A DNA stretch of 49,607 nucleotides from a virus. Below the pieces are notes generated by a model, which saw only the letters and a program-made list of their open reading frames with translations, ran no database searches and was not told the DNA's origin. Shown one piece after another: positions 1 through 49,607 of the stretch (positions within the stretch are counted from its first letter, which is position 1; the number at the start of each line of letters is the position of its first letter). A program made the position numbers and the translations under genes. The stretch lies in the IMG/VR virus record IMGVR_UViG_3300007755_000001, positions 1 through 49,607 of that record, one strand, 5' to 3'.

Positions 1-212
1 TCTACAATCTGACTGAAAGCCACACTAAAGTCGTCTTTCTTTGCTCTTTTGCCTAAATCATCTAACTTCGAGGCCACATCTTTCTTCAATTGAGAAAGCA
101 ACATCGATCCAAAACCAGAAACCATTACTGACGGATCAGTTGGATCATCACTTTTTGAATCAATGACACCAACTGCCTCAGTGATTTCTTTTACTGTATT
201 TAATAAATTCAT
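1..212 (-). CDS. Hypothetical protein, N-terminal part only (runs off the left edge)
   Basis: An open frame starts at an ATG at 212-210 and runs off the left end of the window, giving 70 residues that begin MNLLNTVKEITEAVGVIDSK. I do not recognise the family. The visible part is soluble, mixed in charge and probably helical, with no signal peptide or membrane segment. An exact T4-type late promoter (TATAAATA) lies 5 nt upstream of the ATG, so it is probably a late, virion-related gene with a leaderless mRNA. There is no Shine-Dalgarno sequence. It follows the block of capsid-targeting-like genes. Confidence 0.6.
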   Translation of the reverse strand, partial: MNLLNTVKEITEAVGVIDSKSDDPTDPSVMVSGFGSMLLSQLKKDVASKLDDLGKRAKKDDFSVAFSQIV

Positions 213-217
213 ATCAC

Positions 218-225
218 TATTTATA
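218..225 (-). promoter_or_regulatory. T4-type late promoter (TATAAATA)
   Basis: The minus strand reads TATAAATA, the exact T4 late promoter element recognised by gp55, whose gene is in this window. It overlaps the stop codon of the 221-1555 gene and ends 5 nt before the ATG of the left-edge gene. In T4 this element spans -13 to -6, so the start site would fall on the A of the ATG. Confidence 0.75.
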
Positions 226-1555
226 CTTTTAATTTCTGATTGGACGTCTTGAAGTCTTTCTTCCGCATAATGGTCTTAGAAACCAAATCAAATTCACCAT
301 TTTTCTCATCCCATTTCAACACAAAAGGAAGATTTATATCAGTCTGAATATCATTCAACACTGCTTGAGCATCTGGTCCAAGTTTTGGAATCTTCTTTCC
401 ATATTTCTTGAACGTCTGTTTGAACAATCTTGTTAGTTCTGCTACTGTGATTTCTTTACCGTTTCTCTTGTCATTACAACGCTCAAGGAAATGTCTTGTG
501 AATTCAACATCAATACCAACTTTAGCAAAAATCTTATCAGCAAACTTCTCTACATCATTCAAATTTGCTTTTGTAATTTGCTCTGCGATATACTCTTTAT
601 ATTTTTGAGACTCCTGTTCTGCCTCATATCGAGTTTTTCTATCAAGAACTTTCTTTAATTCTCTACTTGAAATACCAACAATAGAAGCCGCTTTTGATAA
701 AGCAAGTCCTTTTGGATTGGTGATAATAACACCTGGTGATTGCTGTGCTTGTGGATTCTTGTTGTAGTTCTTGACCATTTGATGATAAATCTGCAATGCT
801 TGTTTATACTTCTTTTCGTTAACAGCACGATTAAATCTATGCATCGTTTTCTTACCAATGATTGCTTTGAACATATCTTTGAGTGTTCCTTCTTCTAGTT
901 CGCCTGGAGTCTTGTCTTTATAATTCTTGGTCGTCTCGGACTTACCAAACTCAAGATACTCTTTCAGTCCCATACCCTTGCGTACAGCATTGAATATATC
1001 TTGAGCATCCTTTTCGGAAGTTCCTTTTGGCATTCCATCTTTATATGATTCAAAATCATTATTGGATACGTGATTTCTCATATCAGTACCAGATACTCCT
1101 TTCACTCTAGCACCTCCTCCCTCAATCACTTGGAAATTATCGAAGTCATATGATTTCTTTGGATCTTCGTGTTTGATATATGGACGAATTGACTTCTCAA
1201 AATCTTTAACTCTATCACCACCAACAACCATTGTTACATCTTTGAAGCCTTTATCCGATAGATATTTCAATGCGTGAAATGCTGTTTTAACAGATGAATC
1301 TTTAATGATATTAGCTTTAGGGAAGAACTTCTTGAGGAACTTAGTCTTGTCGTTATATGTCAGTGGATTCTTCTTCGGATCGTTTGATTGTGAAGTGAAA
1401 ATCATTGAACTTCCACCACGCTTTTTGCCTTCAGAGACAACAAAATCGATCATCGCTTGATGACCTTTTGTGATTGGATTGAAGCGGCCAAAAGTGAACA
1501 CTACCGGTTTTAATTTAGCTTCTTCCAATTCAAGAAATTGATTGAATGATTTCAT
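221..1555 (-). CDS. Cytidylyltransferase-fold nucleotidyltransferase with capsid-targeting-like N-terminus
   Basis: This 444-residue protein has a nucleotidyltransferase domain at about residues 16-190. The signature GRFNPITKGH (23-32) is the HxGH-type nucleotide-binding motif, and SGTDMR is an SxTxxR-like motif. A C-terminal region of about 200 residues of unknown function ends in a basic segment. The substrate cannot be told; NMN or a sugar/alcohol phosphate are family options. The N-terminus MKSFNQFLELEEA resembles the T4 internal-protein targeting peptide MKTYQEFIAEA, and L10-E-E12|A13 fits the gp21 cleavage rule (L/I-x-E, cut before a small residue). Its start abuts the 3' end of the 1555-1830 gene, in a block read from the late promoter at 4386. 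I infer that the enzyme may be packaged in the head. Confidence 0.75.
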   Translation of the reverse strand: MKSFNQFLELEEAKLKPVVFTFGRFNPITKGHQAMIDFVVSEGKKRGGSSMIFTSQSNDPKKNPLTYNDKTKFLKKFFPKANIIKDSSVKTAFHALKYLSDKGFKDVTMVVGGDRVKDFEKSIRPYIKHEDPKKSYDFDNFQVIEGGGARVKGVSGTDMRNHVSNNDFESYKDGMPKGTSEKDAQDIFNAVRKGMGLKEYLEFGKSETTKNYKDKTPGELEEGTLKDMFKAIIGKKTMHRFNRAVNEKKYKQALQIYHQMVKNYNKNPQAQQSPGVIITNPKGLALSKAASIVGISSRELKKVLDRKTRYEAEQESQKYKEYIAEQITKANLNDVEKFADKIFAKVGIDVEFTRHFLERCNDKRNGKEITVAELTRLFKQTFKKYGKKIPKLGPDAQAVLNDIQTDINLPFVLKWDEKNGEFDLVSKTIMRKKDFKTSNQKLKV

Positions 1556-1830
1556 TATTCTTCCTCTTCTAATTCTTTTTTACGTTTCGAGCCTTTCAAT
1601 CTTGATTTTTCTGCTCTGCCCTTATTGATAGATTCCTTTTCAAACCCAACTATCTTTCCGCCCTTATGGGAAGCATCAAGTCCATCCCCATTTCCATACG
1701 TGCCTTTTTCTCTATTATAACGATTCAACTCAGCACGATATTTCTTCATCTTGTCTGAGGACTGAAATTTAGCATATTCACGCTTATAATCCCGTTCATA
1801 TTTCTCAATGAATTGTTGGAATGTATACAT
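1555..1830 (-). CDS. Small basic protein with capsid-targeting-like N-terminus
   Basis: This is a 91-residue, highly charged, basic protein of unknown family. I chose the ATG at 1830 because GGGGAT precedes it at good spacing; the longer frame would begin at a TTG at 1842. The chosen start gives MYTFQQFIEKYE, which resembles the MKTYQEFIAE-type peptide of T4 internal proteins, although no clean L/I-x-E|A cleavage site follows. The C-terminal half (DASHKGGKIVGFEKESINKG onward) is rich in Lys/Arg and Gly and ends in a Glu run. It could bind nucleic acid. It overlaps the next gene by one base and sits between two other capsid-targeting-like genes. Confidence 0.65.
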   Translation of the reverse strand: MYTFQQFIEKYERDYKREYAKFQSSDKMKKYRAELNRYNREKGTYGNGDGLDASHKGGKIVGFEKESINKGRAEKSRLKGSKRKKELEEEE

Positions 1831-1832
1831 AT

Positions 1833-3062
1833 CTATCCCCAATTCTTAATAGCGTTGAAATTATTCTTACTAAACTCAAGTCTATTTACTAATTTAACTG
1901 CACTATTACTCATATGGTCAATAGCAACAAATCCCTCAGGACCAGTCACTTCATATCCATTTGAACCTTTGATGAATGCTGGTATTTTATTCACCTTTTC
2001 CATCTTCTTAATGAGCATTAGTTTAATGTCTGCTACTGTATCGTGCCACTCAAGCGCATATGCCAGAGTACCACCGATCTTTCTATTGTTATTAATTACA
2101 GCGATAAGATCATCCAATACTTTTTGTTTCTTCGCTTTACCTTTTTCAGTCTTGAGTTTATCAATCATTGGTTTATATCGTTTTCTAAGGAAGTCGATAA
2201 ATCCACCAATCGCTTTCTGCTTACCAGAGAATCGTTTGCCTTGCTTAGTCAAATCATTGATATAGATTTTCAGGTTGAATGCGATATCAGTCTTACCAAA
2301 CAACACTTCTAATGATTTCTTATCTAGGAGGTTCAACTCATTATGAGCATCATCAAGTCTCTTTTGGAGTGCTTTCATTTCATCAACAGTCAATGAGGCT
2401 GTACCAGAAACGTCTGTAAAATTAGTATCGGTGAACCACACGTCCTTTGTCTTAGTCAACTTTGAAATATTGATATTGAATTGGGCAGATAAATCAGCAA
2501 TATTATTACCCTTATATGTTGTATGCCACACAACCCCAACTTTCGCTTTCTGAATCTCTTTGGCTAGTGGTTGGCTAGTCGGAACAGCATACGTGATCGT
2601 GTTCGGTGTAAATGTTATGTATGATTCACCATCAATAGTCTCTTTCTGTATATCAGATGGAATAAACATAAAATCACCTTGAATGATGCCCTTGATATTC
2701 ATCTTAGGAAATTCTTTCAGTGCTATCTTCATCTTCTCAGCAAGAGAGGCCGCGTGGCCGTGATTCTTGTCGATATCTTCTGGAGTGTAATTCAGTTTAG
2801 GATTCTTGTTGAATACTGCTTTTGTGCCAACGAAGAATTTACCATTCTCTGGATTGATTCCTGCTACAATTGATGGCGCTCCATCGACCTTGGCTTGAAT
2901 GTTGACCGCTTTCTTAGAATGTCCTGATAGACTCTTAGCAACACCATCAAGAATTTTTAATGCTTCAACACCCCCTGCATATCCCTGGTCGAAAATAGCA
3001 TCCTCAATATGCTCCAGGTGAGTTAATTTAGCTTCTGTGATATATTGTTTGAATGTTTTCAT
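1833..3062 (-). CDS. Ligase-like nucleotidyltransferase (possible DUF6267) with capsid-targeting-like N-terminus
   Basis: This 409-residue protein has motifs in the order of the covalent nucleotidyltransferase (DNA/RNA ligase) superfamily. K58-V-D-G61 would be motif I with the adenylated lysine, GTKAVF (79-84) a motif Ia-like step, IIQGDF (126-131) a motif III-like strand, ITYAV (156-160) motif IV, and KVGVVWH (174-180) motif V. This reading is mine from motif spacing; such proteins are usually called hypothetical, and I suspect DUF6267. The N-terminus MKTFKQYITE|AK aligns without gaps to T4 MKTYQEFIAE|A, with I-T-E|A as a gp21 site. The start overlaps the stop of the 3059-4351 gene by 4 bases. 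An RNA ligase, a DNA ligase or a non-catalytic relative are all possible. Confidence 0.7.
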   Translation of the reverse strand: MKTFKQYITEAKLTHLEHIEDAIFDQGYAGGVEALKILDGVAKSLSGHSKKAVNIQAKVDGAPSIVAGINPENGKFFVGTKAVFNKNPKLNYTPEDIDKNHGHAASLAEKMKIALKEFPKMNIKGIIQGDFMFIPSDIQKETIDGESYITFTPNTITYAVPTSQPLAKEIQKAKVGVVWHTTYKGNNIADLSAQFNINISKLTKTKDVWFTDTNFTDVSGTASLTVDEMKALQKRLDDAHNELNLLDKKSLEVLFGKTDIAFNLKIYINDLTKQGKRFSGKQKAIGGFIDFLRKRYKPMIDKLKTEKGKAKKQKVLDDLIAVINNNRKIGGTLAYALEWHDTVADIKLMLIKKMEKVNKIPAFIKGSNGYEVTGPEGFVAIDHMSNSAVKLVNRLEFSKNNFNAIKNWG

Positions 3063-4351
3063 CGTTTTAACTTCATCTTGAATCCAAGTTTATTACCAGA
3101 TGAATACCCTGGCCAGCCAAATTGAAATTCTGCTTCCTTGAAATAGTTACTCTTAAATGCCATCTTCTTGGCTTTCACATCTACATTTAACTGTATCAAT
3201 GTAACCTGTCTGGCTACATTTGTCAATGATTTTTTAATATCTTTATCGTTATTCAGAATCTTCCAAATAGATTCTCCTAGAGGAGATAGAATCAATCTCT
3301 TCTTATCTCTGCCCTTAAATGTCTTTGGACCAGGCATCGAATACTTCTTATGCCAAGAGTTTAACGTCTTTGCCAGATCATCCATTTCTCTATCATCAGT
3401 CCACTTAACAATAGATTCTAATGTGATTTGGTCTGGACTCATATTCATAATCTTGCCTAAGTCTTTCACACACTTAGTATGCATATATTGATGAATCAAC
3501 AACATTTGCTCTTTAGCAGAAAAGTTTCCAACAATATTGAAGATTTGAAGGGCTTTCTCTTGAGAGTGGTCAGCATTAGCAGTTTTAGCACGATTCTTAA
3601 TAGCATCAATAATATTTTTGATAGTTACTTTACCGCCTCCACCAGACTTAACAGAGATAGGATATCTGATACCCATACGTACACCATAGAAGTCGATTAA
3701 CTTCTCATTTGATGCTGTCGGGAAGTATACCTCTCTAAACTTGAGAGAAGTCATAGCCCATATGGCAGAGAGAATTTCTCCGAAGTCTGCTGATACCTTA
3801 GCGAGGTCTTTAGTTGTGAACTCAATATCCTTCAATGTGATATTAGTTGACTTTGTAGATGCCAAATGAAGAAGGGAAATCAACTGATCTGCGATTTCCT
3901 TATCATACTTAGAATTGATTATATCAGTGGTTCTCTTGATTAAGTCTTTCTTATTTAACTGCTGTCCAGCCAGTCCAAGAGAATCTGGAGTCAAATCTTT
4001 ATTTGCGAAAATCTGTCCCCCACTGGTTGTTTGAGAAATTTCTGAATTCACCCACTCCAGTGTAGTGCCCGCAGGTATTTTAGGACTCAATTCTTTTGTT
4101 GTAGTTAGAACATATCCATCATACTTATCAGATACAGTGATACTAGAATCAGTAACTTTGATCCCAATTGGATTGAAAAAAGTATTGAATTCAGGTAATT
4201 TACCCTTCATAGCAAAACGAACGTGATAATCACCGCGCCCAGAACCAATCGCTTTAATGCCATTGTCCTTAATGACCTTATTTACGAATGATTTGAATGC
4301 TCTGATTTCCGGAGATACGGCCTCTGCCAGAAATACCTTAAAACTTTTCAT
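3059..4351 (-). CDS. Unknown protein, possibly PD-(D/E)xK nuclease-like, with capsid-targeting-like N-terminus
   Basis: This is a 430-residue protein. I chose the internal ATG at 4351 rather than the ATG at 4363, because GGA lies 7 nt before it and it gives MKSFKVFLAE|AV, a gapless match to T4 MKTYQEFIAE|A with a proper L-x-E|A gp21 site. The middle of the protein has E192, then LID220, then PISVK235SGGGGK, an order that resembles the E...D...(S/E)xK core of restriction-fold nucleases. This is suggestive only. It is the first gene of the block and lies 34 nt after the late promoter at 4386-4393. I do not recognise the family. Confidence 0.65.
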   Translation of the reverse strand: MKSFKVFLAEAVSPEIRAFKSFVNKVIKDNGIKAIGSGRGDYHVRFAMKGKLPEFNTFFNPIGIKVTDSSITVSDKYDGYVLTTTKELSPKIPAGTTLEWVNSEISQTTSGGQIFANKDLTPDSLGLAGQQLNKKDLIKRTTDIINSKYDKEIADQLISLLHLASTKSTNITLKDIEFTTKDLAKVSADFGEILSAIWAMTSLKFREVYFPTASNEKLIDFYGVRMGIRYPISVKSGGGGKVTIKNIIDAIKNRAKTANADHSQEKALQIFNIVGNFSAKEQMLLIHQYMHTKCVKDLGKIMNMSPDQITLESIVKWTDDREMDDLAKTLNSWHKKYSMPGPKTFKGRDKKRLILSPLGESIWKILNNDKDIKKSLTNVARQVTLIQLNVDVKAKKMAFKSNYFKEAEFQFGWPGYSSGNKLGFKMKLKR

Positions 4352-4385
4352 TAATAATTCCATTATAGATGTTCATCTTATTACA

Positions 4386-4393
4386 TATTTATA
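4386..4393 (-). promoter_or_regulatory. T4-type late promoter (TATAAATA)
   Basis: An exact TATAAATA on the minus strand sits in the short gap after helicase gene 41 and before the four capsid-targeting-like genes. The predicted start near 4380 gives a leader of about 29 nt with a GGA before the ATG at 4351. It places that block in late expression, apart from the early replication genes around it. Confidence 0.75.
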
Positions 4394-4404
4394 ATAATGA
4401 TTAT

Positions 4405-5799
4405 CTATACCTTGAAATCTTTGAATGCTTTCTTCTTTTCGCCACTACTGAATACAGATTCATTGCTTTGATGAGTTGTGCCAGAGGAAGATGTGTTACC
4501 AATAATATCTTCCTGAGCTGAATCTTCGGCATCATACCATTTCATCTTCGGTTTATCAATACCAATCACAAATCTCTTATTAACAGCAATATCACCGTGT
4601 CGGTTCTTCAACTGCTTAACCATTATCTGGTTAAGTTCTTCAAGTTCTTCCGTCTGAATGAGTGCGAGGAAGAGATCGGCTGTCGCTGGAAGTCCAAAAG
4701 ATTCAGACGTGTCCTCAAGCCCCACGTCCGAGTTTCCAAAGCCCGACCTAGTTGTTTGAGTCGCACTCCAGATCGGCACATTAAATTCAACAGCGAGACC
4801 ACGCAACTCTTCGGCAATCGCTTTAACATAGGTATAAGAATTGACACTATTCGCTCCTGCAAGTCTTTGTGAAGCACAAATATTCAGATAATCCACATAG
4901 ATGATATCTGGAGTAAAGTTTTTCTTCAAGGACAACTCTTTTAATAAATGTCTCAGATGACCAACGTGTGCTTGTGACGTTGGAAATTCCTTGACAATCA
5001 ACTTACCCTTAATCTTAGATTTCAATGCATCCATCTTCTTATCATACATAATCTTGGTCATATCTTTTAGATTGTCCAATTTAGTATCGAGAAGATTGGC
5101 ATCAATTCTTTCCGCAATCTTTTCTTCTGCCATTTCCATTGTGACATACAGAACATTCTTGCCAATTGATAGATTGGATGCCGCCATATGACACATACCA
5201 ATCGTCTTACCAACACCAGTACCTGCCATTAGAATATTTAGTGATTTTCGAGTAACTCCGCCCTTTGTAATCTTATTCAGATATTCAATATCAAATGGAA
5301 TTCTTTCCTCGTGCCTATGATAGAAGTCATAACGATTATCAGAATCTTCAAGGAAGTCGTGGCCGATATGAGTGTCGAAAGATACTGATAGAGCATTGGA
5401 TAGAAGTTCAGGAATCTCCCCCTTGGCTCTTTTACCAGATGAATCGTCAATAATTTCAATTGACTCCATAATGGCATTATATACTGCCTTGTCCTTACAG
5501 AATTTCTCAGTCTCATCAAGGAGCCAATCTTCATTATTATCCACTGGTAATAAATTACCAACCAATGCTTCTGCTTCTTGATAAACTGTGGAATTTAGAT
5601 CCTCTCGTTCATCAATAGCAATTTGAAGGGCTTCCCTAGACGGAACATCATTATACTTGGAGTAGAATTTCTGGATCTCAGAGAACACGACCTTATCGGT
5701 ATGACTCTGAAAATATTCATCTTTCAGAAATACGATTACTCTTCTAGCATAATCTTCATTATGTAATAGATTCGATAGAATCGTGGCTTCAATATTCAA
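4405..5799 (-). CDS. 41: Replicative DNA helicase gp41 (DnaB-like)
   Basis: This 464-residue protein (T4 gp41 has 475) has an N-terminal domain like that of DnaB-type helicases, followed by a RecA-fold motor with Walker A GTGVGKT (193-199). Walker B lies in the PDIIYVDYLN region, and an SATQTTRSGF segment fits the H3/sensor part. It unwinds the lagging strand at the fork as a hexamer and works with the polymerase, clamp and loader encoded elsewhere in the window. The start codon is TTG at 5799-5797, with AGGGA 5-6 nt before it; no upstream in-frame ATG fits. No primase gene 61 is visible in the window. Confidence 0.93.
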   Translation of the reverse strand: MNIEATILSNLLHNEDYARRVIVFLKDEYFQSHTDKVVFSEIQKFYSKYNDVPSREALQIAIDEREDLNSTVYQEAEALVGNLLPVDNNEDWLLDETEKFCKDKAVYNAIMESIEIIDDSSGKRAKGEIPELLSNALSVSFDTHIGHDFLEDSDNRYDFYHRHEERIPFDIEYLNKITKGGVTRKSLNILMAGTGVGKTIGMCHMAASNLSIGKNVLYVTMEMAEEKIAERIDANLLDTKLDNLKDMTKIMYDKKMDALKSKIKGKLIVKEFPTSQAHVGHLRHLLKELSLKKNFTPDIIYVDYLNICASQRLAGANSVNSYTYVKAIAEELRGLAVEFNVPIWSATQTTRSGFGNSDVGLEDTSESFGLPATADLFLALIQTEELEELNQIMVKQLKNRHGDIAVNKRFVIGIDKPKMKWYDAEDSAQEDIIGNTSSSGTTHQSNESVFSSGEKKKAFKDFKV

Positions 5800-5815
5800 T
5801 CACTTCCCTTCATTT

Positions 5816-6031
5816 TCAATAAAATAATCCTTCGCTAAACGCATCACTAACTAATAGTTTAACAATATTACTAATTTCAGAACCGTATTCCTCTTTACTT
5901 ATTTCAAGAGGCTCTACTGATTCATATCCAAATGATATTTTATCACATTCTTCTGACATTTGCAAGTTATAAATACCAAATTCTGTGCCATCTGTAGTTT
6001 TTATAAAGAATACATCATTCTCCTGGCTCAT
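5816..6031 (-). CDS. Small hypothetical protein between uvsX and 41
   Basis: This is a 71-residue acidic protein of unknown function. I chose the ATG at 6031 (MSQENDVFF) because AGGA lies 5 nt upstream; the ATG at 6043 would give 75 residues with no clear ribosome binding site. The start lies inside the last codons of uvsX, so the two are translationally coupled. No membrane segment or Cys cluster is seen. The sequence alternates polar and hydrophobic residues (FGIYNL, ISFGYE), suggesting a small beta-rich fold. Confidence 0.6.
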   Translation of the reverse strand: MSQENDVFFIKTTDGTEFGIYNLQMSEECDKISFGYESVEPLEISKEEYGSEISNIVKLLVSDAFSEGLFY

Positions 6032-7067
6032 CTTCTTCCTCATCTGTTAATAGAGATTTCTGACCAATCGCATACTTATTTGTGATATATTCTTGGAACT
6101 TCTTATGAGTCACAATATCCATCCAGAAATCACTTGATTCGGTAGCGGAAGCACGAACTTTACCATCAATAACTTCACCTGTTTCTAAATCAACCTTAGA
6201 ATACCATCCGTTTGATGGCTTGACAACGAATCCACCTTCAACAGCAACTTCAAGTAGTCCAGACCACTTCTTGATTCCACCTTCCCAAGTCACTGAAATT
6301 GGCACTTTAGACTTCTCTTTCACAAATCGGGATTTTTCAACATTGATGATAAAGTCATATCCCTCAATTTCAGTCCCTTTCTTGTTTTGCCTACGTCCAA
6401 TAATCCAAATATTATCTGCGGAATAGTATACTCCAGTACCACCAGAAACAACTTGCTTACTAAACATTTCTTGTGTTTCATATGTATGATTAATCGCAAT
6501 GAACGGAATATCCTTTAGAGTTAGATATGGAGTGACCATACGGAATAGAGACTTCAATTGTTTTGCTCTTGTCATATCAGCAACAGACTTTTGATCTTTC
6601 GCATCATCAAGTTCTTTTTTGGACGCAAGGTTGCCGATAGAGTCAACCATAATATATACTTTATCATCAGTCTGCATAGACTCTAATTGATTAACAACAT
6701 CAAACTTCAACTCTTCGATATTCTTAATGGGAATATGAAGTACCCTATCAGTATCGATATTCAGAGATTCAAAATATCCTTGTGGCGTACCAAACTCAGA
6801 ATCATAAAACAAAGCGATAGCATCTGGATACTTATCCAAATATGCCTTCATCATCAATAGACCGAAAGCCGTCTTGAAGTGTTTAGATGGACCTGCAAGA
6901 ACTGTTAGTCCAGCAGTGATGCCGCCATCTAACTTACCTGACAACGCAACATTGACCATAGGAACAGAAGTTGGAATTACATCTTTGTCTGTAAATAAGG
7001 CAGACTTTGTTAGTTGGGTTGATTTAATAGTGCCAGCTTTCTTCAAGCGGTCAAGCAATGAACTCAT
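6015..7067 (-). CDS. uvsX: UvsX, RecA-like recombinase
   Basis: This 350-residue protein (T4 UvsX has 391) belongs to the RecA family of strand-exchange proteins. Walker A is the phage-typical GPSKHFKT (59-66), and the DSEFG segment and the VYIMVDSIGN Walker B follow. The C-terminus is acidic (DEEEDEPGE). It drives strand invasion for recombination-dependent replication with UvsY and UvsW, both in this window. A perfect sigma-70 promoter (7103-7131) lies upstream, and GGAG precedes the ATG. Its end overlaps the next small gene. Confidence 0.95.
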   Translation of the reverse strand: MSSLLDRLKKAGTIKSTQLTKSALFTDKDVIPTSVPMVNVALSGKLDGGITAGLTVLAGPSKHFKTAFGLLMMKAYLDKYPDAIALFYDSEFGTPQGYFESLNIDTDRVLHIPIKNIEELKFDVVNQLESMQTDDKVYIMVDSIGNLASKKELDDAKDQKSVADMTRAKQLKSLFRMVTPYLTLKDIPFIAINHTYETQEMFSKQVVSGGTGVYYSADNIWIIGRRQNKKGTEIEGYDFIINVEKSRFVKEKSKVPISVTWEGGIKKWSGLLEVAVEGGFVVKPSNGWYSKVDLETGEVIDGKVRASATESSDFWMDIVTHKKFQEYITNKYAIGQKSLLTDEEEDEPGE

Positions 7068-7102
7068 TTTTTTACTCCATAATGTTATTAATCTTACAGC
7101 GT

Positions 7103-7131
7103 ATTATACTATAAGATGATTGGGTTGTCAA
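7103..7131 (-). promoter_or_regulatory. Consensus sigma-70 promoter of uvsX
   Basis: On the minus strand TTGACA (7131-7126) and TATAAT (7108-7103) are separated by 17 bp, a perfect consensus. The start site is expected near 7096, leaving a leader of about 29 nt with GGAG before the uvsX ATG. The -35 box lies just before the stop of the upstream gene at 7134. Confidence 0.85.
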
Positions 7132-7133
7132 CC

Positions 7134-7583
7134 CTATTTTTTGCGAATTGGATTATCTCTCAATTCCTGTAGATTGAATGGCTTTCTCAAACCACCCCAA
7201 CGTGTGAAATAGATGATAGGATACTTTGGAAACATCTTTAAGAATTCAGCGGACGTATATCCCATAACTTCTGCTACAACTTTATAATCAGTTGGAACAC
7301 TCGCTTTACCATAGATGATTCTAGCTTCTACTAAGGCATCAATTCTATGAATTGTTGCTTGAAATCCATTCAGATCCATAATTTCAGAGGCAATCCTCTC
7401 TGACCAAACATCACCGATGATGTATCCATCTTCATCTAATTGGTATTCTTTATCTGTTTGTATAGCCGAGAACTTTTGTCTTGCTTGAAGGTTCTGAATA
7501 TTCTCTTGAAAATTATCAACGAACCCATCAAAGGTTTTTGCTTGACTCTCTTGTGCTATTAAATCAACATCTATTTTTGCCAT
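7134..7583 (-). CDS. Hypothetical protein between 43 and uvsX
   Basis: This 149-residue soluble protein is one I do not recognise. The N-terminal part is Gln-rich and helical (FDGFVDNFQENIQNLQ). The middle has an acidic turn (LDEDGYIIGDVW), and the C-terminus is aromatic and basic (IIYFTRWGGLRKPFNLQELR). It starts 5 nt after the stop of DNA polymerase gene 43 and is probably co-transcribed with it. Its place among replication and recombination genes suggests a link to DNA metabolism, but no motif shows one. Confidence 0.65.
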   Translation of the reverse strand: MAKIDVDLIAQESQAKTFDGFVDNFQENIQNLQARQKFSAIQTDKEYQLDEDGYIIGDVWSERIASEIMDLNGFQATIHRIDALVEARIIYGKASVPTDYKVVAEVMGYTSAEFLKMFPKYPIIYFTRWGGLRKPFNLQELRDNPIRKK

Positions 7584-7588
7584 ATTCT

Positions 7589-10075
7589 TTATCCGAAAAA
7601 TGATTCAAGAGAACTCTTCTCTTCCCAATCCCAACCAACTGGCTGGAGAACTCCCTCAAGTGGAGAAAGAAAGGCTTTCTCAAATTGTAAATCATAATCC
7701 ACCCAACGCTCAACATCAAACTCGGGTGGTAACCCACTCATAAATGCAATCGCATTTGACCCGAACGGATTAGGAGTTTTTAGATACGTGAACTTCACTT
7801 TAGACCCATCACCGATTGCCTCAATATTAGTTAATCCGTGTTTCTTCAATAGATTATTAAATACCTTACTCGCTCGAACGTGAATAGGTACTGCTTTATC
7901 TACGTGTTCATATTTCGTATACTCATTAACACCACGAGGGAATGCGATATCAACTGGTGGTAGTGTCACAAACTCTTTCTTATATTTATGCACCAAATCT
8001 TGGAGTTGTGCTTCTGTACCAGTCAACATTATATTCACTGCTTCTTTCAGCTTACCACGTACATTGGATGGTGTGCTGGACTTGACAATCTCAAGTCCCA
8101 TAACCTTCATCTTTGGTTTAGCGTATCGAACTCCCTCATTATCATACACATTCAATGCATAACGTTTTTTGGCTGTCCATACTGCTTTGTCAGCGATAAC
8201 CTCACGTCCCATAAACATCTTCTGCTCAAACGCATTAATGTAGTCTGCCAACTCTTCATATGAATTCTGAATATATGGCTCAAACGCTTTCTGTGCCATA
8301 TCATCAAGTAAGTCTACGGTTTCAGTCTTATCCTTACCCTTCGCAAACTTATCAACAATCTTGCCCATTCTCAGATAAACAGAATCAGTATCAATAGCAA
8401 CTACATAATCATAATTATCAGTTTCACAAATTTTATTCATATACTCATTAAGAGCGTTTTCAACCCAACGAATAGACAACTGACCACCAGTAGTAATTGC
8501 CTCAGCATTTCGTAAATCATAGTATCTGAACCACTGATTACCGATTGCCCCATAGGCGGAGTTTAACTGAATTTTTTTAGCCATCTGAATGTTGTTATAC
8601 TTCGCAATCTCATTGGTAGTATCTTCACCTTCTTCTTTTCGCTGTTGGGCATTAAGCATCTTCTTCTTAAATACTTTACGCTCTTTATAAATCTTCTCCA
8701 TTAACTCAGGTAAGAACCCTCTCTTATCCCTACGATACAATGTACCGTTAGGTGCAACTGATACGTTTTCACTCTTCAAATCGTCTAATTCTACTGAACG
8801 TGATAATAGTGATTCAACATCAACACCAGACTTATGTCCAACAATAGTTTCGGGAGAAATATTGTATTGCATAATCAAATGCGGATATAGGGAGTTGAGG
8901 TCGAAAGAAACGACCCAATCGTGAAAACCTGTAATTGGTGGTTTTACATATGCTCCCTCAAACTTCTCTTTCTTACCAGAATGAACTTTTGGTGGAGCAA
9001 CAATATTCTTACGTTTCAGATAGTCATAGATAATAGAGTCCCACATTTTTACTGTTCCGAACACATCTTGGAAGTTAATCTTCGCATCATATGCCATTGT
9101 TATGGCTAATTCAATCAATTTCTGTTTATCATCCAATCGCTTGACCAACTCTACGTCTTTAATATTATAGTCGATAAACTTCTGGTGATTCACTCTTGCA
9201 AGTGTAAACAGACTGCCCTCTTCTTCATAGGATAGTTTTCTCTCGCCTAACTCTACGTGAGCAATATGATCCAATTTATAAGATTCTTGATTAGTGTATG
9301 TAAATTTCTTATAGAGGTTCAAATAATCAAGTTGAGCAACACCATACAAGTCATACACAATACTTTCTTGACCATACATACCACGGACAGTTCGTTCTTT
9401 AATCCATTTGAATGGAGATAATCTCTTTGCCTCTGCTTGACCAAACAGCCGTGAAATACGATTCACTAGATACGGAATATCAAATGATTCAATGTTCCAT
9501 CCAGTGAGGATATGAGGAGGACTTAGTGTCCACTTATTAATGAATGATTGAAGTAACTCTTCTTCTGTTCTACATTGATAAAATTCAACAGTGATATCAT
9601 CACGGTCATTGATCCATTCATCTAATGCCCAAGTGTAATAGATATCATCTATGTTATCATAAACAGTAATAGCATTAACTACGCCATCTGCTTTCTCTGG
9701 ATGAGGGAAGCCCTTTTCAGAATCAACCTCGATATCAAAGTTCCAAACTCGAATCTTTGTTGCATCATAATCAACATCATCAGGCCATTGTTGACAAGTA
9801 TATTGAAGTCCATAGTTATCGTTTCCATAAATATTGAAACCATCAATATCTTCATATTGTTTGATGAAATCTCTTGTCTCTTTGATGTTACCTGGACTGA
9901 CTTTATGCACTGGTTTATCATCAAGAGTGCGGAACTTAGTCTCTCCTTTCTTTCCCTCAATAAACATTGTTGGATTAAATTCATCCCTACGAATGAAATC
10001 ATTGCCGGTTTCTGTATTGATTCCTCGAACCAGGACCTTGTTACCTAGTGTTTGTATATATGTGTAAAATTTCAT
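7589..10075 (-). CDS. 43: Family B DNA polymerase gp43 with 3'-5' exonuclease
   Basis: This is an 828-residue replicative polymerase (T4 gp43 has 898). The exonuclease domain shows Exo I DIE (114-116), Exo II NIESFD (195-200) and Exo III YNIKD (304-308). The polymerase domain shows motif A SFDLNSLYPH (391-400), motif B KKIQLNSAYG (501-510) and motif C IDTDSV with D563 and D565, so all catalytic acids are present. The C-terminus ends in SLESFFG, a likely clamp-binding peptide. The ATG follows the -10 box of its own promoter by 6 nt and has no Shine-Dalgarno sequence, so the mRNA should be leaderless. Confidence 0.97.
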   Translation of the reverse strand: MKFYTYIQTLGNKVLVRGINTETGNDFIRRDEFNPTMFIEGKKGETKFRTLDDKPVHKVSPGNIKETRDFIKQYEDIDGFNIYGNDNYGLQYTCQQWPDDVDYDATKIRVWNFDIEVDSEKGFPHPEKADGVVNAITVYDNIDDIYYTWALDEWINDRDDITVEFYQCRTEEELLQSFINKWTLSPPHILTGWNIESFDIPYLVNRISRLFGQAEAKRLSPFKWIKERTVRGMYGQESIVYDLYGVAQLDYLNLYKKFTYTNQESYKLDHIAHVELGERKLSYEEEGSLFTLARVNHQKFIDYNIKDVELVKRLDDKQKLIELAITMAYDAKINFQDVFGTVKMWDSIIYDYLKRKNIVAPPKVHSGKKEKFEGAYVKPPITGFHDWVVSFDLNSLYPHLIMQYNISPETIVGHKSGVDVESLLSRSVELDDLKSENVSVAPNGTLYRRDKRGFLPELMEKIYKERKVFKKKMLNAQQRKEEGEDTTNEIAKYNNIQMAKKIQLNSAYGAIGNQWFRYYDLRNAEAITTGGQLSIRWVENALNEYMNKICETDNYDYVVAIDTDSVYLRMGKIVDKFAKGKDKTETVDLLDDMAQKAFEPYIQNSYEELADYINAFEQKMFMGREVIADKAVWTAKKRYALNVYDNEGVRYAKPKMKVMGLEIVKSSTPSNVRGKLKEAVNIMLTGTEAQLQDLVHKYKKEFVTLPPVDIAFPRGVNEYTKYEHVDKAVPIHVRASKVFNNLLKKHGLTNIEAIGDGSKVKFTYLKTPNPFGSNAIAFMSGLPPEFDVERWVDYDLQFEKAFLSPLEGVLQPVGWDWEEKSSLESFFG

Positions 10076-10081
10076 TGTTGT

Positions 10082-10110
10082 ATTATATCAGGTCTCTTCG
10101 TATTTGTCAA
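10082..10110 (-). promoter_or_regulatory. Consensus sigma-70 promoter of gene 43, predicted leaderless
   Basis: The minus strand has TTGACA (10110-10105), 17 bp, then TATAAT (10087-10082), with TGA before the -10 as an extended -10. It overlaps the end of the upstream coding region. Six bases separate the -10 from the ATG at 10075, so the start site should be the A of the start codon. Confidence 0.85.
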
Positions 10111-10411
10111 CTGCTTCGAATCCGACTCCTTCACCCATACACTTCTTTGTAATAGGATTCCACCAGCCACTTAAACACATCTTTTCAGTCATTCTATCTT
10201 CGGCAAATCGTCTAACGGAAGTCTTTTGTACTATTGTTGTGCGGGATTCGTCTTCGTCTTCCTTTTCATCATCAAACGATTCTTTATGAATTTGTTTCTC
10301 AGAACAGAATGGACAAAAGTAATCCCATAAATCTCTTCCAGGATCAACAATTATCCACTCTTCTTCACAATGAACACACGAAAAGAAAACATACTCCTTC
10401 CTATGTGTCAT
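10088..10411 (-). CDS. Zinc-ribbon hypothetical protein
   Basis: This 107-residue protein has two CxxC knuckles (SCVHCEEEW and YFCPFCSEK), as in zinc ribbons, followed by an acidic stretch (DDEKEDEDE) and two more Cys near the end. I start it at the ATG at 10411 (MTHRKEYVFF), which overlaps the end of the oxygenase gene by 11 bases. A longer frame from 10510 would lie deep inside that gene and lacks support. Zinc-ribbon proteins often bind nucleic acid or other proteins; nothing more specific can be read. The gene 43 promoter lies in its last codons. Confidence 0.6.
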   Translation of the reverse strand: MTHRKEYVFFSCVHCEEEWIIVDPGRDLWDYFCPFCSEKQIHKESFDDEKEDEDESRTTIVQKTSVRRFAEDRMTEKMCLSGWWNPITKKCMGEGVGFEAVDKYEET

Positions 10412-11078
10412 TTTTACACGCCTCAGGCGGCATACCAGGATAGTGTAAGAATGTCTTAATAAGATACTTTGAGTTGCTGATCGGTACTTTTGCTTCGTGA
10501 GGGAATCCAAACCAGGTTGGAAATATTAATAATCGACCCTTTTTAGGTTTACACTCAACACCTTCAAGATGCCAAGTGAATGCAGTCTCTCCACCTTCAT
10601 CAACTGTTGCTGGATAGTACAGCATACCAAGATACCGACTGGCCGAACTCAAATCACAACTATCAATATGATCTTTGAAGTAATGTTTCCCCGGATCATA
10701 TCTATGCATTCTCCAATCCTCAATGACTAAATCTTTAGGTAACATATATGGAGGAAATCCATTTTCAGTCATTTCATTTCGATATCGTTCTAATTGCTGT
10801 CTGGTTATATTATTCAAGATATTAACAATATTCTTCCAACGAGGATTTTCCTCTGCTCTATGGACAACATTCATTTCAATAGCATTTCGATATTGGCCAT
10901 TAGGGTCTGCGTGCCCTTGGCCATATTCTCTATCATCAGGACCTGCTGATTCACCAACAAATGATTCTACGTGGTGGTCTGAATCCTCTTCAAACGCATC
11001 AACAATCATATCACAAATTGGATCAGGAACTACATTATCCCATATTCTTACAAAATCTGTTAGTTTAGTGTCACTCAT
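10401..11078 (-). CDS. 2-oxoglutarate/Fe(II)-dependent oxygenase (prolyl-4-hydroxylase-like)
   Basis: This 225-residue enzyme has the double-stranded beta-helix metal site H137-I-D139 with distal H194 (GFPHEAKV) and a likely 2-oxoglutarate-binding K208 (YLIKTFLH). The segments RYDPGKHYFKDHID and GRLLIFPTW are typical of the P4H-like group found in many T4-like phages. It would hydroxylate a protein or nucleic acid side group using oxygen and 2-oxoglutarate; the target is unknown. Its neighbours are a zinc-ribbon gene downstream and a small gene 1 nt upstream. The length is normal for a stand-alone catalytic domain. Confidence 0.85.
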   Translation of the reverse strand: MSDTKLTDFVRIWDNVVPDPICDMIVDAFEEDSDHHVESFVGESAGPDDREYGQGHADPNGQYRNAIEMNVVHRAEENPRWKNIVNILNNITRQQLERYRNEMTENGFPPYMLPKDLVIEDWRMHRYDPGKHYFKDHIDSCDLSSASRYLGMLYYPATVDEGGETAFTWHLEGVECKPKKGRLLIFPTWFGFPHEAKVPISNSKYLIKTFLHYPGMPPEACKNDT

Positions 11079-11079
11079 A

Positions 11080-11370
11080 TTAATGTACTATCTGCATTGT
11101 TGGTTTCTTTGTGATATCCACATTATTATCCTCATTCTTAGTCACATATGCCATCTTGAATTGATGTAGATTCACAATCGTACCATCGTCCATTTCAACG
11201 ATACCATCCCAAGCGTCAATTAAATCTTCAACCACATAAATCTTTTCTGATATATTACCATCAGTGACAATTTCGAATGTCATACAAGAATCAAAATCCA
11301 TCCATTCAAAACACAATGACACATTATAGCCTGTTGGCTCTTCCATATCTTCAATATTAACTTGTTTCAT
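11080..11370 (-). CDS. Small hypothetical protein
   Basis: This 96-residue acidic protein, probably beta-rich, has an N-terminal half carrying two Cys (SLCFEWMDFDSCMTFEI) and a central YVVEDLIDAWDGIVEMDDGT. I do not recognise the family. GGAG lies upstream of the ATG, within the end of the dexA coding region; dexA stops 3 nt before this start. It is therefore in the dexA-oxygenase operon read from the promoter at 11994-12022. No membrane segment is seen. Confidence 0.6.
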   Translation of the reverse strand: MKQVNIEDMEEPTGYNVSLCFEWMDFDSCMTFEIVTDGNISEKIYVVEDLIDAWDGIVEMDDGTIVNLHQFKMAYVTKNEDNNVDITKKPTMQIVH

Positions 11371-11372
11371 AA

Positions 11373-11963
11373 TTATTCTCCGAGTTTATCTTGAAATATA
11401 TATAATGCTGTTTGTATCTTCATATACTCTCTGGCGGCATCGTGGAGGCAATCGTGATAGATGAATCCGTCAGGCTCCACCTTAACATCGTGACCAAGAA
11501 GCGTCAATACAACTGTTTTTGAATCGTGAAGATTCCAGAACTTCCACGGTAAATCATCAGGACCAAGACCTTGTGTGATTCTGAAAAGGTCTTGAAGTAG
11601 ACCGAAATCGAAGTGGGAGCCACGGGCATAGAATCGTGCCTTCTCGTGATTAACTCCCTGTTCATTGAGCCAACGAATCATATCATCTTTAAGAAGTGTC
11701 CAATGCATATCATCTGGCCTCGGCTTTAGAATGCGCTGTGCTTCTTTACCTTGTTCTTTCCACCAATCAAGGGTATCTTGATGGATCTTTCGCCCGGCAT
11801 CCACTTGACTCTTTACGTCAAGTTTTGCATAGTAACCATCTTTGATTAAATCAGCAAACTCATAATCTTCCGATGAGTCTACTGCTACCATTCCGACTGA
11901 TAGAATGACTGAATTGTTGAGACTACCAAGAGTCTCAATATCTAACACAACGGTATCTTTCAT
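11373..11963 (-). CDS. dexA: DexA-like 3'-5' exonuclease (DEDD family)
   Basis: This 196-residue protein matches T4 exonuclease A (227 residues). It has D8-I-E10 in motif I (VVLDIETLGS), HFDF with D119 in motif II, and HDCLHDAAREY with H174 and D175 in motif III. The segments KSQVDAGRKI and LDWWKEQG also follow the T4 pattern. It would degrade DNA from the 3' end. It is the first gene of a leftward early operon with AAGGAAGG before the ATG and a perfect sigma-70 promoter just upstream, divergent from the plus-strand gene at 12016. Confidence 0.87.
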   Translation of the reverse strand: MKDTVVLDIETLGSLNNSVILSVGMVAVDSSEDYEFADLIKDGYYAKLDVKSQVDAGRKIHQDTLDWWKEQGKEAQRILKPRPDDMHWTLLKDDMIRWLNEQGVNHEKARFYARGSHFDFGLLQDLFRITQGLGPDDLPWKFWNLHDSKTVVLTLLGHDVKVEPDGFIYHDCLHDAAREYMKIQTALYIFQDKLGE

Positions 11964-11970
11964 TGACCTT

Positions 11971-12008
11971 CCTTTATGATATAATTTTAAACCATTATAT
12001 CATAAAGG
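11971..12008. promoter_or_regulatory. Perfect 15-bp inverted repeat carrying back-to-back extended -10 elements
   Basis: The arms CCTTTATGATATAAT (11971-11985) and its exact reverse complement (11994-12008) flank an 8-bp spacer. Each arm contains TGATATAAT, so both strands carry an extended -10 box pointing toward the two divergent genes. The right arm also provides the AAAGGA binding site of the plus-strand gene, and the left arm that of dexA. It may serve as an operator as well as a divergent promoter. Confidence 0.7.
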
Positions 12009-12022
12009 ATATTAATTGTCAA
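11994..12022 (-). promoter_or_regulatory. Consensus sigma-70 promoter of dexA
   Basis: The minus strand has TTGACA (12022-12017), 17 bp, then TATAAT (11999-11994) with an extended TG. The -35 box overlaps the TTG start codon of the plus-strand gene at 12016, so the two divergent genes share this DNA. Confidence 0.82.
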
Positions 12023-12315
12023 GTGAATCTACATATTCCTGTGATATTTTTGTTACTTTAGAATCTCGCCGTAAAGAGTGGGATAATGACCTCAAAGAAT
12101 TACATTCAAGAATAACCACAAATACAAGAGAATTAAGAGAACACCAAGTGATTTCAGAAAACAAAATGCTCAACGAAATGCGAGCCATTCGTTTTCAATT
12201 AGACCAAAGAGTTGCAGTATTAGAGAAATGGAGATGGATTATCGTTGGTGGTTCTATTTTCATTGGTTTAATGCTATCAAATCCAGACAGTATGTTGTTT
12301 AAAATAATTAGTTAG
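12016..12315 (+). CDS. Small coiled-coil protein with C-terminal membrane helix
   Basis: This is a 99-residue protein on the plus strand. It starts at TTG (12016-12018), with AAAGGA 7 nt upstream; the only in-frame ATGs are deep inside. Residues 15-70 are charged and helical (RRKEWDNDLKELHSRI onward), and residues 73-90 (WRWIIVGGSIFIGLMLSN) form one membrane helix. The layout resembles XhlA/holin-associated or small early host-takeover membrane proteins, but the family is not recognised. The extended -10 at 11980-11985 is its likely promoter, although no good -35 lies at 17 bp. Confidence 0.6.
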   Translation: MSSESTYSCDIFVTLESRRKEWDNDLKELHSRITTNTRELREHQVISENKMLNEMRAIRFQLDQRVAVLEKWRWIIVGGSIFIGLMLSNPDSMLFKIIS

Positions 12316-12513
12316 TTAGTTAGTTTTACTTCACGAATATATTTTTTCCTAATTATTCCTGTTTATTTGCTTGACTTGTGCTTGTGTTTATGATATAATA
12401 TGTTACATATTTAAATAATAAAGTTTATATGTTTATTGTTTGAATATACTTTTAAGACAATTTTGTTTTAGAAGAACGGTATAATGAGAGGCAAATTGCC
12501 TCAAGGAGATATA
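12316..12513 (+). other. Intergenic region with TTAG tandem repeat and promoter
   Basis: This stretch of about 200 bp has no gene. It begins with four tandem TTAG units (about 12307-12326), which carry stop codons, then AT-rich sequence, and holds the strong promoter of the 12514 gene at 12371-12399. A leader of about 107 nt follows before the start codon. I see no clear hairpin in the leader. Confidence 0.5.
12371..12399 (+). promoter_or_regulatory. Strong sigma-70 promoter for the 12514-12735 gene
   Basis: TTGACT (12371-12376) and TATAAT (12394-12399) are 17 bp apart, and TGA precedes the -10, giving an extended -10 promoter. Start is expected near 12406, giving a 5' leader of about 107 nt before the ATG at 12514. 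Confidence 0.8.
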
Positions 12514-12735
12514 ATGGCATACCAAGTAGACACAGGTGTTAAAATACCTGCAAGTAAATACGGAACTGGCACAGGCAAGTATCCGTGGCATCAACTAAAT
12601 TCAGGAGATAGTTTTTTTGTTCCTGAACACGAGTTGGCTAATCCAAAGTCCCGCCCTGCAACACCACTTTTCAAGACATCATCAAGAGTGTGTGTTGAAA
12701 GTGGTATAAAAGGCATCCGAGTCTGGAAAATTTAG
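12514..12735 (+). CDS. Small conserved phage protein (DUF7303-like)
   Basis: This is a 73-residue protein. I start it at the ATG at 12514 (MAYQVDTGVKIPASK), which has CAAGGAG upstream, rather than the in-frame ATG at 12484. The pattern of V-D-x-G-x-x-I-P, a KYPW segment and GDSFFVP, ending in a basic R-V-W-K-I, is common in small phage proteins that I associate with DUF7303; function unknown. It is a single-gene plus-strand unit with its own strong promoter and terminator, set among minus-strand genes, so high early expression is likely. Confidence 0.65.
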   Translation: MAYQVDTGVKIPASKYGTGTGKYPWHQLNSGDSFFVPEHELANPKSRPATPLFKTSSRVCVESGIKGIRVWKI

Positions 12736-12743
12736 CATCAACT

Positions 12744-12766
12744 GGGGGATTAATTTCCCCCTTTTT
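12744..12766 (+). terminator. Rho-independent terminator
   Basis: A GGGGGA / TCCCCC stem with loop TTAATT is followed by TTTTT, 9 nt after the stop of the 12514-12735 gene. It ends that short plus-strand unit and faces the minus-strand operon beyond. Confidence 0.85.
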
Positions 12767-12786
12767 GCTTGACTTTCGCATTATAC

Positions 12787-12996
12787 TCAAACAATATATG
12801 GAATCTCCCTATGACCACATTCTGGGCAAGTTATTTTATATACAGCATTGCGGTTGAAGTCTTGTTTTGCCCAGCGTCCACTACACTTACCACATTCAAA
12901 ATCGGTATAGTTTGCACCACCTTTTTTAAATGAATGGTAATGTCTAGCTTCTAATTTTGGCTCGGTTGACATATAATGATAAATTTTTTCTGCCAT
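12787..12996 (-). CDS. Small zinc-ribbon protein
   Basis: This 69-residue protein has two CxxC pairs, ECGKCSGRW and CPECGHRE, spaced as in a zinc ribbon. The N-terminal half is basic and His-rich (RHYHSFKKGG). It probably binds nucleic acid or a protein partner, but the family is unknown. AGGAA lies upstream of the ATG. It is the last gene of the leftward operon that begins near 14134, and it faces the plus-strand terminator. Confidence 0.6.
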   Translation of the reverse strand: MAEKIYHYMSTEPKLEARHYHSFKKGGANYTDFECGKCSGRWAKQDFNRNAVYKITCPECGHREIPYIV

Positions 12997-13021
12997 AATA
13001 TAAATTCCTATTGTTTATTAA

Positions 13022-13729
13022 TTATCTTGTAATACTCAATATTTTACTAATTTGAGCATCGATTACACCAGAACGATTTGGCCAGTGAATATATGCTTTG
13101 TCAGGATTACTCTTCAAGTTCTTCAACAGAGGTACAATTAACTTTTCGAGTGCCTTTAACTTCTTGCTCTTGAAATCTTCAAATTCTTGCTTCTTTAACT
13201 CAAGTTCCTCTTCAACTGTTTCTTGTCGCGCCAAGAGATCAGCAAGATTGTTATTAACATCCCCAAAATCAACGCTACTATTTCCGTCAAAATCCAAATC
13301 ACGCACTTCTCCTACTTGTGTTTCAATCGTTTCAAGTTTCTCTGTGATTGATGTTAAATCAACATTAACTTCTGGAGTATTAACGGTTGTCTCTTTCGCT
13401 AATATCTCATCCAACTTTTCTTCGATTGGCGTCATATCTGGCATATCACCAGCAGTCAAGGCATCAACCTTTTCCAACGCTAAAATCTGGTCTAGTTTGT
13501 TATCAAGACCACTCAAATCAACATCTACTGTTTCCGAATTCTCAATTCCATCAGAAGGAATTAGAGCGATAATAGCATCCAACTTTTTAATAATCGGCCC
13601 AAGGTCGGCTGATACTTGTTCTGTAGTCTGTTGAACTACACTGGTTAAATCTCCATCATCTGTATCTGAAAATGAGAATCCCCAATCAAAATCTTCAATT
13701 TCAATTTCACCTTGTTCTGAATCTGCCAT
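13022..13729 (-). CDS. Coiled-coil repeat protein with acidic N-terminus
   Basis: This 235-residue protein begins with a very acidic segment (residues 5-35). Repeated units of the form x-K-L-D-x-I-L/I-A follow, with LDNKLDQILALEK, IEEKLDEILAKET and ITEKLETIETQV at about 35-residue intervals. A coiled coil comes next (EEELELKKQEFEDFKSKKLK). The C-terminal motif AYIHWPNR...QISKILSITR recurs in small conserved proteins of T4-like phages, as I recall, with no known role. The repeats suggest a rod or trimeric stalk. It lies 9 nt downstream of the 13739 gene. Confidence 0.6.
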   Translation of the reverse strand: MADSEQGEIEIEDFDWGFSFSDTDDGDLTSVVQQTTEQVSADLGPIIKKLDAIIALIPSDGIENSETVDVDLSGLDNKLDQILALEKVDALTAGDMPDMTPIEEKLDEILAKETTVNTPEVNVDLTSITEKLETIETQVGEVRDLDFDGNSSVDFGDVNNNLADLLARQETVEEELELKKQEFEDFKSKKLKALEKLIVPLLKNLKSNPDKAYIHWPNRSGVIDAQISKILSITR

Positions 13730-13738
13730 ATCTATCTC

Positions 13739-14134
13739 CTAAAAAGGCATAAAACTTCTCATCATCCCATTAGGGCTGAATCTTCTTTGTATTCCACCAA
13801 CACTATAATTCATTGTATTTATCTGGTTATTTAGTATTGTAATATCTTGCTCAATAGCGGCAACATTCGTATTCATATCGTGACCAATATTTGCCATCAC
13901 TTCCATTCGAGTCTTAATATCCTCCATATCTTGATTGATTGACTCCATCGAATATGCTATTGAATTCATATTTTCTCTAATAGAATGTAAATCATCTGCG
14001 CCACGTTCAAATGATTTTGTCCAAGACTCCATATGAGTATTAACAACTAAACCAGCAAACACAATAACTGTTGCTACTGCTACTTGTGATATTGCTGTTA
14101 ACCAACCACACCACTTACTTGTTTCACATTGCAT
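13739..14134 (-). CDS. Membrane-anchored coiled-coil protein
   Basis: This 131-residue protein has one membrane helix near the N-terminus (WLTAISQVAVATVIVFAGLVV, about 11-31) and then heptad-like helices (IRENMNSIAYSMESINQDME...). A Gly/Arg tail follows. It may be a virion or envelope-associated protein; the family is unknown. A TATAAATA late promoter (14177-14184) and an AAGGAA binding site lie upstream, so it is a late gene together with the coiled-coil repeat protein behind it. Confidence 0.6.
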   Translation of the reverse strand: MQCETSKWCGWLTAISQVAVATVIVFAGLVVNTHMESWTKSFERGADDLHSIRENMNSIAYSMESINQDMEDIKTRMEVMANIGHDMNTNVAAIEQDITILNNQINTMNYSVGGIQRRFSPNGMMRSFMPF

Positions 14135-14176
14135 AGAGACTATTCCTTATATTAGAATTGTCTATTATTTATGTGT

Positions 14177-14184
14177 TATTTATA
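14177..14184 (-). promoter_or_regulatory. T4-type late promoter (TATAAATA)
   Basis: An exact minus-strand TATAAATA lies 42 nt before the ATG at 14134. With the start near 14171, the leader is about 37 nt and contains AAGGAA. It directs late expression of the two coiled-coil genes to its left. Confidence 0.7.
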
Positions 14185-14210
14185 TCGTGATCCTATATTA
14201 TATTTAGGAA

Positions 14211-15554
14211 CTAAATTCCAATTTTGCTTTTCTCTGAAATATTCTTTAGATTTTCTCTCGTATAATCAGAATTTTCTGTTCTATTAACCTGTGCTAATGA
14301 ATCGAAATGGTCATAGCCGTAGGCATCTTCACATAAATGACAATCATAACACTGGTTCTTACAATTAGGAAGGGCTTTACACATTTTCTCCCCCGCCTCG
14401 GTTTTATAAGGATGGTCTATTGAATCGAAATATTCTTTGCACCTTTCATCAACTCCGGGATAACCTAGGAAATAGTCGTGTTCTTGGGAAGGGTCTATAG
14501 TAACATATCCCAGTCCATTCCAATTGCTCAAAAATCCTTGACCATTATTATATACATCTTCAAAGTTTTTGGCAATGAAAATCTTATCGGCCTTCTTATC
14601 GATATATGACCAAACACCTCGTGATGATTCTGAAGCACCCTGTAGTCCTTTTATCAATCGTCCAGATAATTTGAAAACATCGACCAACTCATTATACATA
14701 TCAAATCGTGCATTAGTGTCCCAGACACAAGACGTACCAATTCGAGGAGGTTGACCCCATCTTTCTGGGAATCGCCATTTGTTACAGGATATCGCATTCA
14801 GAGTACCAAAATAACTTTTGCCCTGATTCGAGCCAATCCACGGTTGTACTGTATCGTGTTCTTCTTTGAATGGACAAAAAGGCATACACCCTTCGGATGC
14901 TAAGAGAAAGGTTTTAATTTCCCTCTCTTTTGCCACTCTGGATACACGTCTCAATTGAGATATATTCCTATTAAGTTGTCTATCAAGTTGGATGTAGTTG
15001 TAACCAAGGACGTGTAGGTCAACCATTTGTTGGGCATTCCCTACAATATGATTAACAGTATTTTTCCAATTCATTTCGGGAAAGTTCTTCTGGAGAATTC
15101 CAGTTCCCATCAAGTGTATATTACTGATGGTACAAACTCTTAGACCACGCTCATAAAACTCGCCAATAAAATTGACAAATTGTTTTCTGATATCTGGGTC
15201 TATTATGATTTCGGTAGGATGTGTTTCTTGATTAAGAGTCAGTGATGCGGGGATTCCCCACTTCTCCTGTATCTCGAATAGTTTATCTATCTGGTAGTCA
15301 GTGGCATTCTTGCCCATAACATCTCCATATCGCCTATTAGTGCCTGCGAATTTATAATGGAAATCTTTGGCAAAATATATATCGTCTATTTCATCTCTGT
15401 ATGATTGGTCTGCGTTGGCAATTACATTATAGAAAAAAGTCTCATCGTCTTGGTCAGTGGTATCGTATCTTAAAAAATTGTCAGGACCATCCATCACGCA
15501 TTTCAATATGTCGTTGTGAGGGAGCGACCAAATCTTCTCAAACTTCTTACTCAT
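14211..15554 (-). CDS. Peptidase-U32-like TIM-barrel protein, probable Fe-S protein
   Basis: This is a 447-residue protein. The segment NYIQLDRQLNRNISQLRRVS followed by LLASEGC223MPFC227PFKEEH233 matches the E-G-C-x3-C-P-x-R/K-x2-H core of the U32 group as I know it. Members such as TrhP, RlhA and UbiU/UbiV carry a 4Fe-4S cluster and hydroxylate RNA or quinone precursors without oxygen. C257 and C276 could complete the cluster. The C-terminus has a second Cys set (C392, C398, C402, C405, C408). The substrate cannot be told. It follows regA closely in the same direction. Assignment to U32 is from motif, not full-length similarity. Confidence 0.55.
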   Translation of the reverse strand: MSKKFEKIWSLPHNDILKCVMDGPDNFLRYDTTDQDDETFFYNVIANADQSYRDEIDDIYFAKDFHYKFAGTNRRYGDVMGKNATDYQIDKLFEIQEKWGIPASLTLNQETHPTEIIIDPDIRKQFVNFIGEFYERGLRVCTISNIHLMGTGILQKNFPEMNWKNTVNHIVGNAQQMVDLHVLGYNYIQLDRQLNRNISQLRRVSRVAKEREIKTFLLASEGCMPFCPFKEEHDTVQPWIGSNQGKSYFGTLNAISCNKWRFPERWGQPPRIGTSCVWDTNARFDMYNELVDVFKLSGRLIKGLQGASESSRGVWSYIDKKADKIFIAKNFEDVYNNGQGFLSNWNGLGYVTIDPSQEHDYFLGYPGVDERCKEYFDSIDHPYKTEAGEKMCKALPNCKNQCYDCHLCEDAYGYDHFDSLAQVNRTENSDYTRENLKNISEKSKIGI

Positions 15555-15576
15555 TATATAAACTCCAAACTTTTTA

Positions 15577-16005
15577 TTATTTTACACCTATATTGTATTT
15601 AGGAACTAATTCCCAATTGTTTTTTTCCTTATAGGATATAATCTTAAACTGTCCAACATTACCCATAGGTTCAAGTTGAGTTTCATCAAGAACATTCAAC
15701 AAATTCCATTCCTGTAGTAATTTTATGATTGCGTTTCTTCTCTCTATATCGACATCAGATATGTTTGTATTTTTACCATCTAAAGCAAATAACTCTTTAA
15801 AATGGACAATATAATATCTACCTTGCTTATGGAGTATATGTGCTGATTGATAAAGTATTTTATCTCTGTTGGACGCTACACCCATTCTTGTGAGTGTTTC
15901 TTTAATTTTCAAAAAATCATCATATTCACGAAAACGAATCTCTACCATATCGGCAGGCGTCCACATCACATCTTCATTTTTGTGATACCTGTTTTGAAAT
16001 TGCAT
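15577..16005 (-). CDS. regA: RegA translational repressor
   Basis: This protein is strongly similar to T4 RegA (122 residues). FLKIKETLTRMGVASNRDKI, LYQSAHILHKQGRYYIVHFK and the ending NWELVPKYNIG align closely. RegA binds start regions of early phage mRNAs and blocks ribosome binding. I chose the ATG at 16005 because AAGGGG precedes it. It gives 142 residues with 19 extra N-terminal residues before the usual start (MVEIRFREYDDF); a shorter start at 15948 has no good binding site. The start overlaps the end of gene 62, and the 45-44-62-regA order matches T4. Confidence 0.92.
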   Translation of the reverse strand: MQFQNRYHKNEDVMWTPADMVEIRFREYDDFLKIKETLTRMGVASNRDKILYQSAHILHKQGRYYIVHFKELFALDGKNTNISDVDIERRNAIIKLLQEWNLLNVLDETQLEPMGNVGQFKIISYKEKNNWELVPKYNIGVK

Positions 16006-16396
16006 TATTACCACCCCTTTGCATCTTTGAGCGAATATACTCAATATGCTCTTCGGGCAGTAGTTCTAAAACTTCCCTGGCCCGCTGTTCATTATAATTA
16101 TAATAGTCTTTAACTAATTCGAGATTAGAGGTTGCTTTGGACGCTTTAGCCCATTTTGACCACCTCTTTTTCTTCCTTAGACTATTTATATAATAATCAT
16201 ATTGTAACATCGGGTCCAATTGATAATGCTCATTCATATCATTTACATATAGAATGGTATCACTATTCATACTTAAAGCACGATTAATCATAAAACAACT
16301 TCGGCCATATTCTGCCTCGTCCATATCTCCTTGGCGAATCAGGTTCTTATGGCCGAAGTTGATGTCTGGTAGTATCTCTTTAAACAGGTCTGCCAT
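15974..16396 (-). CDS. 62: Clamp-loader small subunit gp62
   Basis: This 140-residue protein (T4 gp62 has 187) sits between gene 44 and regA as in T4. SCFMINRALSMNSDTILYVN, LQYDYYINSLRKKKRWSKW and the C-terminal helical segment YNYNEQRAREVLELLPEEHI fit the short gp62 form of marine T4-like phages. With gp44 it makes the 4:1 loader that places the gp45 clamp on DNA. Its start overlaps the end of the thioredoxin-like gene, showing tight coupling. It has no catalytic motif of its own. Confidence 0.85.
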   Translation of the reverse strand: MADLFKEILPDINFGHKNLIRQGDMDEAEYGRSCFMINRALSMNSDTILYVNDMNEHYQLDPMLQYDYYINSLRKKKRWSKWAKASKATSNLELVKDYYNYNEQRAREVLELLPEEHIEYIRSKMQRGGNNAISKQVSQK

Positions 16397-16691
16397 AGAA
16401 TGTATCCATTAAATCTCTAACTGCTTTCTCTGGTGCTGAACCAGAAGGATGATGCACACATTTTCCATTCTTAAAGAAGTATGTTACAGGGTGGGAGCCA
16501 ACGGGGAAAGTCATATCTTCCGTAATTTCATATACCTTAACGTGTTTATACTTCTCATCTCCGAAGATGGGAAGCAACACTTCAGGCACAAAATACTCAC
16601 ACACTGGACAAGTCTTTTTCGTATGAACAATCACAACATCTTTATGTTTCTTGACCAACTCTCTGGCCGCCTTCTCACTCACGGTTTTCAT
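16380..16691 (-). CDS. Thioredoxin/glutaredoxin-like protein (CPVC)
   Basis: This 103-residue protein has a thioredoxin fold with the redox motif C-P-V-C in HTKKTCPVCEYF (residues 28-31 are about CPVC). A later cis-Pro segment (GSHPVTYFFKNGKCV) fits too. It probably reduces disulfides, perhaps for ribonucleotide reductase, but no such gene is in the window. It lies between the MazG-like gene and gene 62, an insertion into the T4 44-62 order. GGATAA lies upstream of its ATG. Confidence 0.78.
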   Translation of the reverse strand: MKTVSEKAARELVKKHKDVVIVHTKKTCPVCEYFVPEVLLPIFGDEKYKHVKVYEITEDMTFPVGSHPVTYFFKNGKCVHHPSGSAPEKAVRDLMDTFYGRPV

Positions 16692-16692
16692 A

Positions 16693-16989
16693 TTATTTAT
16701 CCTTCACAAATACACCCTCAGATGTTAGATAACCAGTGCGATCTTTAATCTCATTATACGCTTTTTCAGCACATTCGTCAAATGAAAAATCAGATACTTT
16801 ACATACACCACGAATCGTCACATAGATATCACCAATAGCATCCATAATATCATCACGGTCATTATGATTAATCGCATCCAAGAGTTCTGTGGTCTCTTCT
16901 AGTGTCTTAATCGCTTGACCCATTGCTTTGCCATTCTCAGTGATTCCACGATCATCAAACCACTTATCAATTTTTTCGCTTACTTCCAT
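16693..16989 (-). CDS. MazG-like nucleotide pyrophosphohydrolase
   Basis: This 98-residue protein has an all-alpha NTP-PPase pattern: LEETTELLDAI (E-E-x-x-E-type) and, about 15 residues later, DAIGDIYVTIRG (E/D-x-x-D). The ending AYNEIKDRTGYLTSEGVFVK is typical of phage MazG-like enzymes. It would cleave (d)NTPs to NMP and pyrophosphate, either sanitising the pool or altering alarmone-like nucleotides. The short length fits a single-domain form. Its start overlaps the last codons of gene 44. Confidence 0.78.
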   Translation of the reverse strand: MEVSEKIDKWFDDRGITENGKAMGQAIKTLEETTELLDAINHNDRDDIMDAIGDIYVTIRGVCKVSDFSFDECAEKAYNEIKDRTGYLTSEGVFVKDK

Positions 16990-17924
16990 TCTGCTTCCAC
17001 CATTACTTCGGTTAAAAATGCTACCAGATTAATCTCACCATCCTGAACGAATGCTTGTTTATACTGATAGTCGGCTATTAATAGTACCACTTGAGGGATA
17101 CTCTGTGGTGCTAAATACTTATACATATTATCATATACTTGTCTGAAAATACGAACTGGATCAGCATCAATATTATCTACCACCCATTGTCTCATATCAG
17201 AGAAGTTCTTATCCTTTAGATGGTTCATCAAACCATCAATATCAGTCTCACCAACTTTAGCAAGAATACCTTTATCCACGACTCCACCTGCGGCATATCT
17301 CTGGAGTTCATTCAGAGTTCTACGCATATCAGGATAATGTCTCTTAATCAGTTCTGCTAAGGCAGGCTTAGAATCTACATTGATATTCTCTTTATCAAGT
17401 ATATCTATAATGCGATTCATAAACGCACCCATCAGCACTGGTATATCCTTTTTACCAGTTCGGAAGTCGATATATGTAGTCCTAGAGTGGATAGGCTCAA
17501 TAATCTTGTCTTTATAGTTACAAGTCAAGATGAACCTAACATTCTTGGAAAACTGCTCTATAAACCCCCTCAGAGCGGGCTGGAACGATTGTGGATTGAG
17601 GTAATCAGCTTCATCTAATATAACACACTTCTTGCCTCCGTCAAAGGAGACTGTGGAGGCGAACTGTGCCACTTCGTTTCTCAGAGTATCAAGATTCCTA
17701 TCAAGAGAACCATTAATCAGTAAGGTTGTGTAACCTAGTTCGTTACACAATGCTTTTGCTACTGTAGTCTTACCTGTTCCTGCTGTACCACTCAACAGAA
17801 GATTCGGCATATCACCATTTTCAATAAACTCATCAAAAGTATCTCTTAATGAGTCTGGTAAGATACACTCCTCAATCTTCTGTGGGCGATACTTCTCAAC
17901 CCATAGAAACTCTTCTTTACTCAT
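16980..17924 (-). CDS. 44: Clamp-loader ATPase gp44
   Basis: This 314-residue AAA+ protein (T4 gp44 has 319) has Walker A GTAGTGKT (46-53), the DEAD Walker B (104-107) and a sensor 1 region with RFILTCNYKDKI. The SRTT segment fits the SRC-like arginine-finger position. It hydrolyses ATP to open and load the gp45 clamp with gp62. Its start overlaps the end of gene 45 by 8 bases and its end overlaps the MazG-like gene, so the cluster is one operon. Confidence 0.95.
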   Translation of the reverse strand: MSKEEFLWVEKYRPQKIEECILPDSLRDTFDEFIENGDMPNLLLSGTAGTGKTTVAKALCNELGYTTLLINGSLDRNLDTLRNEVAQFASTVSFDGGKKCVILDEADYLNPQSFQPALRGFIEQFSKNVRFILTCNYKDKIIEPIHSRTTYIDFRTGKKDIPVLMGAFMNRIIDILDKENINVDSKPALAELIKRHYPDMRRTLNELQRYAAGGVVDKGILAKVGETDIDGLMNHLKDKNFSDMRQWVVDNIDADPVRIFRQVYDNMYKYLAPQSIPQVVLLIADYQYKQAFVQDGEINLVAFLTEVMVEAEWK

Positions 17925-18576
17925 ATGATGAATCCTGCTCTAATGCAATCCAGTAAGTCAAGTCACCAGAGGTGAATTTGGAAATATTCTTAGAACTGAT
18001 ATTAACAACATAGTCATTCTGGAGCATCTTCAAACGCTCTGTTAGGAAGTAGAAGCGGAAGTTAGCATCACCATCATAATCTCCTACCTCAATCGAATAT
18101 GTGTTGGTTGTATCATTACGTTTATCTAGCACCTCTGCCATAATCTTACCATCTTCGTTTCTGATAACCATATCAGGAACAGATAGTGTGCCAGTCGCCC
18201 TCTTGAGTTTATCTAACACATCAGATGTTAGGGTGAAGTCTACCTCGGTCTCAGGCATTTCAATCTTCGATGTAGGATATACGATGATTTCCTTATCAGC
18301 AAACCAATATGTGGTGCTGGAATTGCCATCCGTGATAGTGACCGATTTGTCACCAAACTCCAAATCAGGATCATCAAACAATGATACAGTTGAAAGGAAC
18401 TCATTCAAATCATAGATAGCAACTTCTTTAGGAAAGGTCTCCTTTACAGTAGCAGAACCCAATAGGTTCTTTTGAACACTCATAGTATTCAATTCACTAC
18501 CCTCGGTGAAGAGGATAGATTGATTGATAGTCGCAAAATTCTTTAGAACGTCAATCGTATTTTCACTTAACTTCAT
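17917..18576 (-). CDS. 45: Sliding clamp gp45
   Basis: This 219-residue protein (T4 gp45 has 228) has the gene order and sequence pattern of the T4 trimeric DNA clamp. The N-terminus MKLSENTIDVLKNFATINQS, the central LNEFLSTVSLFDDPDLEF and a C-terminal DLTYWIALEQDSS are characteristic. It tethers polymerase gp43 to DNA and in T4 also activates late transcription with gp55. AAGGAG lies upstream of the ATG. Gene 44 follows with an overlap. Confidence 0.93.
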   Translation of the reverse strand: MKLSENTIDVLKNFATINQSILFTEGSELNTMSVQKNLLGSATVKETFPKEVAIYDLNEFLSTVSLFDDPDLEFGDKSVTITDGNSSTTYWFADKEIIVYPTSKIEMPETEVDFTLTSDVLDKLKRATGTLSVPDMVIRNEDGKIMAEVLDKRNDTTNTYSIEVGDYDGDANFRFYFLTERLKMLQNDYVVNISSKNISKFTSGDLTYWIALEQDSSYE

Positions 18577-18585
18577 ATTTTCTCC

Positions 18586-18900
18586 TTATTCGTAAATCGT
18601 ATCAGTTTCAAACTGATTTGTTTTTTCTTCATATGCTAGAGCCAGTATAACATAATGAAGGGCTTTTGTCAAGTCCATCTTATTCTTACCATTCTTCTTA
18701 CCATACCTCATTAGATACTTAATAGCATTATCAATGGAGGTTGATGCCAGAGTGCCTCTGGAAGCAAACACATCAAGAGTCTGCACATCGTTATTTTCGT
18801 TGGTGTAGTGGGCTCCATAAGTTCCCTTTAGATATTCTGCCAATTCGGACAGTACATCACCTTCACCATATTTCCAATCAAATTCTAAAACACCACACAT
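18586..18900 (-). CDS. DUF3310-like small protein
   Basis: This 104-residue protein has IDNAIKYLMRYGKKNGKNKMDLTKALHYVILAL (quoted in parts: IDNAIKYLMRYGKK and MDLTKALHYVILAL), which matches the DUF3310/SaV core found next to replication genes in many phages. The HYTNE stretch (about 31-36) fits the start of that domain. Function is unproven; a nucleotide-kinase-associated role has been suggested for SaV. It lies 10 nt before gene 45, after a terminator, with AGGAG before the ATG. Confidence 0.65.
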   Translation of the reverse strand: MCGVLEFDWKYGEGDVLSELAEYLKGTYGAHYTNENNDVQTLDVFASRGTLASTSIDNAIKYLMRYGKKNGKNKMDLTKALHYVILALAYEEKTNQFETDTIYE

Positions 18901-18920
18901 TATCAGGTCTCCTATATGTT

Positions 18921-18948
18921 AAAAAACCTCACCCCCGGAGAGGTGAGG
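18921..18948 (-). terminator. Rho-independent terminator after the MoxR/CobS-like gene
   Basis: On the minus strand CCTCACC (18948-18942) pairs with GGTGAGG (18933-18927) and is followed by six T. It lies 40 nt after the stop of the ATPase gene. I see no obvious new promoter before the next gene, so partial read-through into the DUF3310/45/44 operon is likely. Confidence 0.8.
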
Positions 18949-18988
18949 AAGCGTTGATTGAGGGGTCAACTACCCCACGGAGTATTCA

Positions 18989-20191
18989 TTAGAAGTTAGA
19001 AACATTTTGGGTGGCTGACTCCTCAATAGAAGAGCCATACTGCTCATTTCCAACTCCAGCATCAATCTTCTCATAAAGACTCATAAACGACTCACGGGTT
19101 TCATCATCAAAACGCTCAATAGCCATCTTGATTGCTTTACCCTTATCTTGGAAGATTGAATAACTCTTCAAGATATCAACAAGTCGGCGAGTCGAAACAA
19201 TCTCATCAACCCCACCCTCTTCAAATGTCTTACGGATGATATCTCCCCACATTGTTAGGTTTGGAATGAAAGCATCGACTTCGGCAGAGCGAAGTCCAAA
19301 ACCCTCGGCCGCCTTAGTTAAAATCTTTTTCTCAATTGCCTCAGATGGGTAAGGCTGATACATTGTGATTGAAAAGCGATCCAAGAACGCCTCATTCATA
19401 ACATTAGTACCGACAAAACGTCCATCATCCGATCCCTTGCCCTTGGTATTAGCAGTAGCAATCACTGTAAATCCAGGTGAAGGCTCAACCCATTCAGCAC
19501 GTTTTTTGATGAAGTACCCCTTACCTTCAAGAACAGACTGTAGAGCCATCACCTTGGATGATGCAAGATCAACTTCATCAAGCAGAAGAACAGCACCACG
19601 CTTCATAGCCTCAACAACTGGTCCGTACTGGAAAACAGTCTCACCATTCACAAGGCGGAATCCACCAAACAAATCATCCTCATCTGTTTCAGCAGTGAAA
19701 TTCACTCGAATCATTTCACGTCCAAGTGAAGCACAAGTTTGTTCAATTCCAAATGTCTTACCATTACCACTCATACCAGTTAGATAAACAGGAAAGAACA
19801 GGCGAGACTTGAGGATCTTTTTCAAGTCAGTGATATTTCCCCAAGAAACAAACGATGGGTCAGTCTTAGGAATAAATGAAATAGTAGAATCAAGTGATGC
19901 CGCAGAAGTTCCACTCACAGAAGTGGTGGGTGCGGGCGCTGGTGTATGAATATCAGATTTATTAGGAACAGTAGTAGTATTCTCTGATTTGGCAGGCGTG
20001 ACCGCATCCTCAGTAGCAGGGATTCGATGAACACCCCTTGCAATCTTTTCTGAATATTTAACATCAGACGGGATGAACACCCCATATGTCTCAGAAATGG
20101 CACTCATTTGAGCTTTAGTGATGTCAAGTGTGCCGAACATTTCCTTCGAAGCGGCAGCAAACTCATTAACTGAAATACGTTTTTTACTCAT
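18989..20191 (-). CDS. MoxR/CobS-like AAA+ ATPase
   Basis: This 400-residue protein has an N-terminal helical region, a low-complexity Thr/Pro/Ser linker (about 60-105) and an AAA+ domain with Walker A GMSGNGKT (139-146) and Walker B LLLDEVD (D205, E206). The segment TDEDDLFGGFR and the later ANTKGKGSDDGRF and FLDRFS stretches are typical of MoxR/CobS proteins. Cyanophage homologues are often named cobS, but here no cobalamin gene is near, and the VWA gene directly upstream points to a MoxR-VWA chaperone pair. Its own promoter is an exact copy of the one before the VWA gene. Confidence 0.8.
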   Translation of the reverse strand: MSKKRISVNEFAAASKEMFGTLDITKAQMSAISETYGVFIPSDVKYSEKIARGVHRIPATEDAVTPAKSENTTTVPNKSDIHTPAPAPTTSVSGTSAASLDSTISFIPKTDPSFVSWGNITDLKKILKSRLFFPVYLTGMSGNGKTFGIEQTCASLGREMIRVNFTAETDEDDLFGGFRLVNGETVFQYGPVVEAMKRGAVLLLDEVDLASSKVMALQSVLEGKGYFIKKRAEWVEPSPGFTVIATANTKGKGSDDGRFVGTNVMNEAFLDRFSITMYQPYPSEAIEKKILTKAAEGFGLRSAEVDAFIPNLTMWGDIIRKTFEEGGVDEIVSTRRLVDILKSYSIFQDKGKAIKMAIERFDDETRESFMSLYEKIDAGVGNEQYGSSIEESATQNVSNF

Positions 20192-20223
20192 AATATTTTC
20201 TCCGTTTTATCAACAAATTTTCA

Positions 20224-20267
20224 CAATCAACAATACATATTATACACGGATTCAAGGCAGTGTCAAC
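20224..20267 (-). promoter_or_regulatory. Sigma-70 promoter, copy 1 of a 44-bp direct repeat
   Basis: This 44-bp block is identical to 22465-22508. On the minus strand it holds TTGACA (20266-20261) and TATAAT (20244-20239) with a 16-bp spacer. It drives the MoxR/CobS-like gene. Perfect identity beyond the promoter boxes suggests a recent duplication or selection for identical control. Confidence 0.85.
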
Positions 20268-20298
20268 ACTTTTGGTGACTTTTTTTCAACTTTTTACT

Positions 20299-22446
20299 TT
20301 AGGCAACCAAGGCAACAAACTCATTCAACATCATTTTATTGACCTTACGGGCTTTTGTGAACTTGCGGAATTGAGTACGAAGTTTGCCCTTGTTAATTGA
20401 ACCATCATCCTTACGACCAGGCTCTACAAACTCGGCTTCCTTATCAAGACATTTGGAATTAATCAGAAAGTAGGTATCATATCCAGCCTCTTGAATTCCA
20501 ACATAACCATTCTTGGTCAAGAATTTTTTCTTGTTTGCAACTTCTTCCCAAGAATAGGTGTATTCAATATTGTTACGAATGTGTTTGGTACTGGTGATAT
20601 GGAATCCAATCACATTAACTCCACAGCGACTACCAAGACCACTCAACAATCCGTGAGTCATATTGTATCGTTCTTTACAGATGATTTTCTTGGTAACTGG
20701 ATCTCGAAGCATCATTTTCTCACCATATGAGATATATTTTCTAGCTAAATCATCCTCCGTACAGTCCAGATATCCAGTGTTTCCATCAGTGCCGCCATCA
20801 GTCAAGAAAATCACATTAATTTTTTCCTTACCTGTAGTACGCTTGAAATCAGCAACCATATCATATGAAGCAATGATTGCTTCATTCAAAGGGGTTGATC
20901 CAAGAGAGAATCCATCAGGACAGATCGGCTCGCCATAAGAAACCAGTGATTTGCCTAAATAGAACATATTTTCAATTTGTTTATTAAATTCACGACCACT
21001 CATTCGATCATTAAAGAACTCGTGGAAAGCAACTTTACCCAAATCAAGGACTTTCGAAGATGTTTGATTTGATTTTTTAAACATAGATTTAGAAGTAGTT
21101 TTATTAAAAGTAGATTTTGAATTGGTGAATGAATAGACACGAAATGGAATGCCGACTTTTCGAGCAAACATCACCAGAGTCAAGGCTTGCTTGATTGTAT
21201 CAACAATCTTATCTGACATTGATACAGACCAATCAATATACATAACAAGTCCGTGGTTACGTCCATCACGTACTGTAGCAACACGTTTGAAAATATCCTC
21301 ATCAATCTTGTATGCGTGGAGCTTATTAGTATCAATAACTCCAGTCTTGCCAACAGAAGTTCGGCGATGGGCAGTAGCGGCCTGTTTCATTTCAAACTCT
21401 TTAACAAGATAATTAACCACTGGTAGAGTATCTTTTTTCCAAGAACGAAAGTTTTCATTCAATTGTTTTCTAAAACTTCCCTGGCCCCAGCGGTCATAAC
21501 CCCCATAACCCCAGGCACTATCTCTATCCCACCAATTTGACAGTTCACCAAGAACGTCCTTATATCCAACAATGACATTCTCAGGCGCAACATTTGGTAA
21601 GTCAACATATATGATATCTTTGGCATTTTCATTATTCAGACGGGAAAGAGAATCCTCAAAGTTCCGCATTGTCTCGGACTCAGGAGGAGATTCTTCACTT
21701 TCAGACTCATCACCAGACTCATCACCAGACTCACCAGACTCACCAGACTCTTCTTCACTTTCAGACTCATCAGACTCTTCTTCCGTGTCTCCAGAGCTAG
21801 ATGGAGGGGGTGGAGTAGACTCTTCTTCACTTTCAGACTCATCACCAGACTCATCATCAAAATCAAAATTATCAAAGTTAATTTCAGCCTGTTCTTCCTT
21901 AGCCTTTTCAGCCAACTCAAGGGTAAGAGCAAGAACATCCTCAAATGATTCAGCCCTCATAATACGACCAACAAACACTTTTTCATCATCCGTGAAAGGC
22001 ACTTCCGCCATCACACCAAGTTTGAAGTGAATATTGATACGATCAAGAAGTCCATAAGAATCAAGTTCACGACCCTTCGTTCCGAAAAAATCACGATTCT
22101 TCAACTGACCATACATACTGAAGAATGTTTTTTTCATCCCAGGATATTTGACCTTCATTTTACGCTCGATTCGAGCATCTTCAATGATATTAGCATAATC
22201 TTTAAGTCCTGGGTTAGTTTTTACAAACTCCACCCACTCTTCAAATGGTGTGTAAAGGGCGTGGCCAACTTCGTGGCCAATCAATCCCTCATAAATCGAA
22301 TCATCCATATCTTCCCACATAGGAAGAGATAGAACACGATTTTTCACATCAAACGAAGCAGTTTGAACTTTTCTATGCTCAACGTGAATGTTCTCAGTAG
22401 CCATCAACTTGGCTAGAACATTTTTAGAAGCAATATTTACTGACAT
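20299..22446 (-). CDS. VWA-domain protein with HEVGH metalloprotease motif (CobT/peptidase-like)
   Basis: This is a 715-residue protein. An N-terminal domain has HEVGH (58-62) and, about 25 residues later, NIIEDARIE, together a zinc gluzincin-type site. Residues about 196-260 are a Glu/Ser/Asp-rich linker built of ESEEESGE-like repeats. A C-terminal VWA domain has the MIDAS motif DWSVS (405-409), a TPLNEAI threonine segment and FLTDGG. I start it at the ATG at 22446, with GGAGA upstream; seven residues longer is possible. It pairs with the MoxR/CobS-like ATPase downstream. Such pairs remodel or activate target proteins; the phage target is unknown. Confidence 0.8.
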   Translation of the reverse strand: MSVNIASKNVLAKLMATENIHVEHRKVQTASFDVKNRVLSLPMWEDMDDSIYEGLIGHEVGHALYTPFEEWVEFVKTNPGLKDYANIIEDARIERKMKVKYPGMKKTFFSMYGQLKNRDFFGTKGRELDSYGLLDRINIHFKLGVMAEVPFTDDEKVFVGRIMRAESFEDVLALTLELAEKAKEEQAEINFDNFDFDDESGDESESEEESTPPPPSSSGDTEEESDESESEEESGESGESGDESGDESESEESPPESETMRNFEDSLSRLNNENAKDIIYVDLPNVAPENVIVGYKDVLGELSNWWDRDSAWGYGGYDRWGQGSFRKQLNENFRSWKKDTLPVVNYLVKEFEMKQAATAHRRTSVGKTGVIDTNKLHAYKIDEDIFKRVATVRDGRNHGLVMYIDWSVSMSDKIVDTIKQALTLVMFARKVGIPFRVYSFTNSKSTFNKTTSKSMFKKSNQTSSKVLDLGKVAFHEFFNDRMSGREFNKQIENMFYLGKSLVSYGEPICPDGFSLGSTPLNEAIIASYDMVADFKRTTGKEKINVIFLTDGGTDGNTGYLDCTEDDLARKYISYGEKMMLRDPVTKKIICKERYNMTHGLLSGLGSRCGVNVIGFHITSTKHIRNNIEYTYSWEEVANKKKFLTKNGYVGIQEAGYDTYFLINSKCLDKEAEFVEPGRKDDGSINKGKLRTQFRKFTKARKVNKMMLNEFVALVA

Positions 22447-22464
22447 ATTTTGTCTCCGTTTTCT

Positions 22465-22508
22465 CAATCAACAATACATATTATACACGGATTCAAGGCA
22501 GTGTCAAC
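22465..22508 (-). promoter_or_regulatory. Sigma-70 promoter, copy 2 of a 44-bp direct repeat
   Basis: This block is identical to 20224-20267, with TTGACA (22507-22502), a 16-bp spacer and TATAAT (22485-22480). It drives the VWA gene; the start is expected near 22473, and the leader contains GGAGA before the ATG. The 22509-22568 gap beyond it shows nothing else. Confidence 0.85.
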
Positions 22509-22568
22509 CCCTTTACCAAAAATAATCTATAGTGTATGTTGTTGATTTTTAACGAAATATGATGATTG

Positions 22569-24236
22569 TTAAGAAATTCTGCTAAAATTTTTCTCTTTTT
22601 CAACATAAATCACACGTCCAAACTTGTCAAGAATCTGGTCCCCCTTGTGTGATATGACAAATGTGTTGGTCTCTTCACCAAGAGAGTTGAGAATTCCTAG
22701 GAAGTCCTCGATACCAGTTGTGTCCAGACTTGAATCAAATATTTCATCAAGAATCAATAGATTGGTAGCCACCGAAGATTTCAACTTAGCAACTTCTCTC
22801 CAAGTAAATAAGAGTGCTAGGTCAATTCTCAACTTCTCTCCCTCGGAGAATGATCCGTATTGGAACGCATCACGACCACGACTCTTGATGGTCTCGTTGA
22901 ATGCCTCATCCAACTCAAAGTTGATATAGAAGTTCAATTCAGAAAGATACTTGTTAATTAATTGGTTAATCAGCGGCAAGTAGTTGCGAATGATAACAGT
23001 CTTGATACCAGAATCCTTCAACAACTCCTGAACAGTATTCAGATGATGGCTACTTTCCTGTAAAGTATACTTTGTTTCCCTCTCAGCGTCAAGTTGTATC
23101 TTCTTGGAATCTATTTCTTTAGTATCAACATTAATTTCCTTCTCCTCGATATCAATTTCAAGATCCATTGTGAGTCTATTAATATACTCATTAATACCCG
23201 TTATAGAACTATTTTTATTGGTTATTTGAAGAAGGATACTCTCAATCTCATTGATGCGATCAGTGACCTTTTCTATCTCACTAGCAATATCTTCCATTGC
23301 TGTGATAAGTTCATTTTCCTCTTTAGTTAGTTTCTTAGTCACCTCAGCTCTATGCTTATCATCAATATCTTGTTTACAAGCAGGACACTCTTTATGATTG
23401 GTTACCAACTCTAACTGTTTAGATACATTTTGTTTTTTACTTTTGAATGAAGTTGAGTAATTCCTTAGTTTCTTATGCTTTTCCTGCTTAACTTTATAAT
23501 CGGTAACACTACTCTTCAACTTAGAAATTTCAGTATTAATCTCCTCAATCTGCTCATTACAACGGGTTATTTCAGCACGTTTTGTTATAATACTCTCTTC
23601 TTTATTCTCCTGAAGTTCTTTCAGGTGGTTCTCTTGAATCTGGATACTTTGTTCAAGCAACTCTATTCTATGAGCCACATCAGTGATACCCCCTTTGTTG
23701 TCACCTATACGACTTTTGACCAAATCATTCATAACAGAAAAAATCTGAATATCAAGCAATTCCTCAATAATAGAACGTCTATCACCTGCTGATAATCTCA
23801 TAAATGGAACAAATGATCCAGAACCAAGCACAACAATTTGTCTAAATGATTTCTCATTCATCTTTAGAACATAACGCTCTAGGAAATCTTGTTGATCTTT
23901 CGCCTTAGCATCTTGGTCTTTCATTTCACCATCAATATAGATTTCAAATTTTGCTGGCTTGAGTCCTCGTCTGATTAAAAAATCCTTATTGCCGACAGAA
24001 AACTCAAGTTCTACTTGACAATTCTTATTGTTTATGCTATTGACTAATTGTCCTAGTTTGATCTTTCTGAATGGTTTGCCAAACAACCCAAAGGATATTG
24101 CATCCATAAAAGTTGACTTTCCCGCACCATTTGTCCCAATCATTAGGGTGGTGCGGGAATTATCAATCTTGATTTCAGAAAACTTATTTCCTGTGGAAAG
24201 GAAATTCTTATATCTTACAGTTTTGAATGTTATCAT
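22569..24236 (-). CDS. 46: Recombination nuclease subunit gp46 (Rad50/SbcC-like)
   Basis: This 555-residue protein (T4 gp46 has 560) has Walker A GTNGAGKS (34-41), FGLFGKPFRKIKLGQL as in T4, a long coiled coil with the zinc hook C284-P-A-C287, the signature SEGEKLR and Walker B NLLILDEIFDS. With gp47 it resects ends for recombination-dependent replication. The ATG at 24236 lies 8 nt from its -10 box and has no Shine-Dalgarno sequence, so the leader is four bases or less. Confidence 0.95.
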   Translation of the reverse strand: MITFKTVRYKNFLSTGNKFSEIKIDNSRTTLMIGTNGAGKSTFMDAISFGLFGKPFRKIKLGQLVNSINNKNCQVELEFSVGNKDFLIRRGLKPAKFEIYIDGEMKDQDAKAKDQQDFLERYVLKMNEKSFRQIVVLGSGSFVPFMRLSAGDRRSIIEELLDIQIFSVMNDLVKSRIGDNKGGITDVAHRIELLEQSIQIQENHLKELQENKEESIITKRAEITRCNEQIEEINTEISKLKSSVTDYKVKQEKHKKLRNYSTSFKSKKQNVSKQLELVTNHKECPACKQDIDDKHRAEVTKKLTKEENELITAMEDIASEIEKVTDRINEIESILLQITNKNSSITGINEYINRLTMDLEIDIEEKEINVDTKEIDSKKIQLDAERETKYTLQESSHHLNTVQELLKDSGIKTVIIRNYLPLINQLINKYLSELNFYINFELDEAFNETIKSRGRDAFQYGSFSEGEKLRIDLALLFTWREVAKLKSSVATNLLILDEIFDSSLDTTGIEDFLGILNSLGEETNTFVISHKGDQILDKFGRVIYVEKEKNFSRIS

Positions 24237-24244
24237 AGATAGGT

Positions 24245-24273
24245 ATTATATCAGATTTAAACCTCTTTGTCAA
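24245..24273 (-). promoter_or_regulatory. Consensus sigma-70 promoter of gene 46, predicted leaderless
   Basis: TTGACA (24273-24268), 17 bp, then TATAAT (24250-24245) with TG before the -10 on the minus strand. Eight bases separate the -10 from the ATG at 24236. The -35 box lies inside the last codons of the small upstream gene. Confidence 0.85.
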
Positions 24274-24436
24274 GAATTTGTTTGGCCATAGACTCAACAC
24301 TCATTTCATTAATATCACTCAAGTAATCAAGATTTGTTTGTTCATCAACATACTCATCTATGGCTTCTGTTGATTCTTGTCCATCTTCATACTCTTCCAA
24401 TTGAATATCAATTTCGTGGTTGTTTAACTTACTCAT
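24257..24436 (-). CDS. Small acidic protein between 47 and 46
   Basis: This 59-residue frame is between genes 47 and 46, where T4 also has small ORFs. It starts at the ATG at 24436, with GGAGA upstream, reads MSKLNNHEIDIQLEEYEDG..., and ends KQILDKEV. It is very acidic in the middle (EEYEDGQESTEAIDEYVDE) with a short helical C-terminus. No family is recognised. The good binding site, the packing between neighbours and the absence of another reading of this gap support it. Confidence 0.65.
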   Translation of the reverse strand: MSKLNNHEIDIQLEEYEDGQESTEAIDEYVDEQTNLDYLSDINEMSVESMAKQILDKEV

Positions 24437-24445
24437 TTTTCTCTC

Positions 24446-25489
24446 CTATATTGCAAGTGCTTCCACATATACCTCGTGTAGAATTTTCTTTACTTCTTTA
24501 CCATTATCTATACTTAAATTATCCACATAGTTATTTAATGTGGTTATTGTATCTTCTGCCTCAAATTCAATCTGACTAGAAGATAACAATCCGAAGTCCT
24601 CAATGATTGTGAGGTTCTCACAATCTCTCTGGAGAATATCAACTACATTGTTGAAATACTCAATGTCCTCTTTCTTATCAACAATCAGTTTAACAATTCT
24701 TCCCTCATATTTATCTAGGTCACCCAAATCACTATCATCATAAATAATTTTTGAGTGCATAATAAATGGATTTATGATATGCTCACATTCAAGGGTTTCT
24801 GTATCAAAGATGTGAAAACCCCTCTTGTCATTGTGATCCGACCAAGTCATTTCATATGTGTTACCTAGATAGTAGATATGACCATTATCACTTTTGGTAT
24901 GAAAATGACCTGAATACACTGTATCGTATCCATTCAGAAAGTCAGATTTCATTGAATGATATGCTGATTTAACTCCCTTATGCATTTCGAATCCACTCAA
25001 ATCAAAATGTCCAAAGGAAATAGTTGATTTTGTTTTATCAATAAACTCCATCACCTCTGATTCGTTCTCTTGATTGATCCAAGGTATCATATCAACCTTA
25101 TATCCATCAATTAACTTAACTGTGAATGGTTTACTATATGCTACAATAGGAGAGCCTTCAACATCGTAAATATCAAATAATTGTTCTACTGAGTTAACCT
25201 CTACTGTATTCTTAAAATAAGTATCGTGGTTACCTACAATGGTATGCATAGTGATACAATTATCTTTCATAGGCTGAATGAATTCTTTTCTCATCCTATT
25301 GAGAGTATCAAAGTTGACATACTTCCGTCTGTCCATCAAGTCACCACAGTGAATGATTTCTTTAATATCATTTTCAATCAAATAAGGAAAGAATATTTCA
25401 TTCCAAAATTTATAAAAATAATCTGAAAATGCTTGACTATCATTTCTGGCACCAAAGTGGGTGTCTGTGATTATTGCTACCTTACTCAT
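24446..25489 (-). CDS. 47: Recombination nuclease subunit gp47 (Mre11/SbcD-like)
   Basis: This 347-residue metallophosphoesterase (T4 gp47 has 339) has D9-T-H11 (motif I), CGD50LMD (motif II), GNHD (86-89, motif III), and later FGHFD and SGHFH for motifs IV-V. It is the nuclease half of the gp46/47 complex. Its start overlaps the last codon of gene 55, and the small 24257-24436 gene follows. All metal ligands appear intact. Confidence 0.94.
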   Translation of the reverse strand: MSKVAIITDTHFGARNDSQAFSDYFYKFWNEIFFPYLIENDIKEIIHCGDLMDRRKYVNFDTLNRMRKEFIQPMKDNCITMHTIVGNHDTYFKNTVEVNSVEQLFDIYDVEGSPIVAYSKPFTVKLIDGYKVDMIPWINQENESEVMEFIDKTKSTISFGHFDLSGFEMHKGVKSAYHSMKSDFLNGYDTVYSGHFHTKSDNGHIYYLGNTYEMTWSDHNDKRGFHIFDTETLECEHIINPFIMHSKIIYDDSDLGDLDKYEGRIVKLIVDKKEDIEYFNNVVDILQRDCENLTIIEDFGLLSSSQIEFEAEDTITTLNNYVDNLSIDNGKEVKKILHEVYVEALAI

Positions 25490-26103
25490 ACGACAGGAGT
25501 CATAAAAAAGTCAAGGGAAGAACCGCGTTTTTCTTTCTCCGCTCTCTTTGCTTCTCGTTTAGCAATCTTTTCGGCTTCTTTCTTCTCCATATCATCAATA
25601 AATTCTTTAATGTGTGTATGAAAATCCACTGAACCCCGGTCATTAATGTAGTCAAAAGAATCCTTATCGTGTTCTTGAAGTTCATCCATTTGTTCAAAAC
25701 CACCACCTTCATCAAAGTATTTGTACTTGATGTACTGTTGTTTTTTCTCTTTCTGGATTCGTCTTAGGAAGGCGTAGTAAATGATTTGTGTGAAATACGC
25801 AAAAGGATTATCCGACTTGTCGGGATTAAAGTTATGCATATACGCAAGGCAATTCTCTAATCCGTCAGAAATCATATCATCCTTATAAGTGTAGTTAATA
25901 AAATTAGGTCGATAGGAAAGTCTTTGTGCTATCTGTAGAAAACACGTAGCAATGTACTCAGTAACATAAGGTTTAGGAAGGTTCTGTTCTTCTGCCTCCC
26001 TAATGTCCTTTTGGTATTCAATAAGAGCCGCAAGAAACTCTTTGTTATTAATGTAATGGTTCTTGTTATCTTCATCAACTGGTTTTTCAGTCTTTTTAGT
26101 CAC
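25486..26103 (-). CDS. 55: Late-transcription sigma factor gp55
   Basis: This 205-residue protein (T4 gp55 has 185) has NHYINNKEFLAALIEYQ and YIATCFLQIAQRLSYRPNF, and ISDGLENCLAYMHNFNPDKS followed by FAYFTQIIYYAFLRRI, matching region 2 of the phage sigma. It recruits host polymerase to TATAAATA, of which eleven exact copies are seen in this window. I start it at GTG (26103), with GGAG about 8 nt upstream. The longer in-frame TTG at 26139 overlaps the -10 box of its own promoter and cannot be transcribed from it. Confidence 0.9.
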   Translation of the reverse strand: MTKKTEKPVDEDNKNHYINNKEFLAALIEYQKDIREAEEQNLPKPYVTEYIATCFLQIAQRLSYRPNFINYTYKDDMISDGLENCLAYMHNFNPDKSDNPFAYFTQIIYYAFLRRIQKEKKQQYIKYKYFDEGGGFEQMDELQEHDKDSFDYINDRGSVDFHTHIKEFIDDMEKKEAEKIAKREAKRAEKEKRGSSLDFFMTPVV

Positions 26104-26138
26104 TTTCCTATCTCCATTTATAGTAGTTATTAGATACA

Positions 26139-26167
26139 ATTATATCATAAAATATAGAAAAAGTCAA
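26139..26167 (-). promoter_or_regulatory. Sigma-70 promoter of gene 55
   Basis: TTGACT (26167-26162), 17 bp, then TATAAT (26144-26139) on the minus strand, with TG two bases before the -10. It sits at the end of the 550-nt non-coding region, so gene 55 can be expressed early without it. Confidence 0.82.
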
Positions 26168-26209
26168 TACTAAAATCAAAGAAAACCGACTGAGCGAAGC
26201 GAAGGAGGA

Positions 26210-26232
26210 CCAATCGAGCGAAGCGAGATTGG
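26210..26232. repeat. Hairpin with GAGCGAAGCGA loop
   Basis: CCAATC (26210-26215) and GATTGG (26227-26232) form a perfect stem around GAGCGAAGCGA. The same core appears without the stem at 26192-26202. On the minus strand the loop reads TCGCTTCGCTC, which can pair with the GAACGAAGTGA loop of the hairpin at 26371-26393, 10 of 11 positions counting one G-U. Confidence 0.7.
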
Positions 26233-26274
26233 TTCTTAGGGTTGTGTCCTAATGTGTAATGATCCTATAGAAAG

Positions 26275-26359
26275 TGTAAGGATAAATTATTACATCAATC
26301 CTATAGTTTTAGGACAATGTAAGGATAAATTATTACATCAATCCTATAGTTTTAGGACA
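26275..26359. repeat. Two tandem copies of a 42-bp repeat
   Basis: Copies at 26275-26316 and 26318-26359 are identical over 42 bp with one base between them. A degenerate partial copy (TGTAAT...TCCTATAG) lies at about 26254-26270. Each unit can fold, for example TCCTA/TAGGA and GTAA/TTAC on the minus strand. Iterons of an origin or repeated RNA domains are both possible. Confidence 0.8.
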
Positions 26360-26370
26360 GTTCTCTAACT

Positions 26371-26416
26371 CTGGTCTCACTTCGTTCGACCAGTGTCGCT
26401 CACTTCGTTCGCTCCA
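26371..26416. repeat. Hairpin CTGGTC/GACCAG and a second copy of its loop
   Basis: CTGGTC (26371-26376) and GACCAG (26388-26393) flank TCACTTCGTTC. A second CTCACTTCGTTCGC follows at 26399-26412, and a related CTCACTTCGCTTTCGC lies at 26650-26665. These are near-complements of the GAGCGAAGCGA loops at 26192-26226, suggesting loop-loop contacts. Confidence 0.65.
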
Positions 26417-26697
26417 GTTTATTTGTTTTTCATATTATATATTTTCGAATTCATTAGATACAGGTAGACTTATAGAGACAGGTTACGGGATCCTGTTTGC
26501 CACTGGTTGTCAATTCAACCATCTCTACTGGACTATATGATACCATTATGTGGTGAAAGTCCTGACACGATTATTTCAGATATCTAGCACTTGTACGGTG
26601 CATCAATCCACAGACCTCAATCTAATTGCGTTTAAGATATTATAGTCTGCTCACTTCGCTTTCGCTACTATCCTGGTTTTCGTATCCCAGGCAGATT

Positions 26698-26705
26698 TAT
26701 TTATA
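26698..26705 (-). promoter_or_regulatory. T4-type late promoter facing the non-coding region
   Basis: An exact minus-strand TATAAATA with no protein gene for over 550 nt downstream. It lies 18 nt downstream of the -10 box of the sigma-70 promoter at 26723-26751, so the same region would be transcribed early and late. Confidence 0.7.
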
Positions 26706-26722
26706 TGTACAATTTTTCAAGT

Positions 26723-26751
26723 ATTATACACTATACTTATATGAATGTCAA
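26723..26751 (-). promoter_or_regulatory. Perfect sigma-70 promoter facing the non-coding region
   Basis: TTGACA (26751-26746), 17 bp, then TATAAT (26728-26723) on the minus strand. The expected start is near 26716. No start codon with a long frame follows before gene 55, which has its own promoter. Confidence 0.85.
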
Positions 26752-26756
26752 GTATT

Positions 26757-27071
26757 TTATGTAATTATTTTTTGATTTGGTAAATCGATAGGACTAAACA
26801 TTTGTGTATGTTGATCCGCAATTTCATCTTTTGTGTCTGCAATAAAGAGGATATCTTGAAGTGCTAGATGAATCACATTATCCTTACAGGTTAAAAGGAA
26901 TGGCATCAATCCCATTTGTGATGAGTTTCCATCAGCACTAATCATCTGGAGTGTTGCGGGATCCTTGATTGTGATAGCCTTGTTTTCTTCATTGAATTCT
27001 ACAATGTCACAAATCAATTCTACGCCAGTGTGTTTCAAATGTACTGTTGCTTTTTGTACTTCTGTACTCAT
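26757..27071 (-). CDS. Conserved hypothetical protein downstream of uvsW
   Basis: This 104-residue protein is probably a small beta-barrel (ATVHLKHTGVELICDIVEFN and KAITIKDPATLQMI). The pattern resembles Sm-like or SH3-like barrels found next to uvsW in marine T4-like phages, but I cannot name a family. Its start overlaps the end of uvsW by 4 bases and GGAG lies upstream, so it is co-transcribed. Its end lies 6 bases before the -35 box of the non-coding region's promoter. Confidence 0.62.
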   Translation of the reverse strand: MSTEVQKATVHLKHTGVELICDIVEFNEENKAITIKDPATLQMISADGNSSQMGLMPFLLTCKDNVIHLALQDILFIADTKDEIADQHTQMFSPIDLPNQKIIT

Positions 27072-28555
27072 AATTTAATGCTCCTTAGTTTATAATCAAA
27101 TTTTTCAGTATTATATATCTTCACTCTTTCTAGGAAATGCTTGAGTGAAAAGTTTTTATGCTTTTTCCAAGATAAATCATCGCTTATATCGAATAGGGTG
27201 GCCTTGTTTTTCCCATCGGATTTCCGAAGAACTCGACCAACAGACTGTAGATTACGAATCCTAGACTTAGAGGGATGAGCAAAAATAATATTATGGAGAT
27301 TCCTAATATTAATCCCAGTAGAAAAAGTACCGTAACTAGCCACGATAATAGCGTTTGTAGACCGTTCTGTAATCTCACGTATTTCCTCTCTTACTTCTGT
27401 TTTAATTGAACCACTCACGAAAAATATAGGTCTATCTGGTGCCATTTGCTGTAGATATGAATAGAGTTTCTTTCCGTGTTTCTCTACGAATTGAAATAAT
27501 ACAAGCGTGTTGTTTTCTCTCGAAATGGTCAAATCACAAATGAATTTATTTCTTTTTGTATTACTTATAAGCCAGTCGATCTCATCCTTGTATATTAGAT
27601 TCTTAACGTGCTTTTTTTCTTCGTCTTTATAATTCAGTGTGATAGCTTCAATATGTAATTGACTGATTGTATCAGAGTCCATCAATTCTTTGGTTGTGAT
27701 AACTTTCTTGATTGGTCCAAACAGGCCCTCTAGGACAAGTTTGTGTGTTGTTGTTCCGTCAAGAGTTCCAGTGAAACCGAACTTATATTTACAATTCGTC
27801 ATTTTAGTGAGAATTGATGTTAGGCTCTTAGCCTTGAAATTATGGGCTTCATCACCAATCACAACATCAAATTGCTGGAACCAATCTTTCTTCAACTTAT
27901 AGATACTTTGCCAGGTTGTGATAACCACGGACTTTGTAGTGTTTTTCTCTTTTCCGGAGTATATCCGATGAGTAATGTCATTACTATAGATGAATGTATG
28001 ATCATCATTCGATGTTGAGTAGTCCTCAAAGTCTTTATATAGTTGTTCTACTAATGATGTGGTGGGAACAATAATAAGAATCTTTCTCTTAATCTTAGTT
28101 AGATACCAATTCACCAGTGCGTAAATCATAAAGGACTTACCCGAGGACGTTGGTGATATCATCAATGCTCTATCTTGATTGATTGCGTGATGGACCGCAG
28201 CCATCTGATAATCATAAGGAGTGATTGCTTTCTTATTTACGTGAGGATTCAGGCCCATCAAGAATTTAGCAGTTTCTTCTGGCGTGACTTTTGCTGTTTT
28301 CTTCGGATATTCAATCGTTAGATTTCTACGTTCTGCAAATTCAATAACATAAGGCAGTAGACCAACATACAGTTCACCACCAAATACACTGAATAGACGA
28401 ATTTTTCCATCCCACGCTCTTGAACGATACGCAGGCATAAACTTATATCCTGGTACTTTGAACGTGAAGAAGTCTGATAAATCGTGTGCTATTCCAGCCT
28501 CACTTTCTATCTGTAGAAATACATCATCCTTTTGATGTACAACAATATCACTCAT
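27068..28555 (-). CDS. uvsW: UvsW, SF2 recombination helicase
   Basis: This 495-residue helicase has Walker A SPTSSGKS (134-141), DEAH (235-238), motif III-like FGFTGTLDG, VASYGTFSTGINIRN for motif V and QSVGRVLRKSDG for motif VI. UvsW unwinds R-loops and drives branch migration, switching T4 from origin-dependent to recombination-dependent replication. The N-terminal roughly 90 residues fit its substrate-recognition domain. It follows uvsY by 3 nt. Confidence 0.94.
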   Translation of the reverse strand: MSDIVVHQKDDVFLQIESEAGIAHDLSDFFTFKVPGYKFMPAYRSRAWDGKIRLFSVFGGELYVGLLPYVIEFAERRNLTIEYPKKTAKVTPEETAKFLMGLNPHVNKKAITPYDYQMAAVHHAINQDRALMISPTSSGKSFMIYALVNWYLTKIKRKILIIVPTTSLVEQLYKDFEDYSTSNDDHTFIYSNDITHRIYSGKEKNTTKSVVITTWQSIYKLKKDWFQQFDVVIGDEAHNFKAKSLTSILTKMTNCKYKFGFTGTLDGTTTHKLVLEGLFGPIKKVITTKELMDSDTISQLHIEAITLNYKDEEKKHVKNLIYKDEIDWLISNTKRNKFICDLTISRENNTLVLFQFVEKHGKKLYSYLQQMAPDRPIFFVSGSIKTEVREEIREITERSTNAIIVASYGTFSTGINIRNLHNIIFAHPSKSRIRNLQSVGRVLRKSDGKNKATLFDISDDLSWKKHKNFSLKHFLERVKIYNTEKFDYKLRSIKL

Positions 28556-28558
28556 TAT

Positions 28559-28969
28559 CTAATATTCACCTTGCGTAAATTTCATAAAATCTATGGCGGA
28601 TTTGATAGCAAAACCACGTCTTTCAAACATCTTACATATTTCTTCGAGATACTTCACCAACTCCTCTTGAAGAGTTACTTTAGCTTCTTCTGCTACAACT
28701 ACTGGATCAACTCTAACATAATCCTTTACTTCTCTATCCTTTAGAACATATTCATAAGGATCAGGATCATTACCATTATAGTAGTTAGTTCTACCAAGAG
28801 ACACTTTATACAACTCATTCTGTAATTTTTTCAACTTCAACCTCTCACGCAACAACATCTTGAGATATTTGTTGTGTTTTGTTGGTGTTGCTAGTGATTC
28901 TTTTGCTAGAATTGTTTCATCTATATATAAGTCTTTTTCTACTGCTTTTTCAAGTTCTTCTATTTTCAT
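28559..28969 (-). CDS. uvsY: UvsY recombination mediator
   Basis: This 136-residue protein (T4 UvsY has 137) has the same length and pattern. The N-terminal KIEELEKAVEKDLYIDETIL, the LGRTNYYNG stretch and the C-terminal RRGFAIKSAIDFMKFTQG align well with T4 (SRGFAIKHIQDMRAFEAG). It loads UvsX onto ssDNA covered by SSB. The ATG at 28969 lies 7 nt from the -10 box and has no Shine-Dalgarno sequence, so the mRNA should be leaderless. Confidence 0.92.
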   Translation of the reverse strand: MKIEELEKAVEKDLYIDETILAKESLATPTKHNKYLKMLLRERLKLKKLQNELYKVSLGRTNYYNGNDPDPYEYVLKDREVKDYVRVDPVVVAEEAKVTLQEELVKYLEEICKMFERRGFAIKSAIDFMKFTQGEY

Positions 28970-28976
28970 AGAGTAT

Positions 28977-29005
28977 ATTATACATCATTTGGAATGGATT
29001 GTCAA
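28977..29005 (-). promoter_or_regulatory. Consensus sigma-70 promoter of uvsY, predicted leaderless
   Basis: TTGACA (29005-29000), 17 bp, then TATAAT (28982-28977) on the minus strand. The -35 box includes the TGA stop of the upstream late gene. Seven bases separate the -10 from the uvsY ATG. Confidence 0.85.
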
Positions 29006-29502
29006 ATGTTTTTCTTCTCCATTTCCATCCAGTCGTATTGTAGAGTTACATCAGTGAGAAGAGGTTCAGCCGTATCAGTCTGCATTTGTAGTTCACCAAT
29101 AATCGTAGGAAATAAATTATGAAACGTGAAGATCGTTTCAGATACATTTTTATTATTTGATAGTATATGTATACTTCCCGTGGTGACAAGATTTGAAACG
29201 TCATTATCTCTTTTTGATATATCACCGCCTGCCTGTCGATTCATCCATTGCATTAATTCATAATAATTGGCATAATCTTCATCTACAAGGAATGTCAGAG
29301 TCATTGGAGCCCAAACGATTGTATTTGTTGGTAGATATTTGTATCCGTGAACAGGATTAGGAATAGGCACCTCATTAGCAGATATAGTAGGTATATTTAC
29401 TGTTGTTAGCCAGAATGAAGTATCAGGCAAAGCGTGTATATTCAACATAAAATTAGTTGGCTTCGCTTGGTTGATTTTGTTTGGTGTAATTCTTGTAGTC
29501 AT
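29002..29502 (-). CDS. Tail-tube-fold-like structural protein
   Basis: This 166-residue protein has NFMLNIHALPDTSFWLTTVN followed by IPTISANEVPIPNP and later LTFLVDEDYANYYELMQWMN, a pattern shared by tail-tube, tube-initiator and baseplate hub-tube proteins of many phages. It is distinct from gp19 encoded at 34847. Which tube-like position it takes cannot be told. I start it at the ATG at 29502, because a late promoter lies 5 nt upstream; the longer ATG at 29529 lies upstream of that promoter. It follows the gene 23 terminator. Confidence 0.7.
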   Translation of the reverse strand: MTTRITPNKINQAKPTNFMLNIHALPDTSFWLTTVNIPTISANEVPIPNPVHGYKYLPTNTIVWAPMTLTFLVDEDYANYYELMQWMNRQAGGDISKRDNDVSNLVTTGSIHILSNNKNVSETIFTFHNLFPTIIGELQMQTDTAEPLLTDVTLQYDWMEMEKKNI

Positions 29503-29507
29503 ACTGT

Positions 29508-29515
29508 TATTTATA
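29508..29515 (-). promoter_or_regulatory. T4-type late promoter, predicted leaderless
   Basis: An exact minus-strand TATAAATA followed by ACAGT and then ATG. With the element at -13 to -6, the transcript would start on the A of the start codon, just as at the promoter at 218-225. Confidence 0.75.
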
Positions 29516-29530
29516 TATCCTTGATCCATT

Positions 29531-29555
29531 AAAAAACCCCTCCGAAGAGGGGTTT
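29531..29555 (-). terminator. Rho-independent terminator after the major capsid gene
   Basis: On the minus strand AAACCCCTC pairs with GAGGGGTTT around a TTCG loop and ends in a run of T (29536-29531). It ends the highly expressed gene 23. A second weak hairpin, TTTTCC/GGAAAA, lies at about 29561-29581. Confidence 0.9.
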
Positions 29556-29598
29556 AACGGTTTTCCTAAGGTAAAGGAAAATCTATTTCGCTACTCTA

Positions 29599-30801
29599 TT
29601 ACAGGTCTGTAACAGTGAACTTACGGAAGTAAGGATTAGCACCAGCGGCACCAGTAGCATATGGGTTATGAGTAAGACCATAACGAGTCTTGAAGCCAAG
29701 ACGTGGCTGGAAGTCTTCCTCACCAATTGACTTCATCAACTGTAGAGGTACATATGGGCAGTAGAAAAGACCTGCATCATACATATTAGCACCTTTATAA
29801 CCAACAGTCACATAGTCGCTAGTTGCGAACTGATCAATGAATACCTTGAACTTACCACCAAGAACACCAGCAAAAGTGTTGTTAGTAACGTCAGGCTGCA
29901 TACCATTATCAAGTGACATATTAGGCTCAGCTAAACCTGCAACCATATCAAGTGCAGAAGCAACATCTGGTGAACAAATTAACCAGTTACCACGACCACG
30001 TCCAGTGTTCAAGGCAATTTGGTTAGCTTCACGATTGATCTGGATAAGAAGAGATTTATAACGCTCTCCGCCCCAACGAGCACCACGATTATCAGCGGCA
30101 TCATTAACATCAAAAGTACCAGCAGTAGTAGTACCAGAAGCGGCACCAGCAGTTGCTTGAGAGTTAATCTTCTCAATTACTTCACGATTGATTTCAGCAA
30201 GAATTTCAGCAGAAAGGATGTTGCTTAATTCAGACTCAGCGTCCAGACCGTGGATAGCCTTAAGATCCTGAGCAAGCTCTAAAGAATACTTGGCTTTAAG
30301 CGCACGAGTACCAGCAGTTACGCTAGACTTCTCGATTGAGAAAGACATTTCTTTGAAATCTCCACCACCTGCAACAAAGCCACCTAGAGCCTCGCCATCA
30401 GCAGTTGTGTATGTAGTAGTAGCTGGTGATGCACCATCATTACCTGAGAAGTCAACATCAGGCTGACCAGCCGGAAGCGCAAGTGCTTCGGCGCCAGTAG
30501 AAGCCTCACCAGTATAATGACTCTTCATAGCGAAGATTAGACCGGTTGGACCTGACATTGGTTGAACACCGATAGTATCATAAGCCATTAGCTGTGGCAT
30601 AGTTCTACGTACTAATGAAATTAGAATTGGATCCCAATTATCAACATTAGCGCCAGTTACGTTTGCTTCTTGCAAAGCAGTTTCTTGATTTTCTAAAAGA
30701 CGAAGTGTAATTGCCTTCTTTGTAGCATCCTGGATTTTTGGTAAATCCTCGTGCTCCATTACTGGCTGCCACTTATCTTTAATTTCTTCTGATAAAAACA
30801 T
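29599..30801 (-). CDS. 23: Major capsid protein gp23
   Basis: This 400-residue protein (T4 gp23 has 521) has DPILISLVRRTMPQLMAYD followed by IGVQPMSGPTGLIFAMKS, the conserved T4-like capsid core. The N-terminal prohead segment ends at a probable gp21 cleavage site, L43-Q-E45|A46-N, as T4 cuts after E65. Later segments WLICSPDVASALDMV and CPYVPLQLMK are also typical. AGGAG lies upstream. No TATAAATA is directly upstream, so it is read from the gene 22 promoter or beyond. Confidence 0.96.
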   Translation of the reverse strand: MFLSEEIKDKWQPVMEHEDLPKIQDATKKAITLRLLENQETALQEANVTGANVDNWDPILISLVRRTMPQLMAYDTIGVQPMSGPTGLIFAMKSHYTGEASTGAEALALPAGQPDVDFSGNDGASPATTTYTTADGEALGGFVAGGGDFKEMSFSIEKSSVTAGTRALKAKYSLELAQDLKAIHGLDAESELSNILSAEILAEINREVIEKINSQATAGAASGTTTAGTFDVNDAADNRGARWGGERYKSLLIQINREANQIALNTGRGRGNWLICSPDVASALDMVAGLAEPNMSLDNGMQPDVTNNTFAGVLGGKFKVFIDQFATSDYVTVGYKGANMYDAGLFYCPYVPLQLMKSIGEEDFQPRLGFKTRYGLTHNPYATGAAGANPYFRKFTVTDL

Positions 30802-30829
30802 TTTCGTTTTCTCCTATTAAATATAAATG

Positions 30830-31924
30830 TTAAGCACCTAAAATGCTTGTTTCTCTTGATTGTGAAAGTGAATCCATTACTGCTTTCATAGAAGCAGACA
30901 TTTCTTCATCAGTCGCTTTTGCATCAGATTTATCCTCAGCAATTACTTTTTCTTTCTCTGCCTCGCCAGGAAAGTACGTTTCCTTTAGAGTGTTCAACTT
31001 CTCAGTATATGTTTCAGCAGAATCAAATTCTACACCTTCAGCAAGAGATTTCATCTTCTCTACCTGTGACATAGTTAATTCTTCTGTTACTTCACTGAAA
31101 ATCTTTTCGGCAGTAGTCTCCGCAAGTTGAGCCTTAACTTCGATGTTTTTATTCATCTCAGCATCTAACTCTTCTTTCAGACCTTCAATCTCTTTAGCCT
31201 GCTCATCTACAACATTGTATTTCTCTTCTGGAATTTCAATGTAGTTTTCAGCAAACAGAGTTTGTAGACCGCCAACAAAACCCTCAAGGATTTCGTTCTT
31301 TAATCCATTCTCTACGGCAACCTTGTTATCTTCAACCCACTCAGTAACCATATAGTCTAAATAACCATCTAGTTTTGCAGTGATATCTTCCAACATAGAT
31401 TCAGTTTGCTCGGCAAGTTTTGCTTCCATAGACTCTTCAATCTTAGAAATATTCTCTTTAACCTTCGCTTTAACCGCAGTTTCAAATACTAAAGTAGTAC
31501 GAGCCTTGAAGTCTTCCGTCAACTCTTGGCCGTCGAATAGTGCATCCACGTCCTCAGTAACATCTACTTCAATCTCTACTTCTTCTTTTGTTGCTTTCTT
31601 GGTTTCTTCTACTTCATCGTCATCATCTTCATCCGCTTCATCACCATCTTCTTCTTCGTCTTCCATTACTTCGACTTCGCCAGAACCATCTGCCTTAATC
31701 TTTTTCTTTTTCAACGCTTTAGCTTTAGGTGTTTCTGCTTCTTCAAGAGAGTCAGCCTCAGTAATTTCAGAATCCTCAGCAACCATTTCTAGTTCCCCTT
31801 TTTCTAAAAGTTCCTCAGCCTCTGACACATTGATAGAAGTATCAGACGAAGCATCTGCGCTAATCCAAGCGTTCTGCTCCTCATCTAAAACCAACATTTC
31901 GCCAGTTTCTGTTTTTAACTTCAT
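30830..31924 (-). CDS. 22: Prohead scaffold (core) protein gp22
   Basis: This 364-residue acidic, helical protein lies between protease 21 and capsid 23, as in T4 (gp22 has 269). Residues about 85-115 are a long Asp/Glu run, and the C-terminal two thirds are coiled-coil forming (KVKENISKIEESMEAKLAEQ and so on). Several L/I-x-E steps are present for gp21 processing. It forms the assembly core and is removed as peptides. AGGAG precedes the ATG, and a late promoter lies 57 nt upstream. Confidence 0.88.
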   Translation of the reverse strand: MKLKTETGEMLVLDEEQNAWISADASSDTSINVSEAEELLEKGELEMVAEDSEITEADSLEEAETPKAKALKKKKIKADGSGEVEVMEDEEEDGDEADEDDDDEVEETKKATKEEVEIEVDVTEDVDALFDGQELTEDFKARTTLVFETAVKAKVKENISKIEESMEAKLAEQTESMLEDITAKLDGYLDYMVTEWVEDNKVAVENGLKNEILEGFVGGLQTLFAENYIEIPEEKYNVVDEQAKEIEGLKEELDAEMNKNIEVKAQLAETTAEKIFSEVTEELTMSQVEKMKSLAEGVEFDSAETYTEKLNTLKETYFPGEAEKEKVIAEDKSDAKATDEEMSASMKAVMDSLSQSRETSILGA

Positions 31925-31980
31925 CAGGGTTCTCCTAACATTATTGATTAATCAAAATTAGTTTTTATGCTAATTAATAT

Positions 31981-31988
31981 TATTTATA
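31981..31988 (-). promoter_or_regulatory. T4-type late promoter of genes 22-23
   Basis: An exact minus-strand TATAAATA in the 93-bp gap between genes 21 and 22. The leader of about 51 nt contains AGGAGAA before the gene 22 ATG. It gives genes 22 and 23 an extra promoter, in keeping with their high demand. Confidence 0.78.
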
Positions 31989-32017
31989 AAACTAATTACT
32001 TTAACATTGTAGCAAAT

Positions 32018-32659
32018 CTACAACTTGTTTATAAAATCTTCAAAAATTCGTGCTTCTAACCCAGTCAACTGGCTCTTAGGCGTATTTTTGATTGTTTTAT
32101 TCATTTCAGCAATATCTTTTTCAAGAATAATGCCATTGTTCCAAATCCATTCTTTACCTTCCATAATACCATTTACAAAGGCATCTGGCGCAGATGGATC
32201 TGCCACAATGTCAGCGGCAGTAGCAAGATAAAAGTCACCCTGTACTTCCTGAATTCCTTTCTTATTTGCTTTCAGTGTTCCCATACCTCTTGACGAAACG
32301 CCAAGTTGGGCACCTTCATTAATAAGATTCTTGACAATATTTCCGTGTGGTGTGTCTGTAATCTTAGCCTTACCAATATAATTTGAACCATCTTTCCTTA
32401 GTTCAGTGATAATATGTGATACACGATCAAGATTAATAGTTGGACCTTCTGGATGACCTAACTCACCAAATGCACGTTTCTTGTTAATGTATGTTTCTGT
32501 ATAACGATTAACTTCCTTTTCCATAATCGCACCAGGATATACTCGACCGTTACGATTCTTTAGGTCTGCTTGTAAAAATACTCCCTCAATATAAAGGTCC
32601 TTTCCCTTACCTTCAGTAATATATTCTACAGACTCATTAACTTCTGATATTAGTCTCAT
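32018..32659 (-). CDS. 21: Prohead protease gp21
   Basis: This 213-residue serine protease (T4 gp21 has 212) has RAFGELGHPEGPTINL with the catalytic His and LGVSSRGMG with the catalytic Ser, and a conserved DFYLATAADIVADPSAPDA segment. It cleaves capsid, scaffold and internal proteins after L/I-x-E. Its own N-terminus has YITE|GKGK, a candidate self-cleavage site. It lies between the core protein and gene 22. Confidence 0.94.
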   Translation of the reverse strand: MRLISEVNESVEYITEGKGKDLYIEGVFLQADLKNRNGRVYPGAIMEKEVNRYTETYINKKRAFGELGHPEGPTINLDRVSHIITELRKDGSNYIGKAKITDTPHGNIVKNLINEGAQLGVSSRGMGTLKANKKGIQEVQGDFYLATAADIVADPSAPDAFVNGIMEGKEWIWNNGIILEKDIAEMNKTIKNTPKSQLTGLEARIFEDFINKL

Positions 32660-32668
32660 ACGCCTCTC

Positions 32669-33115
32669 CTACTTCTTGGTGTATCTTGATTTGATTTTTC
32701 CACCAAATACTCTATTAGCATTAGCAATTTTTGATTTATTTCTACGAATCCATTTCTTTCTTAATTTCAATCGTTTAACTTTATTGCTACCTTTCTTACG
32801 GTCAATCTTCGCCTTTAGTTTAACACTGCGATCCTTGAATTTGTTTCTATCTTTATTGAGTTGGGTTTTTCTGCGTTTTTGTGTGTTACGTGCTTGATAT
32901 CTTTTAGGTGAATTTTCATCAATATCTTCATCCTCAAACACTTCATCATCTTTTTCTTTGTCGCCGTCTGTATTAGTCCATACAGCACCACCATTAGAGG
33001 CCTCTTCAAGCTCTGCTTGTTCTTCCTCAGATAGCTCATTCCAAGACTCTTCGGAGAACTCAATAATATCGAATAATTCTTCCAAATCTTCTCTTAATAT
33101 TTTGAATGATTTCAT
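32669..33115 (-). CDS. Prohead core-like protein, acidic then basic (gp68 position)
   Basis: This 148-residue protein begins MKSFKILRED, like the other capsid-targeting-like N-termini. It is acidic to about residue 70 and then strongly basic (RNTQKRRKTQLNKDRNKFKD to the end). A gp21-type site L-E-E38|A39-S lies in the acidic part, so processing could release a basic DNA-binding fragment inside the head. It takes the place of T4 gene 68 between the gp67-like gene and 21. Sequence similarity to T4 gp68 is not clear to me. Confidence 0.7.
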   Translation of the reverse strand: MKSFKILREDLEELFDIIEFSEESWNELSEEEQAELEEASNGGAVWTNTDGDKEKDDEVFEDEDIDENSPKRYQARNTQKRRKTQLNKDRNKFKDRSVKLKAKIDRKKGSNKVKRLKLRKKWIRRNKSKIANANRVFGGKIKSRYTKK

Positions 33116-33119
33116 CTTT

Positions 33120-33278
33120 TTAGTCCTCTGATTTAGTGAATAGAGTTTTTGCTATAGAGGATTTCATTATGTCTAATTTATCAGCAACACGATTTGCTAA
33201 TTCACTATTAAATGTGTCTCTGAAAACACTCGCTTTCTTATCACGAGCCGATTGGATCATTTTTTCTATATTACTCAT
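33120..33278 (-). CDS. 67: gp67-like prohead core protein
   Basis: This 52-residue frame is between portal gene 20 and the core gene, the place of T4 gene 67. It starts at the ATG at 33278, with GGAGA upstream, and begins MSNIEKMIQSARDKK. The stretch FNSELANRVADKLDIMKSSI followed by AKTLF resembles T4 gp67's FAEAMAARTIDLIKEEKIAI followed by ARNFL. T4 gp67 has a long acidic tail that is missing here. It should be a minor scaffold component. Confidence 0.72.
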   Translation of the reverse strand: MSNIEKMIQSARDKKASVFRDTFNSELANRVADKLDIMKSSIAKTLFTKSED

Positions 33279-33290
33279 TTTTATCTCCTA

Positions 33291-34799
33291 TCAATAGAAA
33301 TCATCCGATTCACCTTCATCATTTTTGGGTGTAGCGGCCTTTTCTTTTTCCATTTGTTTATCCATCGCTTCCATATCTTCTTCTGTTTGCATCAGTACAT
33401 TTTTACGTACCCACTCAACAGAATAATAACGACCGATAATATTATTATTTGAAATAGTGTCAAGCATTTCAATACGCTCTTTCATCATTTCAATTTTCTT
33501 AATCTCAGTGAAGTAACCATCATCCTCAAAGGCAAAGTCAATATTCTCTTTATATATATTCCATTCGCCTTTATCAATAATACCCTTAGCAAGGAGTTGT
33601 GTTCTTAATAATGAATATAATAAATCAGAGAATTTTTTTCTCAACTTTGTTACAAATTTAGTGAATTTGATTTCATCTCTTGTGATTTCCCCGCTTCTCG
33701 AAAAAGACCACGAGGATTCTGTATCCATTCTACTTGATGGAACGTGTAATGCTTGATATACTTTCTTTTGGAAGTAAATAACATCTTCCATATCGCCAAG
33801 ATTTTGACCGCCTGGCAGTGTCTCTACTTCTGTTCCTCTACCGCCCTCTTTTCGGGGTAGCCAGAAATCTTCCATCATTGACATTGTATCTTTGCCGTCT
33901 TTAACAGAACCCGTTGAAGCATCATAAACCATCTTATTCTTGAACTTGTTCATAATGTTTCGTAGATATTGTTCTGCTTTTGATTTCGGTAGATTACCAA
34001 CATCAATATAGAACACCCGTCTTTCGGGAGCCCTTGTAATTCGATAAATAACCATTGCATCTTCTAACATACGCAATTGGTTAATGGGTTTCATTGCCTT
34101 ATGGAGATACGACATAGTTACCTCTTTCTCTTTGTCGTGAAGTCCACTATCAGCAGTAGCAACTGCTTCCAAAGCAACTTTTAGGGTTTGTGTAATCCCT
34201 CTGCTTTCTTTCGAGTATACCCAATACTCATCAACACCCTTAACAATCTCCACTCCATTATTATCTTTTTCTTTGATAACTTCTTTCACTTTTTTGATGT
34301 TTGTTGCATCAATATAGCGTAATTCTTTAATACCTTTCTTGATATTATCGTTATCGAAAATAATATGAAAATGGATTGCGCCATCTTCGTACCAACGTCT
34401 GAAAAGTTCAGGCCCTGATGAATTAAATTCTAATTTCTTAGAAATAATGTTAAACTCTTCTTGGATAGTATCCTTAATTTTCTTAGAAACATCCACCGTG
34501 TCTAACTTATCAAGCAATATTGTTACTGGATCCTTATAGGGGTCCAATACAATAGCCTCATTAATAATATCATCAATAGCAGATTCAGCTTCAGGCTGTC
34601 TTGCGAATTGTCGATATTTATCAATTAATTCTTGTTGAGTCTTAAAAACAGTGTCGAAATTGACGGAGAAGGCGTTAATACCTCCTCCGTCAACAACGGT
34701 AGAACCATCATCTAAATCTGGTGCAACAAAAGATTTTACACTCTTGTTGACCACAGATGAGCCGATCTTCTTCTCAATCTTATATCCGAATAGTTCCAT
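33291..34799 (-). CDS. 20: Portal protein gp20
   Basis: This 502-residue protein (T4 gp20 has 524) has IDDIINEAIVLDP, RRWYEDGAIHFHIIFD, RITRAPERRVFYIDVGNLPK and LPGGQNLGDMEDVIYFQKK, the classic portal markers used for T4-like diversity surveys. It forms the dodecameric ring for DNA packaging and initiates prohead assembly. AAGGA lies upstream of the ATG, and a late promoter is 36 nt away. Confidence 0.96.
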   Translation of the reverse strand: MELFGYKIEKKIGSSVVNKSVKSFVAPDLDDGSTVVDGGGINAFSVNFDTVFKTQQELIDKYRQFARQPEAESAIDDIINEAIVLDPYKDPVTILLDKLDTVDVSKKIKDTIQEEFNIISKKLEFNSSGPELFRRWYEDGAIHFHIIFDNDNIKKGIKELRYIDATNIKKVKEVIKEKDNNGVEIVKGVDEYWVYSKESRGITQTLKVALEAVATADSGLHDKEKEVTMSYLHKAMKPINQLRMLEDAMVIYRITRAPERRVFYIDVGNLPKSKAEQYLRNIMNKFKNKMVYDASTGSVKDGKDTMSMMEDFWLPRKEGGRGTEVETLPGGQNLGDMEDVIYFQKKVYQALHVPSSRMDTESSWSFSRSGEITRDEIKFTKFVTKLRKKFSDLLYSLLRTQLLAKGIIDKGEWNIYKENIDFAFEDDGYFTEIKKIEMMKERIEMLDTISNNNIIGRYYSVEWVRKNVLMQTEEDMEAMDKQMEKEKAATPKNDEGESDDFY

Positions 34800-34834
34800 T
34801 TAGTTAATAATCCTTACTTATAATATCGTAATAT

Positions 34835-34842
34835 TATTTATA
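34835..34842 (-). promoter_or_regulatory. T4-type late promoter of gene 20
   Basis: An exact minus-strand TATAAATA just after the stop of tail tube gene 19. The start near 34829 gives a leader of about 30 nt with AAGGA before the portal ATG. Confidence 0.75.
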
Positions 34843-34846
34843 ATGA

Positions 34847-35368
34847 TTATAGGGCCGCAACATTATCACCACTATATGAGTTATCCCAAGAGATGGAGAA
34901 TGTTACAGTGTATTCTTGCACTGCATCATTAGTTTCCCAAGATAAATCAATAGCACCGATTTCAGATGGCCACCCATATAAATCAACAGCACCTAAACCT
35001 GCCGAGCCATCTCTGTCAAAAGGACGAACTGTGATACTTCTATGCGAAGGACCAACACCACCATTCCCTTGTGTCATATCCAAGTCGCCTTGGATACCAT
35101 TCTGCCATTGCAATAATCCATCACGTAAAGAATATGCATCATCATTGATAATAGTGACAGTCCAATCTTGGAATACACGATCACCAGGTACTTTAAGTTT
35201 ACGATTCTGATATGGAACTTCAACCACACCTACAGTAGCGGCAGGCAATGATGCTGCCTTACATACTGCTTGGCCGCCAAGATCTTGAATCTCAACTTCA
35301 AATAGATTAGGACGTGCATAATCATCTGCGTATTGCTGGGTAAACGCACTTACATTAAAATCAGCCAT
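34847..35368 (-). CDS. 19: Tail tube protein gp19
   Basis: This 173-residue protein (T4 gp19 has 163) has ARPNLFEVEIQDLGG, CKAASLPAATVGVVEVPYQN and FQDWTVTIINDDAYSLRDGL, typical of gp19. The C-terminal EYTVTFSISWDNSY completes the beta-sandwich. It stacks in hexamers to make the tube inside the gp18 sheath. It follows gene 18 by 15 nt. Confidence 0.95.
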   Translation of the reverse strand: MADFNVSAFTQQYADDYARPNLFEVEIQDLGGQAVCKAASLPAATVGVVEVPYQNRKLKVPGDRVFQDWTVTIINDDAYSLRDGLLQWQNGIQGDLDMTQGNGGVGPSHRSITVRPFDRDGSAGLGAVDLYGWPSEIGAIDLSWETNDAVQEYTVTFSISWDNSYSGDNVAAL

Positions 35369-35383
35369 TTTCTTACCCTCCTA

Positions 35384-37096
35384 TTATACTTGTCCAATCA
35401 CTTCACTAAAATCAACACCAGTCTTTGTAGCAACAAAGTTTAGTGTGATAAAGTTAATTGATTTAGATGGTTTAATGAAAATACTAGCAACAAACTCGTT
35501 ACCGTCAATAACTTCTGGTGTATTGTTAGTGCTATCACACTGTACATAGAAGTCATACATTCCCTGTTTCGCTTTAATGCCAGCAAGATATGGATTAACC
35601 ATATTTCTGAAATTAGTACGAGTGAATTCATTATTGAATTCAAACAAGAAGTATTTACTAGAAATTGCAATCGCTTTCTCAAGAATGATAAACAATCTAC
35701 GTACATTGATTCTATCAAATGCAGAAGGTTTAGTCAGTAGTGTGCGATCACCCCAAAGAACAGTACCTTGACCAGGGAAAGTTACAATTGGATTGATTCC
35801 ATAAGGAAGCATATACAATTGGTCTCTATGTGCTTGAGTTGGCTGGTATGCTAACTTAACAACACCCTTAATCTTACCACGATTCAGACCACCTGGTGAC
35901 CACCAAGCATCACGAACTGAATCAGTATGAGCCATAAGGCCAGCAACATCAGCACTGAATCCAATCCAGCGATATGTGTCATTATACTTATCGTATGTGT
36001 ACTTATAGTTACCGTCAAGAGTACCATATGAAGATGCAACATTGAAACCAACATCAACTCTCCAGTCTTGTACATTATTTACAGCATTAGTAGCACCACC
36101 AACATTAACAACCTGCTCTTTTGGAGGTGATAAAGCGGCAATACAATCTTTACGTGCTTCTGCAATAGACTCTACCATATACTTCTCAACAGCAGATACG
36201 GTAGCAGTAGGCTCGTTAGAAACACCGCCAGCAATCAATAGACTAACATTGATTTCATCAGCGTTTACAAACTTGTCCCAGCCAGCTTGATATTCGTTAA
36301 TACCAACAGTACCAGCCGCAACAGCAGGAACCCAAGTGTTTCCAGCACCTTCACAAGCAGTCTGATCATCAGCAGAACCATCGTCACAGTGTGCATCAAC
36401 ACCAGCAGAAACAGCGATACCGCCACTAAATGCAACAGTGCCTGGTCCAGAATTAGTTACCTCACTTGCGTTAACCCATACTAGCTTAGATTGTTTATTG
36501 ATAACTTCTTCGGCAAAGATATTAACACCCATAGTGTCTCTTGTACCTTCGGCAGTACCTACAAGATAAGATTCTACCACTTCACCACCAACGATAACAG
36601 CAACAGCCATTTCATTATTAGATGGATCAGGTTGTACATCAAATGCACTTGCAAGTGACCAAGCACTCCAAGTACCATCACCTGAATGAGTTTCTACTGA
36701 AATTCCGTTACCATATGTACCAGGATAGCGGGCATAAAATCCCTCTGTCAAAGTACCAGAATCTTGTTGTGTTTCAAAATCTTCTTGTCCCTTAATTTGT
36801 GTTACGTTACCAGAAGGGGCAGCATTCATAGCACCCTCATCAACAACACGCATAACTTGAAGTGAATTAGCATACTTCAAGAAGGCCGCAGAAGAAAGAA
36901 ACGCTGGATATGTATCATTGGTTGGCTGACCGAAAACACTAACTAGATCATTTTCTGAGGTGCAAAGATAAGGCTCATCGCAAGGTCCCCAAGTAAAACG
37001 ACCAACTGTAGCACCTAAAGAGGTAGCAACCGCAGGAATAGACGTAGACAAATCGATTTCTTTCGTTTGTACGCCTGGGCTTAATTGAAATCCCAT
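35384..37096 (-). CDS. 18: Tail sheath protein gp18
   Basis: This 570-residue protein (T4 gp18 has 659) has the N-terminal SPGVQTKEIDLSTSIPAVAT, WGPCDEPYLC and a C-terminal domain with GDRTLLTKPSAFDRINVRRL and FIKPSKSINFITLNFVATKT, all typical of sheaths. It contracts during infection. Residues 237-255 are a Cys/Trp module (C-x10-C...TW) shared with gp13 in this window and not part of the usual sheath. AGGAGA lies upstream, and a late promoter is 63 nt away. Confidence 0.95.
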   Translation of the reverse strand: MGFQLSPGVQTKEIDLSTSIPAVATSLGATVGRFTWGPCDEPYLCTSENDLVSVFGQPTNDTYPAFLSSAAFLKYANSLQVMRVVDEGAMNAAPSGNVTQIKGQEDFETQQDSGTLTEGFYARYPGTYGNGISVETHSGDGTWSAWSLASAFDVQPDPSNNEMAVAVIVGGEVVESYLVGTAEGTRDTMGVNIFAEEVINKQSKLVWVNASEVTNSGPGTVAFSGGIAVSAGVDAHCDDGSADDQTACEGAGNTWVPAVAAGTVGINEYQAGWDKFVNADEINVSLLIAGGVSNEPTATVSAVEKYMVESIAEARKDCIAALSPPKEQVVNVGGATNAVNNVQDWRVDVGFNVASSYGTLDGNYKYTYDKYNDTYRWIGFSADVAGLMAHTDSVRDAWWSPGGLNRGKIKGVVKLAYQPTQAHRDQLYMLPYGINPIVTFPGQGTVLWGDRTLLTKPSAFDRINVRRLFIILEKAIAISSKYFLFEFNNEFTRTNFRNMVNPYLAGIKAKQGMYDFYVQCDSTNNTPEVIDGNEFVASIFIKPSKSINFITLNFVATKTGVDFSEVIGQV

Positions 37097-37159
37097 CGTT
37101 TTTCTCCTATTATTAAAAATTATTCGTTTCTGATTGATTTATTCTTCAATCATTGCAAC

Positions 37160-37167
37160 TATTTATA
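37160..37167 (-). promoter_or_regulatory. T4-type late promoter of gene 18
   Basis: An exact minus-strand TATAAATA just downstream of the end of gene 17. A leader of about 58 nt with AGGAGA precedes the sheath ATG. Confidence 0.77.
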
Positions 37168-37179
37168 AAATTGTCTTTT

Positions 37180-38754
37180 CTAACCCACTACTTGCCAGAT
37201 TTCGCCTCCCTCAACAACAACCTGTTCAATCTCATCGTGTCCATCTTCAATAAATCCAAACGGGGTTAAATCATCCTCAATTTCTTTAATATGACCATCA
37301 TATAATTTTGTTCTCAACTCAATATCATTAAGTTCTTTGAACATAGGTTGTGTGGAGAACCACGAGAACATCACAAGCCCCATTACTAAATCATCGTGTC
37401 CTCCCTCCTCCGCTGCCCAAGATTTGCCTTTTACGATAAACATAGACAATTCTGAAATAGTCTCCAAATCATTAATAATCAGTTTGTCATTTTCAATCAA
37501 GTCTTTTAAATTAGAACAACCAACTGCCTTAACTTTCTTCGTCATTTTATGACCTAATTTATTAAAAACCCCTGATTCATTAATCGTGTTTTCATATTCC
37601 AAATCATAATGGAGAATATTGGCCACTTCGCCACCTGGCCCATTCGATTCGATCAATACAGTTGCTTCATTATAAGCATTCGCTAATTGTAGAATGATAC
37701 TTGGAAATAGTAATGGTGATATTGTATTTGAACGGTATTTAGCAACCTGTTTGAAAGGTAATTCAGTGACATCCACAACATTTATTGTTGAATAATCTTG
37801 TCCTCTACCTTCTGCAACATCAACAGTTAAAAAATATTGATGATCGTGTAATGTTTCTTCATATACATCAAGATTGTCTTTTCTTCTCAACGGCTCTTTC
37901 ATCACCATTGCGGCAATCTTGCCTGGAGTAATTAGTGTACCAGAAGAACCTAGGAACTCACATTCAAATTCTTGTCTGAATTGCTCTTCGCTTGTATTTG
38001 CTATGGTTTGCTTCTTCCATTCTTCATCACGTCCAGGTACATCCCACCAGTTAATTTCAAATGCCATATAATTAGAACGCTTCTCAACTGCATCAATCCA
38101 CATCTTATAGAAGTGATTCATACCATTCGGAGTAGAAACGATAATTACTTTTGATGAATGACCAGAAGAGATTGTTGGATATACAGATCGGAAGAAGTCC
38201 TCTGCCATATTCTGTTGGATGAATGCAAACTCATCAAGAAAGATTAGATTGAAAGAGTATCCACGAATAGCACTTGAAGATGTAGAACCAGCTAATACTC
38301 GACTACCATTCTCAAGTTCTATTGAGCCTTTGTTCCACTCAACAACTCCTTGTTGAAGAAATTTAGGAAGTCTTTCGTATGCCATTTGAACACGGCCAAG
38401 AAGTTCCCTAGCAGTGGCTCCCTTATTAGCAAGAATAGCAACATTCTTCTGATCATTGAAAAGAATGTAGTGGAGCATAAACGCTAGGCTTGTCTGTGAT
38501 TTACCAGACTGTCTAGGACATTTTACGATTGAAAATCTATTAGCATAAAGACCTTTCACAAGTTTTTCTTGGAATGGATATAACTCAAACTTCATCAGTC
38601 CCTTATCTACATTAACAATGTGAATATAGTTCTTAATAAAGTAAATAGGATTATCTCTACACTTTACATACTCTTTGATTTCTTCTTCGGTGTACTCATA
38701 CGGGACATTTACTCGCTTTAGAAGAGGATTACCGAGATAAGTTGTTGTTGCCAT
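37180..38754 (-). CDS. 17: Terminase large subunit gp17
   Basis: This 524-residue protein (T4 gp17 has 610) has an ATPase domain with Walker A CPRQSGKS (79-86) and Walker B LIFLDEF (D174, E175), and a nuclease domain with D312 (LTVDVAEGRGQD), E369 (VLIESNGPGG) and HDD (453-455). It packages DNA through the gp20 portal and cuts concatemers. It follows the small membrane gene at 38770. Confidence 0.96.
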   Translation of the reverse strand: MATTTYLGNPLLKRVNVPYEYTEEEIKEYVKCRDNPIYFIKNYIHIVNVDKGLMKFELYPFQEKLVKGLYANRFSIVKCPRQSGKSQTSLAFMLHYILFNDQKNVAILANKGATARELLGRVQMAYERLPKFLQQGVVEWNKGSIELENGSRVLAGSTSSSAIRGYSFNLIFLDEFAFIQQNMAEDFFRSVYPTISSGHSSKVIIVSTPNGMNHFYKMWIDAVEKRSNYMAFEINWWDVPGRDEEWKKQTIANTSEEQFRQEFECEFLGSSGTLITPGKIAAMVMKEPLRRKDNLDVYEETLHDHQYFLTVDVAEGRGQDYSTINVVDVTELPFKQVAKYRSNTISPLLFPSIILQLANAYNEATVLIESNGPGGEVANILHYDLEYENTINESGVFNKLGHKMTKKVKAVGCSNLKDLIENDKLIINDLETISELSMFIVKGKSWAAEEGGHDDLVMGLVMFSWFSTQPMFKELNDIELRTKLYDGHIKEIEDDLTPFGFIEDGHDEIEQVVVEGGEIWQVVG

Positions 38755-38769
38755 AATATAATTTTTCTT

Positions 38770-39021
38770 CTATTCTTTTATTAATCTATCTATCTTCTGT
38801 TCAATTCTATTCTGCCAAATTTTATCTTCTTCGATATGAAGATTAATCTGTTGTCTAGCATACGCTTTAACTTTATTTGGCATTTCTTGTCGCTCCGTAA
38901 TAAAGTGTTTGATATTATTCACATCACGCACTAAATCCATCAATGTCATAGCAGTGAACATAACAATAGCGATAATAGTAATTAGGCTAAAGTTCTGAAT
39001 TCTTATTGTTTTATTGTCCAT
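38770..39021 (-). CDS. Small membrane protein with coiled coil
   Basis: This 83-residue protein has one N-terminal membrane helix (LITIIAIVMFTAMTLM, about 13-28), then a charged helical tail (ERQEMPNKVKAYARQ... EDKIWQNRIEQKIDRLIKE). It sits between genes 16 and 17, overlapping the end of 16. The topology would suit a lysis-related or i-spanin-like role, but no partner is seen and the family is not recognised. Confidence 0.6.
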   Translation of the reverse strand: MDNKTIRIQNFSLITIIAIVMFTAMTLMDLVRDVNNIKHFITERQEMPNKVKAYARQQINLHIEEDKIWQNRIEQKIDRLIKE

Positions 39022-39496
39022 CGAGTGTCTTACCTTTTAATAATTCTTGTAAATCAGCAGTAGATCCAACATATAGATTATTATTTGTTGTGCCGTTTGG
39101 TGATTGTGTCTCGTCTTTCATCAACTTCAATTCTTTCTGCATCTTCAACAACTCCATTGTTGTATCACCTACAGTTTTGATTAGTCCACTAGCAACTTCA
39201 TAGGCTCTAGGATGCTCCATCTCTTTTGCTAACTCAAGAATTCCCTCAAGAGCATCATTACCTCTTTCTATGAGATTGTAAAGATTGTCTCTGGCGTATG
39301 AATAGTCATTATCTAGGTCGCCAGTATCAGGATTTGAATTTACACTAGCACGAGGAGCAAGTCCACGTTCTCTTCTAGTATTAACAATACGAGTTTCTTC
39401 ACCCTCTACTATTTCAGGATGCTCAAATTCGTCAATTATATTTTCGGCTATATCTAACTCAGCATCTAACCGTTCGTCTACAGATTTCTTTGTCAT
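39011..39496 (-). CDS. 16: Terminase small subunit gp16
   Basis: This 161-residue protein (T4 gp16 has 164) has NDYSYARDNLYNLIERGNDA followed by LEGILELAKEMEHPRAYEVA, the central coiled-coil oligomerisation region of T4-like small terminases. The N-terminus is acidic, and the C-terminus has NGTTNNNLYVGSTADLQELL. It regulates gp17 and recognises DNA for packaging. Position between 15 and 17 agrees with T4. Confidence 0.9.
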   Translation of the reverse strand: MTKKSVDERLDAELDIAENIIDEFEHPEIVEGEETRIVNTRRERGLAPRASVNSNPDTGDLDNDYSYARDNLYNLIERGNDALEGILELAKEMEHPRAYEVASGLIKTVGDTTMELLKMQKELKLMKDETQSPNGTTNNNLYVGSTADLQELLKGKTLDGQ

Positions 39497-39508
39497 ATTG
39501 TATTCTCA

Positions 39509-40309
39509 TCATAATGGCCATTTGACTTCACTCATTGTATCAGTGTCAGATGGATCGGTTGGGTCGTCTGGATGACCGACCTCGATTGTAGTTGTCCAAT
39601 CATCAGTAACGTCCGCAGTCCACGGATTTACAGTTTCTTTGACTTGTTCTACAATTGGTGCATTTGGATCAAAATCCCCAATCATATAATTTGCAGTAAC
39701 TTTCTTGATTATTCCTTGTTCTCTAATAGGCGGATACATCCATCCTTTAACAATAAAATCAAGTGTCCAGTTTACAATTCTATGTTCACCAAATTCTCCC
39801 TCAAATTCATCTGTCATAGTAACGCCAGATAATTCAATAGGAATATCTCTCTTCATATCCAATTCAGGTATTTCTTCAATAACAATGTTGAAATCTGGTT
39901 GAAAGTATGGTAATATTTGTTCTATAATTTGCAACCCATCATCCATATAATCAACATAGATATCAAGCGAAAATCCGAAGTTGTATGGAATAGGCGAATA
40001 TATTTTATGAGCTTTATTAACATCAGTATGAGAGAATCTTAATTCATTCATCTGATTTGTGGCTCTTGATAGGTCCGCTTGAATATCATTCATCACAAAT
40101 CCCATTCTAGGAACTTGTTTATTCTTTTTAGCATCCTTTATTAAACGCGCCAAATATTTCTTTTGTGATTCATATGCTAATGGAACTTTGATATCTTTAA
40201 TTAATGATCCATCGTCCTCTTTCCTCTGGACGTGTATGTTATTAAATACCGATCCAAAAGCAACGATTAGTTTTCTTGCGGTTCCGTGATAAAAAGTAGT
40301 TCCAAACAT
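39509..40309 (-). CDS. 15: Tail terminator gp15
   Basis: This 266-residue protein (T4 gp15 has 272) has MFGTTFYHGTARKLIVAFGS, VPLAYESQKKYLARL, QIIEQILPYFQPDFN and IVNWTLDFIVKGWMYPP, which align closely with T4 gp15. It caps the tail tube and sheath and joins the head. It follows gene 14 by 1 nt. Confidence 0.93.
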   Translation of the reverse strand: MFGTTFYHGTARKLIVAFGSVFNNIHVQRKEDDGSLIKDIKVPLAYESQKKYLARLIKDAKKNKQVPRMGFVMNDIQADLSRATNQMNELRFSHTDVNKAHKIYSPIPYNFGFSLDIYVDYMDDGLQIIEQILPYFQPDFNIVIEEIPELDMKRDIPIELSGVTMTDEFEGEFGEHRIVNWTLDFIVKGWMYPPIREQGIIKKVTANYMIGDFDPNAPIVEQVKETVNPWTADVTDDWTTTIEVGHPDDPTDPSDTDTMSEVKWPL

Positions 40310-40310
40310 A

Positions 40311-40925
40311 TTAATTCACCGTCCCAAATGGATTCATTTCTGTGAAGTCAAGAACTTCATCATCCTCTACGTCCCAATCCGGAGTGCCTAGTTCTTTGTC
40401 AATTGAACTTTGAATATCTGCCTCAAGTGCTTCAATTTCAGTATCAACAACATCAATATTTTCGTGACCATATTCCCAAGGTTTAAGAGTTAGTTGCCAA
40501 ACGTGTTGTGGTCCATCGGGAGTTGGATAAAACATAGAATCATTTCCAACAAATGTGACCTCAAATAATGCTTCTGCATCAGTGAAGAATAGTAAATCTC
40601 CAGCGATAGGAGTATCATCAGAAGTGTCCGTGGTTTCCTCAGCAAATTCTTTCTTAGTGAAAGTCACCTTCATTTCATCAGTAACTTGAACTCCGAATTT
40701 AGAATAGAAATCTCCTACATCACCATAATCTTGGTATTCATCTACGAGAATATTTAGTGTCCAAACAGTGTCAAATTTGCTTGTTGGATCTTCACCAAAA
40801 ATAGGATCAACAGTTGCACCATACTTGCGTGGTAGATATTTTGCTTCAAACCCCACAACAGCAACTACTTCTTCGATCATATCCTTAATCATTGGTGATT
40901 TGGACATATTATCAAACATACCCAT
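40311..40925 (-). CDS. 14: Neck protein gp14
   Basis: This 204-residue protein (T4 gp14 has 256) has EAKYLPRKYGATVDPIFGED, FYSKFGVQVTDEMKVTF and GDLLFFTDAEALFEVTFV, matching T4 gp14 (YYVPREY... IFGEDL... SNFGMQVQDEV... GDLIYFPMDNSLFEI). It joins head to tail. Gene order 13-14-15 is as in T4. Confidence 0.9.
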   Translation of the reverse strand: MGMFDNMSKSPMIKDMIEEVVAVVGFEAKYLPRKYGATVDPIFGEDPTSKFDTVWTLNILVDEYQDYGDVGDFYSKFGVQVTDEMKVTFTKKEFAEETTDTSDDTPIAGDLLFFTDAEALFEVTFVGNDSMFYPTPDGPQHVWQLTLKPWEYGHENIDVVDTEIEALEADIQSSIDKELGTPDWDVEDDEVLDFTEMNPFGTVN

Positions 40926-40929
40926 TTTA

Positions 40930-41742
40930 TTATCCTACAATGAAGTTGACAGGTAGTTCGTAATTAAGTGAAAATTCTTCTTCGAGTTTTTCAATCTCTT
41001 CTTTTGCTTCATCCCAAACTTGCTGACCATTTATAGTGATACCACCAGGAAGAGGCATACCGTCAAACTGCTTCATATTTGCTCCCCACTGTTGTTTAAT
41101 CAATGCAGTAGCATATTTCTTGACCCACTCATCATTATATACATCAATTGCATAACTATTGGCTTCATCAGGAACGACTGCTTTCCACGCTCTCACAAGC
41201 ATTGAATTACCAACGCTCCAAGTCTCTCCAGCCGCTTCACAGGCTGTTTTATCTGTATATGATACATCAGAACACTTAGGGCCTATAATCTTTCCAGAAT
41301 GCGAATAGAGGCGATTGGTTGCTTTATTAAATGTGAAAGTTCTATCGAGATTAAAATAACTATTGACCATCTCCAGATGTTCCATCGTTATTTCGTAGTA
41401 TTGCATACTAACCTTAGTCATATCAAACATTTCATCATACATAATTCTATAACGCACATCAGCCATCGCCTCAGAAGAATACTTCCCAGGCTCATAGATT
41501 CGTGTAACAGCAATGATATCATCATCAAGTGTTATAAATTGATTTGCCTCATCTATAGCAGTGAATTCGATAGTAACAAATTTCTCTTCAACACCATCAA
41601 AGTGTCTTTCAATAAATAGTTGGAGAGCATCATCAATTCTATCATACGCCTGAGTATCATCAACTTGAATCTCTACTTTTGGAGATCCTAATTTACGATA
41701 TGCGTAATCCCTTAATTCTTCTGCTGATTGTACTTTAGCCAT
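40930..41742 (-). CDS. 13: Head completion/neck protein gp13
   Basis: This 270-residue protein (T4 gp13 has 309) has DYAYRKLGSPKVEIQVDDTQ, then IDDALQLFIERHFDGVEE, characteristic of gp13, and a C-terminal GGITINGQQVWDEAKEEIEK. Residues 157-175 (C-S-D...T-A-C-E-A-A-G-E-T-W) are a small Cys/Trp module also found in gp18; it interrupts the segment between KIIG and NSMLVRAWKAV. It seals the portal vertex with gp14. Its start overlaps the end of the membrane protein gene at 41735. Confidence 0.88.
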   Translation of the reverse strand: MAKVQSAEELRDYAYRKLGSPKVEIQVDDTQAYDRIDDALQLFIERHFDGVEEKFVTIEFTAIDEANQFITLDDDIIAVTRIYEPGKYSSEAMADVRYRIMYDEMFDMTKVSMQYYEITMEHLEMVNSYFNLDRTFTFNKATNRLYSHSGKIIGPKCSDVSYTDKTACEAAGETWSVGNSMLVRAWKAVVPDEANSYAIDVYNDEWVKKYATALIKQQWGANMKQFDGMPLPGGITINGQQVWDEAKEEIEKLEEEFSLNYELPVNFIVG

Positions 41743-42139
41743 TATTTTTTACCTCTTCCTCACTATTTATGTCAAGATTATATTTACATTCTGGAATATC
41801 CTCACAATAAACTTTACCATTAGAAAATAACCTACATTCTGTATGCCATTTCCACTTAAATCTTAAAATTGTGTATGTGAACAATAACAAAGACAAAGAT
41901 GTTAATATATGAATTGAAGCAAACAATGGTTCTGAATATTCATTTAAATTTGTATGAGAAACAACATCAAAATTGCAAGTAAATGTCAAAAAAAATGATG
42001 AAATAGCTCCCATCAAAATAGATGACCTTGCCCAAACACTATAATATCCTCTATGCCTCAATGTGAATAAAAATCCACCGATTGAAATTGCAGTAACAAA
42101 TATTAAGAAAAATCTCTCAACCTCTATCAATATTTCCAT
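41735..42139 (-). CDS. Multi-pass membrane protein, unknown
   Basis: This 134-residue protein has about three hydrophobic helices (FFLIFVTAISIGGFLF; SSILMGAISSFFLTFT; SIHILTSLSLLLFTYTIL). It has a soluble C-terminal tail with Cys (WHTECRLFSNGKVYCEDIPE). I do not recognise it. Together with the XhlA-like gene just upstream it could form a membrane or lysis pair, read from the late promoter at 42451. It overlaps the start of gene 13 by 8 bases. Confidence 0.6.
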   Translation of the reverse strand: MEILIEVERFFLIFVTAISIGGFLFTLRHRGYYSVWARSSILMGAISSFFLTFTCNFDVVSHTNLNEYSEPLFASIHILTSLSLLLFTYTILRFKWKWHTECRLFSNGKVYCEDIPECKYNLDINSEEEVKNNG

Positions 42140-42142
42140 ATA

Positions 42143-42418
42143 CTATACTCCACCTTTCACCCAATACATAATTAAACCAATCGTGGCAGAAATAATAAGC
42201 CAAAATATCCTCTCGCCATTACTAATCTGAATTTGATTAGTGGCTATGTCAACCTCGTGATCTGTGCCTTGCTCAATCAACTTATCCAACTTCGATTCGA
42301 TTCTCTCTGTCTTGTTGTAGACAGTTTTCATTTGTTCCTCGAGTCTTGTTATTCGTTCTTTCATATTATCAACGGCAATCCACAGTCGTTCTGAAACTAC
42401 TTCTGTGTTATCGTTCAT
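42143..42418 (-). CDS. XhlA-like coiled-coil membrane protein
   Basis: This 91-residue protein has an N-terminal coiled coil (MKERITRLEEQMKTVYNKTE and onward) and one C-terminal membrane helix (IFWLIISATIGLIMYWV) followed by a short tail. The layout matches XhlA/holin-associated proteins and other small phage membrane proteins. A late promoter and AAGGT lie upstream, fitting a late lysis or membrane role. A multi-pass membrane protein follows. Confidence 0.6.
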   Translation of the reverse strand: MNDNTEVVSERLWIAVDNMKERITRLEEQMKTVYNKTERIESKLDKLIEQGTDHEVDIATNQIQISNGERIFWLIISATIGLIMYWVKGGV

Positions 42419-42450
42419 TTTTTACCTTATATATATTTACAATATTGATA

Positions 42451-42458
42451 TATTTATA
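42451..42458 (-). promoter_or_regulatory. T4-type late promoter of the 42418-to-13 unit
   Basis: An exact minus-strand TATAAATA upstream of the XhlA-like gene, with a leader of about 27 nt. It lies between two divergent genes; on the plus strand this region shows no clear promoter for hldE. Confidence 0.72.
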
Positions 42459-42474
42459 TGAATGGAAATTAGAT

Positions 42475-43725
42475 ATGATGAATAACCAAGTAATCGTGAT
42501 CGGTGATTTGATGTTAGATGAATACTGTAATGGGGTGGCTAATCGGATATCACCCGAATCTCCAGTACCAGTGGTTGATTCTGTAAAAGAGACACATCAT
42601 CTTGGTGGAGCTGGTAATGTTGCTCAAAACGTGCGTGTGTTTACTAAAGATGTTACTCTTTACAGTTCTGTTGGTTATGATAAAGATTCTGAAATAATCA
42701 CTGCTATTCTAGCAGACGAGGGAATTGAATATAATCTTAAATATGGTTGTAACTCCAAAACGCTTAAAAAGACCCGTATCCTTGCGAACGAGCATCAACT
42801 ATGCAGAATAGATTCTGGAGTGATTAAAGACGAGGCCAACGCTCCTACGCAGTCTCCTGACGTTATAATACTATCGGACTACAATAAAGGAACCTTATCA
42901 GAATCATATATTCAAGATATTATTGATAATAATACTTGCCCCGTTTTAGTTGATCCTAAGGGTACAGATTGGAATAAATATCGTGGGGCATTCTGTTTAA
43001 CCCCAAATAAGAAAGAGTTTGAGGAAACATATGGAGTATTTACTGCAATGAATGCTCTTCGTGTAGTGAAAGAACTGAAACTAGATGGAATTCTTGTCAC
43101 TCTAGGTGCAGGAGGAATGCACTGGATTGGCAGGGATGCATCATCAATCTATTTGCCTACAGAAGCAAAGGAAGTGATAGATGTTACTGGAGCTGGAGAT
43201 ACCGTGATTGCTACGTTTGCTCTTTTCTTACCGAAGGGGGTTAAGAATGCAATGAAGTATTCCAATAAAGCGGCTGGAAATGTTGTGAGTAAATTAGGAA
43301 CTGCTACCCCAGACAAAGCTGCCGTAAAAGAAACAGTGGTATTTACTAATGGTTGTTTTGATATCATCCATTCTGGCCATATTGCTCTTCTACAGAAAGC
43401 AAGTCGATTTGGTGATAGATTGATTGTAGGATTGAATAGTGATAATTCAGTAAGACGTATCAAGCGTGAACCAGTGAATGATATGTATGAGAGAAAGGCT
43501 GTATTAGAAGCAATAGATGGGGTCGATAGTGTAATTATTTTTGAAGATGATACTCCATATGACTTGATTAAAACATTAGAGCCTGATATACTGATAAAGG
43601 GAGGAGATTACACTTTTGATGAAGTTATTGGTAATGACTTAGTAGAAAATGTTGTGATAATTCCAACGATTGAGGGTAAGAGTACAACTAATACGATTGA
43701 GAGAGTGAAGAATGGAAAAGATTGA
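42475..43725 (+). CDS. hldE: HldE-like bifunctional heptose kinase/adenylyltransferase
   Basis: This 416-residue protein (E. coli HldE has 477) has an N-terminal PfkB-type kinase domain (VIVIGDLMLDEYCNG, LGGAGNVAQN, DVTGAGDT with GAGD at 239-242). A C-terminal nucleotidyltransferase domain follows (TNGCFDIIHSGH, HSGH 299-302, and DILIKGGDYT). It would phosphorylate heptose-7-phosphate at O1 and later form ADP-heptose. The kinase domain is shorter than in bacteria. The start is the ATG at 42475, with GGA 8 nt upstream. It is one of few plus-strand genes, and the cupin gene overlaps its end. Confidence 0.92.
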   Translation: MMNNQVIVIGDLMLDEYCNGVANRISPESPVPVVDSVKETHHLGGAGNVAQNVRVFTKDVTLYSSVGYDKDSEIITAILADEGIEYNLKYGCNSKTLKKTRILANEHQLCRIDSGVIKDEANAPTQSPDVIILSDYNKGTLSESYIQDIIDNNTCPVLVDPKGTDWNKYRGAFCLTPNKKEFEETYGVFTAMNALRVVKELKLDGILVTLGAGGMHWIGRDASSIYLPTEAKEVIDVTGAGDTVIATFALFLPKGVKNAMKYSNKAAGNVVSKLGTATPDKAAVKETVVFTNGCFDIIHSGHIALLQKASRFGDRLIVGLNSDNSVRRIKREPVNDMYERKAVLEAIDGVDSVIIFEDDTPYDLIKTLEPDILIKGGDYTFDEVIGNDLVENVVIIPTIEGKSTTNTIERVKNGKD

Positions 43726-44068
43726 AAAAGGATGGGGACACGAACGAATCATTGAAAGTAATGAGCAATATTGTATGAAAGAACTTCACTTTCATAGAAG
43801 GGGCCATCAATCATCAATGCATTTTCATAAGAATAAGACTGAAACGTGGTTGGTCCAGAGTGGTGCAATTGAGGTTGAATTAATGGATATGAGAGATTCA
43901 TCCACAAGAGTTATGATTGTGAATCAAGGGGGAACTATTCATATTGAACCAATGACTCCACATCAGGTGACTTGTTTAGAAAACGATACGGTAATTATCG
44001 AAGCATCAAGTGAGGATACTACCGAAGATAATTACCGTATCAGACCTGGGGATTCTCAAAAAGGATAA
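43712..44068 (+). CDS. Cupin-domain protein (sugar-phosphate isomerase-like)
   Basis: This 118-residue single cupin starts with KGWGHERIIESNEQYCMKEL, a W-G-x-E opening like that of mannose-6-phosphate isomerase/guanylyltransferase type cupins. Metal-binding His lie in HFHRRGHQSSMHFHKNKTE and MTPHQVT. It probably acts on a nucleotide or phospho-sugar; isomerase or epimerase are both possible. The gene overlaps the end of hldE by 14 bases, so the two are coupled, and its own end overlaps the convergent hldD. Confidence 0.75.
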   Translation: MEKIEKGWGHERIIESNEQYCMKELHFHRRGHQSSMHFHKNKTETWLVQSGAIEVELMDMRDSSTRVMIVNQGGTIHIEPMTPHQVTCLENDTVIIEASSEDTTEDNYRIRPGDSQKG

Positions 44069-44901
44069 TTTGTCATATCAGCCTCAGTGAATGATTGATA
44101 ATGTTCTTTCAAATCTTCTGGCATAGGGATATATTCAATTTCAATATTTTCATCTATAGTTTTGGCCATATCAACAAAGGATCTTGCTGTACCTGTGCCG
44201 ATATTATAGATTCCTGAATTACCAGAATTCATCATCTGAATGGTTTTATTGATTGTCATATCAATGCTTATAAAGTCTCGTTTGAACTCATCTGATCCTT
44301 CAAACAATTGAACCTTACCTGTTGACTCATATTGATCTTTCAACCAAGCAGTTGGTGATTTCATTCCGTCTTTATGGGTTTCAAACTCACCATCTGAATA
44401 CACATTGAAATATCGAAGTCCAATAATCTTACTATTATTCATTAAACGTCTGGCAAATTTATCAGCGAGAAGTTTAGAAAAACCATACATATTGTTTGGT
44501 TGATAATCATCAGATTTATCATTAAATGTTGTGCTGTTACCATACACACTAGCAGACGAAGCATATACTACTGGCACGTTTTCAGAAGAACATATACTCA
44601 ATATACTACAAGTGTATTGATAATTATTATCCATTAGATATTTACCATCAGTACATTTAGTTGAAGATTCAGCACCCAAATGATATATACAATCTATTAA
44701 TTTCTGACCCGTTAATAGTGGTAAAAGTTCAATAAATTTATCTTTATCAGTATATTCAAATATTTTCAAGTCTTTAATATTGTTGACTTTAGAACCATCT
44801 GTCAAATCATCAACTAAAAGAATATCTTCAATACCCTCTTGATTTAATGCTTTAATCAATCGACTTCCAATGAAGCCTGCACCACCTGTAACAACTATCA
44901 T
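44056..44901 (-). CDS. hldD: HldD-like ADP-heptose 6-epimerase, C-terminally short
   Basis: This 281-residue short-chain (extended SDR) epimerase has VTGGAGFIGS (4-13), the SSASVYG segment, and Y139GFSK143 as catalytic Tyr-Lys. The pattern GKYLMDNNYQYT and LFEGSDEFKRDFISID matches E. coli HldD (310 residues). It ends at DMTNYPF, about 28 residues short of E. coli HldD, where the gene runs into the convergent cupin gene. The core catalytic site is intact, so it may still work. It overlaps the carbamoyltransferase gene by 4 bases. Confidence 0.88.
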   Translation of the reverse strand: MIVVTGGAGFIGSRLIKALNQEGIEDILLVDDLTDGSKVNNIKDLKIFEYTDKDKFIELLPLLTGQKLIDCIYHLGAESSTKCTDGKYLMDNNYQYTCSILSICSSENVPVVYASSASVYGNSTTFNDKSDDYQPNNMYGFSKLLADKFARRLMNNSKIIGLRYFNVYSDGEFETHKDGMKSPTAWLKDQYESTGKVQLFEGSDEFKRDFISIDMTINKTIQMMNSGNSGIYNIGTGTARSFVDMAKTIDENIEIEYIPMPEDLKEHYQSFTEADMTNYPF

Positions 44902-46670
44902 TTGTTTTTCACCTCAATTATTAGATCATTATCTGGAATATAAAGATATTCAATATCACTATTAGCAAGGGTACGAATCGCATCATCAATCGTTTCAACA
45001 AGCGGTTCACCACCAAGATTGAAAGAAGTATTGAAAAGAATTGGTACTCCAGTTTCTTTGTAGAAGTGGTCAATCATTTCATAATAGACTGGATTTTGAT
45101 GTTCCTTTACAGTCTGAATTCTACAAGTACCATCAACGTGAATGATTGCTGGAATCTGTTCTGCATATTCATCAGAAGCGCAATTCATAGCATACATCAT
45201 ATGTGGAGACTCTTCAAGCCCTCTCATATCAAACCATTCGTGTGCGTGTTCGTGTAAGATTGAACCAGCAAATGGGCGGAAGTATTCTCTATGCTTGACT
45301 TTATTCACGTAGTCTTTACCATCAAGCGTACGAGGATCAAAGAGAATAGAACGGTTGCCCAATGCTCTCGGCCCATTCTCACATCTATCCTGGAATAGTG
45401 TTACTATATTCCCTTTCAAAATCAACTTAACTGCATCAGGAGCATACTGCTTATCAAATACACCAGTTGCACCATAATTCTTTGCAATCTCAACAATCTC
45501 TTCTGTAGTGTTCTTCTGTACAGGACCAAGGAATAATGACTCACCAAAAGGACGTACATTATTATCTTTTGTTATAGAATGATATGCTAACATTGCCGCT
45601 CCAACTGCTGTTCCTGCATCATTTGAAATTGGTTCAACATATAGATTGATATCTTCATCTTTCAATTGCTCAAGATACCAATAATTTGCTACACAATTCA
45701 AACCATATCCACCAGAAAGAACTACATTTTTATTTCCACTCTTATCGACTGCTTTACGAATCAAATCAAGAACCATAGCTTGCGATTCAGTTTGAATCGC
45801 ATATGCCATATCTCTACGATTTTGGAGCAATGTTACATCCCCATCATTCCACTCTCTCAATTCTTTATATCTTCCTGCGTTAACAAGCGCGCCATTGGGA
45901 TATGTTGGAATAATTACATTTCTATCTGTTGTTTTCCAATCACCACCATTCCCATCTGTATAGATATCAGGAATATTATCATTCGGCTTACCATACGGAA
46001 ACAGCCCCATAGTCTTACCCGCCTCGATTGGTTGCCAGCCACAATATTGTGTTACTGCTTCATACGCTTTTACAATACCTGCACTATCATCAAGAATCAT
46101 TTCGTGCGTGCCTTCTTCACCTTCTCTTTCTGAATCCATATCAGTGTAATGAGCAGATGTCCAAGGGCCTCTCCCGCCTTGATGCTTATAAAGAGTTTTG
46201 AAGTCTGCCGGATACTTACAATCAAAAATCGTTTCAAGTTCCCAAGTCATTTCTTGTTGCATATTAATATTCATTGGAATAAACGTGCCAGCTCCATCAA
46301 CAATCAATGCTGTTGCGGATTCAAAACCAGAACGATAGAAAGCACAAGCGGCGTGCATTTTATGATGCCATTTATGCATATCAATAATTTGATCTTCTGA
46401 TTCAATCAATCGAAGTTTTCTCGCTAGACCAGCATATACATTATCACCAGAAAAGTCAACACGACTTTCATCTGATTGTGTGTGTGATATTACAAGATAA
46501 TCTAGTTTATCTGTATAATCAAGAATTTTGACTATAGATGCAAATGGTCCACCATCATATTTTCTTCGGGATAGTCTTTCTTCTTCAATAGCAAAAACAA
46601 TTTCACCATCTTTCAAAAGACAAATACCGCCATTATGTCCTCGAGCAATTCCCGCAATCCACTGACTCAT
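44898..46670 (-). CDS. Carbamoyltransferase (NodU/CmcH/TobZ family)
   Basis: This 590-residue protein has an N-terminal ASKHA-type domain (GIARGHNGGICLLKDGEIVF, EEERLSRRKYDGG, HKMHAACAFYRSGF with VDGAG). A YrdC-like C-terminal part follows (ALGNRSILFDPRT, HREYFRPFAGSIL and PILFNTSFNLGGEP). It would carbamoylate a sugar hydroxyl using carbamoyl phosphate. Next to heptose genes, a carbamoylated heptose on LPS or on the virion is likely. The full length argues that it is active. Confidence 0.9.
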   Translation of the reverse strand: MSQWIAGIARGHNGGICLLKDGEIVFAIEEERLSRRKYDGGPFASIVKILDYTDKLDYLVISHTQSDESRVDFSGDNVYAGLARKLRLIESEDQIIDMHKWHHKMHAACAFYRSGFESATALIVDGAGTFIPMNINMQQEMTWELETIFDCKYPADFKTLYKHQGGRGPWTSAHYTDMDSEREGEEGTHEMILDDSAGIVKAYEAVTQYCGWQPIEAGKTMGLFPYGKPNDNIPDIYTDGNGGDWKTTDRNVIIPTYPNGALVNAGRYKELREWNDGDVTLLQNRRDMAYAIQTESQAMVLDLIRKAVDKSGNKNVVLSGGYGLNCVANYWYLEQLKDEDINLYVEPISNDAGTAVGAAMLAYHSITKDNNVRPFGESLFLGPVQKNTTEEIVEIAKNYGATGVFDKQYAPDAVKLILKGNIVTLFQDRCENGPRALGNRSILFDPRTLDGKDYVNKVKHREYFRPFAGSILHEHAHEWFDMRGLEESPHMMYAMNCASDEYAEQIPAIIHVDGTCRIQTVKEHQNPVYYEMIDHFYKETGVPILFNTSFNLGGEPLVETIDDAIRTLANSDIEYLYIPDNDLIIEVKNK

Positions 46671-46673
46671 AAT

Positions 46674-47723
46674 TTAATTCTCCAGAAGGTTAGTAGTATT
46701 AAAATCATACTTAGGCAGAGATTCACTTGTGCCACAAGTTCCGCAGCCGCCCTGTTGTGTTGGAGTAAAAGAACCTTCAAACTTCTTTCCTTCACCTAGG
46801 AATTGTTTACAAGAGTCGATAACCTCTTTCTCTTGATATTCATCCATCATCATAACCTCATCATTTACTCTATCACATTCATCATCCATAGCTATACGAA
46901 TAGGAGAATATTTTCTTTTACCTTCACCAATATCTATAACATCAAAATCTACGAAATCTGGATAACTGATATTTTCAGGCACTGTTGATCCTGTTACTAC
47001 TGTTGCAGTTTTACCAAGTGCCTTTGCGATATGCTGTCCAACAGAGTCACATCCTAAGAAATGGTCCGCTGAATTAATCATTGCTGCCCATTTTCTTAAA
47101 TCAGGCTCTTGTGGTGCCGCAATTATATTATTCTCATCAGTTGGTAGAGGAATTTTCAACTCACTCATCATAATGATAGCATATTCTTTTCGTAGACCTT
47201 GAATGATGTTAATGATATTTTGAAGTTCAAAAGACCTAGAAGAGGGATCAACAATAAATTCTCCCATTTGTGTAACACTTCTACCAAATGGTTGTACAAC
47301 AAGAATCTTATCTTTTCCTGTGGTAGCCTTGATTTCTTGAATAGTTTGAAATCCTACAATCAATTCCATTTTGTTGAGTTTAATTGAAGGATCATTCACT
47401 ACTCTTGGCTCTTCAAGACCATTAATTTCAATATCAAACGCTTGAGTAAGATTACAATTTTGATTGAAATAATCGTGAACTCGATATGGCTCTGGAGTAA
47501 CAATATCTTTGTCTTTTAGATGATTCTCAAAAAGACCTTTATGCCACACTTCATATGCGTGTTTATGAAGAATTGGATGACCGCGATAGAAATCCATACC
47601 AGCTTCACAAACAATTACAAAGTCCTCATCACCTGAGTCCTCTGCATATCTTTCGAGAGCAGGAATTGAACATAGTACCCGACCGGCACCACCATTAATA
47701 AAGAAAGCCTTGGAACGACTCAT
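46674..47723 (-). CDS. GT9 heptosyltransferase-like glycosyltransferase
   Basis: This 349-residue protein has FFINGGAGRVLCSIPALERY near the start, a central KILVVQPFGRSVTQMG, and HFLGCDSVGQHIAKALGKTA in the C-terminal donor-binding half, as in GT9 heptosyltransferases. The C-terminus adds a short Cys segment (PTQQGGCGTCGTSE). It could transfer the ADP-heptose made by HldE/HldD. It is the first gene of the minus-strand cassette, with both a sigma-70 and a late promoter upstream and GAGGTG before the ATG. Confidence 0.78.
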   Translation of the reverse strand: MSRSKAFFINGGAGRVLCSIPALERYAEDSGDEDFVIVCEAGMDFYRGHPILHKHAYEVWHKGLFENHLKDKDIVTPEPYRVHDYFNQNCNLTQAFDIEINGLEEPRVVNDPSIKLNKMELIVGFQTIQEIKATTGKDKILVVQPFGRSVTQMGEFIVDPSSRSFELQNIINIIQGLRKEYAIIMMSELKIPLPTDENNIIAAPQEPDLRKWAAMINSADHFLGCDSVGQHIAKALGKTATVVTGSTVPENISYPDFVDFDVIDIGEGKRKYSPIRIAMDDECDRVNDEVMMMDEYQEKEVIDSCKQFLGEGKKFEGSFTPTQQGGCGTCGTSESLPKYDFNTTNLLEN

Positions 47724-47763
47724 TGTTTCACCTCACTTGTTTTAATAATCTATAATTGGAACT

Positions 47764-47801
47764 ATTATACTATAGTTCGCTCTATTTGTCAAGTATTTAT
47801 A
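47764..47801 (-). promoter_or_regulatory. Tandem late and sigma-70 promoters of the heptose cassette
   Basis: On the minus strand TATAAATA (47801-47794) is followed at once by TTGACA (47792-47787), 17 bp, and TATAAT (47769-47764). The cassette can thus be read both early and late. The sigma-70 start is expected near 47757, about 34 nt before the ATG. Confidence 0.8.
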
Positions 47802-47812
47802 CGCATAAAAAA

Positions 47813-47839
47813 GGCTCTGTTTCAGGAAGAAACAGAGCC
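47813..47839 (-). terminator. Strong Rho-independent terminator
   Basis: An 11-bp stem GGCTCTGTTTC/GAAACAGAGCC with a 5-nt loop is followed on the minus strand by six T. It ends the tail-assembly-like gene at 47862 and insulates it from the heptose cassette. Confidence 0.92.
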
Positions 47840-47861
47840 TCTTTTGGTGTATCTTTAAATC

Positions 47862-48605
47862 TTATTCATCAACGCCACTAATAGGTGCTAACTGAGCGAT
47901 AGCATCTGCATCAGATGGCCCTCTGTCTGCAATCATAATTACTGGGTTATCTGGATCTTCTCCACGAACCAAAGGTTCATCATACTCTCCGTCAGGGTCA
48001 GTAGGCCATTTAATCATATGATTTGGAACAGCCGCCCAATCCGCAGGAATATCCCTCAATTTCTGTCTATATGCTAACCATTTTGCTTTAACTTCGTCAG
48101 GCATATCTTCAGCGATTCTGGAATCAGACTGCTTCAATTTACCATTACGTTCACTACGGACGAACGCATCATCATACCTACGCCAGTCAGTTCTAAAAAC
48201 TAGAGGCTTAGTGTAGTCATCAATGATGTCATTTTCTGAAAAGATTTGACGTGGGTCAGATGGGTCTCTGAGAACCGCATTATCATCTTCAGCAGGTCCT
48301 ACCTGAACTTCATAAAGTTTAATTACTTCTTCAAATCCACCGAAGAGCATTCCGATTTTAATCGTATTCTCATCTGTGTCAGCGTGTAGTTCTTTAACTT
48401 CGCAATTCAAAGGAACAGGACGTTCTGTATATTCATCCTTGTTCCAAGTTTGTTCGATGTCTTGTGACTCTTTGTCAATCCACAGGATTAGAGTTTCAGG
48501 CCCATCATAACTTTGCGTTGACGTTTTACCTAACGCAGTTGTTGGGACAGCCTGTTCAAACTCGTCAGGCAAGTCATAAGTTACGACTTTTTGTATATTT
48601 GCCAT
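47862..48605 (-). CDS. Probable virion/tail-assembly protein
   Basis: This 247-residue acidic protein has a C-terminal segment EVKAKWLAYRQKLRDIPADW followed by KWPTDPD, which resembles the 'W-x-x-Y-R-Q-x-L-R-D' ending of phage tail-fibre assembly and tail proteins. The N-terminal part is beta-rich and includes LILWIDKESQDIEQTWNKDEY. It lies just after a tail-fibre-like gene, supporting a role in the tail. AGGAG lies upstream. A near-match to the late element lies at about 48632, not exact. Confidence 0.65.
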   Translation of the reverse strand: MANIQKVVTYDLPDEFEQAVPTTALGKTSTQSYDGPETLILWIDKESQDIEQTWNKDEYTERPVPLNCEVKELHADTDENTIKIGMLFGGFEEVIKLYEVQVGPAEDDNAVLRDPSDPRQIFSENDIIDDYTKPLVFRTDWRRYDDAFVRSERNGKLKQSDSRIAEDMPDEVKAKWLAYRQKLRDIPADWAAVPNHMIKWPTDPDGEYDEPLVRGEDPDNPVIMIADRGPSDADAIAQLAPISGVDE

Positions 48606-48634
48606 TTTATTCTATCTCCTAAAATTCATATTTA

Positions 48635-49606
48635 TTATTGGTAAGTCACTTTGACTAATCCACCTGCACCGAAACTTCCCCAACAAGCCGAGCCAGAACC
48701 AGATGCGTGTCCACTTCCACCACCGCCCGGGAAGGCCGCGTGAGCATTACAACAAGCCATATTCCCAGTACACCAGTGCTTATTAACAGAAGTGCCTGAT
48801 ACTGTAAATGGTCCCGAAGGTCCACCCGCAAATGAGTTCGTGTCTGAACAACAATCGTATTGTTTTGTATGTGAGCCAGAAATTCCTCTGAAACACATAT
48901 CTCCACCTTGCGTTGCCTCGTTACAGTTATTTGATACCCAACCTGCGTTGTAGTTACCTAAGTCACACTGTTGGTTACCGATATGACAGTTATAACAATG
49001 AGAGTTAACATCCCAAGAAGTTGAACCACCGTGTCCACCTATCGCACAAAAGTTTGATAGTCCCGGTCCGGTTACATAGGACGTACATCCGTGTCTACAA
49101 GACCTGTTACAACTAGCACAACAATTACACTGAGATGTTCCAGCAGAACAAAGTGTATAAACTGATTCACTTCCTGCTGTAGAGTTAAAGTTACCTGCTT
49201 CTAGGCAGAGTGTTTTTTCATTATAGTTACCGCCTGCTCCACCGTGACCTGAGTCATAGTCGTGTCCTGAAGAACCACCCGGTCCGCCACCAGATAGAAT
49301 CTCAAATGTAATTAATCGAGTTCCAGTAGGAACAGTCCATTGTAGGCAACATCCACCGTTCGTTACTGACCAGTGATTTGTGTTGTAAATATAAAAGTGT
49401 TTTTGAGGCTCCTGTAGATAAGAATCGCCCATTTCATTTAAATTGTCAACACCTTCTTGAACAACACTATTAACACAATTGACATTACCAGCTTGAACTG
49501 TATTAATATCTGAAAGCGCATCATAAACGTGATTTGCCATCAACTCAAGAGCCACATTGTTGCTCTTGGCCATTTCATTCATTTTACCTAATGTTAAAAT
49601 ATCCAT
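48635..49606 (-). CDS. Cys- and Gly-rich tail-fibre/adhesin-like protein, possibly partial
   Basis: A 323-residue frame runs to the right edge, with an ATG at 49606-49604 one base from the end, so the true start may lie beyond the window. The first 80 residues are helical. The rest is Gly-rich loops with 23 Cys (e.g. SQCNCCASCNRSCRHGC) and ends SACWGSFGAGGLVKVTYQ. Gly-rich C-terminal domains like this occur in adhesins of T4-like phages (gp38-like loops). The number of Cys is unusual for a virion protein made in the cytoplasm. Confidence 0.6.
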   Translation of the reverse strand: MDILTLGKMNEMAKSNNVALELMANHVYDALSDINTVQAGNVNCVNSVVQEGVDNLNEMGDSYLQEPQKHFYIYNTNHWSVTNGGCCLQWTVPTGTRLITFEILSGGGPGGSSGHDYDSGHGGAGGNYNEKTLCLEAGNFNSTAGSESVYTLCSAGTSQCNCCASCNRSCRHGCTSYVTGPGLSNFCAIGGHGGSTSWDVNSHCYNCHIGNQQCDLGNYNAGWVSNNCNEATQGGDMCFRGISGSHTKQYDCCSDTNSFAGGPSGPFTVSGTSVNKHWCTGNMACCNAHAAFPGGGGSGHASGSGSACWGSFGAGGLVKVTYQ

Positions 49607-49607
49607 T

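What the first reader, a model, noticed from the sequence alone, without database searches (positions are those of the whole stretch)
221..4393. A late-expressed block of four proteins with T4-like capsid-targeting N-termini: candidate injected enzymes
Seen: the N-termini MKSFNQFLELEE|A, MYTFQQFIEKYE, MKTFKQYITE|A and MKSFKVFLAE|A resemble each other and T4 internal proteins (MKTYQEFIAE|A); two align without gaps, and three have an L/I-x-E|A step as cut by gp21, which is encoded at 32018. The bodies of the proteins are unrelated: a nucleotidyltransferase, a KxDG ligase-like protein, a possible PD-(D/E)xK protein and a small basic protein. The block is bracketed by exact late promoters (4386 and 218) among early replication genes. 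Known: in T4 such peptides send IPI-IPIII into the prohead, and the proteins are injected with the DNA. Inference: this phage packages and injects a set of enzymes, perhaps to repair or protect DNA or to act against host defence.
Basis: partly seen in the sequence, partly recalled or inferred. Interest (0 to 1): 0.9.

Follow-up and report, generated by a model that had tools for sequence, protein, structure and literature searches.

The report
Virus enzymes tagged for head packaging
A run of unrelated genes in this marine T4-like virus shares a short address label at the start of each protein that, in T4, sends proteins into the virus head to be injected into the next host; the same label turns up on dozens of other virus enzymes, and published mass spectrometry has already found labelled relatives inside virus particles.

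Summary
Four adjacent minus-strand genes (221-4351) begin with the same signal: aromatic residues at 4 and 7 and I/L at 8 in all four, and a gp21-type L/I-x-E cut site in three. These are the positions mapped by mutation in T4's capsid-targeting sequence (CTS). No other gene in the window has it except one chance half-match. The phage encodes gp20-gp23, including the gp21 protease, and its capsid protein carries an LQE|A site.

Comparative tests support a real, portable signal. In IMG/VR relatives it heads DUF6267, the nucleotidyltransferase and ORF D as a removable tag. A tag pattern matched at least 120 stretches; a codon-permuted control matched 0. The 86 hits read fall into 47 sequence clusters. 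Near DUF6267 loci 54/904 other genes carry it; 0/443 in neutral contigs. A late promoter precedes ORF D in 11/11 relatives.

Published proteomes give a retrospective test. In cyanophage S-CREM2 the strict tag marks 4/52 virion proteins and 0/167 others. Tagged nucleotidyltransferase homologues are in S-CREM2 and S-SZBM1 virions; their untagged DUF6267 proteins were not detected.

Verdict: packaged enzymes, likely injected; the fourth (small) protein is doubtful; substrates and targets unknown. New variant of a known kind.

The parts
4386..4393 (-). T4-type late promoter TATAAATA of the block, about 35-42 nt upstream of ORF D
   Evidence: Exact match; conserved upstream of ORF D in 11/11 distinct relatives.
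3059..4351 (-). ORF D, 430 aa, function unknown; conserved NExLxDFYG..YPxSVKSGGG (possible PD-(D/E)xK nuclease, not confirmed)
   Evidence: No Pfam or PHROG family; one hit in 50,697 phage records, phage C48C1, 15 loci in IMG/VR; alignment; AF2 model pLDDT 72.8 with no PDB match.
4322..4351 (-). Predicted capsid-targeting propeptide of ORF D: MKSFKVFLAE|A
   Evidence: Strict motif; M1 and E10 invariant, F4 at least 90%, in A4; region disordered in the model.
1833..3062 (-). DUF6267 protein, 409 aa (PF19782), with KxDG and EGxVA/VKLVxR motifs resembling ATP-dependent ligases and RNA ligases
   Evidence: Pfam E=1e-108; 470 phage records, mostly cyanophages; invariant K58, D60, G61, E376, G377, K390, R394; fold not confirmed.
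3033..3062 (-). Predicted capsid-targeting propeptide of DUF6267: MKTFKQYITE|A
   Evidence: F/Y4 33/33, I/L8 29/33, E10 30/33 in 33 homologues; absent in S-CREM2 and S-SZBM1 homologues, which were not detected in virions.
1555..1830 (-). Small basic protein, 91 aa, phrog_6437; half-motif MYTFQQFI without a cut site; doubtful cargo
   Evidence: PHROG hit; homologues lack a conserved tag.
221..1555 (-). HIGH-type nucleotidyltransferase, 444 aa (PF01467), with GRFNPITKGH and SGTDMR motifs and a C-terminal domain that is a separate gene in some relatives
   Evidence: Pfam, PHROG cytidyltransferase, NCBIfam cyt_tran_rel below cut-off; homologues in virion proteomes; gene fission.
1520..1555 (-). 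Predicted capsid-targeting propeptide of the NTase: MKSFNQFLELEE|A
   Evidence: Aromatics at 4 and 7, L8; cut site L-E-E|A after residue 12; homologues carry e.g. MKTYTEYLEE|A and MINRFSQFLVEE.
218..225 (-). Late promoter of the next downstream gene (untagged, runs off the record)
   Evidence: Exact match; position.
32018..32659 (-). gp21-type prohead protease that would remove the propeptides
   Evidence: PF03420 E=1.2e-36.
30830..31924 (-). gp22-type scaffold, the expected binding partner of targeting sequences
   Evidence: PF25623 E=1.7e-62.
29599..30801 (-). Major capsid protein gp23 with LQE|A processing site at residues 43-46
   Evidence: PF07068 E=1e-121; site.

Best explanation
The block is a late-expressed cargo operon of a T4-superfamily phage. 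The nucleotidyltransferase, the DUF6267 protein and ORF D each begin with a T4-type capsid-targeting propeptide (consensus M-x-x-F-x-x-[FY]-[IL]-x-E). It binds the scaffold core (gp22 and the small core proteins) during prohead assembly and is cut off after the L/I-x-E glutamate by the gp21 protease, leaving the mature enzyme among the packaged DNA. The enzymes then leave the head with the DNA and act in the host in the first minutes. Shown here: the motif, its modularity, its spread over many unrelated families, late promoter conservation, presence of the gp21 machinery, and virion presence of homologous tagged nucleotidyltransferases in published data. Inferred: scaffold binding, cleavage, injection, and a role in early takeover or counter-defence (for the nucleotidyltransferase, adenylyl or cytidylyl transfer as in nucleotide or NAD metabolism).
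For: T4 mutagenesis places targeting at residues 4 and 7 and processing at 8 and 10 of the CTS (PMC9026906); the same positions are fixed here. Tags are modular on three unrelated families in about 100 IMG/VR loci. The tag pattern hits at least 120 stretches and a permuted control 0; the 86 hits read fall into 47 clusters, with synonymous codons varying, so selection acts on protein. 54/904 neighbouring genes are tagged against 0/443 control genes, permuted motifs 0-1. In S-CREM2 the strict tag is on 4/52 virion and 0/167 other proteins, Fisher p=0.003 (with the virion list of PMC10665884). Tagged NTases are in S-CREM2 and S-SZBM1 virions; NTase homologues are also reported in S-SM1 and S-SCSM1 virions. 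Untagged DUF6267 of S-CREM2 (gp87) and S-SZBM1 (gp135) are absent from those lists. The gp21 family is in 15/50 tagged records against 4/37 control records, and in 3/3 tagged records over 150 kb. In the first 100 kb of T4 the strict rule finds only ipII, ipIII and 61.1. When the NTase C-terminal domain is a separate gene it carries its own tag-like start (L008, L010, L011).
Against: No proteomics exists for this phage. In S-SZBM1 only one of three tagged annotated proteins was among the 30 detected. Authors of the cyanophage proteomes warn of carry-over of abundant proteins. Some tagged proteins elsewhere are lysis-type enzymes (glucosaminidase, lysozyme, RlpA-like), which are odd cargo. Residue 11 in DUF6267 homologues is often not A. 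The small protein does not fit.
Confidence: 0.8

Rival explanations
1. The proteins are packaged by the tag but are not injected effectors: they act inside the prohead or virion (DNA condensation, head maturation) or remain bound in the empty head.
For: T4 IPIII also affects head assembly (PMC9026906); some tagged neighbours are small and basic; the gp67/68-position gene 32669 has a similar MKSF start.
Against: Bodies are enzyme families with conserved active-site motifs (nucleotidyltransferase, adenylate kinase, HD hydrolase, SAM lyase), hard to explain as head building blocks; T4 IPs and Alt are ejected and act in the cytoplasm.
Confidence: 0.12
2. The shared N-terminus is not a capsid signal but some other terminal signal (membrane or nucleoid association, mRNA start element, or a recombination seam between genes).
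For: N-terminal only, modular, in genes prone to rearrangement.
Against: Synonymous codons vary freely, so it is not an mRNA or DNA element; fixed positions equal the T4 CTS determinants; co-occurrence with virion proteomics and enrichment with gp21; the tag ends in the protease consensus also used in the MCP.
Confidence: 0.06
3. The four N-termini are alike by chance or by low-complexity K/F-rich starts, and the proteins are ordinary late cytoplasmic enzymes; virion detections are carry-over.
For: Carry-over is raised by the proteome authors; the small protein matches only half of the motif.
Against: A run of four at about 2e-5; 0 hits for permuted pattern; 0/443 control genes; conservation in dozens of homologues.
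Confidence: 0.04

Closest known systems
T4 internal proteins IPI-IPIII and Alt with the capsid-targeting sequence (Tequatrovirus)
   Same: N-terminal propeptide with aromatics at 4/7, I/L at 8, E at 10; gp21-type protease; late T4-type promoter; unrelated bodies sharing only the leader.
   Different: Here the bodies are large enzyme-like proteins (409-444 aa), not small basic inhibitors, in a marine T4-superfamily phage; the cargo genes lie behind the replicative helicase gene (dnaB/gp41), and many more protein families are involved.
Virion-associated NMNAT/cytidylyltransferases, SAM hydrolase and kinases of cyanophages (S-CREM2, S-SCSM1, S-SZBM1, S-CBWM1)
   Same: Homologous nucleotidyltransferase found in particles by mass spectrometry; N-termini checked here in S-CREM2 and S-SZBM1 carry the tag.
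   Different: The published work proposed no targeting mechanism and allowed for carry-over; the tag was not reported there in the passages read.
P1 DarB capsid-targeting signal
   Same: N-terminal signal sufficient to send a reporter into a myophage head; anti-restriction cargo.
   Different: No shared consensus between Dar proteins and no T4-like CTS/L-x-E motif reported (PMC9024508).
Ejection proteins of SPN3US/phiKZ giant phages
   Same: Propeptides cut after E by a gp21-related protease; many injected proteins.
   Different: Different propeptides and an inner body; no common short CTS (background from PMC9026906).

Membership tests
T4-type CTS-bearing internal (injected) proteins | N-terminal propeptide of about 10-19 residues with targeting residues at 4 and 7 | tested here: met
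   NTase, DUF6267, ORF D and the small protein have aromatics at 4 and 7; conserved in homologues of the first three.
T4-type CTS-bearing internal (injected) proteins | Processing residues: I/L at 8 and E at 10 (L/I-x-E cut) | tested here: met
   Met for DUF6267 and ORF D (E10|A11) and, two residues later, for the NTase (LEE|A after 12); not met for the small protein.
T4-type CTS-bearing internal (injected) proteins | gp21-type prohead protease and gp22-type scaffold in the same genome | tested here: met
   PF03420 and PF25623.
T4-type CTS-bearing internal (injected) proteins | Late expression with head proteins | tested here: inconclusive
   Exact late promoter conserved in 11/11 relatives; no transcriptome.
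T4-type CTS-bearing internal (injected) proteins | Presence in purified virions | tested here: inconclusive
   Not known for this phage; homologous NTases are in four cyanophage virions; DUF6267 and ORF D untested with a tag.
T4-type CTS-bearing internal (injected) proteins | Cleavage by gp21 and ejection into the host | not testable with these tools
   Needs N-terminal mapping and infection experiments.
HIGH-superfamily nucleotidyltransferase (PF01467) | Pfam model and GxFxPxxxGH / SxTxxR motifs | tested here: met
   PF01467 34.5 bits against cut-off 21; GRFNPITKGH and SGTDMR present.
NMN adenylyltransferase (NadR/NadM/NMNAT) | Curated equivalog score | tested here: not met
   Best NCBIfam scores 16-17 bits against cut-offs 127-397; substrate unknown.
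DUF6267 (PF19782) | Pfam gathering score | tested here: met
   364 bits against cut-off 27.
KxDG nucleotidyltransferase/ligase superfamily | Ligase-type fold and motifs I-V | tested here: inconclusive
   KxDG, QGD, EGxVA and KxVxR conserved, but no PDB sequence hit and no fold match for a model with pLDDT 76.6.
PD-(D/E)xK nuclease (ORF D) | Core fold with E...D...xK | tested here: inconclusive
   Conserved E216, D220 and SVK235, but this region has pLDDT below 50 and no PDB match.

The most novel reading that the evidence does not exclude
Across marine and environmental T4-superfamily phages a single short N-terminal zip code, readable from sequence alone, marks a large and changing arsenal of injected enzymes (nucleotidyltransferases, adenylate kinase, RNA-ligase-like protein, SAM lyase, HD hydrolase, zeta-toxin-like kinases, GNATs and tens of unknown families), concentrated in a cargo locus behind the replicative helicase gene. 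Gene fission and fusion re-tag each free polypeptide.
Probability: 0.65. Interest if true: 0.85.

Novelty: new variant of a known kind. Interest (0 to 1): 0.76.

Why it matters
Which proteins tailed phages inject besides DNA is known for a few model phages only. A tag that can be recognised in raw sequence would let the injected cargo of abundant ocean phages be listed without culturing them. It offers a mechanism for the unexplained enzymes repeatedly found in cyanophage virions and gives precise peptide-level predictions. It also points to candidate first-minute counter-defence enzymes in families with no known function, such as DUF6267 and ORF D. In the library searched, the only paper holding both 'capsid targeting' and 'cyanophage' was a T4 review; most subscription journals and preprints are not in that library.

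Tried and rejected
Fold identification of DUF6267 and ORF D: AF2 models of moderate confidence gave no significant PDB match, and profile searches of PDB sequences gave nothing; ligase and nuclease labels are kept only as motif-level leads. NMNAT identity of the NTase: rejected at curated cut-offs. S-SZBM1 as a second proteome test: uninformative for the motif as a whole (1 of 3 tagged proteins detected, 30 proteins in all). A first neutral control pattern gave only 5 hits and was replaced by a looser one. The gp21-linkage test has low power because most records are fragments; in records of 60 kb or more the contrast is weak (8/10 against 4/7). Late promoters are not generally enriched upstream of tagged genes (4/85 against 2.3% background), so the promoter argument holds for ORF D's family only. 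The small protein as cargo: rejected as unsupported. The internal LKEYLE in the NTase was considered as a fossil tag but appears to belong to the domain itself. DUF6267 as a keyword gave no papers. No Rfam family matches the window.
Full report
What is there. The record is a 49.6 kb IMG/VR fragment of a T4-superfamily phage with portal gp20, gp21 protease, gp22 scaffold and gp23 capsid protein. On the minus strand, behind the dnaB-type helicase gene, lie ORF D (3059-4351), DUF6267 (1833-3062), a small protein (1555-1830) and a nucleotidyltransferase (NTase, 221-1555), nearly abutting or overlapping by a few bases. Their N-termini are MKSFKVFLAE|A, MKTFKQYITE|A, MYTFQQFIEKYE and MKSFNQFLELEE|A. 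Only these four consecutive genes and one chance case among 57 predicted genes show the half-motif; such a run is expected at about 2e-5.

Why the comparison with T4 is more than a resemblance. In T4 IPIII the targeting function maps to residues 4 and 7 and processing to 8 and 10 of the first ten residues (PMC9026906). In 33 DUF6267 homologues position 4 is F/Y in 33/33, position 8 I/L in 29/33 and position 10 E in 30/33, with position 7 mostly aromatic (22/33), while positions 2, 3, 6 and 9 vary. The ORF D homologues show M1 and E10 invariant and F4 in at least 90%. In the predicted structures of DUF6267 and ORF D the tag is low-confidence and outside the fold. The capsid protein of this phage has its own L-Q-E|A site.

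The tag is modular. In IMG/VR relatives it sits before three unrelated proteins with linkers of differing length and sequence. When the C-terminal part of the NTase is a separate gene it carries its own tag-like start: MKSFKEYIEE|GTLKD in L010, MLSFKQHLFE in L008, and a GTG-initiated KSFKEHLNE in L011; in the fused window protein the junction reads LEE|GTLKD. DUF6267 occurs both with the tag (most loci) and without it (S-SZBM1 MAKNTHLEHLEDD; S-CREM2 MNKATKPLTHIEHPED).

The tag is a general signal. The 86 hits read fall into 47 sequence clusters, with only one ORF below 45 residues that is not cut by a contig end. They include adenylate kinase, cytidylyltransferase, DUF6267, RNA-ligase-like, HAD phosphatase, GNAT, glucosaminidase, lytic transglycosylase and lysozyme families. 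Codons vary synonymously, so the constraint is on protein. Around DUF6267 and ORF D loci, leaving out DUF6267, the NTase and ORF D themselves, 54 of 904 genes carry the strict motif against 0 of 443 genes in neutral contigs, and permuted motifs give 0-1. These neighbours form 22 clusters, including zeta-toxin-like P-loop proteins, HD hydrolases and DUF5824. A RimK-like ATP-grasp gene in the same neighbourhood (L017) lacks the strict tag. Genes are not independent samples: related contigs were only roughly de-duplicated.

Link to the gp21 machinery. The gp21 family PF03420 is found in 15 of 50 tagged records against 4 of 37 neutral records. Below 60 kb the numbers are 7/40 and 0/30; at 60 kb or more, 8/10 and 4/7; the three tagged records over 150 kb all have it. 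In the first 100 kb of T4 the strict rule hits only ipII, ipIII and gene 61.1.

Retrospective proteomics. For cyanophage S-CREM2 the published virion list has 52 proteins (PMC10665884). Applying the strict rule to all 219 annotated proteins gives four hits, all in virions: SAM hydrolase gp6 (SAM lyase family), APH-like kinase gp14, gp136 and cytidylyltransferase gp154. None of the 167 other proteins match (Fisher p=0.003). With a looser rule two further virion proteins, gp12 and gp13, join as near-matches (7/52 against 3/167, p=0.002). The authors could not decide between packaging and carry-over; the tag favours packaging. The S-CREM2 NTase is a homologue of the window's (34% identity, E=5e-25); its untagged DUF6267 (gp87) is not in the virion list. 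S-SZBM1 repeats this: tagged NTase detected, untagged DUF6267 not. Two small tagged S-SZBM1 proteins were not among the 30 detected. NTase homologues are also reported in S-SM1 and S-SCSM1 virions.

Expression. A TATAAATA late promoter lies upstream of ORF D in the window and in 11 of 11 distinct relatives, so the block has its own late start amid early replication genes.

How it most likely works. Late transcription makes the three enzymes together with head proteins. The leader binds the scaffold core, the proteins are enclosed in the prohead, gp21 trims the leader after L/I-x-E, DNA is packaged around them, and they leave with the DNA at infection. The first steps are supported by the data above; scaffold binding, trimming and ejection are inferred from T4. 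In T4 the injected proteins block type IV restriction enzymes (PMC12373910). For the enzymes here the substrate is unknown. The NTase is a HIGH-superfamily enzyme but misses curated NMNAT cut-offs. DUF6267 and ORF D have conserved polar motifs but no recognised fold.

Relation to what is known. It works like the T4 CTS system and meets the defining features that could be tested. What differs is the type of cargo (enzyme-sized, enzyme-like proteins), the phage group, the helicase-linked cargo locus and the breadth of families. Related T-even phages were already known to carry many internal proteins recognised by their leader. In the open library the only paper holding both 'capsid targeting' and 'cyanophage' was the T4 head-assembly review. 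Hence new variant of a known kind.

Noticed in passing
L269:18966-19130 (phage T4 gene 61.1): T4 gene 61.1 (54 aa, hypothetical) begins MKTFKEFIKE, a full CTS match: a candidate additional T4 internal protein.
   Followed up: no
window 32669-33115: Gene between portal and gp21 protease, at the place of T4 gp67/68, starts MKSFKILREDLEE; no Pfam or PHROG match; a likely prohead core protein with an N-terminus related to the cargo tag.
   Followed up: partly
L002:7622-9031 (phage C48C1 63448-64857): The C48C1 cytidyltransferase start is probably misannotated: a GTG at 63448 gives the tagged N-terminus MIKNFSQYLLEEE, cut off in the deposited protein.
   Followed up: no
L100:7704-10313 (S-CREM2 gp12): Annotated as CRISPR-Cas9 nuclease but no Pfam or NCBIfam support; carries a tag-like LRFASFMAE|A at residues 17-26 and is a virion protein.
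   Followed up: partly
L078:1997-2560 and L025:5799-6362: HD-domain (HD_4) proteins near DUF6267; the L078 one carries the strict tag (MESFKQYISE), the L025 one a variant start (MKSFNQFREE). They resemble RelA/SpoT-type HD hydrolases, a possible injected alarmone hydrolase.
   Followed up: partly
L015:5518-6561, L017:7283-8215, L096:6147-7922: Tagged P-loop proteins (zeta-toxin-like weak match in L015) form a frequent companion of DUF6267.
   Followed up: no
window 221-1555, residues about 216-223: The NTase junction reads GELEE|GTLKD where relative L010 has a separate tagged gene MKSFKEYIEE|GTLKD: a possible internal gp21 site separating two domains.
   Followed up: partly
window 3-212: Next gene (untagged, runs off the record) with its own late promoter; similar starts occur at the same place in relatives (L008:12987, L017:6100).
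   Followed up: no
L271-L274 (S-SZBM1 122311-123125): Two adjacent tagged small proteins next to a virion structural gene (MKSFKSFLSE, MKTFKQYITEA); the first resembles tagged genes in L118 and L143.
   Followed up: no

Follow-up and report, generated by a model that had tools for sequence, protein, structure and literature searches.

Two virion proteins encoded in a T4-like tail and neck gene block, which occupies the minus strand of the window (the whole stretch of 49,607 nucleotides analysed here, from IMG/VR virus record IMGVR_UViG_3300007755_000001), have a short Cys/Trp segment in common, raising the question of what this segment is and how it came to stand in both. One of them belongs to the T4 gp18 tail sheath family, as indicated by the sheath domains PF04984, PF17482, and PF22671 and by a T4 gp18 fold, and the other to the T4 gp13 neck/head–tail adaptor Ad2 family, as indicated by phrog_211 and a T4 gp13 fold (Table 1). 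The segment is probably one copy of a recurrent tailed-phage mini-domain, with the consensus C-[ST]-x(9)-C-E-x-A-G-x-T-W, which is set in loops, pinned by a disulfide, and related to its other copies by common descent.

Table 1. Position of the two carrier proteins, the sheath insert, and the modules in the window.
Feature	Position	Strand	Evidence
gp18, tail sheath protein, 570 aa	35384..37096	-	PF04984 2.4e-20; phrog_23 1.8e-128; Foldseek to T4 gp18
Whole gp18 insert relative to T4 gp18 (approximate)	36293..36391	-	phmmer alignment to PDB 9mkb gp18
Cys/Trp module in gp18, residues 237-255, CDDGSADDQTACEGAGNTW	36332..36388	-	Translation; absent in 537-aa sister-clade sheaths and in T4 gp18
gp13, neck protein/head–tail adaptor, 270 aa	40930..41742	-	phrog_211 2.2e-36; Foldseek to T4 gp13 9mkb E 1.5e-14
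Cys/Trp module in gp13, residues 157-175, CSDVSYTDKTACEAAGETW	41218..41274	-	Translation; absent in 247-aa, doubled in 292-aa homologues

The Shared Segment in gp18 and gp13

A first-pass annotation of this DNA had claimed that the two segments have 12 of 19 residues in common, and both alignment and a shuffle test agree with it. The segments are identical at 12 of 19 positions without a gap, and the same 19 residues form the best local alignment between whole gp18 and whole gp13 (score 74; the highest score among 1000 shuffles was 62, giving a Gumbel p of ~6e-5), which confirms a resemblance well above chance. The residue limits given in that annotation are correct, while its start of the gp18 segment, 36329 instead of 36332, lies one codon past the Trp codon, a trivial difference. 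The DNA similarity that it saw between the two sites is modest (38 of 57 bases identical, with the same codon at nine of the 12 shared residues) and gives no sign of recent copying between the two genes. In both copies, ten residues separate the two Cys, and Gly and Trp follow the second Cys at a distance of four and seven positions, respectively. The gp18 module reaches an i-E of 1.1e-10 with the module profile described below, a value obtained for an identical copy. No third full match was found in the annotated reading frames of the window.

Insertion, Gain, and Loss

The segment is an insertion in both proteins. In a phmmer alignment, gp18 residues 236–268 fall between the aligned T4 gp18 residues 352 and 355, a site near the junction of T4 domain II, which extends to residue 345, and domain III, which begins at 346 (PMC3004832). 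Among IMG/VR sheaths, those at ~80% identity to the window gp18 have the segment and a length of 570 aa, and those of a sister clade (~66–71% identity) are without it and 537–539 aa long. The earlier remark that homologues lack the segment is therefore accurate for T4 gp18 and for sister-clade homologues but not for the closest relatives.

With regard to gp13, homologues among the IMG/VR relatives are 247, 270, or 292 aa long, corresponding to zero, one, or two modules at one shared site, which reads RLYSHSGKIIE-GNK without the module and RLYSHSGKIIGPxC...TWxxGN with it. Pairs of gp13 that differ in module state are 85–97% identical in their flanks and have clean junctions, at which no target duplication was seen. 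On a tree made from the gp13 columns outside the module, by a quick method that leaves many branches weakly supported, there are at least five changes of state. The module comes and goes as a unit, complete with both Cys and Trp: all three are present in 27 gp18 rows and none in 21, and the corresponding numbers for gp13 are 33 and 19. It was also observed that the gp13 of cyanophage S-CAM9 (L274 3001-4122) and that of a distant viral contig (L149 342-1322) have another insert near residue 65, larger than the module and distinct from it, which implies that gp13 tolerates inserts at several sites.

The relatives without the insert, whose flanks are intact, bear out the first-pass placement of one module in two otherwise unrelated virion proteins. 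As an objection to this placement, the segment could be ordinary lineage-specific loop variation, a normal part of both families with a coincidental resemblance; all close relatives of the window gp18 do have it. This possibility is nevertheless hardly credible: it is at odds with the shuffle test and with the absence from the sister clade, and is already refuted by the repeated presence of the segment in the unrelated carriers described below. Within the window, the gp13 and gp18 copies each track the orthologues of their own gene, and concerted evolution between them was not seen; together with the modest DNA likeness, this leads us to reject recent copying from one gene to the other.

Recurrence in Unrelated Virion Proteins

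Viral contigs were collected by means of a DNA pattern that encodes C-E/D-x-A-G-x-T-W and thus covers the second half of the motif; a strict pattern spanning the whole module matched no viral contig. Most of the long-ORF matches also have the first Cys, most frequently exactly 11 positions ahead of the second, a feature that lay outside the search pattern. Thus, the second half of the motif was selected in many carriers, and the first Cys and the C-x10-C spacing were not. A module profile detected 184 modules in 173 ORFs at i-E <1e-3, counts that are not frequencies because the loci are partly motif-selected. These ORFs fall into 25 carrier groups, i.e., groups without BLAST similarity after module masking, a number that exceeds that of the true families (gp8, for example, is counted twice). 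Reversed sequences gave nothing below E 1 with this profile. The pattern C-x10-C-x3-[GS]-x2-W occurs in 218 of 4661 ORFs and in none of the reversed sequences. A profile trained on the gp13 copies alone gave 62 non-gp13 hits below 0.01 and no reversed hit, and training on gp18 alone was weak (17 hits below 0.01, the best at 2e-4).

By family search, the carriers comprise sheath, neck, sheath stabiliser, gp8, minor tail L, TipJ, and baseplate wedge proteins, in addition to large structural proteins. Three of them were collected independently of the motif pattern, namely the gp15-like sheath stabiliser/terminator (L148), a 2517-aa gene of a conspecific contig, and gp10 of T4-like phages. In TipJ-type proteins from viral contigs, the module lies between VPSNYxP and YSGxWDG, a site at which TipJ of Bcep176, Vibrio NF, and Flotzy has only a few residues. 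A clean insert that is absent from homologues is found in gp13, gp18, gp10, and TipJ. The module has been inserted recurrently into unrelated virion proteins, and the check that the first-pass annotation had proposed, a search for insertions at varied sites in unrelated proteins, is borne out by the varied sites of the module in many such proteins; the profile recognises it in ~25 carrier groups.

Several other observations were made on the collected loci. Proteins of 415–510 aa with two modules each (L215 135-1388, L216 1325-2851, L270 183-1424, and their kin) are weakly tape-measure-like. The core C-E-A-A-G-G-T-W is present in proteins of Methyloceanibacter, Woesearchaeota, and marine archaea, in which the first Cys is often missing (L285, L300, L306, L314, L316, and L320). 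In the Pelagibacter phage Mosig (L273 3880-8965), several putative oxygenases are encoded between tail fibre and neck genes, along with a ferrochelatase, a heme oxygenase, and a bilin reductase.

Further copies occur in the virus itself. A 99-kb contig (G001), which shares >99.9% identity with the window across gp13–gp18 and extends past its end, encodes just beyond that end one module in a 1198-aa protein and six in tandem in the 2517-aa structural protein (L337 10202-10336; G001 42872-50422), i.e., seven more copies in two genes of a conspecific contig. Two of the six modules are identical over 57 bases, and the identity ends at the Cys and Trp codons, with entirely different linkers. This identical pair recurs in a second contig; in a third, the copies differ slightly. 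The identity is explained by a recent duplication or by gene conversion limited to the shared module, and the pair shows that whole modules within one gene can undergo duplication or conversion.

T4 gp8 and gp10

When the module of a marine gp8 was used as a tblastn query (E up to 10), 1047 records were obtained, with T4-like gp8 at the top (3e-3). The corresponding segment is GMCSIASLTDKDECLKLGGKWTPS in T4 gp8 (PDB 1N7Z) and HCVGADSDDEVECSVLGGTWEQS in T4 gp10, the latter reading FHCVGADSDDEVECSVLGGTWEQS in 5HX2/5IV5. Similar to the window copies, T4 gp8 (PF09215) and domain 3 of gp10 (PF22670) have a C-x10-C-x3-G-G-x-W or C-x10-C-x4-G-x-W segment, which the module search reached, but L-K-L-G-G and S-V-L-G-G stand where the module has E-x-A-G. 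The two proteins are unrelated to gp18 and gp13, and their segments are modelled only as parts of gp8 and gp10. Both Cys are present in each of 31 gp8 sequences, and Trp is missing only from a single record, which is truncated. For gp10, both Cys and Trp were found in 29 Tevenvirinae-type rows and none of the three residues in 3 KVP40-like rows, from which the segment is cleanly excised. This loss agrees with the report that, of the Cys residues of gp10, Cys555 alone is conserved throughout the T4-like phages (PMC3004832). The presence of the module in T4 gp8 and gp10, missed when it was first described from at least two virion proteins of the window, indicates that it is widespread in T4-like phages and not peculiar to the window phage.

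Common Descent or Convergence

Common descent of the module copies is likely. It might be argued instead that unrelated loops separately reached the same Cys-Cys-Trp clasp, since few short sequences fold by themselves, and that no common ancestor existed. The motif is indeed short (19 residues with about six fixed positions, so that it cannot by itself decide against convergence), the gp18 and gp13 copies have no special closeness in DNA, and the cellular proteins with the core are scattered and often without the first Cys. On the other hand, the matches in unrelated proteins reach beyond the clasp, e.g., to C-[ST]-[DI] and to the Glu after the second Cys, the gp13-trained profile detects members of other families at 1e-10 to 1e-5 but nothing below 1 among reversed sequences, and whole units are cleanly gained and lost. 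Convergence is, on this evidence, rather unlikely.

Under common descent, the copies would derive from one module that was spread by rare illegitimate recombination; once in place, the copies would have been passed on by inheritance or exchanged through homologous recombination in their flanks. The description of the module as mobile or copied fits the recurrent insertion and the gain and loss of whole units; it does not extend to recent copying between gp13 and gp18 or to a dedicated mobile element. The features of an autonomous mobile element are target-site duplication, terminal repeats, and an enzyme of its own; the gp13 junctions have no duplication, and a module of 57–70 bases cannot encode an enzyme. 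A bolder reading, plausible but tentative, is that the module is a true shuffling mini-domain: copies of one ancestral cassette would be transferred by recombination between virion genes that are not homologous, and would serve as exchangeable knobs for docking or stabilisation. Such a mini-domain would perhaps extend from T4 to marine phages and from the neck to the fibre tip, never having been named.

Predicted Fold and Possible Role

Independent AlphaFold models of gp13 and gp18, which rest on 24–29 sequences and have a moderate pTM of 0.60–0.65, predict the same pattern: a short strand, a loop, a helix turn with the second Cys, a turn, and a short strand with Trp. In gp13, the elements are E156-157, H165-170, and E175-176 with pLDDT near 80, and gp18 residues 235–256 match them with a mean pLDDT of ~80. 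The insert in the gp13 model joins strands 144–147 and 180–188 and thus forms the tip of a beta-hairpin. The module appears to occupy loops, with beta-hairpin tips as the clearest cases, and the insertion sites suggest that it is exposed on the surface.

The likeliest role is that of a disulfide-pinned mini-fold that would extend loops and make contacts. The two Cys are expected to pair after release of the particle from the reducing cytoplasm, Trp being packed close to them; the rigid knob so formed would lengthen the loop and contact neighbouring subunits, fibres, or the host surface, leaving the core of the carrier undisturbed. Of the two ways of holding such a knob that the first-pass annotation had offered, disulfide or metal, the former fits the joint retention and loss of Cys, Cys, and Trp and the predicted compact mini-fold. 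Metal binding is very unlikely: the window copies do show an enrichment of Cys, Asp, and Glu, yet across the carriers only two Cys and no His are conserved, the acidic residues vary, and a zinc-type knuckle would have four conserved ligands.

An alternative to the stapling role, which competes with that role only and not with recurrent insertion, is that the module is chiefly an adhesion device, a receptor- or glycan-binding knob spread for holding hosts or surfaces. The presence, close to the adsorption apparatus, of carriers such as TipJ, minor tail L, baseplate, and large structural proteins is consistent with this, as is the tandem array of six modules in the 2517-aa protein. However, the module occurs equally in the sheath, neck, and sheath stabiliser, which as a rule do not bind receptors, and is strictly conserved in T4-like gp8, an inner wedge protein, so that a mainly adhesive function seems unlikely. 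In T4, gp8 is positioned slightly inwards in the dome (PMC3004832). Its strict conservation argues for a structural role there, and the coming and going of the module in sheath and neck for an accessory one.

Relation to Known Systems

No curated stand-alone Pfam, NCBIfam, or PHROG model for the module was found; PF09215 and PF22670 touch it only as whole-protein or large-domain models and are below cut-off outside gp8/gp10. A 27-column alignment profile had no match in the PDB, whereas the marine gp8 query does match T4 gp8, which means that short-profile PDB searches are insensitive. The sole PDB matches of a single module, designed 'Pizza' repeat proteins, were rejected as an artefact of summed weak repeats. 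Searches of the open literature gave no prior description of the motif or of a Cys module in phage structural proteins; the loop may have been noticed earlier within gp8 or gp10 as single proteins.

The nearest analogues are the Ig-like accessory domains of phage structural proteins, which are likewise small, dispensable, recurrent in unrelated virion proteins, and variable between close relatives. Ig-like domains have ~80–100 residues and are often terminal, whereas the module has ~19–25 residues with a Cys pair and is mostly internal, in loops. A disulfide-rich virion is known from phage Milano, whose contractile tail has cysteines in sheath and baseplate, and its notable bonds join subunits and block contraction (PMC10811340). 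In contrast, both Cys of the module belong to a single short insert, for which an intramolecular bond is the simplest reading.

Because T4 gp8 and gp10 carry the module and have solved structures (1N7Z, 5HX2, 5IV5, and 9MKB), its fold and contacts are directly checkable. Exchange among virion proteins is usually thought of in terms of whole domains. If true, a unit of ~20 residues that can be inserted into sheath, neck, baseplate, and tip loops would rank with the smallest exchangeable parts known and account for many of the Cys pairs in phage tails that carry no annotation.
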